Assembly: GCA_009699705.1 (NCBI GenBank)
Contig: WLNQ01000004.1
Location: 1 to 35,922 of the forward strand
DNA: 35,922 bases
Source of the DNA: Actinomycetota bacterium
GTDB lineage: Bacteria; Actinomycetota; Actinomycetes; S36-B12
Direction of reading: 5' to 3'
In this document: positions 1 to 35,922 of the stretch, one piece after another
Position numbering within the stretch: position 1 is the stretch's first letter
Layout: every line of letters starts with the position of its first letter
The notes under the pieces: model-generated
Told to the model about the DNA's origin: nothing
The model's database searches: none
Seen by the model: only the letters and a program-made list of their open reading frames with translations
Made by a program: the position numbers and the translations under genes

Positions 1-460
1 TGGCAAGCTAGCGACAACTGGAAGCTTCATTTTGGCTTTGATCCCATTCTTTTCCCGTGGAATCTCGCAAGCGGAAATTGCTTCAGCTGACGTGCTGATT
101 GATGAACTCGGCCTTGGTAAAGATCGTGAGAAGGGTCCGTCAGACCTCACTTTGGGCCAGCGGCGGCTACTGGAGGTTGCACTCTGCTTAGCAACGGATG
201 CAAAAATCATGTTGCTTGATGAGCCATCCGCAGGTCTGGACCGGTCAGAAACCGAGCACCTTGGTGAAGTCATTAAGGCGCTAGCAAAGGACCGAAATAT
301 CACGATCGTTTTGGTTGAACATGACTTGGAATTGGTATTCAGTATCTCTTCTCGAGTCTTCGTTCTTGACTTCGGTCAACTCATCGACAGTGGAACACCA
401 GCAGAAATGCGCGCCAGCAAGGCAGTGCAGGCCGCTTACCTTGGAACAGTGGAGGACTAA
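1..460 (+). CDS. livG: Branched-chain amino acid-type ABC transporter ATP-binding protein, C-terminal part (5' truncated by window edge)
   Basis: Frame is open from base 2 to the stop at 460. Signature-like LTLGQRRLLEVALCLA, Walker B IMLLDEPSAGLD and H-loop VLVEHDLELV; followed directly by a LivF-like ATPase. Confidence 0.85.
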   Translation, partial: GKLATTGSFILALIPFFSRGISQAEIASADVLIDELGLGKDREKGPSDLTLGQRRLLEVALCLATDAKIMLLDEPSAGLDRSETEHLGEVIKALAKDRNITIVLVEHDLELVFSISSRVFVLDFGQLIDSGTPAEMRASKAVQAAYLGTVED

Positions 461-1186
461 ATGTCGAACGCAAAGATTGAGGTTACAAACCTCACGCTCA
501 AGTATGGCGATGCGCTCGCTGTTGATAACGTGTCGTTCTCGGTTGCAAAAGGCGAATGCCTGACCATCCTCGGGGCAAACGGTGCGGGCAAGAGCTCAAT
601 CGGCAAGTCACTTGCCGGTTTGCTACCTGCGGCAAGCGGCACTTTCTCACTCGATGGCGACGATGTCACCAACCTTGAGCCATTTTTACTGGCGCAGCGT
701 GGGCTGGCGTATTTGCCAGAAGGTCGAGCAATTTTCCCAACCTTGTCAGTTGAGGAAAATCTCATGCTGGCTGCTCGTAAGTTGGCCAAGGATCCAAAGG
801 CGGCTGTCGAGCGTGGCTATGAACTGTTCACTCGGCTTGGTGATCGTCGCAAGCAGCAGGCTCGCACCCTTTCCGGTGGCGAGCAGCAGATGCTTGCAGT
901 TGCAAAGGCATTGATTACTCAACCAGATGTACTAGTTGTTGACGAACTCTCCCTTGGTCTTGCACCATTGGTGATCAACGACATTTACACCGCGCTTGCA
1001 CAGGCTCGGGTAGAGAACAATGTGACGATCGTGCTCATCGAGCAGTACATCGATCGCGCATTAAGTTTTGCTGACCGCGCCTTGCTTATGGTCCACGGCC
1101 ATGAAGTATGGAACGGCCCAGCCGATAGTAATGCTGACGGCATCGTCCGCGGCTTCCTCAGTGGAACCGCCGAAGGCGCTGCGTAA
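461..1186 (+). CDS. livF: Branched-chain amino acid-type ABC transporter ATP-binding protein (LivF-like)
   Basis: Walker A GANGAGKSS, signature LSGGEQQMLAVAKAL, LivF-like AYLPEGRAIFPTLSVEENLMLAAR; starts immediately after the livG stop. Confidence 0.9.
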   Translation: MSNAKIEVTNLTLKYGDALAVDNVSFSVAKGECLTILGANGAGKSSIGKSLAGLLPAASGTFSLDGDDVTNLEPFLLAQRGLAYLPEGRAIFPTLSVEENLMLAARKLAKDPKAAVERGYELFTRLGDRRKQQARTLSGGEQQMLAVAKALITQPDVLVVDELSLGLAPLVINDIYTALAQARVENNVTIVLIEQYIDRALSFADRALLMVHGHEVWNGPADSNADGIVRGFLSGTAEGAA

Positions 1187-1202
1187 GCAATAACTTCACA
1201 TG

Positions 1203-1240
1203 TTAGGCCCGGATGCGAGTCATCCGGGCCTAACTTTTTT
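1203..1240 (+). terminator. Rho-independent terminator after livGF
   Basis: Perfect 13-bp stem TTAGGCCCGGATG/CATCCGGGCCTAA with 5-nt loop, followed by CTTTTTT. Confidence 0.92.
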
Positions 1241-1357
1241 CTTATGCTGATTTTCCAAACCGGTTGACGATTGCACTGCCTGTCCATAGGTTGAAAATTA
1301 CGTTGTCGTCATCGGCTATTTCGTCCATCCGCCTGGCACTGAAAGACAAGGGTCGCT

Positions 1358-2569
1358 ATGAAAATGTTGGATGGTATTCGAGTCTTGGATCTGACCATGT
1401 GGGCTTTTTGCCCCGCAGCTGGCGCAGTTCTCGCGGAGTGGGGTGCTGACGTCATCCACATTGAAAATCCCCGTAACCCCGATCCAATGCGACTTTTTGG
1501 CGGTGGCAATCTTGAAGAAAACGGAGCCCATTGGTTCTTCAAGCATTACAACCGAGGAAAGCGGGCGATCACTCTCGATCTTGCAACACCTGAAGGCAAA
1601 GATGCCCTCTACGCGCTTGTGAAAGAATCCGATGTCTTTCTCACGAGTTTCCTTCCCGCAACCAGACAAAAACTCGGGTTTGATGTTGATCAACTTCGCG
1701 CGATCAATCCAGACATTATTTACGCAAAGGGCACGGGCGGCGGACCGCTAGGTCCTGAAAACCAGCGTGGCGGTTATGACGGCGCAACCTGGTGGCACCG
1801 CGGGTCCCTGGCACAGTCAGTGATGAATGTGACCCAAACGCAGGTGCCATCGGGCATGGTTGGCCACGGTGACGGAATGTCGGGGCTGGTCCTGGCCGGT
1901 GGAATTTCAACGGCACTATTTCATCGTTTGAAAACTGGGGAAGCAACGGTCGTAGATTCATCATTGTTGGGAACAGCTGCCTGGTTCAATGCCTCAGCCA
2001 TTATTGGTGCAGTCGTTGACGGTCCCAATGCGCAAATGGGTAAATACATTCCCCGCGAAATGGGTCAGTGGTCAGGTGCGACGTATAAAACCCAAGATGG
2101 ACGTTTCATCGGGTTGCTCCATCTAGGTGATCACCAGCATGAGTTCGAAGATCTTTGCCGACACATGGGCAATGAAGGTCTCATTGCTGATCCTAGATTC
2201 GGCTCGCCTGCGGATCGAATGGCAAATTCAGGCGAACTCATGGCCATCATGGATGCCATTTTTGCTACGAAAACTTTCGCAGAGTGGAAGAGCATTTTGG
2301 TGACGAGTAAGGGCGTGTGGGCACCGATCCAATCGGTCGAAGAAATGCCCAATGATGTCCAGGTGCAAGCAAACCGAATGATTCGAACTGCGGAATACGG
2401 AGACAAATCTCAGCCGGTAGTGATGCCGCCAGTGATGTTCAATGAGGATGCCGGCCCATGCAATCGCGCACCAGATTTCAGCGAGCATACAAACGAAGTG
2501 CTGCGCGATATCGGCGGTTTCGACGACGCGAAGATCGCGGCTCTGAGATCAGCCGGGGTCATTGCTTAG
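1358..2569 (+). CDS. Family III CoA-transferase / alpha-methylacyl-CoA racemase family (CaiB/BaiF)
   Basis: N-terminal GIRVLDLTMWAFCPAAGAVLAEWGADVIHIENP, NRGKRAITLDL, and an Asp in GHGDGMSG at the expected catalytic position. Confidence 0.9.
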   Translation: MKMLDGIRVLDLTMWAFCPAAGAVLAEWGADVIHIENPRNPDPMRLFGGGNLEENGAHWFFKHYNRGKRAITLDLATPEGKDALYALVKESDVFLTSFLPATRQKLGFDVDQLRAINPDIIYAKGTGGGPLGPENQRGGYDGATWWHRGSLAQSVMNVTQTQVPSGMVGHGDGMSGLVLAGGISTALFHRLKTGEATVVDSSLLGTAAWFNASAIIGAVVDGPNAQMGKYIPREMGQWSGATYKTQDGRFIGLLHLGDHQHEFEDLCRHMGNEGLIADPRFGSPADRMANSGELMAIMDAIFATKTFAEWKSILVTSKGVWAPIQSVEEMPNDVQVQANRMIRTAEYGDKSQPVVMPPVMFNEDAGPCNRAPDFSEHTNEVLRDIGGFDDAKIAALRSAGVIA

Positions 2570-2577
2570 GAGATGAT

Positions 2578-3771
2578 GTGAATCAATTGGCAAGCGAGAA
2601 ACTGCTGACCCCGAAATTCTTAATATTGCTCACCGCAGCATTTGGAGTTTTTCTGGGCAATGGCATTGTCACGCCTGTATTGCCCGTCTTCGTTAAGGAT
2701 GGCTTGGGCGGAGGCGATGTTGCAGTCGGCATTGTTGTCGCGGTGCAAGCAATTTCAGCCATCGCCATTCGGCCTTGGATCACTCCAAAATTCAACACGT
2801 GGGGTGTCAAACCAATCCTGATTGGTGCGATTATTGCAGTGGCAATCTCATTGGGCTTTAGCGGAATTGTGCACAATGTCATTCAACTTATTCTTCTGAG
2901 ACTGTTATTAGGCGCAGGTATTGCAGTTCTGTTCATTGGGTCTCTCACTGCCGTCACGTCATGGGTTCCGGCGAATCGAGCGGGTGAATCGATCAGCTTG
3001 TTCTCGGTGGCGCCATATATCAGCATGGGTCTGGGGCCGTTAATCGGTCAGGCGATTTATCACGCGATGGGTTTTTCAGTTACTTTTGCGGTGGCCGGTG
3101 TTGTTGCAGCAGTTGGGGTCATAGCGATGCTCTTCCTCAAGGCCGAACCTTTGACAACTGCTGATCTCATGAACGAAGAGATTGCATCAAAACGGTTCTA
3201 TAAGGGTGCGGTCTGGCCCGGAGTGGTCATTGCGCTCGGCATTGTTGGGATGCTGTCATTTGGCGCCTTCATGCCGCTCTTCGCCCTTGAAATTCCTGGC
3301 CTGCAAATCCAAATCGCGTTCCTTATCCTTGCGGTAGTTGTTCTGTTGTTCCGCACAGTTGGCGGAAAGCTCCCAGACAGGATGGGGCCAAAGAAAACCA
3401 GCATCGTTGCAACTACGGCCTTGATCATCGGTATGGCTGGTGTTGCTACAACGCCATTCGCTTTGTGGGCGTACATTGCGATTGTTCCGTTCGCTATCGG
3501 TCAAGCCCTGCAGTACCCAGGCTTGCTGTCGTTGACCCTTGAAGGAATTTCGGAGAGGGATCGGCCAGTTGCAATTTCTACCTTCACGTTGTTCTTCGAT
3601 ATCTCCCAAGGCTTTGGCGGACTATTCGTTGGCATCGTTGCGGCGGTAGCCGGGTATCGAGCGGTATTTGGATCCGCTGCCTTGTGTGCCTTTATCGGTC
3701 TGATCATTATGTTGATGGTCGTCTTACCTAGGTATGAGGCTTCAAAACGTAACGCTGTTGCTCAACTTTAA
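2578..3771 (+). CDS. MFS transporter
   Basis: About 12 hydrophobic segments. Start moved from the ORF-track 2458 to GTG 2578, which has TAGGAG upstream and removes a long overlap with the CoA-transferase gene. Homologous to the next gene. Confidence 0.85.
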   Translation: MNQLASEKLLTPKFLILLTAAFGVFLGNGIVTPVLPVFVKDGLGGGDVAVGIVVAVQAISAIAIRPWITPKFNTWGVKPILIGAIIAVAISLGFSGIVHNVIQLILLRLLLGAGIAVLFIGSLTAVTSWVPANRAGESISLFSVAPYISMGLGPLIGQAIYHAMGFSVTFAVAGVVAAVGVIAMLFLKAEPLTTADLMNEEIASKRFYKGAVWPGVVIALGIVGMLSFGAFMPLFALEIPGLQIQIAFLILAVVVLLFRTVGGKLPDRMGPKKTSIVATTALIIGMAGVATTPFALWAYIAIVPFAIGQALQYPGLLSLTLEGISERDRPVAISTFTLFFDISQGFGGLFVGIVAAVAGYRAVFGSAALCAFIGLIIMLMVVLPRYEASKRNAVAQL

Positions 3772-3800
3772 TTGCGCTATCAAGATTCTGGAGCGAATCA

Positions 3801-5009
3801 TTGTCTGCACTTGGAAATGAAGATGTTTACTCGGAAAAATTAGTAACGCCCAAGTTCTTTCTGGTTCTTTTAGCAGCCTTTACTTTCTTCACTGGTGTCG
3901 GCATGACCCTGCCGATTCTGTCAATTTTTGTACATCGCGAACTAGGTGGAAGCGATGTTGAGATTGGCCTTGTCGTTGCCATCCAGGCGATTGCCGCAAT
4001 TGCGGTGCGTCCATTCATCACACCGCAGATCGCAAGATTCGGCGCGATCCCTGTCATCTTTATTGGTGCCACAATCGGAGCCATCGCTTTGGCGATGATT
4101 CCATTCTCACCAAACGTGATTATGCTGATTGTTTTGCGCCTAGCCCTAGGCGGAGCGCAAGCAATGATGATGGTCGCGATGCTGTCATCCGTGATGGCTT
4201 GGGTGAGCGAATGGCGACGGGCGGAGGCCGCCAGCGTATTTTCCGTAGCTCCATATATCGGCTTGGCCTTAGGGCCAGTGCTCGGTCAATTGATTTATAA
4301 TTCTGCTGGGTACCGCACAGCATTCCTCACTGCGGGTGTGATCGCTTTCGTCGGAGCGGTACCTGTGCTGGGCTTGCGCAAGTTCGATGTGAAAATTGAA
4401 ATTGATGCAGATGAGGATGGCGCGGGCCCGCCAGCAAGGTTCTACCTGCCCGCCTTACTTCCGGGTACCGTCCTTGCGCTCGGCATCGTCGGCATGGTGG
4501 GGATGCAAGCCTTTTTGCCTCTCTACGCACCGCAGCTGGGAACCAGTCAAGTGCAGTGGATGTTTTTCTTCTTTGCCGTGGTTGTGTTATCGGTTCGGCT
4601 CTTTGGACGCCGGATTCCTGACCGGGTAGGTCCGCGCAAAACCGGGATCTGGGCAACTTCGTTCATAATTTTGGGCTTAGTAGTGATGGCAGTGACGCCG
4701 AGTTGGCCCGGCATCTACCTAGCTATCCTTCCATTGGCTATTGGTATCGCCCTTCAATATCCCGGGCTGATGGCGCTGGTGCTCAGCGATGTGAGCGATC
4801 GTGTTCGCCCGTCCGCGATTTCCACTTTCACGATGTTCTTTGACATATCCCAGGGGTTAGGCGGCCTGGTTGTGGGCTTGGCCGCGGCCTTTGGGGGGTA
4901 CCGGGCAGTCTTTGGATTTGGCGCGGCTTGCTCGGCTGCCGGCTTGGTCGTTCTGGTTACCTTGGTACTTCCGAGATACACCAATAAGAGTGAGGGAGTT
5001 CTCAAATAA
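3801..5009 (+). CDS. MFS transporter, tandem paralogue of the preceding one
   Basis: Shares LxTPKFxLxLxAAF..VGIxVAxQAIxAIAxRPxITP and the FFDISQGxGGLxVGxxAAxxGYRAVFG block with 2578..3771; TTG start with GGAG upstream. Confidence 0.85.
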   Translation: MSALGNEDVYSEKLVTPKFFLVLLAAFTFFTGVGMTLPILSIFVHRELGGSDVEIGLVVAIQAIAAIAVRPFITPQIARFGAIPVIFIGATIGAIALAMIPFSPNVIMLIVLRLALGGAQAMMMVAMLSSVMAWVSEWRRAEAASVFSVAPYIGLALGPVLGQLIYNSAGYRTAFLTAGVIAFVGAVPVLGLRKFDVKIEIDADEDGAGPPARFYLPALLPGTVLALGIVGMVGMQAFLPLYAPQLGTSQVQWMFFFFAVVVLSVRLFGRRIPDRVGPRKTGIWATSFIILGLVVMAVTPSWPGIYLAILPLAIGIALQYPGLMALVLSDVSDRVRPSAISTFTMFFDISQGLGGLVVGLAAAFGGYRAVFGFGAACSAAGLVVLVTLVLPRYTNKSEGVLK

Positions 5010-5095
5010 CTCCTTCAGCAAAGCCAGGATAACTGCTATCGTAATGGTTTCCGTAGTATCGCAAATCCGACAACGATGACGTGACTGGAGAGGCA

Positions 5096-6091
5096 ATGGC
5101 AACTTCAACAGTGGGCATTGCCTTGGAGCGTGGAATCGACGACCCGCTCCCACAACTTTGGGATCTACGGCCACTTTCAGTTCGCCGCACCGTCACTATG
5201 AATGGCACGCCTGACCCGGATTGGGCCAGCGGTGTATTGCTGAGCGGCTCCGCTCGCGATGTCGCGGTGGATGGCCAGGGAAATATTGCATGGGAACATA
5301 CGGCTCAACTTTCAGCTCGAGCTGATGGTGCCGGATTTTTGTTAACGATCGATGTCAGTGACGATTCACATCGGCGCTCTCTTACTGAAGAACTGAAAGG
5401 ACGAAATATCGGCCCGGGGTTTCGTGGCCATATTTCAAAACTCCAAAATTCCTATGACCCGAACTCGCTCATTGGTTGCATGCTGGACGAACTTTCTGGG
5501 ATGCGTCACGTAGCGGGCTATGGTCGAATTGTTGCGGCTCCACCTCTGCCGGGATTTCTCGCAAATTCCCCACAGGTCGGTACGTGTGCTGGATGGCGTG
5601 CCGGTGGCGTTGCCGCGACCGCGCATGATCAGCACATTTTGGGTGTACTTCCACACGCACCAACGATTCACGAACTTGTCGAAGATGGTCCTGCCTGGCA
5701 TTACGAGGACGAAGTGCCATTTGGCACGATGCAACGACGACGCTTACTCGACATTTACCGCGGCGAAAACGCAAGTGTGAAAATCGAGATGTGGTTTCGT
5801 GACTCCTTGCACCGAGCGATAGCTGACGACGGAGCCCTGCACGAGTATGTGGTTACTGGAGAACTTGATGCCGCCGGAGTGCTGGTGAAAGCACATGCCA
5901 CACCCCGTACGCTTCCGATGGGTGATTGCCCCCTGGCAGCAGAGCACGTGACGCTGCTGCTTGGGAGAACACCGAACGAACTCGATGAAGGTGTTCGCCA
6001 GCACCTTCGAGGAGAGCTCGGCTGCACGCATCTCAATGATGCAATGAGATTTATTCGCTCCACCGACGTGATGCTTAACCAACTCAGTTGA
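5096..6091 (+). CDS. DUF2889-like protein of unknown function (paralogue A)
   Basis: LSVRRT N-terminal motif, TCAGW, HEY, GDCP and GCTHLNDAMR, shared with ORFs at 31568 and 32624. ATG 5096 preceded by GGAGAGG (ORF track starts at GTG 5081). Confidence 0.75.
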   Translation: MATSTVGIALERGIDDPLPQLWDLRPLSVRRTVTMNGTPDPDWASGVLLSGSARDVAVDGQGNIAWEHTAQLSARADGAGFLLTIDVSDDSHRRSLTEELKGRNIGPGFRGHISKLQNSYDPNSLIGCMLDELSGMRHVAGYGRIVAAPPLPGFLANSPQVGTCAGWRAGGVAATAHDQHILGVLPHAPTIHELVEDGPAWHYEDEVPFGTMQRRRLLDIYRGENASVKIEMWFRDSLHRAIADDGALHEYVVTGELDAAGVLVKAHATPRTLPMGDCPLAAEHVTLLLGRTPNELDEGVRQHLRGELGCTHLNDAMRFIRSTDVMLNQLS

Positions 6092-6105
6092 AAGTGAGAT
6101 CAACC

Positions 6106-7215
6106 ATGGAAGCACTACTTGCAGAACTGCGTGAATTTCTTACCAAGGAATTCCCCGCTTGGCGAGCTAAGTGGCAAGATTCTGATACTTGGGAAGCCAA
6201 GTTGGACTGGCAGCGCACCATGGCTGGTGGCCGCTGGACCACAGCGACCTGGCCCGAAGAATTCGGTGGTCGCGGCCTTGGAACGATGGAGATGCTGGCC
6301 ATTGAAGATGTCGTAGCTCAATATGGAGCTCCTCAGATTCCAGGCATGATTGGTGTCAAAAACGTCGCTCCAACGCTGATGCGTTTTGGTAATGAAGAGC
6401 AGCGCAAATCGGTAGCTCGGATTGCCAATACTGACGAGTTTTGGTGCCAAGGCTTCAGCGAGCCAGGAGCCGGTTCAGACCTTGCATCCCTTCGTACCCG
6501 TGCGGTCATTGATGGCGATGATTTCGTGATCAACGGTCAAAAGGTGTGGACGTCAAATGGCATGTATGCCACGCACATGCAGTTGCTGGCACGCACCGAT
6601 ATTGATGCGCCAAAGCACAAGGGAATTTCAGCAATTGTGGTGCCGATTAACACTCCTGGCCTTGAAGTGCGCCCTATTAAGCAGATCAATGGCGGGGCAG
6701 AATTTGCAGAGGTGTTCTTCACTGATGTGCGGGTGCCAGTTGCCAACCTCATCGGCCCACTGAACGAGGGCTGGAACGTCACGATGACCACTCTTGGTCA
6801 CGAGCGCGCTGGTGTTGCCGTTTTTGCTGGCCGTTTAGAGCAGCGTATTCGCAATCTCATTGAAGACGTGTCCAAGAAAGACACACCTGTTTCACCGGTG
6901 CTCTCTGATGGACTTGCTGAGCATTACGTTGAGAGCCGGGTGCTGGGCATGATGGGACGCCAGATGCTCGCCAAGATCGCAGATGGCGTTGCACCAGGTT
7001 CTGAATCCTCAGTCATCAAAATGGTGTGGAGTGAATTAAGCCAACGCGTGGATACCACGGTGATGGAACTTGCTGGAGTCGATGGAATCACTGGCGATGA
7101 CAACGCAGCCAAGTCCGGCTACCTCACGGCTCGATCAGCGACGATCGCGGCTGGCACCTCAGACATTGTCAAAAACATCATCGGCGACCGTGTACTCGGT
7201 CTCCCACGCGACTAA
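6106..7215 (+). CDS. Acyl-CoA dehydrogenase, first subunit of a likely heteromeric pair
   Basis: WPEEFGGRG, FSEPGAGSDLASLRTRA, INGQKVWTSNG, C-terminal AAGTSDIVKNIIGDRVLGLPRD. Confidence 0.9.
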   Translation: MEALLAELREFLTKEFPAWRAKWQDSDTWEAKLDWQRTMAGGRWTTATWPEEFGGRGLGTMEMLAIEDVVAQYGAPQIPGMIGVKNVAPTLMRFGNEEQRKSVARIANTDEFWCQGFSEPGAGSDLASLRTRAVIDGDDFVINGQKVWTSNGMYATHMQLLARTDIDAPKHKGISAIVVPINTPGLEVRPIKQINGGAEFAEVFFTDVRVPVANLIGPLNEGWNVTMTTLGHERAGVAVFAGRLEQRIRNLIEDVSKKDTPVSPVLSDGLAEHYVESRVLGMMGRQMLAKIADGVAPGSESSVIKMVWSELSQRVDTTVMELAGVDGITGDDNAAKSGYLTARSATIAAGTSDIVKNIIGDRVLGLPRD

Positions 7216-7235
7216 GAAATTCAAAGGAATCTAAC

Positions 7236-8336
7236 GTGAATACATCAACGACAACTGCGGCAGAACGTGCAGATTTTCGCGCAAGCCTTCGAGATTTCCT
7301 CTCGGACACCTCACCTGAATCCCGTGTTCGCGAGGTCATCGCCAGTGAAAGTGGTCTCGATGAGGCAACTTGGCGCGGGCTGGCCAGCGACCTTGGTGTT
7401 GCAGGACTACTGATCCCTGAAGAATTTGGCGGACAGGGAATGGGCATGGCTGAGATGGCCGTTGCGCTAGAAGAGGCTGCTCGGGCAATTGCGGTAGTTC
7501 CACTTTTGGCTTCTGGCGTCTTAGCGACAATTGCGATCCAGCTTGCTGACGACGCCAGCGCGAATGCGGATCTCTTGCCTGGGCTGGCTAACGGCAGCGA
7601 AATCATGACCGTTGCTCTTCTTGATGGCGGCGGAGTCACCACTACGGCGCGTGATGAGAATGGCTGGAGCGTTTACGGAAGCAAGACGGCTGTACTGAAC
7701 GCAAACATTGCACAGCGAATTTTGGTTGTGGCCAGTACACCAACGGGAACAGGCCTTTTCTTGGTTGATGCCAAGGCTTCTGGCTTAGTCATCACACCTC
7801 AAAATTCGCTAGACCTGACTCGTCCAACGGCTCTTGTTACCTTTGAGGGTGTTGCAGCCACGCGGATCGGCAGTGAATTCAGTGAGTCTTTGAATGCTTT
7901 GAATGCTTTTGGGCGCATCGCTGTGAGTGCGGAGCTGCTTGGAATGTCTGAAAAATTGATGGAAGTTGCCGTTGAATACGCAAAAACACGGGTGCAGTTC
8001 GGTAAGCCGATTGGCGCCTTCCAGGCAATTAAGCATCGCTGTTCTGAAATGTTTGCTCATGTGGAGTCAATGCGCGCCGCGGTTGGATCAGCAGCACTTG
8101 TAGATCCAACCGACAGTGTCGGTTTACACGAGCAAGCGCTGGTTGTAAAGGCGTATTGCGCCCGCTTTGCACCTTGGGTAGCTGAAGCGACAATTCAGGT
8201 CCATGGTGGAATTGGATTCACTTGGGAGCATTGCGCGCACCTTTATCTACGCCGCGTGAAAACAGATGAAATTTTATTTGGTGATGCGCTGACGTGTCGC
8301 TATCAACTACAACAACTCTTAGGACTGACTGCATGA
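7236..8336 (+). CDS. Acyl-CoA dehydrogenase, second subunit of a likely heteromeric pair
   Basis: IPEEFGGQGMGMAEMAVALEEAARA, RVQFGKPIGAFQAIKHRCSEM, IQVHGGIGFTWEHCAHLYLRR; GTG start. Confidence 0.9.
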   Translation: MNTSTTTAAERADFRASLRDFLSDTSPESRVREVIASESGLDEATWRGLASDLGVAGLLIPEEFGGQGMGMAEMAVALEEAARAIAVVPLLASGVLATIAIQLADDASANADLLPGLANGSEIMTVALLDGGGVTTTARDENGWSVYGSKTAVLNANIAQRILVVASTPTGTGLFLVDAKASGLVITPQNSLDLTRPTALVTFEGVAATRIGSEFSESLNALNAFGRIAVSAELLGMSEKLMEVAVEYAKTRVQFGKPIGAFQAIKHRCSEMFAHVESMRAAVGSAALVDPTDSVGLHEQALVVKAYCARFAPWVAEATIQVHGGIGFTWEHCAHLYLRRVKTDEILFGDALTCRYQLQQLLGLTA

Positions 8337-9520
8337 GTAATGCGTACATCGTCGACATCGTCCGCACCCCAACCGCACGCGTAAAGCGAGATGGAAGTTC
8401 ATTCACACCGCTGCATTCGGCGGATTTGATGGCTGTCGCCTTGCGCGCACTAGTCGAACGCAATGGGTTTGACCCTGCGTTGGTCGACGACGTCATTGGC
8501 GGTTGTGTCACCCAAATTGGGCGGCAAAGCAACAACATCACGCGAAGTGCTGTGTTGTCTGCAGGATTTCCTGAGTCAGTGCCTGCCACGACTGTTGATC
8601 GCCAATGTGGGTCGTCCATGCAAGCCGTGGCATTTGGTGCCCAGGGAGTGCAGGCCGGTGCTTATGATCTCGTGATTGCTGCTGGCATTGAGTCCATGAG
8701 CACCACGCCGATGTTCAGCAATAAGAACGGTGAAGACCCATTTGGTCCGACCGTTGCCGATCGTTACGCAGGTGGCGGTCTGGTTGAGCAGGGGATTTCT
8801 GCTGAACTCGTTGCCGCTCGCTGGGGTCTTACTCGTGAAGCAATGGATGCCTATTCGTTGCAGTCGCATCAGCGTGCGGCTGCGGCTCAAAGTGCTGGAA
8901 CCTTTGCCAAGCAAATTGTTCCTGTGACACTTCCAGACGGAACGGTGATCAGTACGGATGACGGTATTCGGGCTGATACTTCACTTGAGGCACTAGCCGG
9001 ACTGAAGCCGGTTTTCGTTAATGAAGGCGCAAAGGCTCGATTCCCGGAGATCAACTGGTCAGTGACTGCTGGAAATGCCTCACAGATCAGCGACGGAGCA
9101 TCCGGCGTACTCATCATGGGCGAAGAAATGATGAAGAAACTCGGTTTGAAGCCGCGAGCTCGAATCGTGGCATCTTCGGTCATCGGTGATGACCCATTGG
9201 CGATGCTTTCGGCGGTTATCCCAGTAACCAACAAGACATTGGCAAAGGCCGGCCTGACTATGGCTGATATTGACGCCTTTGAAGTCAACGAAGCCTTTGC
9301 CGCACCTGTCTTGGCGTGGCTCAAGGACACCGGTGCCGATGAGGCCAAGGTCAACCAGAATGGCGGAGCGATCGCTCTTGGGCATCCATTGGGTGCATCG
9401 GGTGGGCGTTTGCTTGCGTCCCTGCTGGTCACCTTGGAAGAGACTGGCGGCCGCTACGGATTCCAAACCATGTGTGAGGCCGGCGGCTTGGCAAACGGCC
9501 TGATCATCGAACGTTTGTAA
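8333..9520 (+). CDS. Acetyl-CoA C-acyltransferase (thiolase)
   Basis: Catalytic Cys motif DRQCGSSMQAV, EVNEAFA, GGAIALGHPLGASGGR, MCEAGG. ATG 8333 overlaps the upstream stop (ATGA). Confidence 0.95.
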   Translation: MSNAYIVDIVRTPTARVKRDGSSFTPLHSADLMAVALRALVERNGFDPALVDDVIGGCVTQIGRQSNNITRSAVLSAGFPESVPATTVDRQCGSSMQAVAFGAQGVQAGAYDLVIAAGIESMSTTPMFSNKNGEDPFGPTVADRYAGGGLVEQGISAELVAARWGLTREAMDAYSLQSHQRAAAAQSAGTFAKQIVPVTLPDGTVISTDDGIRADTSLEALAGLKPVFVNEGAKARFPEINWSVTAGNASQISDGASGVLIMGEEMMKKLGLKPRARIVASSVIGDDPLAMLSAVIPVTNKTLAKAGLTMADIDAFEVNEAFAAPVLAWLKDTGADEAKVNQNGGAIALGHPLGASGGRLLASLLVTLEETGGRYGFQTMCEAGGLANGLIIERL

Positions 9521-9526
9521 GTTGGG

Positions 9527-9563
9527 ATTCCCCCATGTGAGTTCACGCTCACTTTGGGGGATT
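9527..9563 (+). terminator. Stem-loop after the thiolase gene, possible terminator without a U-tract
   Basis: TCCCCC...GGGGGA outer and GTGAG...CTCAC inner stems; no T run follows. Confidence 0.5.
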
Positions 9564-9578
9564 GCCTAGCAGTTTGGC

Positions 9579-9677
9579 GGGCGGTTGCCGTAGGGTGGCG
9601 CCCGACCCAAAGGCTTGCGGCCACCCCTCGCAGCCGTCCTGAAAGGCGTTTCGGATACCCCCCGAGCGACGTTTTTT
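9579..9677 (+). promoter_or_regulatory. Structured 5' leader, candidate cis-regulatory RNA upstream of the acyl-CoA ligase
   Basis: Coaxial stems GGGCGGTTGC/GCAGCCGTCC (9579-9588 with 9630-9639) and GGGTGGC/GCCACCC (9593-9599 with 9620-9626), then a weaker hairpin TCGG..CCGA ending in TTTTTT (9672-9677). Confidence 0.4.
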
Positions 9678-9714
9678 ATCTTGATACCCGTGTTTTCTTT
9701 TCTAGGAGTTTTTC

Positions 9715-11223
9715 GTGAATCTGCTCACCCTGTTGGAAATGGTTTCCGGTGGCTACGACGATCGCATTGCGGTTGGCAGCCAGTCAGACGGCATGACCTA
9801 TGCCCAACTGCGCGCCGCGGCCGCACGTGGCGGAAAAATGATCGAAGATTCAGGTGCCAAGAGCGTCATCTTCTGTGGTGAGAACGGACCGTCATTTCCA
9901 ATCGCGCTCTTCGCGGCTGGTTTTGCCAAGGTGCAGTTCCTCCCACTGAACTACCGCCTGGCTGAGGAATACATTCATAAGGCAATTTTGGGAATGCCAG
10001 CGCCGTACATCGTGACGGACAACCCAAGCATCGTTCCAGAAGGCTCGGCTCAGGTCGTTATGAGTTTCGATCAGTGGATCGCCGAAACTGGAGCAGGTGA
10101 AATTCCAGTCTTCGCTGGTGAACCAGATCCGGAAGACATTGCAATTCTCTTGCAAACCAGTGGCACAACCTCCGCTCCAAAGAGTGCGGTACTTCGCCAC
10201 AAGCACCTCGTTGCATACGTACTGGGTTCCGTTGACTTTGCAAGCGCTGAGCCAGCAGATGCCATGGTGGTGTCCGTTCCGCCGTACCACATTGCAGCAG
10301 TCGCAAACTTGTTGTCGAACCTCTATGCAGGTCGCCGAGTCGTGTACTTGGATCGCTTCACTCCAACTATTTGGCTGGACACTGTTGAACGCGAAGGCGT
10401 CACCAACGCGATGCTCGTTCCGACGATGCTTTCGCGCATCGTTGAGCACATGGAAGATACGGGTCGCCAGGCTCCACCTACGCTTCGCAGTCTGAGTTAC
10501 GGCGGAGCTCGTATCGCCCAAGCAACCCTTGAGCGCGCACTGGGCTTATTCCCTAACGTTGGTTTCGTCAACGCCTATGGACTAACCGAGACCTCGTCCT
10601 CGGTTGCAGTATTTGGGCCAGACGACCACCGCGAATCCTTCATCAGCACCGATCCAGAAGTACGTGCCCGTTTAGGTTCGGTAGGCAAGGTCCTGCCTAA
10701 TGTGAACATGCAGATCCGTGATGCCGAAGGCCATGTATTGACACTTGGTGAGCCAGGCGCAATCTGGGTTAGTGGCGAGCAGGTTTCAGGTGAATACCTA
10801 GAAAGCGGCAAGGTTGTCGACGACGAAGGTTGGTTCAACACCCGCGACCGTGGCTGGTTGGACGCTGGCGGTTTCCTCTTCATCGAAGGTCGCACCGATG
10901 ACACAATTATTCGTGGCGGCGAAAACATTGCCCCTGCGGAAATTGAAGAAGTTATCCACCGTCACCCAGCAGTTCTGGAGTGTGCAGTTGCTGGCGTTCC
11001 CGATGATGAGTGGGGCCAGCGCATTGCAGCCTTCGTTGTACTTCGCGAAGGTATGACTGCGACTGAAGAGGATATCAAGGACTTCTGCCGCGAGAAATTG
11101 CGTTCGTCTAAGACTCCTGATTACGTGCGCTTGCGTCACGAGTTGCTGCCACAGACAGCAACTGGCAAGTTGCTACGACGCAACTTGGTCACTGAGTTTG
11201 CGCTTCATTCAGAAGAAAACTAA
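9715..11223 (+). CDS. AMP-dependent acyl-CoA synthetase/ligase (FadD-like)
   Basis: LLQTSGTTSAPKSAVLRH, NAYGLTETSS, GWFNTRDRGWLDAGGFLFIEGRTDDTIIRGGENIAPAEIEE, TATGKLLRR; GTG start with AGGAG. Confidence 0.93.
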   Translation: MNLLTLLEMVSGGYDDRIAVGSQSDGMTYAQLRAAAARGGKMIEDSGAKSVIFCGENGPSFPIALFAAGFAKVQFLPLNYRLAEEYIHKAILGMPAPYIVTDNPSIVPEGSAQVVMSFDQWIAETGAGEIPVFAGEPDPEDIAILLQTSGTTSAPKSAVLRHKHLVAYVLGSVDFASAEPADAMVVSVPPYHIAAVANLLSNLYAGRRVVYLDRFTPTIWLDTVEREGVTNAMLVPTMLSRIVEHMEDTGRQAPPTLRSLSYGGARIAQATLERALGLFPNVGFVNAYGLTETSSSVAVFGPDDHRESFISTDPEVRARLGSVGKVLPNVNMQIRDAEGHVLTLGEPGAIWVSGEQVSGEYLESGKVVDDEGWFNTRDRGWLDAGGFLFIEGRTDDTIIRGGENIAPAEIEEVIHRHPAVLECAVAGVPDDEWGQRIAAFVVLREGMTATEEDIKDFCREKLRSSKTPDYVRLRHELLPQTATGKLLRRNLVTEFALHSEEN

Positions 11224-11252
11224 GGGCGCGACGAAATCTAGGAGTATGTGCT

Positions 11253-11690
11253 GTGTCTCTTGACCTTGATATTTTGACGGTAAGAATTCCGCCGCAAGAT
11301 AACCCTGAGTGTGAATTCTTTTGGCAAAGTGGAGCTGACGGCAAGCTTCGATTTAAGTGTTGTCAGGACTGTGGGTATTTCTCACACCCACCGACACCTC
11401 GATGCCCTAAGTGTTTGAGCGCAAAAATGGAGCCAACGGCGGTTTCAGGAAAAGGCACGGTTCTGAGTTTCACTGTGAACGTTCAGCAGTGGGTTCCAGG
11501 TCAGGCGCCGTACATGATTGCTTTGGTCACCATTGATGAGCAACCCGATTTACGACTCACGGCTTTGCTCGTAGGGGTTGACCTTGATTCGGCCCCCGGC
11601 GACGTTATAGGTAGTCGAGTTGAAACTCGTTTCCTCGCGCGTGACGGGATTTATTACCCAACCTTCGTTCCGGAAGGATTTCCCGCATGA
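11253..11690 (+). CDS. Zn-ribbon/OB-fold protein (DUF35 family), partner of downstream thiolase-like protein
   Basis: CxxC..CxxC in CQDCGYFSHPPTPRCPKC, then SGKGTVLSFTV OB-fold start; overlaps the next gene by 4 nt. Confidence 0.88.
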   Translation: MSLDLDILTVRIPPQDNPECEFFWQSGADGKLRFKCCQDCGYFSHPPTPRCPKCLSAKMEPTAVSGKGTVLSFTVNVQQWVPGQAPYMIALVTIDEQPDLRLTALLVGVDLDSAPGDVIGSRVETRFLARDGIYYPTFVPEGFPA

Positions 11691-12877
11691 TCAGCAATCC
11701 CGAAAGACTTTCTTTTATTAGTGGTATCGGCCGGTCGGCCTCAGGCCGCCGGCTAGGTCGTACCGCGATGGACCTCACACTGGATGCAGCGCTCCAAGCA
11801 ATTGAAGATGCAGGTTTGAAGCGGGAAGATATTGACGGTGTTGCCACCTATCCCGGCGGTGATGCAATTGCTTCGCGCGGGATGGGCGGCCCATCTTCCG
11901 TGCAGGTTCAAGACGCGCTGCGTCTTAACCTGAATTACCTTTATGGATCCGGCGAAGGTTCGGCTCAATTGGGTTCGATTATCGAAGCAACCATGGCTGT
12001 TGCATCGGGCCTGGCTAAGCACGTTCTTGTTTTTCGCACGGTGACTGAGGCGACCATGCAAGGCATGCAGAGTCGCAACCCTGGCCAAGGCATGCAGGTT
12101 GCGTCTGGTTTCATGGAGTTCTTGGCACCCTTCGGTGCAATTTCTGCAACGAACTGGTTTGCTCAAGTTGCTCAATTGCATATGCACAAATATGGCACCA
12201 CGCGTGAACAACTTGGGCAGATTGCGCTCACCTGTCGTACGAATGCGGGCGCTAATCCCCTTGCGGTGTATCGCGATCCACTGACCCTGGATGATTATTT
12301 GAATGCGAGAATGATTTCCACGCCATTGTGCCTTCTCGACTGTGATGTGCCAGTTGATGGCTCGATGGCTTTCATCATTTCACATGTTGACTATGCAAAA
12401 GATGCGCCGAAGATCCCAGTGCATTTCAATGCAGTTGGCACTGCGCAGTATGGGCGTCCTTCTTGGGACCAGTATGAAGACATGACCTCAATGATGGCTC
12501 AAGGTGTTGGTAAGCAAATGTGGTCGCGTACAGACCTCAAGCCAGCCGATGTCGATGTTGCTGAGCTTTACGATGGTTTTAGCATCATCACTCTTGCGTG
12601 GATTGAAGCTCTTGGCTTCTGCGCCCAAGGTGAAGGCGGGGCGTTCATCGAAGGTGGGCAACGCATTGCCCGCACTGGTGAACTGCCAATCAACACCCAT
12701 GGTGGTCAGTTGTCTGAAGGCCGACTACACGGTTTCGGTCATGTCTATGAAGCTGCAGTGCAGTTGCGCGGTGACGCCGGCGAACGACAGATTCCTAACG
12801 CTGAAGTTATCGTGGCGGCAAACGGCGGCGGACCAATCGCTGGTGCGCTATTGCTGACTAGAGGGATTTCCAACTAA
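11687..12877 (+). CDS. Thiolase-like lipid-transfer protein (SCP-x/Ltp2-like; candidate aldolase)
   Basis: DAALQAIEDAGLKREDIDGVATYPGG, DVAELYDGFSIITLAWIEALGF, NTHGGQLSEGRLHG; translationally coupled to DUF35. Confidence 0.88.
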   Translation: MISNPERLSFISGIGRSASGRRLGRTAMDLTLDAALQAIEDAGLKREDIDGVATYPGGDAIASRGMGGPSSVQVQDALRLNLNYLYGSGEGSAQLGSIIEATMAVASGLAKHVLVFRTVTEATMQGMQSRNPGQGMQVASGFMEFLAPFGAISATNWFAQVAQLHMHKYGTTREQLGQIALTCRTNAGANPLAVYRDPLTLDDYLNARMISTPLCLLDCDVPVDGSMAFIISHVDYAKDAPKIPVHFNAVGTAQYGRPSWDQYEDMTSMMAQGVGKQMWSRTDLKPADVDVAELYDGFSIITLAWIEALGFCAQGEGGAFIEGGQRIARTGELPINTHGGQLSEGRLHGFGHVYEAAVQLRGDAGERQIPNAEVIVAANGGGPIAGALLLTRGISN

Positions 12878-12893
12878 GCACGAAGGAGCGTCG

Positions 12894-13733
12894 ATGAGTC
12901 AATCAGTTCGTATTGGTTTCATCGGCTTGGGTAGCATCGGTAAGCCGATGGCAGTCAATCTTGCTCGCAGCGCTTTACCGCTCACGGTCTGGGCGCGTCG
13001 CCCCGAAGTCATGGAGTCATTTCCAGCTGAGGTTCGACGCGCTAGAACACCCGCTGAGGTAGGAAGCCACTCGGATTTCGTCAGCGTTGTGGTCTTTGAC
13101 GATGTCGCAGTCGAGGAAGTGATCTTCGGCACTGACGGTTTGGTTCAAGGACTGAGCCCTGGCGCAGTCGTGCTTGTGCACAGCACCGTTCCACCCGAAT
13201 TCATCATCGATGTTGCGCAGCGGGCGAAAGAATTTGGCATCGATGTGTTGGACGCTCCAGTTAGCGGCGGACCAGATGGCGCCGAACTTGGTCAACTCAC
13301 CATCATGGCTGGTGGTGAGGCATCGGTGGTAGCACGAGTGAAGCCACTGACCGACATTTTGGCGTCATCGGTCATCCATCTTGGCGGACTCGGAGCGGGG
13401 CAAGGCACCAAATTACTCAACAATGCGATTTTTACGGCGCAGTTGGCACTGGCGGATTCAGTTGCGCAATTAGCCATTGAGCTCGAGATCCAACCGGCGG
13501 CGCTGATGCAGGCGATCTCGCTGAGTTCTGGTCGTAGTTTCGCCCTTGATATGTACCGGAACTCGGGCACTGTTGCCCAGATCGCTGCGGGAGCTGCCCG
13601 TCCAGCGCTCACTAAAGACGTGGGCATTCTCAGGTCGTTGGTTTCCACTGACCCACTGGTCATAGAAGTTGCAGAAAGTTTTGTGAAAGCGATGGCGCAA
13701 GCCGCTGACTCGCGCAACGATGGTGGCAAATAA
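12894..13733 (+). CDS. NAD(P)-dependent beta-hydroxyacid dehydrogenase (3-hydroxyisobutyrate dehydrogenase family)
   Basis: GFIGLGSIGKPMAVNLARS Rossmann motif and DAPVSGGPDGAELGQLTIMAGG. Confidence 0.9.
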   Translation: MSQSVRIGFIGLGSIGKPMAVNLARSALPLTVWARRPEVMESFPAEVRRARTPAEVGSHSDFVSVVVFDDVAVEEVIFGTDGLVQGLSPGAVVLVHSTVPPEFIIDVAQRAKEFGIDVLDAPVSGGPDGAELGQLTIMAGGEASVVARVKPLTDILASSVIHLGGLGAGQGTKLLNNAIFTAQLALADSVAQLAIELEIQPAALMQAISLSSGRSFALDMYRNSGTVAQIAAGAARPALTKDVGILRSLVSTDPLVIEVAESFVKAMAQAADSRNDGGK

Positions 13734-13747
13734 GCGAAGGGATTGGT

Positions 13748-14500
13748 ATGAGCCTCAAGAACAAGGTCGCGTTTATCACCGGCGGAGCGATTGGTTTTGG
13801 CTACGCCTTTGCCGAAGCTCTTGGGCGCGAAGGCGCTAGCGTTGTGATCGCTGAAATAAATATTGAAGGTGCAAACTCCGCTGTGGCGCGTTTGCAGGAT
13901 CTAGGAATTAGCGCGATCGCGTTACCTTGTGATGTGTCTGACGAAGAAGCAGTGGACACTGCCATCGCGAAGACCATCGCGGAGTATGGCGGCATTGATA
14001 TTTTGATCAATAACGCGGGGCTGCACTTAACCAAGTACAACCTTCCCTTTACCACCTTGACCCGTAGTGAAGTGCGCGCACTATTTGATGTAAACGTCAT
14101 GGGCATAGTGAATTGTTCTGTTTCAGCATTTGAATCAATGAAGAGTCGCGGCGGCGGCAACATCATCAATATTTCTTCAATGGCTGGAAACATGGCTTCC
14201 TCCCCATACGGGGTTTCCAAAATGGCGGTTCGTGGACTCACCATTGCCTTCGCTAAGGAATTCGCAGATGCGGCTATTCGTGTGAATGCAATTGCACCTG
14301 GATTAATGGCTACCGATAGCGCAATGGCAGATCTGCCGGCCGCGATGGTGACCTCGATTATCAATGACATGCAGTTCATTCATCGTCAAGGTGAAGTTGC
14401 GGATATCGTCAACATGATGATGTTCTTGATCTCTGACAAAGCCAGTTTCATCACAGGTGAAACCTTCAAGGTCAGCGGCGGGGCAGCACTCTCCAGTTAA
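13748..14500 (+). CDS. Short-chain dehydrogenase/reductase
   Basis: FITGGAIGFGYAFAEALG, INNAGLH, NISSMAGNMASSPYGVSKMAVRGL, C-terminal FITGETFKVSGGAAL. Confidence 0.9.
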   Translation: MSLKNKVAFITGGAIGFGYAFAEALGREGASVVIAEINIEGANSAVARLQDLGISAIALPCDVSDEEAVDTAIAKTIAEYGGIDILINNAGLHLTKYNLPFTTLTRSEVRALFDVNVMGIVNCSVSAFESMKSRGGGNIINISSMAGNMASSPYGVSKMAVRGLTIAFAKEFADAAIRVNAIAPGLMATDSAMADLPAAMVTSIINDMQFIHRQGEVADIVNMMMFLISDKASFITGETFKVSGGAALSS

Positions 14501-14514
14501 TAGAAAGTTTGGCA

Positions 14515-15174
14515 ATGACTAATTTGCAATCCGCAGCAACCGTTGTACTAGTGCGCGACTCCGATTCCGGTATCGAGTTATTACTGTTGAAGAGACCTCA
14601 GCAGGGTGCCTTTGCCAACGCTTGGGTTTTCCCAGGTGGGCGAGTGGAAGTCGAAGATGTGGTGAACGACGATGACGATGAAGTTGATGTCGCGCGTCGC
14701 ACAGCTTCGCGCGAAACGCTGGAAGAGACGGGGATGGTTGTCGATGCGGCTGATCTATCTCACTTCGCTGTCTGGCTACCACCTCCTCAAGCTCCAAAGC
14801 GTTTTCACACCTGGTTCTTCATTGGACAGGCACCCTTGGGTGCTGAAGTCCGACTACCCGACGGTGAACTTGTTGACCATATTTGGATCACGCCCGCGGA
14901 AGCAATTGCGCGCCATCAGCGGCAAGAAATCGATTTGATGCCTCCTACGTTTGTCTCAATCCAACAATTCGTAGCAGCGCGCAATCCCGCGGAGGCGCTA
15001 GCTATCGGAACCGTTGAAGTGACACCGCTGTACGAGAGTTTTGTGGTGCAGGTTGATGAACGGCCAACAATTGTCTGGACGGGCGACGCTGAACACCCGA
15101 CAACCGAAAACACCAACGGCCGGCACCGCCTTTCTATGGGGGACCGGCCGTGGGTGTTCGAGCGTTCTAGTTAA
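14515..15174 (+). CDS. NUDIX hydrolase (possibly acting on CoA/acyl-CoA)
   Basis: WVFPGGRVE then REtLEETGM Nudix residues separated by an acidic insertion; ATG 14515 or TTG 14509. Confidence 0.83.
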   Translation: MTNLQSAATVVLVRDSDSGIELLLLKRPQQGAFANAWVFPGGRVEVEDVVNDDDDEVDVARRTASRETLEETGMVVDAADLSHFAVWLPPPQAPKRFHTWFFIGQAPLGAEVRLPDGELVDHIWITPAEAIARHQRQEIDLMPPTFVSIQQFVAARNPAEALAIGTVEVTPLYESFVVQVDERPTIVWTGDAEHPTTENTNGRHRLSMGDRPWVFERSS

Positions 15175-16367
15175 AGACCGCTTTTTTCGAGAATGTGCAC
15201 GGTGCAAGAAGAGCCAAGCCCAATCACATGAGCCATGCCAGCCTTAGCACCCTGGATCTGACGTGGACCCGCTTCGCCACGAAGGTGCGTAGCAACTTCC
15301 CAGATATTGGCGATGCCGGTTGCCGCAATCGGGTGACCCTTTGACTGCAAGCCGCCTGAAACGTTAACTGGCATTCTGCCATCGCGCCAGGTTGCACCCG
15401 AGTTGAAGAAGTCAATAGCCCCGCCTGGCTCGCAAAGACCCAGGTTGTCGTAGTGCACTAATTCGGCTGCTGCAAAGCAGTCGTGCAGTTCGACGAGATC
15501 AAGATCATCGGGGCCGATTCCAGCTTGTTCGTAGGCTGCAACCGCGGCATTGCGAGTGACGGTGCTGACATCAGCGAATTCTTGGCTGGCTTCCGTCCAC
15601 GGATCAGATGCAAGGATTGAAGCACTGATCTTGACTGCTCGACGTTGCTGCTCAAGTGACAGTGTGCGCAACTTGGTTTCGCTCACGATTACAGATGCAG
15701 CTGCACCATCACAGTTCGCCGAACACATTGAGCGTGTGTGTGGGTAAGCAATCATTGGATCGTTCATGATCTGCTCAAGTGACATCTTGTTTTGGTAAGC
15801 AGCATTCGGATTCAGTGTTGAGTGCGAGTGGCTCTTCTCCGAGATTCGCGCAAAGAGTTCAAAGTCAGCCCGTGGGTCACTGTCGTTATAAGCCAACCCA
15901 ATTTGAGCAAATAGCCCTGCCATGCCACTTGTGCCGATGAAGCCATCAAGATTCTTGATTGCACCATTACGGCCGGTTGGCGTCCAAGTTTCTGGCCCAC
16001 TGCCAACTGAATTACCTGTAAGAAGGCCAGCACCATAAAGCTTTTCGACACCAACAGCGATACCCATGTCAGCTTCGCCAGCCTTGATGGCCATGATTAC
16101 TGCACGCATAGCCGTTGAGCCAGTGGCGCAAGCATTAGACACGTTGAAGGATGGAATACCTGTCTGGCCGATCTGCTTTTGTAGGCTTTGGCCGCTGGTT
16201 CCTCCGCGAAGGTTGCCGTAACCCATAACCTGCATGTCTTTCATAGTGACGCCGGCATCCTTGAGCGCAGCAAGAGCTGCTTCTGCTGCAAGGTCTAAGA
16301 CGTCTAGATCGGCACGCTTGCCGAAGGGAGTCATGTGAATTCCGAGAATCCAAACATTTTCGCTCAT
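15171..16367 (-). CDS. SCP-x-type thiolase retaining thiolase active-site residues
   Basis: VSNACATGSTAMRA, VELHDCFAAAELVHYDNLGLC, SKGHPIAATG, SSCTVHIL. Confidence 0.9.
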   Translation of the reverse strand: MSENVWILGIHMTPFGKRADLDVLDLAAEAALAALKDAGVTMKDMQVMGYGNLRGGTSGQSLQKQIGQTGIPSFNVSNACATGSTAMRAVIMAIKAGEADMGIAVGVEKLYGAGLLTGNSVGSGPETWTPTGRNGAIKNLDGFIGTSGMAGLFAQIGLAYNDSDPRADFELFARISEKSHSHSTLNPNAAYQNKMSLEQIMNDPMIAYPHTRSMCSANCDGAAASVIVSETKLRTLSLEQQRRAVKISASILASDPWTEASQEFADVSTVTRNAAVAAYEQAGIGPDDLDLVELHDCFAAAELVHYDNLGLCEPGGAIDFFNSGATWRDGRMPVNVSGGLQSKGHPIAATGIANIWEVATHLRGEAGPRQIQGAKAGMAHVIGLGSSCTVHILEKSGL

Positions 16368-16385
16368 AGTGATTACCTCGTATCC

Positions 16386-16772
16386 CTAAACCGGCTCGAA
16401 GCCGAAACCGATGGCCTCGACGCCTTCAGCGTCTGTGCCAAGTGAGTAAGTTTTTAGTTGCACATGCATGCCACGGGTGATGATCTCTGGATCTGGGTCT
16501 ACCCCGATGATATTTCCGCCGACTGTCATACCGCCACAGTCGAGCACTGCTGCGCAGTAAGGCACGGGAACGCCCTTGGCATCGTGATGAACGATGGTGA
16601 AGGTCTTCAGCACCCCAGTGGTGGGAACTTCGAATTCTGCAAATGTGACGCCAAAACATTTCGGGCAGGCGTTATGACGCCCGAAGAACTTGGCCTTGCA
16701 CGCGGTGCATTCTTGAGCAACCAAATGTGGCTGCGGTTCAAGCACTAAGTAATTGACGATAGGAATCGACAA
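16386..16772 (-). CDS. Zn-ribbon/OB-fold protein (DUF35 family)
   Basis: CTACKAKFFGRHNACPKC (CxxC..CxxC), TTGVLKTFTIVHH; upstream partner of the 15171..16367 thiolase; TTG start with GGAG. Confidence 0.85.
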   Translation of the reverse strand: MSIPIVNYLVLEPQPHLVAQECTACKAKFFGRHNACPKCFGVTFAEFEVPTTGVLKTFTIVHHDAKGVPVPYCAAVLDCGGMTVGGNIIGVDPDPEIITRGMHVQLKTYSLGTDAEGVEAIGFGFEPV

Positions 16773-16849
16773 AGCTCCTCCTTGGGCTCATAGCTATAGG
16801 AAGAACTTAGGCAAAAAAGGTGCTCCGCGTAGGGAACTTCGTCGAATTG

Positions 16850-17890
16850 CTACATAAGTGAGCGGAGTTTTTCAACCGTAGCCACAGGATCCACGCCCAC
16901 CGGAATCGTGATGTCCAAACTGGTGACTCCGGATTCTTTATAGGCGGCGAGGCGCTCGGCAACGAATGATGCTGGGCCGACCAGCGTTGCTTGATCTAGC
17001 CAAGCTTGGGGAACAGCCGCTGCCGCTTCCTCGCGCTTGCCTGTGAGGAAGAATTCCTGAATCGCTAGGGCTTCGTCGACCCACCCCATGCGCTGGGCGA
17101 GATCGTTGTAGAAGTTCGCATTTCGAGCGCCCATGCCGCCTACATAGAGGGCAATGTGATTGCGCATCCCTTGCAGCAAGGCATCACGATCCAAATCGTC
17201 GCCAATAGCGACCGTGGTGTTCGCCACGATGTCCAGTTTAGGTAGCTCCGCTGAACGTTTTGCCAGGCCTGGAGCTAGAGCTGCCCCAAATAACTGGTCC
17301 GCCTGTTCTGGAACCCAAAAGAAAGGCAGCCAGCCTTCAGCGATCTCCGCTGTGGTTTCTACTGACTTATCGCCGATTGCGGCAAGGTAGATTGGAACGT
17401 TGGAGCGATCGGGCTTATTAATGAGCTTCAGTGGCTTGCCAAGGCCAGTTCCACCGTCTTCTTTGGTGATGGGCACGCGAACGGTATCGCCGACAAACTC
17501 AACAACTTCACGTCCGACAATCTTGCGAACGATTTCAACGACTTCCTTGGTCCGGGTGAGCGGCTTTGAGTACGCCATCCCGTGAAAACCTTCAACAACC
17601 TGAGGTCCGGAAGCGCCAAGACCGAGGTGGAAACGCCCCCCACTGAGGTGATCACAGCCCGCTGCAGTCATCCCCAAGACTCCTGGAGTGCGGCTGTACA
17701 CATTCAAGATGGCGGTGCCCAGTCCGATGGTCGTCGTTTTTGCTGCCAGATATCCGATGGCGGAAACAGCATCGAAGCTGTAGGCCTCCTGCAGCCAAAG
17801 CAGATCGAGCCCGGCCTTTTCGAGATCTTGAATCGTTGGGGTGAGCGCTACAACGTCCTTGGTGTAATCCAAGGTATATGACAAACGCAT
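16850..17890 (-). CDS. LLM-class (probable F420-dependent) oxidoreductase
   Basis: LEKAGLDLLWLQEAYSFDAVSAIGYLAAKTTTIGLGTAILNVYSRTPGVLGMTAAGCDHLSGGRFHLGLGASGPQVVEGFHG. Confidence 0.9.
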   Translation of the reverse strand: MRLSYTLDYTKDVVALTPTIQDLEKAGLDLLWLQEAYSFDAVSAIGYLAAKTTTIGLGTAILNVYSRTPGVLGMTAAGCDHLSGGRFHLGLGASGPQVVEGFHGMAYSKPLTRTKEVVEIVRKIVGREVVEFVGDTVRVPITKEDGGTGLGKPLKLINKPDRSNVPIYLAAIGDKSVETTAEIAEGWLPFFWVPEQADQLFGAALAPGLAKRSAELPKLDIVANTTVAIGDDLDRDALLQGMRNHIALYVGGMGARNANFYNDLAQRMGWVDEALAIQEFFLTGKREEAAAAVPQAWLDQATLVGPASFVAERLAAYKESGVTSLDITIPVGVDPVATVEKLRSLM

Positions 17891-17925
17891 GAAGAAACCT
17901 TTCAGACGAGGTGCGTGGGCTAACT

Positions 17926-19203
17926 CTAAATGCCAAATCCCAATTCATTACTTCGACGTTCAAGTTTTCGCATAATCTTCGGCCGCAGCGCGAAGCTCAC
18001 GAGAATTGCCACGATGCAGCCATAGGCAATGACGACCCGCATGGAGGTCTGTTCGGCAATAAGCCCAGCGAGCAGCATGCCAAGGGGGACTGTTCCACCG
18101 AGCGCAGTCATCCACAGACCCATAAGATGCCCGCGACGCTCAAGAGACACATGGGTTTGGGCAGTTGCATTGAGTGAAACAATCACCATTTGGTAGGAAA
18201 TCCCGAGCAGAAAAATAATCGGGTAGGCGATCCTGGCCTCGTGAGCAAACACCAATACACCCAGCATGGAGATCACGCCGATCAAACCACATTGGATAAC
18301 GCGGAACTGGTCTCGCTTCACGAGAATGGTGCTGAGGGCGATGGCTCCAGTAACGGCACCGCCACCAAGACACGCGTAGAGCCAACCATAGCTCGGACTC
18401 TTAACATCGATCCCAAAATCTTGGCCAGCGATGGTAGGCAGTTGATAAAGGAAGGTCAAAGTAAGGAAGGCTAATGACAGCACACTGAGAATAATCCGCC
18501 GCACATAGGGATCCTGCTTCATCATCAGGATTCCCCCGCCTATCCCGGATTCGGCACCCGAAAGTTTCTTGCGCGGAGGAAAACGGATAAAGAAAACGGC
18601 AGACATAATGAAGGAGAAACTGGCCGCGTTAAGCAGCATCACACCAGAGGCCCCGATTATTGGGAAAAGGATTCCACCAATTGCTGGCCCGATAACCCGA
18701 GCCATGTTCATCTGCGTTGAGTTCAAGGAGACTGCAGCGCGAAGATTCTCTGGCCCAACAAGGCTTGGTACTGATGATCCCCAAGCAGGCCCGATCAGCG
18801 CGTTACCGATTCCCACGCCTAACACACACGCAAAGGCTGATGGGAAATGAAGTTCAGGGGCGCGTAAAACAAACGATAAGGCGATGACACATACAACCTG
18901 CCAGCTCTGCAGGATCAAAAGGTACTTGCGAACATCAAACTTATCGGTCATCCAACCGCCGACGATCGGCAAGAAAAGCATTGGTCCAAGTTGCGCGAAG
19001 GTAATGATACCAACATAAAGCGGCGATCCAGTTTGGCTAAAGATGTATGCGCCAAGAACGATGGTTTGCATCCAGGTGCCAATTTGCGACAGGAATGAAC
19101 CGATGAGCATGAAACGAAAAGCCCGCACCTTCAGAGCAGATCTGGCAGTACCAGTCTGTTCTGGGCGCGGGCTAGTCGAAGAAGCCACAGGGTGTGAACT
19201 CAA
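17926..19203 (-). CDS. MFS transporter (MFS_3/EntS-like)
   Basis: FRFMLIGSFLSQIGTWMQTIVLGAYIF and LPIVGGWMTDKFDVRKYLLILQ; multi-spanning. TTG start overlaps the upstream stop by 4 nt. Confidence 0.85.
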   Translation of the reverse strand: MSSHPVASSTSPRPEQTGTARSALKVRAFRFMLIGSFLSQIGTWMQTIVLGAYIFSQTGSPLYVGIITFAQLGPMLFLPIVGGWMTDKFDVRKYLLILQSWQVVCVIALSFVLRAPELHFPSAFACVLGVGIGNALIGPAWGSSVPSLVGPENLRAAVSLNSTQMNMARVIGPAIGGILFPIIGASGVMLLNAASFSFIMSAVFFIRFPPRKKLSGAESGIGGGILMMKQDPYVRRIILSVLSLAFLTLTFLYQLPTIAGQDFGIDVKSPSYGWLYACLGGGAVTGAIALSTILVKRDQFRVIQCGLIGVISMLGVLVFAHEARIAYPIIFLLGISYQMVIVSLNATAQTHVSLERRGHLMGLWMTALGGTVPLGMLLAGLIAEQTSMRVVIAYGCIVAILVSFALRPKIMRKLERRSNELGFGI

Positions 19204-21341
19204 CGAATCAAAGGATCTCTAGGCATTCCCAGGATTCGTTCTGCAATTACATTTCGACTGATTTCAGATGTTCCGCCGGCGATCGTTAAGGAGCGGTTGA
19301 ACACGTACTGGTAGGTGATTGGCCCGTTTTCTCCATCAACGCCACCGTCTCCAAGGAGCTTCATCGCGAGTTCAGTTGACGACTGAGCAAGTTCTGAAAC
19401 GAGAACTTTGGTGATGTTGCCTTCGGCACCTGGTCCGGAACCGATGACTGCGCGAGTTGCCGCGCGAAGGTTAAGCAAACGGATGACTTGTTCGTGCGCA
19501 ATCGTTTTTCCGACTTCACGGTCATGACCGATGTCTGTCTTCACGCCACCAGGAAGAAGTTCGATGAGATCGTAAGCATCGATGCCATTGCGAGATTGCC
19601 CGCCAATGGTTACGCGTTCGTTGCCAAGTGTTGCGCGGGCTACTGCCCATCCGTTGTTTATGTCGCCAACGACATCGGCATCGGGAACGAACACGGCATC
19701 GAAGAAGACTTCATTGAACATCGTGTCGCCGCTGTTTTCGCGAAGCGGACGAATAGTGACACCTGGAGCATCCATTTTGATCACCATCGCGGTGACACCC
19801 TTGTGCTTTGCGGCATCTGGATCTGTGCGCACAGTTGCCAATCCGAACTGGCAGTGTTGGGCGCCGGAGGTCCAGACCTTTTGGCCATCAACCTGCCAGC
19901 CGCCTTCAACTTTGATTGCCTTGGTCGAAACGGCTGCAGCATCTGAGCCTGCACCAGGCTCAGAGAACAGCTGGCACCATACGGTTTCGCCGAGCATTGC
20001 CGGACGAAGCCAACGTTGCACCTGCTCTTCAGTTGCCAACTGTGAAAGCGTTAAACCAACCCAGCCAGTGATACCAAGGTTTGGCACCTTGATATCCGTG
20101 AATTCTTCTTCGATCACAATCTGTTCGATTGCAGAAGCCTGACGGCCCCAAGGCTTGCCCCAGTGCGGAACCAAGTAGCCGGATTCAAAGAGCACCTGGC
20201 GACGGTCAGCTTCAGCTGCTGCGTGATAAGCAGCAACAGCTGCTTTGGCTTCAGCACGGAAACTCTCTGCTTCCTCGGGAAGATCAAATGCGTACACCCG
20301 TTGGTTGCCATTGGCGCTAAAGGCAGTGAGGTCAGCGGCTGCATCGTCAGAGTTTCCGAACAGCACAGCTAATGCTGCGGCGCGCTTGAAGTAAATATGC
20401 GCGTCGTGAACCCAAGTGAAGCCGATACCTCCATGAATCTGAATGTTCTTGCGAGCATTGAATTCGTAGGCAGGAAGTGACAACGCAGCGGCGGCAGCAG
20501 CAGCAATAGGGCCACGCTTTGGATCAAGACCTGTGCGGGCCGCGTCCCAAGCAAGTGCGGTAGCCATTTCGGTTTGAATCAACATGTTCGCGCAGTGATG
20601 CTTAATCGCTTGGAATGTTGAGATCGTGCGACCAAACTGTTCGCGGATCTTTGTGTATTCCGTTGCCATTTCAGAAGTGACTCGTGCGCCACCGGATGCT
20701 TCAGCGGAAGCCAGCACCCGCCCGATGCGGTGTGCGAGTTCGCCGCCGCCAACGATTACTTCAGCATCAACGTTTTTGAGTTCAACCTTTGCATTACGAC
20801 GGCTTGAGTCGATGGATGTATTCGCAGTGATGGTCACGCCGCTTGCGTTAGCTGCAACGATCACAAGATCATTGCCGACAACAAAGGCGAGGTGCGTTGC
20901 AAGTTCAGCCGAGGTCACTGCCTTTGCTGAGCCGCTGACCTTGCCGCCAGCGAGTACGAGATCTGAATGCAGTGCGAAACCTGCGACCGAAACTCCCTCT
21001 GCAAAGCTGGGAAGAAGTGATGTCTGCTGAGCGGCAGAGCCGGCAGCTGCAATCGTTGCAGAAGTGACCACCGTTGTGAGGAAAGCTCCTGGTGCGCAAA
21101 CCCGACCCAGTTCCTCGACCACGATGGCGAGTTCTTCAAGGCCGTAACCCTGACCGCCCACATTTTCAGGCAGGTGGAGGCCAAACATGCCGTTGTCTTT
21201 GAAGGCAGACCAATAGGCGGGTGTGACTTCCTTGTCAGCATCCAAAGTTGCGCGAGCCTGGGCTACGCCACCGTTGTCAGCAAGCAGTGAGCGTGCGACA
21301 TCAGCCAGCGAGCGGTGCTCTTCGGTAAGCGCGAGGGACAT
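19200..21341 (-). CDS. Fused two-domain acyl-CoA dehydrogenase (FadE34-like architecture)
   Basis: N-half: LPENVGGQGYGLEELAIVVEELG ... IQIHGGIGFTWVHDAHIYFKR. C-half: FSEPGAGSDAAAVSTKA ... VDGQKVWTSGAQH ... AGGTSEISRNVIAERILGMPRD. Start ATG 21341 with AAAGGAAG. Confidence 0.9.
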   Translation of the reverse strand: MSLALTEEHRSLADVARSLLADNGGVAQARATLDADKEVTPAYWSAFKDNGMFGLHLPENVGGQGYGLEELAIVVEELGRVCAPGAFLTTVVTSATIAAAGSAAQQTSLLPSFAEGVSVAGFALHSDLVLAGGKVSGSAKAVTSAELATHLAFVVGNDLVIVAANASGVTITANTSIDSSRRNAKVELKNVDAEVIVGGGELAHRIGRVLASAEASGGARVTSEMATEYTKIREQFGRTISTFQAIKHHCANMLIQTEMATALAWDAARTGLDPKRGPIAAAAAAALSLPAYEFNARKNIQIHGGIGFTWVHDAHIYFKRAAALAVLFGNSDDAAADLTAFSANGNQRVYAFDLPEEAESFRAEAKAAVAAYHAAAEADRRQVLFESGYLVPHWGKPWGRQASAIEQIVIEEEFTDIKVPNLGITGWVGLTLSQLATEEQVQRWLRPAMLGETVWCQLFSEPGAGSDAAAVSTKAIKVEGGWQVDGQKVWTSGAQHCQFGLATVRTDPDAAKHKGVTAMVIKMDAPGVTIRPLRENSGDTMFNEVFFDAVFVPDADVVGDINNGWAVARATLGNERVTIGGQSRNGIDAYDLIELLPGGVKTDIGHDREVGKTIAHEQVIRLLNLRAATRAVIGSGPGAEGNITKVLVSELAQSSTELAMKLLGDGGVDGENGPITYQYVFNRSLTIAGGTSEISRNVIAERILGMPRDPLIR

Positions 21342-21430
21342 GTTGCTTCCTTTCAAAGTTCAAAGATCAGGAGACTTCAAGAATATTAGCGGAATTGTAC
21401 AACTCTTTAGCCCAAATGACTCAGAAAAGT

Positions 21431-21466
21431 CTGATGGCCCAATCCAAGGTCGGATTGGGCCATCAG
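21431..21466 (-). terminator. Rho-independent terminator of the minus-strand CoA-transferase gene
   Basis: Perfect 15-bp stem CTGATGGCCCAATCC/GGATTGGGCCATCAG, 6-nt loop; followed on the minus strand by ACTTTTC. Confidence 0.85.
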
Positions 21467-21479
21467 AACTGTTCGTGAA

Positions 21480-22712
21480 TTAGGTGACTGCGCCTGCAAT
21501 CTTCATCTCAATGAGTCGTTCCATTGAAATACCAAGCTCGGTGAGAACCTCGTCAGTGTGCTCAGCGAACTGAGGCGCACGGGTCAGGGTTGGGTTCTCC
21601 TCATCGAAGAGCACTGGGTTGGCAATAAGCTCGCGAGTCTTACCTTCAGCGTCGACAACCTTGGCGACTAAACCATTGGCTCGAATTGAAGGATCCTGGC
21701 TGATATCCCAGAAGTCAGCGACAACTGCCCACTGGCCATCTTGCTTACTTAGGGTCGTCTTGATCTCTTCGAGAGTCAAAGTGTTGAAGAGTGCCTTGAC
21801 CATCTCGCGACCGTCATAACCGTTGGCAACAATGGTCTCTGCGTTGCTGAAGCGCTCGTCTGCCTTCCACTCCGGCTTGTTGAACACATCGCAGAATCCT
21901 GGCCAGTAGGCGCCTGGCTGGAGCATGGTCAGCATCACAAACTTGCCATCACCAGTGCGGTAGGCGCCAGTCAATGGGTTACCTGGAGTGCCGGCAACTG
22001 GAAGTGATGGAGGAGGAGTAGGTCCACCGAGCAACATTGCCAAGTTGGAACCAAATTGAGTAGACCAGGCACCCACACCGAGAAGGGAGACGTCAACGAC
22101 GGCCGCTTCACCAGTGGTTGCGCGCTTGTATAACGCGGCCGCGACGCCGCCGGCGATGGTCATGCCACCAGCGTTATCGCCGTAAGCACCTGTTGGCATT
22201 GCGGTGAGTTCTTCGGCATCTGCCCAAGTGGTTGCGCGAGCTGCGCCGGAACGAGCCCAGAAGCCAGTTGAGTCGTAGCCGCCCTTTGCGCGCTCTTCGC
22301 CCTTGTTACCAAAGGCAGTTCCACGCACGTAGATGATGTTTGGGTTCAGTGCCTTGATCTGGTCGACGTCAATTCCCATCTTGATGCGAGCACCAGGCAG
22401 GAAGTTCGTGAGGAAAACGTCGCTGTTCTTCACGAGTTCAGCAAGGACTTCTTGAGCTTCAGGCTTGGTGAGGTCCAGGCCGATACTGCGCTTGCCACGG
22501 TTGGGTCCCTCCATGATTGGAAAGAAAGTTGAGCCGGGCACGAGGGCATCCAGGCCCATGACCCGAACTAATCCGCGCTGGGCGTCGCCGGTGACAGCAT
22601 GCTCAACCTTGATGACCTCAGCACCCCAGTCAGCGAGTACCGCTCCAGCTGCAGGGACAAAAGTGAACTGCGCGATCTCAAGGACGCGCACCCCCTTCAT
22701 TGGACCAGTCAT
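21480..22712 (-). CDS. Family III CoA-transferase / alpha-methylacyl-CoA racemase family (CaiB/BaiF)
   Basis: MKGVRVLEIAQFTFVPAAGAVLADWGAEVIKVEH, NRGKRSIGLDL, AYGDNAGGMTIAGG. Start ATG 22712 with AAAGGAG. Confidence 0.9.
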   Translation of the reverse strand: MTGPMKGVRVLEIAQFTFVPAAGAVLADWGAEVIKVEHAVTGDAQRGLVRVMGLDALVPGSTFFPIMEGPNRGKRSIGLDLTKPEAQEVLAELVKNSDVFLTNFLPGARIKMGIDVDQIKALNPNIIYVRGTAFGNKGEERAKGGYDSTGFWARSGAARATTWADAEELTAMPTGAYGDNAGGMTIAGGVAAALYKRATTGEAAVVDVSLLGVGAWSTQFGSNLAMLLGGPTPPPSLPVAGTPGNPLTGAYRTGDGKFVMLTMLQPGAYWPGFCDVFNKPEWKADERFSNAETIVANGYDGREMVKALFNTLTLEEIKTTLSKQDGQWAVVADFWDISQDPSIRANGLVAKVVDAEGKTRELIANPVLFDEENPTLTRAPQFAEHTDEVLTELGISMERLIEMKIAGAVT

Positions 22713-22852
22713 GAACGCTCCTTTAATCAATCGGACTTTGGAAGGCCTCACCGTAATGCTTTCGGTAGGGGCTTCGCCAGACTTTAGCAACCTCAAAAAA
22801 AATCGAGAAAAAAACCCGAAAACCCTCTTGCGGGAATTTATAGTAAGTATTA

Positions 22853-22867
22853 CGGTAACTGTTATCG
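22853..22867. promoter_or_regulatory. Near-palindrome, candidate operator in a divergent promoter region
   Basis: CGGTAAC-T-GTTATCG (6 of 7 arm positions complementary) between divergent genes 21480..22712(-) and 22929..24071(+). Confidence 0.35.
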
Positions 22868-22928
22868 GTCAACGCCGACCTGGTTCTGCCTCTATGAATG
22901 AACCATCCCTGTCTGATGAGGAGTAAAA

Positions 22929-24071
22929 ATGCTCGAAAAGGACGTACAGATCATCAGTGTCGATGACCATGTCATCGAACATCCAAATGTTTGGCAAGAT
23001 CGCCTTCCAGCGAAGTTCAAAGAAGCAGGCCCGAACCTGGTTCGTGATGCCGTCAACGGTGACCACTGGGTCTTTGAAGGCGAAAAAGCAGGCAACTTCG
23101 CACTGAACGCAGTTGCTGGCCGAGCAAAAGAAGACATCGCAATGGACCCACGTTCATACGACGACATGCGCGATGGCTGCCATGACATCCATGAGCGCAT
23201 CAAGGACATGGACATCGAAGGTGTTCACGCACAATTGAACTTCCCAAACATGCCTGGGTTTGCAGGAACTACTTTGGCTATGGCCAAGGATAAGGAACTG
23301 GGACTTGCTTGCGTTCAGGCATACAACGACTGGATCCTTGACGAATGGTGCGCTCCGTACCCAGAGCGTCAGATTCCTTTGATGATCATGCCTTGGTGGG
23401 ATGTTGACCTGATGGTCAAGGAAATCCACCGCACGGCAGACAAGGGCGCGAAGAGCTTCACCTTCGTGGAACTTCCACACAAGTTGGGTCTGCCTTCTTG
23501 GCACACTGATCACTGGAACCCAATGTTGCAGGCTTCACAAGAGCGCGATATGCCAATCAGCATCCACTTTGGTTCCGGCGGAGCTCCTCTGGGTGTTTCT
23601 CAAGAAGGTATGTCGACGAACTTCACTATCGGGATTTCACTCTTTGCACTGAACTCAGCAATGGCCACTGCAGAACTGCTTTTGTCACCTGTATTCCACA
23701 ACTACCCAGGTGTGAAGTTCATCCTGAGTGAAGGTGGAATCGGCTGGGTTCCTTACATGCTCGAGCGCATCGACTACGTCTGGGATCGTCACCGTTGGTA
23801 CAACGACGTCAACCGCGAAGTAAAGCCTTCTTCATTGTGGAAGACCAACATGTACGCACCGTTCATTTACGACGATGCCGGTATCTTCTCCCGTCACCTC
23901 ATTGGTATCGAGAACATCATGTTTGAGTCTGATTACCCTCACTCAGACAGCAACTGGCCACACACCCGCAAGATGCTCGAAGAGTCCCTTGCCAATGTGC
24001 CAAATGATGAAGCTCGTTTGATCGCAGAAGGAAATGCTCGTCGCGTGTACAACTTCCCACGCGTCAGCTAA
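22929..24071 (+). CDS. Amidohydrolase-family (amidohydrolase 2 type) metal-dependent hydrolase
   Basis: ISVDDHVIEHPNVWQDRLP, ISIHFGSGG, FHNYPGVKFILSEGGIGWVPYMLERIDYVWDRHR, IMFESDYPHSDSNWP. Confidence 0.88.
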   Translation: MLEKDVQIISVDDHVIEHPNVWQDRLPAKFKEAGPNLVRDAVNGDHWVFEGEKAGNFALNAVAGRAKEDIAMDPRSYDDMRDGCHDIHERIKDMDIEGVHAQLNFPNMPGFAGTTLAMAKDKELGLACVQAYNDWILDEWCAPYPERQIPLMIMPWWDVDLMVKEIHRTADKGAKSFTFVELPHKLGLPSWHTDHWNPMLQASQERDMPISIHFGSGGAPLGVSQEGMSTNFTIGISLFALNSAMATAELLLSPVFHNYPGVKFILSEGGIGWVPYMLERIDYVWDRHRWYNDVNREVKPSSLWKTNMYAPFIYDDAGIFSRHLIGIENIMFESDYPHSDSNWPHTRKMLEESLANVPNDEARLIAEGNARRVYNFPRVS

Positions 24072-24087
24072 TTCTCTACACAGAATC

Positions 24088-24130
24088 AAATGCAGTGCCC
24101 GGATTTTTCCGGGCACTGCATTTTTCTTTT
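24088..24130 (+). terminator. Rho-independent terminator after amidohydrolase
   Basis: Perfect 16-bp stem AAATGCAGTGCCCGGA/TCCGGGCACTGCATTT, TTTT loop, then a T-rich tail. Confidence 0.93.
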
Positions 24131-24172
24131 TAAAGCGGTTGCAGGAAGTGCGAAGGATCCCTAACGTGCTGA

Positions 24173-25138
24173 ATGAATTCTCAGACAAAACTGCTGTTGG
24201 ACGGAGCACCCTTGAGTAACGCACTGCCACTCGCTGGCCGAGTCACGTTGATTACTGGCGCTGGAAGAGGAATTGGTCGAGAGCATGCGCTTGCGTTTGC
24301 TCGACTCGGCTCCGCAGTCGTGGTCAATGATTTTGGTGGGGCCGGTGATGGCAGTGGTGGATCACATGAACCAGCCGAGCAGGTCGTTGCAGAAATTCAA
24401 GCGATGGGAGGGCAAGCGGTAGCTCAATTTGGCGATGTTTCCGATCCCAAATGTGCCCAGGAAATGGTTGAGATCGCACTACGCGAATACGGTGACATTC
24501 ACACATTGGTGAACAATGCGGGGAACCTTCGTGACAAGACCATCCTGAACATGGCAGTTGAGGATTTTGAGTCGGTTATTAATGTGCACTTGAAGGGCAC
24601 GTTCTTAACAACTCAAGCGGTTGGACGCTATTGGAAAGATGCGGTCAAAGAAGGCAAGGCCCAAGATCCTCGAATCGTGAACACCACATCGGGTAGTGGA
24701 CTCTTTGGTAATTTTGGGCAAGGAAACTATTCGCCGGCCAAAGCCGGAATTGCCGCATTCACAATCGTCACTTCTTTGGAATTCGCAAAGATGGGCGTGC
24801 TCGCAAACTGCATCGCGCCTGTAGCGAAAACTCGCTTACTTGGAACTGTTGGTACACCAATGGAGCTAAAAGAGGGCTACGACCCGTTCAATCCGGCATA
24901 TATTTCCAACGCAGTGTCGTGGCTTGGTGGTCCGGATTGTTCAGTGACCGGACGAGCCTTCAGTGTCGTTGGTGGATACATCGGTGTTGCTGAAGGTTGG
25001 CAGATAGGCGCGACCGTGTTGAACGAAGATGGACCGCTCACGTACGAAATGATTAATGAGCGACTGCCAAAGGCAGTTGCTGATTCTAGGCCGAATGCGT
25101 CGCCAGGAGCCTCGCATCCATTTTCAATGCGAGGTTAA
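24173..25138 (+). CDS. SDR of the HSD17B4/MFE-2 dehydrogenase type ((3R)-hydroxyacyl-CoA dehydrogenase-like)
   Basis: LITGAGRGIGREHALAFARLGSAVVVNDFGG, LVNNAGNLRDKTILNM, GNFGQGNYSPAKAGIAAF. Confidence 0.9.
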   Translation: MNSQTKLLLDGAPLSNALPLAGRVTLITGAGRGIGREHALAFARLGSAVVVNDFGGAGDGSGGSHEPAEQVVAEIQAMGGQAVAQFGDVSDPKCAQEMVEIALREYGDIHTLVNNAGNLRDKTILNMAVEDFESVINVHLKGTFLTTQAVGRYWKDAVKEGKAQDPRIVNTTSGSGLFGNFGQGNYSPAKAGIAAFTIVTSLEFAKMGVLANCIAPVAKTRLLGTVGTPMELKEGYDPFNPAYISNAVSWLGGPDCSVTGRAFSVVGGYIGVAEGWQIGATVLNEDGPLTYEMINERLPKAVADSRPNASPGASHPFSMRG

Positions 25139-25992
25139 TGATGGCACTTGATTTCAATGCAATTGGTAATTCGACGGAGCCTGCGCGGATTAGTTGGAAT
25201 TCAGATCGAGCGTTGCTTTATGCGGTAGGTGTGGGTGCCGGGCAGGAAGATCCGATGAAGGAACTCCAATTCACGACTGAGAATAGTGAAGGCGTCACTC
25301 AGCAGGTATTGCCGACATTTGCCGTGATGCTCGGCGCTTCCACCCCAAATTTGCCCATGGTGATGTACGGAGATATCGATCGCAGCAAATTGCTACACGG
25401 ACAGCAAGCTATTCGACTTCACCGCCCGATTCCTGTTCAGGGAGAAGGTCTGCAAACGATGACTCTTATTGGGATTTACGACAAAGGCAGTGGCGCACTT
25501 GCCTTACGTAAGACTTCAGTGACTGACCTCGAGGGCAACCTGATCGTTGAATGCGTGAATGGTTCATTCATTCGCGGCGCAGGTGGTTTTGGTGGCCCTA
25601 GCGTTCCAGAAGACGAATGGAATTTGCCGACCCGGCCCGCAGACCATGTGATTCACCAGCGCACTCGCGACGATCAGGCGCTTATTTACCGACTCTCGGG
25701 TGATCGTAATCCTTTGCACAACGATCCAACTTTTGCTGCGCGCGCGGGCTATCCCATGCCAATTCTGCATGGGCTTTGTAGTTTTGGTTTTGTCGGACGA
25801 GCGCTTTTGCACGCCACGTGTGGTTCGGATGTTTCAGCGTTTCGTGGGATGTCAGTGCGGTTCTCCAAGCCAGTGATGCCTGGACAAACTCTGACCACTT
25901 CAATGTGGGTTAAGGGCGGACAAGTGCAATTTCAGACAAAAGTAGGAGACAGTGTGGTGCTCGATCGCGGAACGGCTGAGGTAAGTGCATGA
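25138..25992 (+). CDS. MaoC-family (R)-specific enoyl-CoA hydratase 2, double hotdog
   Basis: Hydratase-2 motif YRLSGDRNPLHNDPTFAARAGYPMPILHGLCSFG; overlaps the SDR stop by 1 nt; length fits two hotdog domains. Confidence 0.9.
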   Translation: MMALDFNAIGNSTEPARISWNSDRALLYAVGVGAGQEDPMKELQFTTENSEGVTQQVLPTFAVMLGASTPNLPMVMYGDIDRSKLLHGQQAIRLHRPIPVQGEGLQTMTLIGIYDKGSGALALRKTSVTDLEGNLIVECVNGSFIRGAGGFGGPSVPEDEWNLPTRPADHVIHQRTRDDQALIYRLSGDRNPLHNDPTFAARAGYPMPILHGLCSFGFVGRALLHATCGSDVSAFRGMSVRFSKPVMPGQTLTTSMWVKGGQVQFQTKVGDSVVLDRGTAEVSA

Positions 25993-26405
25993 GTGGGAAG
26001 TTATTGCCTAACCCAACACCGGAAACTCGGATCTACTGGGAAAAAACAGCGTTAAACGAGTTATGGATGCCATATTGCCAAACCGATGGCTGGGTATTTC
26101 CTCCCCGTTTTCACTGCCCAACGTGCGCATCAACTGAGTTTGAATGGCGTCAACTCTCGGGCCGCGGAACGATTGCGTCATTCATCATCACGCATCGCGG
26201 TGGCGCCGGATATCAAGATGAAGTGCCATATTTCATCATTTTGGTCGACCTAGAAGAGGGCCCACGTTTGGTGGGGAATCTCTACGGCGTTCCAGTGGAA
26301 CCAACAGCTGTTGAAGTCGGGATGCCCGTTGAAGTTTTCTTTGAGCTTCGAGACGGAATACATCTTCCGCAATGGCGTCCAGCCGGATCGAAGGTGACGA
26401 TATGA
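25989..26405 (+). CDS. OB-fold protein (DUF35 family) with degenerate Zn-ribbon
   Basis: YCQTDGWVFPPRFHCPTCAS (second Cys of the first knuckle is Asp), SGRGTIASFIITHRGG; 4-nt overlaps on both sides. Confidence 0.85.
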   Translation: MSGKLLPNPTPETRIYWEKTALNELWMPYCQTDGWVFPPRFHCPTCASTEFEWRQLSGRGTIASFIITHRGGAGYQDEVPYFIILVDLEEGPRLVGNLYGVPVEPTAVEVGMPVEVFFELRDGIHLPQWRPAGSKVTI

Positions 26406-27541
26406 CCTACGAAGAAATCGTGATTGTCGGAGCAGCTGAATCTGAATTGATCGGCATCGTTCCTGACGTTTCGGCAACAGGACTTGCTATTGGCTCTGCG
26501 CTTCGCGCTTTGGACGACGCTGGCTTGAAGCCGTCAGATGTTGATGGCATTGCTGGAACATTGCATGTTTCAGAACTTGCACTCCAGCTTGGGGTGAAAC
26601 CTCGATATGCCGATGGCACCAATGTCGGCGGCTGCTCGTACATGCTGCATGTAAGGCACGCAGTTGCTGCACTTCGCAGTGGCATGGCTGATGTCGTCGT
26701 GATCATGCATGGGGAGTCCGGAAGATCACGCGTGGGATCACCGCCGATGGCCATGGATATGGCTACAGCGTCAGGTCAGTTTGAGCGACCGTATGGCATC
26801 GCAGGAACGTTCTCTATGTTCACGATTCCCACGATGGCCTACCTGCATAAATATGGGCTGGATGAGACAGCTCTTGCCCACGTGTCTGTAGCTCAATCAA
26901 AGTGGGCAGCGCAACAACCAAGGGCACTTCGGCAAAAGGTGCTTAGCGTTGAAGACGTGATGGAATCCAAGATGATCTCTTGGCCGTTTAGAGTTCTTGA
27001 GTGCTGTCCTGTCACCGATGGTGGCGGTTCACTAGTTCTCACGACTGCGAAACGTGCCGCTGACATGGATCTCAAGTACAAGCCAGTTGTGGTTGCGGGC
27101 ACTGGTGAACTTGTTGAAGGTGCAGGTTCGTCATTCATGGAAGACCTCACAAGTTTCCGCGCTTTCCGTGAGTCGTCTGCTGAAGCTTTCAGAACAGCTG
27201 ACATGACGGTGAACGATATTGACCACCTTATGATTTATGACGCTTATGCGCACGTCCCGCTTTACGGCTTGGAAGATCTGGGCTTTGTCGGGCGTGGCGA
27301 GGCGTCCGAGTTCATTAAAAGTGGGGCAACTAGCCCCGGTGGCTCCCTGCCAATGAACACGAACGGGGGTGGATTGATGTACACCCATACCGGGATGTAC
27401 GGGATGTTCGCGCTCCAAGAAGGCGTGCGTCAGATTCGCGGAACGTCGCCGGCACAAGTTGAAGGTGTACAAACAAGTTTTGTGCAAGGTGTGGGTGGAA
27501 TGTTTGGCGCAGCGGGTGCGGTGGTTCTAAGAACGCAATAG
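26402..27541 (+). CDS. Thiolase-like lipid-transfer protein (Ltp2-like; candidate aldolase)
   Basis: SALRALDDAGLKPSDVDGIAGT, LMIYDAYAHVPLYGLEDLGFVGRGEASEFI, MNTNGGGLMYTHTGMYG. ATG 26402 couples to the DUF35 stop. Confidence 0.88.
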   Translation: MTYEEIVIVGAAESELIGIVPDVSATGLAIGSALRALDDAGLKPSDVDGIAGTLHVSELALQLGVKPRYADGTNVGGCSYMLHVRHAVAALRSGMADVVVIMHGESGRSRVGSPPMAMDMATASGQFERPYGIAGTFSMFTIPTMAYLHKYGLDETALAHVSVAQSKWAAQQPRALRQKVLSVEDVMESKMISWPFRVLECCPVTDGGGSLVLTTAKRAADMDLKYKPVVVAGTGELVEGAGSSFMEDLTSFRAFRESSAEAFRTADMTVNDIDHLMIYDAYAHVPLYGLEDLGFVGRGEASEFIKSGATSPGGSLPMNTNGGGLMYTHTGMYGMFALQEGVRQIRGTSPAQVEGVQTSFVQGVGGMFGAAGAVVLRTQ

Positions 27542-27576
27542 GTTTGGTCCGAAAACACAACAACGAAAGGTTCCCC

Positions 27577-28422
27577 ATGGAGCATTACTCAGCACCAGAT
27601 ATTGAAACTTGGAAAGAAGCGGGTCTTGATTTCTATGTGAAGAATCAGGTTGCCTTTATCATCCTGAATCGTCCACACATCAAGAATGCCGTGACGCACC
27701 CATTGCGCAACGCGATCTTAAAAGCGCTAGATGAGGTCAACATCAACGCTGGTATTCGAGCAGCTGTTATCCATGGTGCGGGCGGGGCCTTTTGTTCCGG
27801 CGCGGATCTGAGCGAGCCGGATCACACCGAGATTCCAGTTGACCACCGCAGAGGAGAGCGCCACCATGTGAGCCGCGAAGACGGTCTCATGTTCGGCTGG
27901 TACCGAATCATCGAAAAAATGTGGACGAACACAAAGCCAATTGTGACAGCGGTAGACGGTGCTGCTTATGGCTTTGGTTGCAACTTTGGTTTTGCTGGCG
28001 ATTACATCGTGGCCGGTGACACTGCGCGTTTCTGTGAGATTTTCGTTACCCGTGGGCTTCCGCTTGAAGCCAGTGGTGCGTACTTGCTTTCACGTAGCGT
28101 GAGCCCAGCTCGGGCTAAGGAAATCGCACTGTTTGGTGAGCCACTTCTTGCTGCTAAGGCTCTGGAATGGGGCTTAGTCAATGTGGTTGTTCCTGCAGCC
28201 GAGGTTCTCGCGAAGGCCACGGAGGTTGCTGAGAAGTTGGCAAGTGGCCCAACGATCATGATTGGCCAGATCAAGGCACAGCTCAACGATGCGCTTGATC
28301 AAAACCTGCGCCAAACCTGGAAAGACGAGGTTACCTACCTTGGCCTTGGATCCGGCTCAGACAGCCAGGAAGCCATGCTTGCATTCAAGGAAAAACGCGC
28401 TCCGAAGTTCACCGGACGTTAA
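27577..28422 (+). CDS. Enoyl-CoA hydratase/isomerase (crotonase) family
   Basis: AAVIHGAGGAFCSGADLSE, KPIVTAVDGAAYGFGCNFGFAGDYIVA. Start ATG 27577 after GAAAGG. Confidence 0.9.
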   Translation: MEHYSAPDIETWKEAGLDFYVKNQVAFIILNRPHIKNAVTHPLRNAILKALDEVNINAGIRAAVIHGAGGAFCSGADLSEPDHTEIPVDHRRGERHHVSREDGLMFGWYRIIEKMWTNTKPIVTAVDGAAYGFGCNFGFAGDYIVAGDTARFCEIFVTRGLPLEASGAYLLSRSVSPARAKEIALFGEPLLAAKALEWGLVNVVVPAAEVLAKATEVAEKLASGPTIMIGQIKAQLNDALDQNLRQTWKDEVTYLGLGSGSDSQEAMLAFKEKRAPKFTGR

Positions 28423-28431
28423 AACAACGAG

Positions 28432-28473
28432 CAATGGCGTTGCACTGCGAAATATCGCGGCGCAACGCCATTG
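28432..28473 (+). terminator. Stem-loop after crotonase gene, possible terminator
   Basis: Perfect 12-bp arms CAATGGCGTTGC/GCAACGCCATTG with an 18-nt loop that can itself fold (GCGAAATATCGC); no clear T run. Confidence 0.5.
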
Positions 28474-28524
28474 GCGTTCTTAAGGCACAAACCAACCTAG
28501 AGTGACCCCTAACTTTCGAAAGGT

Positions 28525-28986
28525 ATGAACATGGCTCAGGGGCTCATAAAGGTCAGTGCAACCGCGCAGTCAACCGCATCAGCAGAAGCTGTCTTTGCAT
28601 TGCTTGCGGCCGGAGAGACGTGGCCTAATTGGGCGCCGATTAAAACCTATGCCCTTCATACGCCTGGGGTGGATGGCGGTGAGAGCGTTGGAGCTGTACG
28701 GCAGTGGAATAGCGGATTGATGATGAACCTAGAACAGATCGTTGAACTCCAGGCTCCAACAAAGTTTGCGTACACCTTGAAGCAAAGCAAATTAGTAGCC
28801 GTGAAGAACTACCGGGCTGATGTGGACGTTGTTCCTACTGCTACCGGTTGCTCGGTCACCTGGAGTTCAGTCTTCGACCCAAAACTTGCGGGGACTGGTT
28901 GGTTCTGGAAGTTTGCCCTTGGAAAATTGAGCAGCCAGCTCGCTGCTGGTGTCGCGGCTTACGCAGCAAAACCAGCAGCAAACTAG
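28525..28986 (+). CDS. SRPBCC/polyketide cyclase-like protein
   Basis: SATAQSTASAEAVFALLAAGETWPNWAPIKTY and GCSVTWSSVFDPKLAGTGWFW, typical SRPBCC pattern; GAAAGG RBS. Confidence 0.82.
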   Translation: MNMAQGLIKVSATAQSTASAEAVFALLAAGETWPNWAPIKTYALHTPGVDGGESVGAVRQWNSGLMMNLEQIVELQAPTKFAYTLKQSKLVAVKNYRADVDVVPTATGCSVTWSSVFDPKLAGTGWFWKFALGKLSSQLAAGVAAYAAKPAAN

Positions 28987-30138
28987 CTACTCAGCTGTAA
29001 GCAGCGCGCAGGCTGCGAAGCCGCCCACTGCGTTACTCACAACGCCAACTTCAGGCTTCTTTGGCAATGCGCGATCGCCGGCTGTGCCACGCAATTGTCG
29101 GGTTACTTCGATGAAGAAGTTCGCACCGTGACGTCGTCCCACGTTGCACGCTCCGCCATCAGTGTTGGTTGGAAGTGATCCAGTTGCGCTCGTGGCCCCT
29201 GAACGCACGAATGAGCCGCTCTCGCCTTCGCCACAGAAACCTAAGGCTTCTAGCCACTGCATTGCGATGAAACTGAAGCCGTCATACAACCCTGCGGTAT
29301 CAACGTCGCTTGGCTTGAGGTCAGTGCGTGACCACATCCGCTTTGAAGCCATCCAAGGTGAGGAGTGCGTCATGTCGCCGACGAGGCTGAAGTCAGCTTC
29401 CTTGGTTGTGCCGTTGGCCCAAGAGTCAAAGAACACTGGCTTTTGCTTCATGTCACGTGCACGTTCTTCGGTAGTGAAGATCAATGCGCTTGATGAGTCG
29501 ACTGGGTAATCGCAGTCGAATAAGTGCAGCGGCTTAGCGATGTAACGCGAGTTGAGGTAGTCGTCCATGGTGAGCTCTTCATGGAAGAAGGACTCAGTTG
29601 GATTAGCAACAGCGAACTTGCGTTGGGCGATTGCGAATGCACCAAAGTCTTCTTCGGTCGAGCCGTACATCGCCATGTGACGCTGCATATACAGACCCGC
29701 CCAATGGGAACCAGTGAATGATCCGTAAGGCATGCTGAATTGCTGGTTTCCTGGGATACCTTGATTGCCAGAAGGCCTGCCACCTCCGGCGGCACCGTCC
29801 TTGTGGACCGTGCGAAGGGTTAATACAGTTTCCGCCGACCCAGATGCGATTGCAGCAATCGCATGCATAGCTGCAACGCTATATGCAGCGCCATCAACGT
29901 TGCCTGAGTAGAAGGCAAGGTCTGGGATACCGAGCATTGCTGCAGTGTGGGTAGATGAAACGAATTGGTGGGGGAAGCTGTGGACAACCACACCATCGAT
30001 GTCTGTCGGCTTGATGCCTGCATCGTCCATAGCCGCGACGCTGGATTGTGCTGTCAACTTGTCGAGGGTGTATCCGGTGCCGCGGCTTACGTCTGAATAG
30101 CCGACACCAACGATTGCTACACGATTCTTTTTAGCCAT
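28987..30138 (-). CDS. Thiolase-like lipid-transfer protein (Ltp2-like; candidate aldolase)
   Basis: AAMDDAGIKPTDIDGVVVHSFPHQF, TAGLYDGFSFIAMQWLEALGFCGEGESGSFV, NTDGGACNVGRRHGAN. Confidence 0.88.
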   Translation of the reverse strand: MAKKNRVAIVGVGYSDVSRGTGYTLDKLTAQSSVAAMDDAGIKPTDIDGVVVHSFPHQFVSSTHTAAMLGIPDLAFYSGNVDGAAYSVAAMHAIAAIASGSAETVLTLRTVHKDGAAGGGRPSGNQGIPGNQQFSMPYGSFTGSHWAGLYMQRHMAMYGSTEEDFGAFAIAQRKFAVANPTESFFHEELTMDDYLNSRYIAKPLHLFDCDYPVDSSSALIFTTEERARDMKQKPVFFDSWANGTTKEADFSLVGDMTHSSPWMASKRMWSRTDLKPSDVDTAGLYDGFSFIAMQWLEALGFCGEGESGSFVRSGATSATGSLPTNTDGGACNVGRRHGANFFIEVTRQLRGTAGDRALPKKPEVGVVSNAVGGFAACALLTAE

Positions 30139-30168
30139 GAGTAACTCCTGAAGTATGAATGCCAGTAA

Positions 30169-30591
30169 TTACTGGGCTGCTGGATGGAAGACGGGAAGCA
30201 TGAAGCCTTCGCCGAGCGGCTGGAAAGTTACTTCGACACGATCTCCAACTTTCACGTCATCTGGATTCACATTGACGATATTGGTGATCATTTTTAGACC
30301 GGGCTGATCATCAAGCTCAACTACGGCCAGCACGAAAGGAAGTTTGTCCTCAAACCAAGGATGGAAGGCTTGAGTCGGAATGCAGAACGTGTAGACGGTT
30401 CCTTTCCCTGACACGGGGGCTGATCCGAGGTCGAAACTTAGGCATGCGGAGCAAATTGGCTCAGGTGCATGCTGGAAGTGCCCACATGAATTGCAATGTT
30501 GAATAACTAGTTGGCCTTTGCTAGCGCCTTCCCAAAAAGGAGCGGTGAGCTCATTGGGTAGCGGTAGCGGTGGTGAAACCTCTGTTGTCAT
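30169..30591 (-). CDS. Zn-ribbon/OB-fold protein (DUF35 family)
   Basis: HCNSCGHFQHAPEPICSACLS, SGKGTVYTFCIPTQAFHPWF. Start moved to ATG 30591 with AAGGAGAGG (ORF track starts inside the SDR gene). Confidence 0.87.
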   Translation of the reverse strand: MTTEVSPPLPLPNELTAPFWEGASKGQLVIQHCNSCGHFQHAPEPICSACLSFDLGSAPVSGKGTVYTFCIPTQAFHPWFEDKLPFVLAVVELDDQPGLKMITNIVNVNPDDVKVGDRVEVTFQPLGEGFMLPVFHPAAQ

Positions 30592-30605
30592 TGTTCGTCC
30601 TCTCC

Positions 30606-31412
30606 TTATTCGCTGTCTTCTGGCCAAAGCACATCGTCGGTAAGTCCCCCGAGTCCGCGCGGGCCACCGTCGATTGAAAGTGTTTGTCCGCTGATCCAAC
30701 TGCTCATGTCGCTTACGAAGAACAATGCGCCGTTGGCAATATCAATGGGCCAACCCACCCGACGAAGCGGTACTTCCGCCCCCATGCTGTCGGCGTCCAT
30801 GCCGAAACGCTCCCATGATCGAAGTGCACCTTCTGAGGCAACTCCACCAACTGCAATGGCATTGGCTCGGATACCTTTGGGTCCCCACTCGGCTGCGATC
30901 ACTCGCGTGAACATCTGCAAGCCAGCTTTACCTGCTGAATATGCTGCTCCGCCTTTGACTCCTGAAACACCTGCAGCTGAAGACATCGACACGATCGAGG
31001 CGTGTTCAGATTTAAGGAGGTGCGGGAGAGCAGCGTGAGAACACAAGTAAGCAGAAGTGAGGTTGAGTTCAATTGAATTACGGAATCGCTCAGGCGAAGT
31101 GTCTTTGGTCGGGAACATGTACGCGCCACCGGCGTTGTTGATCAGGATGTCAATTTTGCCAAACTCGCTTACGGTGGTGTCTATCAGGTGTTGGACTTGG
31201 TCATCTTCGCGAACGTCGGTTTGCACAGCGAGGGCACGATGACCTGACTTAGCGATAATTTCTTCGGCAGTTGTTTGCAGGCGTTCGAGTTTTCTACCAG
31301 CGATCACGACATCGGCTCCGTGTTCGGCGAACAGCCGAGCAGTTGTCGCACCGATGCCGGTACCGCCACCAGTAATGATTGCTACGCGACCCGTTAAGTC
31401 CATCATGTCCAT
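30606..31412 (-). CDS. Short-chain dehydrogenase/reductase
   Basis: GRVAIITGGGTGIGATTARLFAEHGADVVIAGR, INNAGGAYMFP, YSAGKAGLQMFTR, WISGQTLSIDGGPRGLGG. Confidence 0.92.
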   Translation of the reverse strand: MDMMDLTGRVAIITGGGTGIGATTARLFAEHGADVVIAGRKLERLQTTAEEIIAKSGHRALAVQTDVREDDQVQHLIDTTVSEFGKIDILINNAGGAYMFPTKDTSPERFRNSIELNLTSAYLCSHAALPHLLKSEHASIVSMSSAAGVSGVKGGAAYSAGKAGLQMFTRVIAAEWGPKGIRANAIAVGGVASEGALRSWERFGMDADSMGAEVPLRRVGWPIDIANGALFFVSDMSSWISGQTLSIDGGPRGLGGLTDDVLWPEDSE

Positions 31413-31477
31413 TTGTCACTCTTCCGATTCGAGGTGATGCAACCGTAAGTGCTGAGGTAACTCTTGTCCGGGTTTCA

Positions 31478-31492
31478 CAGAATCTCATTCTG
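31478..31492. promoter_or_regulatory. Perfect inverted repeat, candidate operator in a divergent promoter region
   Basis: CAGAAT-CTC-ATTCTG between divergent SDR (-) and DUF2889-like gene (+). Confidence 0.4.
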
Positions 31493-31567
31493 AAAATTAG
31501 GATGGACATTTCGGACCGTCAGCTAGTCTGTGAGCAAAGGTGTTCGCCGGATTTCTAAGGATGAGTT

Positions 31568-32572
31568 TTGCCATACGAACTTCCCGTTGTGGGTCGCGCT
31601 ATCACGAATGGCGTTAGCGGCCCTAGCGACCCAAGCCCGGAACGCAAGCCCCATTCAATTCGGCGCACATCGTCCTTGGATTTGGATTATCCGAATGGTT
31701 TGGAAGGTAGTCGAAGAGTGCGAGCCAGGGCTCGCGACCTCATAACCTTTGACGGTGGGACGAAAGTCTTGGCGGACGATGTGCTCGTGGTTTCTGTTGC
31801 GATCGATAGGTCGTATGAATCCATTTTCAGTTTTCCAGATCGACCATCCTTGCAAGAAATGGTTGGCCCGCGGGGAACGAAGAATTCCAGACGCGCGATG
31901 AGCGCACTCGTGCCAGAGGAACGCGAAGCTGGAAGTCCGCTTTACCTGTTGCTGGATGATCTTCCAGCGATTTCATTGGTGGCCGGACACATCCCAGTTG
32001 AATGGGTACCTCCACAAGAGCGCACCTCGCAACTCAAGGGAGACTATCGAGCCCCGGTTGGCGTCTGCGCTGGATTCCAGGAAGGCTCAAATGCGATCGG
32101 GCCTGATGGGAAGAACCTTTTCGTCCATCAAGTGCAATCGATTGGGTTGCTCACGCGCACAGATGATCCGGCGGCCTGGCATAAACTCCAAGATGAAGTG
32201 GACGCGCCCTCAATGCGAAGGGTTCGGCGCATCGATGTGTGGGTCGATGATGTCATTCATGTCGATGCATTCTTCCAAGATAGCTGCACCACACCGCATC
32301 ACGGACGGATCGCTGTACACGAGTATTGCCTCACAGCGAGGGCGGATTTGCAGACTGGGGTCTTGCTTTCAGTTGTTGCTGATCCACGAGTGTTGCCCTT
32401 TGATGCCTGCCCTTCGGCTGTCGGCAATATCGATCGAATGATTGGTATACCGCTGGTCGAGTTTCGTGAAGCGGTGCTCGACCAGTTGCCTGGAACCCTT
32501 GGGTGCACTCACTTAAATGATGCGCTTCGTGCTCTCGCCGAAGTGCCCACGATGGTGGGATCGATTCAGTAG
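31568..32572 (+). CDS. DUF2889-like protein of unknown function (paralogue B)
   Basis: SIRRTSSLD, GSPLYLLLDDLPAISLVAGH, VCAGFQEG, RRIDVWVDDVIHVDAFFQDS, HEY, ACP, GCTHLNDALRALAEV; TTG start. Confidence 0.77.
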   Translation: MPYELPVVGRAITNGVSGPSDPSPERKPHSIRRTSSLDLDYPNGLEGSRRVRARARDLITFDGGTKVLADDVLVVSVAIDRSYESIFSFPDRPSLQEMVGPRGTKNSRRAMSALVPEEREAGSPLYLLLDDLPAISLVAGHIPVEWVPPQERTSQLKGDYRAPVGVCAGFQEGSNAIGPDGKNLFVHQVQSIGLLTRTDDPAAWHKLQDEVDAPSMRRVRRIDVWVDDVIHVDAFFQDSCTTPHHGRIAVHEYCLTARADLQTGVLLSVVADPRVLPFDACPSAVGNIDRMIGIPLVEFREAVLDQLPGTLGCTHLNDALRALAEVPTMVGSIQ

Positions 32573-32623
32573 GCTGCAGTTCTGAGCTGGTACTCGATGA
32601 GACCGGACGACGAAAGGTGTGGG

Positions 32624-33634
32624 ATGGCTGTCGATGTACCCGCTGGGATTCAACCCATTGGTCCCTCAATTCCATCTCCGCAGCGTCGACTTGGGTCAGT
32701 TCGTCGTACATCAACAATTGATGCCATCTGGGAGGGAGACTCCCGAGATGCGCCGATGCAGATATTTGGACGAAGTCGGGATCTTTTCACGCCAGCTGAT
32801 GGGTCATCCCCGGAAGTTTTGCAGGAAGCAGCACTCAATGGAGTTGTCGGTACTGATCGCGTTGTAACTGAGATTTCTTCGCGACCGGAGCTTGAAAATC
32901 TTGAGATTTTAATTGGCCTCAAAGGGGGCTTACGCAGCACAATTGTGGAGACGTTTCCTGATCAAGTGGAGGCAGGCACTCCTCTTTACCTCTTATTAGA
33001 TGACATTTCTGGCGCGACTTTGGTTTCAGGATTCGCTTTCACCCACTGGACCCCACCCGGTGCCAAGTCACTTGTGCAAGAAACGAGTCCAGATCTAAAG
33101 GCAAGGAAATTGAAAATGCTCAATATCTGCGCTGGCTTCCAAGAAGGCGCAAGCGCACTTGGCATTGATGGCCCGGCTGCAGTACACGCGATACAGCCCG
33201 TGGAGAATCTTTCAATTGCAAGTGATCCGGATGCTTGGCATGAGTTGCAAGATCCTGCTGGGATCTCAGCACGACGGTCGCGGCGAATGGATGTTTGGCG
33301 AGAAGGCGATGAATACGTCATTGACGCTTTCTTCCAGGATGCTGGTACCTCGCCGTCTGGCCAACGCATTGCAGTTCACGAGTACACCTTGGCTGCGCGA
33401 GTTAATACAAGCACCGGACTGGTGACCGCGATAAAGGCGATTCCGCAGGTATTGCCGTTTAACGAATGTCCGATGGCCATCATTGCTGTTGAGCGGCTTG
33501 TCGGGCAACCAATACGCGAATTCAGATCACTGGTAAATGAGTTACTGCCCGGTATCGACGGATGCACTCATATGAATGACACGCTTCGCGCGCTTGCTGA
33601 AGTTCCGATACTGGTGAGTCATATACCAGCTTGA
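32624..33634 (+). CDS. DUF2889-like protein of unknown function (paralogue C)
   Basis: SVRRTSTID, GTPLYLLLDDISGATLVSGF, ICAGFQEG, RRMDVWREGDEYVIDAFFQDA, HEY, ECP, GCTHMNDTLRALAEV. ATG 32624 after GAAAGG; alternative ATG 32597. Confidence 0.77.
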   Translation: MAVDVPAGIQPIGPSIPSPQRRLGSVRRTSTIDAIWEGDSRDAPMQIFGRSRDLFTPADGSSPEVLQEAALNGVVGTDRVVTEISSRPELENLEILIGLKGGLRSTIVETFPDQVEAGTPLYLLLDDISGATLVSGFAFTHWTPPGAKSLVQETSPDLKARKLKMLNICAGFQEGASALGIDGPAAVHAIQPVENLSIASDPDAWHELQDPAGISARRSRRMDVWREGDEYVIDAFFQDAGTSPSGQRIAVHEYTLAARVNTSTGLVTAIKAIPQVLPFNECPMAIIAVERLVGQPIREFRSLVNELLPGIDGCTHMNDTLRALAEVPILVSHIPA

Positions 33635-33695
33635 TCAATGTTCCGGCTTCGGGAGTGAGCGCTTGGCAGCATGAACCGAAGAATTGCAAGTTTTT

Positions 33696-34289
33696 CTATA
33701 CCGCTGGATCCTTGGGCGGATGCATGAGCGTGACTTCGTCGGTTGAGGTATCCAGAACTGCGTAAGACAGCATTCCATGTGCACCGGGTTCGCGAGAAAA
33801 TACGAGTGAGCCCGGATTAATGACCAAGGTACGTCCAAATCGTTCAACCATTGGTACGTGTGTGTGTCCCAGAATCAAGTAGTCCGCATCAAGTTCGTCA
33901 CAACGCTCGAACAAAGGATCACCCGAATGGAGGTAATGACCCTTCGGCGCCCAAGGGTTGGCGTGCGTCATAAGCAGGGTTTTTCCGTTGATTTGGGTCC
34001 GAATTTCATCAGGTGCAGCTTGGATAGCTTCAAGGTTTGACTTGCGCACATGAGGCGCTGTTCGAGCTCTTTCTCCGAGCCCGCCCATCAGCACCCACTC
34101 GTGGTTTCCCTGTATGTAGCGGATGTTGTGTTCGGTAATGATTTCGGCTACTTCGTTGCTCAGCCGATATTCGTAGTGGGCATCTCCCGCGCAGAGAATC
34201 TCATCGACGCCATCAGCGATCATCGACAACACCGTGCGTTTCAAGTGCTCGTCCTGGCAATGCACATCCGAAACGATGCCAAGCTTCAC
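33696..34289 (-). CDS. YfcE-type metallophosphoesterase
   Basis: LGIVSDVHCQDEHLKR, ILCAGDAHYEY, YIQGNHEW, LLMTHANPW, LILGHTHVPMVERFGRTLVINPGSL. Start GTG 34289 with AAGGAG. Confidence 0.88.
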   Translation of the reverse strand: MKLGIVSDVHCQDEHLKRTVLSMIADGVDEILCAGDAHYEYRLSNEVAEIITEHNIRYIQGNHEWVLMGGLGERARTAPHVRKSNLEAIQAAPDEIRTQINGKTLLMTHANPWAPKGHYLHSGDPLFERCDELDADYLILGHTHVPMVERFGRTLVINPGSLVFSREPGAHGMLSYAVLDTSTDEVTLMHPPKDPAV

Positions 34290-34648
34290 AGTTGCTCCTT
34301 GTTGGTAAAAATGCCTCATTTCGACTCTATGCCAGTCATGACAAGGTCACAGCGAATCCCCAGAAATAGTTCATCTTTAACGAGAAGGCAAAGGGCCCGC
34401 CAGCGACACCAAGGCAGAAAGGCAGGCCAATGCACGGCAAGGTCCACGCCGCTTGGCGGAGCCTGCAATGAAAGTCACACGTCCAGAGGTGCCCAAACCC
34501 CCTCTGAAAAACCGGTAAAGCTGAAAAATCTGGGCATGGGAGGCAGATCACATGCCCTTGGGCTTACCATCAGAGCCAACGAACCGCCACAATCTGAGTC
34601 CCACCTCGTTCTACCTTGGACGACGGTGTGCCCTGAAAGGAATACTCA

Positions 34649-34945
34649 ATGCCAGTAGCACCAGGTGCCCGTCTCCGTAACAACACTTCGGCCTGTGAAG
34701 TCGTCGTTGTGAAGGCCCCAACCCAGGCCGGAGAACTTTCGTGCGCGGGCGTCGTTATGACGACCGAAGCTCGAGAAGGATCAGCCACTGCAGGCGCAGG
34801 CGAAGTCATCGCCCTTGGAAAGCGTTACAGCAATGAAGAAGTTGGAATCGAAGTACTCGTTGTTGCTCCAGGCGAGGGTCCTTTGACCTTCGAAGGTGCA
34901 GAACTCACACAGAAGCAGGCGACTGCTCTTCCAGCATCTGACTAA
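34649..34945 (+). CDS. Small conserved-looking protein of unknown function (98 aa, two Cys)
   Basis: Good RBS (GAAAGGAAT), own terminator, coding-like composition: ACEVVVVKAPTQAGELSCAGVVM ... ALGKRYSNEEVGIEVLVVAPGEG. Confidence 0.75.
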   Translation: MPVAPGARLRNNTSACEVVVVKAPTQAGELSCAGVVMTTEAREGSATAGAGEVIALGKRYSNEEVGIEVLVVAPGEGPLTFEGAELTQKQATALPASD

Positions 34946-34952
34946 TACACCG

Positions 34953-34992
34953 ACACAAAGAAGCGCCCGGAAATCCGGGCGCTTCTTTGTGT
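34953..34992 (+). terminator. Strong intrinsic terminator after the 98-aa ORF
   Basis: Perfect 18-bp stem ACACAAAGAAGCGCCCGG/CCGGGCGCTTCTTTGTGT with AAAT loop. Confidence 0.88.
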
Positions 34993-35059
34993 TCGCAGCA
35001 TGGCCCGAAACAACCGTCGTTGAATGTGATCATCTAGCAATTACTCAAGGAGAAATGAA

Positions 35060-35860
35060 ATGACTGAAGTGAACCCAGATGTTCTAGTTGAGCGTCGTGG
35101 CCACGTCATGCTCATCACGATCAATCGTGAAGCAGCTCGTAACGCAGTGAATGAAAACGTGTGTCTTGGTGTTGGTGATGCGCTTACTGAAGCAGAAAAC
35201 GACATTGATATTCGCGCCATCGTCTTGACCGGTGCAGGGGATAAGTCATTTTGCGCGGGAGCAGATCTCAAAGCAATCGCTGCGGGACAACGAATCATTC
35301 CTGAAGGCGAAGAGCGCGCGAAGTGGGGTCTAGCCGGTTTCGTCGGCCACTACGTCAGCAAGCCAACTATCGCAGCAGTGAATGGTTTTGCGGTCGGTGG
35401 TGGAATGGAAATTTGCATGGCGGCAGACTTCATCATCGCTGCGGATCACGCGCAGTTTGGTTTGCCAGAAGTGAAGCGCGGTCTTGTCGCTGGAGCTGGT
35501 GGGGCATTTCGCATCATGGAACAAATTCCTCAGCGGGTGGCTTTGGAGATGCTCTTGACGGGTGAGACCATCGATGCGCAGCGCGCTCTTGAATTGAACT
35601 TCGTCAATCGCGTGGTGCCATACGCAGACCTCTTGGAGACCGCAATGGCTTTCGCTGAAGCGATCGCTGACAATGCGCCGTTATCTGTCAAGGCCAGCAA
35701 GAGAATCGCTCGTCAGTACTACGGTGATAACCGCCCAGCTGATGACGCTCGCTGGGAGCACACGAAGGAAGAATCGAAGATCACCCACGGTTCCGCTGAT
35801 TCTGTTGAAGGGCCGAAGGCCTTCGCAGAAAAGCGCAAGCCGGTTTGGACTGGCCGCTAG
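35060..35860 (+). CDS. Enoyl-CoA hydratase (crotonase family)
   Basis: DKSFCAGADLKAIAAG, FAVGGGMEICMAADFIIAADHAQFGLPEVKRGLVAGAGG; both canonical crotonase Glu present (GGGME, FGLPE). Confidence 0.93.
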   Translation: MTEVNPDVLVERRGHVMLITINREAARNAVNENVCLGVGDALTEAENDIDIRAIVLTGAGDKSFCAGADLKAIAAGQRIIPEGEERAKWGLAGFVGHYVSKPTIAAVNGFAVGGGMEICMAADFIIAADHAQFGLPEVKRGLVAGAGGAFRIMEQIPQRVALEMLLTGETIDAQRALELNFVNRVVPYADLLETAMAFAEAIADNAPLSVKASKRIARQYYGDNRPADDARWEHTKEESKITHGSADSVEGPKAFAEKRKPVWTGR

Positions 35861-35873
35861 CACTCTCAGCAAT

Positions 35874-35920
35874 ATAAAAGAGAAGTGCCCGTGGCATTGC
35901 CCCCGGGACATCTCTTTTAT
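35874..35920 (+). terminator. Intrinsic terminator at window end
   Basis: Stem ATAAAAGAGA/TCTCTTTTAT with GC-rich bulged inner stem (GTGCCCGTGG/CCCGGGAC). Confidence 0.8.
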
Positions 35921-35922
35921 AA

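Follow-up and report, generated by a model that had tools for sequence, protein, structure and literature searches.

A two-unit form of DUF2889 that recurs among acyl-CoA genes and is tandemly paired in one actinobacterial genus

In the open-licence full-text literature DUF2889 is mentioned only in passing, in 2 of 5.39 million texts, and is given no function. The core genes listed for the Burkholderia cepacia complex include a DUF2889 gene (PMC7253759), and in a survey of DUF families from 2015 DUF2889 is placed in a SCOP superfamily. Estrogen (aed/edc) clusters were considered because of the Streptomyces and Rhodococcus DK180 neighborhoods; the passages covered, from a review and from the Novosphingobium tardaugens edc paper, mention no DUF2889 gene. 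Resin-acid dit clusters, suggested by Pseudomonas and Caballeronia loci, were also considered and set aside, as no link to DUF2889 was found. Proteins of the family fall into two size classes, a short form of about 170-230 aa that consists of one unit and a long form of about 340 aa. The subject of this work is a pair of adjacent long-form genes, A and B, in a 35,922-nucleotide stretch of actinobacterial DNA, which we call the window (Table 1).

A and B are new members of DUF2889, a family already known by name only. The Pfam profile PF11136 scored 76.1 bits against A (E 3.6e-21, residues 216-326) and 84.2 bits against B (E 1.1e-23, residues 226-337), far above the curated cut-off of 25 bits, and the conserved R..D..H..C..GC(T/S)H of the family was found in the long-form and short-form alignments. 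The name DUF2889, which an earlier sequence-only reading of the window had proposed, is therefore right. The Pfam match in both proteins is confined to the C-terminal ~110 residues. NCBIfam gave no match, nor did a sequence search of solved structures.

The homology of A and B is clear, with 44% identity, and the motifs listed in the sequence-only reading are present in both proteins: S(I/V)RRTS, G(S/T)PLYLLLDD, CAGFQEG, RIAVHEY and CP, together with RR(I/M)DVW...DAFFQD and GCTH(L/M)ND(A/T)LRALAEVP. Upstream of the TTG of gene A at 31568 lies TAAGGATGAG. Gene B as listed is nine residues longer than its homologues in congeners, which begin MAVDVP; given this start and a GAAAGG upstream, translation probably begins at the ATG at 32624 (336 aa). 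The source genome (1.83 Mb, 86% complete) holds five DUF2889 genes, three of them within the window, and the third of these had been overlooked previously. It has a probable start at 5096, behind GGAGAGG, and we place it in a separate subfamily because of its branch of 2.3 changes per column in the maximum-likelihood tree. A, B and this third gene all retain 22/22 key residues, and the A and B copies both still look active.

Table 1. Positions in the window of the DUF2889 genes, the parts of B discussed in the text and the divergent neighbors of A
Feature	Position	Strand	Remarks
Gene A, long-form DUF2889 protein	31568..32572	+	ORF, 334 aa, TTG start
Gene B, long-form DUF2889 protein	32597..33634	+	ORF, 345 aa as listed
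N-half of B, degenerate DUF2889 unit without the His/Cys set	32696..33028	+	Residues ~34-144; predicted order bbbb-aaa (b, strand; a, helix)
C-half of B, DUF2889 unit	33266..33631	+	Residues 224-345; PF11136 match
Cys178 codon of B (GICAGF)	33128..33130	+	82/82 conserved; aligned to the short-form Cys tail
Third DUF2889 gene, distant subfamily	5081..6091	+	PF11136 E 3.5e-20, 73 bits (genome search)
SDR, divergent neighbor of A	30606..31412	-	PF13561 E 6.3e-59
DUF35 / OB_ChsH2_C protein, adjoins SDR	30169..30699	-	PF01796 match 30220-30417
Ltp-type thiolase-like protein	28987..30138	-	PF22691 match 29014-29394

Profile alignments and the predicted structure together show the long form to be an internal duplication, a head-to-tail fusion of two DUF2889 units. 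With hhalign, the C-half aligned to the N-half with P 2.9e-5, and the N-half aligned to the short forms with P 7.1e-7 (probability 92%) and to the combined domain profile with P 2.4e-8 (probability 95%). The AlphaFold2 model of B (pLDDT 92.9, pTM 0.91) shows four strands followed by three main helices in either half, the order of the elements being the same in both, and the C-half modelled alone reached a pLDDT of 91.8. The two halves differ in their residues. The C-half of B holds D248, H261-E262-Y263, C291 and C323-T324-H325; in the N-half the counterpart of C291 is a gap, the position of H261 has no His and is mostly A, D or G, and GTPL stands where the C-half has GCTH. As the N-half lacks the His, the first Cys and the C-x-H, the residue set is complete only once in a long form, whereas two short forms together would have it twice. 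A conserved Cys tail (CHAW and variants) closes the short form; in the long form it reappears after the N-half as GIC178xGF and is absent after the C-half. Neither the fused two-unit reading nor the split in genomic context between long and short forms, described below, was found in the open-licence literature searched.

Conservation within the long form is extensive. R36, R37, T38, R61, D62, R113, D135, C178, D210, H215, R227, R229, D248, H261, E262, Y263 and C291 are invariant in 82/82 rows of the long-form alignment, as is the C-terminal block C323, T324, H325, N327, D328 and R331, although the invariance of this block is partly built in by the scan pattern CTH[LM]NDxLR, outside which the remaining invariant residues lay. 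The H, C and C-x-H are retained as well in the short forms that the Pfam profile detected. The conserved Cys, His and Asp residues to which the sequence-only reading drew attention thus proved invariant in long forms, with the H, C and C-x-H common to short forms, and their conservation fits an enzyme or a metal site, short of proving either.

DUF2889 was found in 9/9 genomes of the window's genus, in 0/26 genomes from other genera of the same family and, as a short form, in one of 24 genomes from other families of the order. It was present in 42/298 genomes of a phylum sample and in 26/299 genomes (9%) of a Pseudomonadota sample, single-copy in most of the latter. The Pseudomonadota short forms (L259-L283) are single-copy, have a CHAW-like C-terminal Cys tail and share no common neighborhood. 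When 85,462 species genomes were scanned with a long-form profile, 424 encoded relatives were confirmed, the best 79 loci of which belong mostly to Actinomycetota and sphingomonads, the rest coming from some Burkholderiaceae, Pseudomonas, Haliea, Myxococcota and Acidobacteriota. Caballeronia sordidicola has a second, shortened DUF2889 copy (locus L125, 11723-12202) that is without the GCTH end and looks like a decayed gene.

The tandem arrangement is not a general feature of DUF2889, occurring only in the window's genus among the loci examined. There the A-B pair is retained in congeners, flanked by divergent SDR-DUF35-Ltp genes and, on the other side, by a metallophosphoesterase gene. In the maximum-likelihood tree the A clade is sister to the B clade, the latter including a further paralogue type, and both are confined to this genus, and the pair appears to be the product of a duplication within this actinobacterial lineage. 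The same genus averages 6.4 DUF35 genes per genome (range 3-12) versus 0.6 in sister genera (range 0-3 in the rest of the family); the gain of DUF2889 and the expansion of DUF35 are one event in one genus and not independent evidence. Ltp-like thiolase genes are, like DUF35, strongly expanded in this genus relative to sister genera, and the DUF35/Ltp-like expansion points to a lineage specialised in side-chain or ring catabolism.

Eight acyl-CoA families were scored (crotonase, ligase, ACAD, Ltp-like thiolase, DUF35, CaiB, acetyltransferase and TesB) at 77 long-form loci, all outside the window's genus, and at 20 arbitrary control stretches from six DUF2889-carrying genomes. At least two of the eight families were present at 49/77 long-form loci (64%) versus 3/20 controls (15%; Fisher p 1.1e-4), with the caveat that absolute rates are tilted towards long-form loci, as the neighbor profiles were built from families recurring around long forms, identified by Pfam, and so derive from those same loci. 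DUF35 was found near 22, Ltp-like thiolase near 31 and Amidohydro_2 near 33 of the 77 long forms, and each was found in 0/20 controls. Loci inside one taxonomic group are not independent, and the signal held in each of three groups taken on its own: the counts with at least two families were 20/28 in Actinomycetota, 22/38 in sphingomonads and 7/11 in non-sphingomonad Proteobacteria plus Acidobacteria. About a third of long-form loci were without two or more of the tested families. Short forms do not share this setting: at least two families occurred at one of 14 actinobacterial and three of 18 proteobacterial short-form loci (4/32), and their neighborhoods were mixed, with no shared theme. The sequence-only reading had suggested a role for DUF2889 in CoA-thioester metabolism and had looked to a recurrent association with acyl-CoA genes. 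Such an association does exist across phyla for the long form, which supports the suggestion in part; it does not extend to DUF2889 as a whole family, which, given the neighborhoods of the short form, is no acyl-CoA marker.

Genes clustered with long forms in unrelated bacteria encode acyl-CoA ligases, ACADs, crotonases, thiolases, Ltp/DUF35 pairs, CaiB transferases and Amidohydro_2 enzymes. On an annotated Streptomyces plasmid (NBC_00564) the order is ALDH-DUF2889-ACAD with 10-bp gaps, and on an annotated plasmid of Sphingomonas paeninsulae it is ACAD-ACAD-DUF2889-SDR with overlapping genes; similar DUF2889 sites lie on annotated plasmids of Rhodococcus, Sphingobium and Mycobacterium branderi. 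As the neighboring families vary, they do not single out one missing step. Within the window, the third DUF2889 gene is the first of an operon, DUF2889-ACAD-ACAD-thiolase-ligase-DUF35-Ltp-SDR, whose order is retained in congeners, and its last 4 nt overlap the ACAD gene that begins at 6088. Two adjoining MFS-like transporter frames (2458-3771 and 3801-5009, + strand) lie between a CaiB gene and this operon. Elsewhere in the window there are an Amidohydro_2 gene (22929-24071, +), a further DUF35 domain (16452-16631, -) in a 133-aa frame adjoining a thiolase-like gene (15171-16367), and a gene for a 718-aa protein (19200-21356, -) whose single chain carries, according to Pfam, the acyl-CoA dehydrogenase C-terminal domain twice; this protein is apparently two fused ACADs, resembling the paired ACADs of steroid degradation.

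We tentatively favor, as the best joint explanation of these data, a long form that is a fused two-unit thiol or metal enzyme of CoA-linked breakdown, combined with duplication of A and B within the lineage; taken as a whole, this account falls just short of being probable. Our reasoning with regard to the long form is that its relatives in very different bacteria recur among genes for the breakdown of CoA-linked ring or fatty compounds, and it is therefore probably an enzyme of such breakdown. Neither structure nor sequence comparison gave a relative whose function is known, and the word enzyme is therefore drawn here from residue conservation. The model would have: (i) one thiol or metal site, the metal most likely being zinc, built from H261, C291, C323 and H325; (ii) an N-half that closes this putative site via C178 and H215; (iii) invariant Arg residues that may hold an anionic, probably CoA-linked, substrate; and (iv) as substrate, an intermediate, either linked to CoA or carboxylated, from the degradation of bulky alicyclic or aromatic compounds. 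Candidate reactions include hydrolysis, decarboxylation and isomerisation, and the Amidohydro_2, Ltp/DUF35 and P450 neighbors would be fitting company for a hydrolase or lyase of a ring intermediate activated with CoA. A bolder proposal, possible but somewhat doubtful, is that the long form is an undescribed enzyme class with an unsolved fold, made from two fused copies of an ancestral subunit of which one active site was retained. In actinobacteria and sphingomonads it would carry out an unassigned CoA-linked step on polycyclic or alicyclic compounds that resemble steroids, terpenoids or alkylaromatics.

The same neighborhood counts (49/77 loci) would also be expected if the long form were a non-catalytic partner of acyl-CoA enzymes, one that binds or channels a hydrophobic acyl-CoA intermediate or that, as a subunit, stabilizes an ACAD or Ltp complex as DUF35 does for Ltp. 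Direct same-strand adjacency to an ACAD at 11/77 loci and to an SDR at 19/77 is in keeping with such a partner, and a ligand could be enclosed by the two four-stranded sheets and their helices. Foldseek comparison of the whole-chain B model with the PDB and viral models gave no match at E <= 0.001, with TM mostly <0.2, and its weak matches, none significant, were to barrels and tubular lipid-binding proteins. We nevertheless consider a non-catalytic partner rather unlikely, as invariant free Cys, His and Arg residues exceed the usual need of a binding scaffold and as the adjoining partners change between loci, so that no single partner enzyme is implied. It is less likely still that DUF2889 has a general cell role unrelated to CoA and that long forms are simply carried along in catabolic islands. 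Short forms do occur without acyl-CoA neighbors, most of the sampled Pseudomonadota genomes that carry them (9% of the sample) have one copy and the Burkholderia cepacia complex counts a DUF2889 gene in its core set; however, the enrichment for acyl-CoA genes is confined to long forms, extends across phyla and comes with operon-like spacing, and within the window's family DUF2889 is found only in the DUF35-expanded genus.

The least likely of the readings that we weighed, and a quite improbable one, is that the DUF2889 unit is a metal or sulphur carrier of the IscU/SufU type, with H261, C291 and C323 in the roles of IscU Asp39, Cys63 and Cys106. The predicted order of strands followed by three helices is IscU-like, as is the modelled placement of a Cys where the first and the last helix of the unit begin, and in an hhalign comparison with 59 NifU_N proteins H261, C291 and the next helix fell onto the ligand loop and helix of IscU, with a score that topped 134/134 decoys. 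The margin over those decoys was narrow, though, at a probability of 4-8% (P 0.004-0.011); PF01592 (NifU_N) did not match A or B up to E 10, and the Cys/Asp loop and His-Cys order of IscU itself are missing from DUF2889. SufU came at rank 50 in a Foldseek search with the C-half (E 0.30, TM 0.25). Furthermore, 30/30 relatives already have their own NifU_N gene, and the common neighbors of DUF2889 are not iron-sulphur enzymes. Kinship with IscU/SufU is retained as a lead and not as homology.

If an enzyme of CoA-linked breakdown is the correct reading, a DUF-only protein of hundreds of actinobacterial and sphingomonad genomes would gain a testable catabolic role, in the removal of hydrocarbons, steroids and other persistent ring compounds. 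Its fused architecture provides an internal control, with the residue set in one half and lost from the other, and tests of single residues should therefore be easy to read. The split in context between long and short forms warns against assuming one function for all DUF2889 proteins.

Of described folds, the NTF2-like / SnoaL fold (limonene epoxide hydrolase, beta subunits of ring-hydroxylating dioxygenases) gave the best Foldseek matches to the C-half, through an antiparallel sheet over 64-72 aligned residues. This assignment was rejected, with a TM of 0.33 (>0.5 being needed) and an E of 0.028 for the best-ranked match and with no match to the PDB at E <= 0.001; unlike in NTF2-like proteins, the helices of DUF2889 come after the sheet, and there are no catalytic residues in common. 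Related proteins include the DUF2889 short form of Pseudomonadota and Actinomycetota. It is matched over its whole length by the C-half of the long form and has the R, D, H, C and C-T-H positions in common with it, but is without the acyl-CoA cluster setting. Other close relatives are the long-form proteins of Rhodococcus, Streptomyces, Mycobacterium and sphingomonads, of which WP_081559199.1 and WP_332880709.1 are examples. These are 32-46% identical to B and have the same length, the same residues and the same kind of neighborhood as A and B, and differ in occurring as single or scattered copies where the window's genus has a tandem pair.
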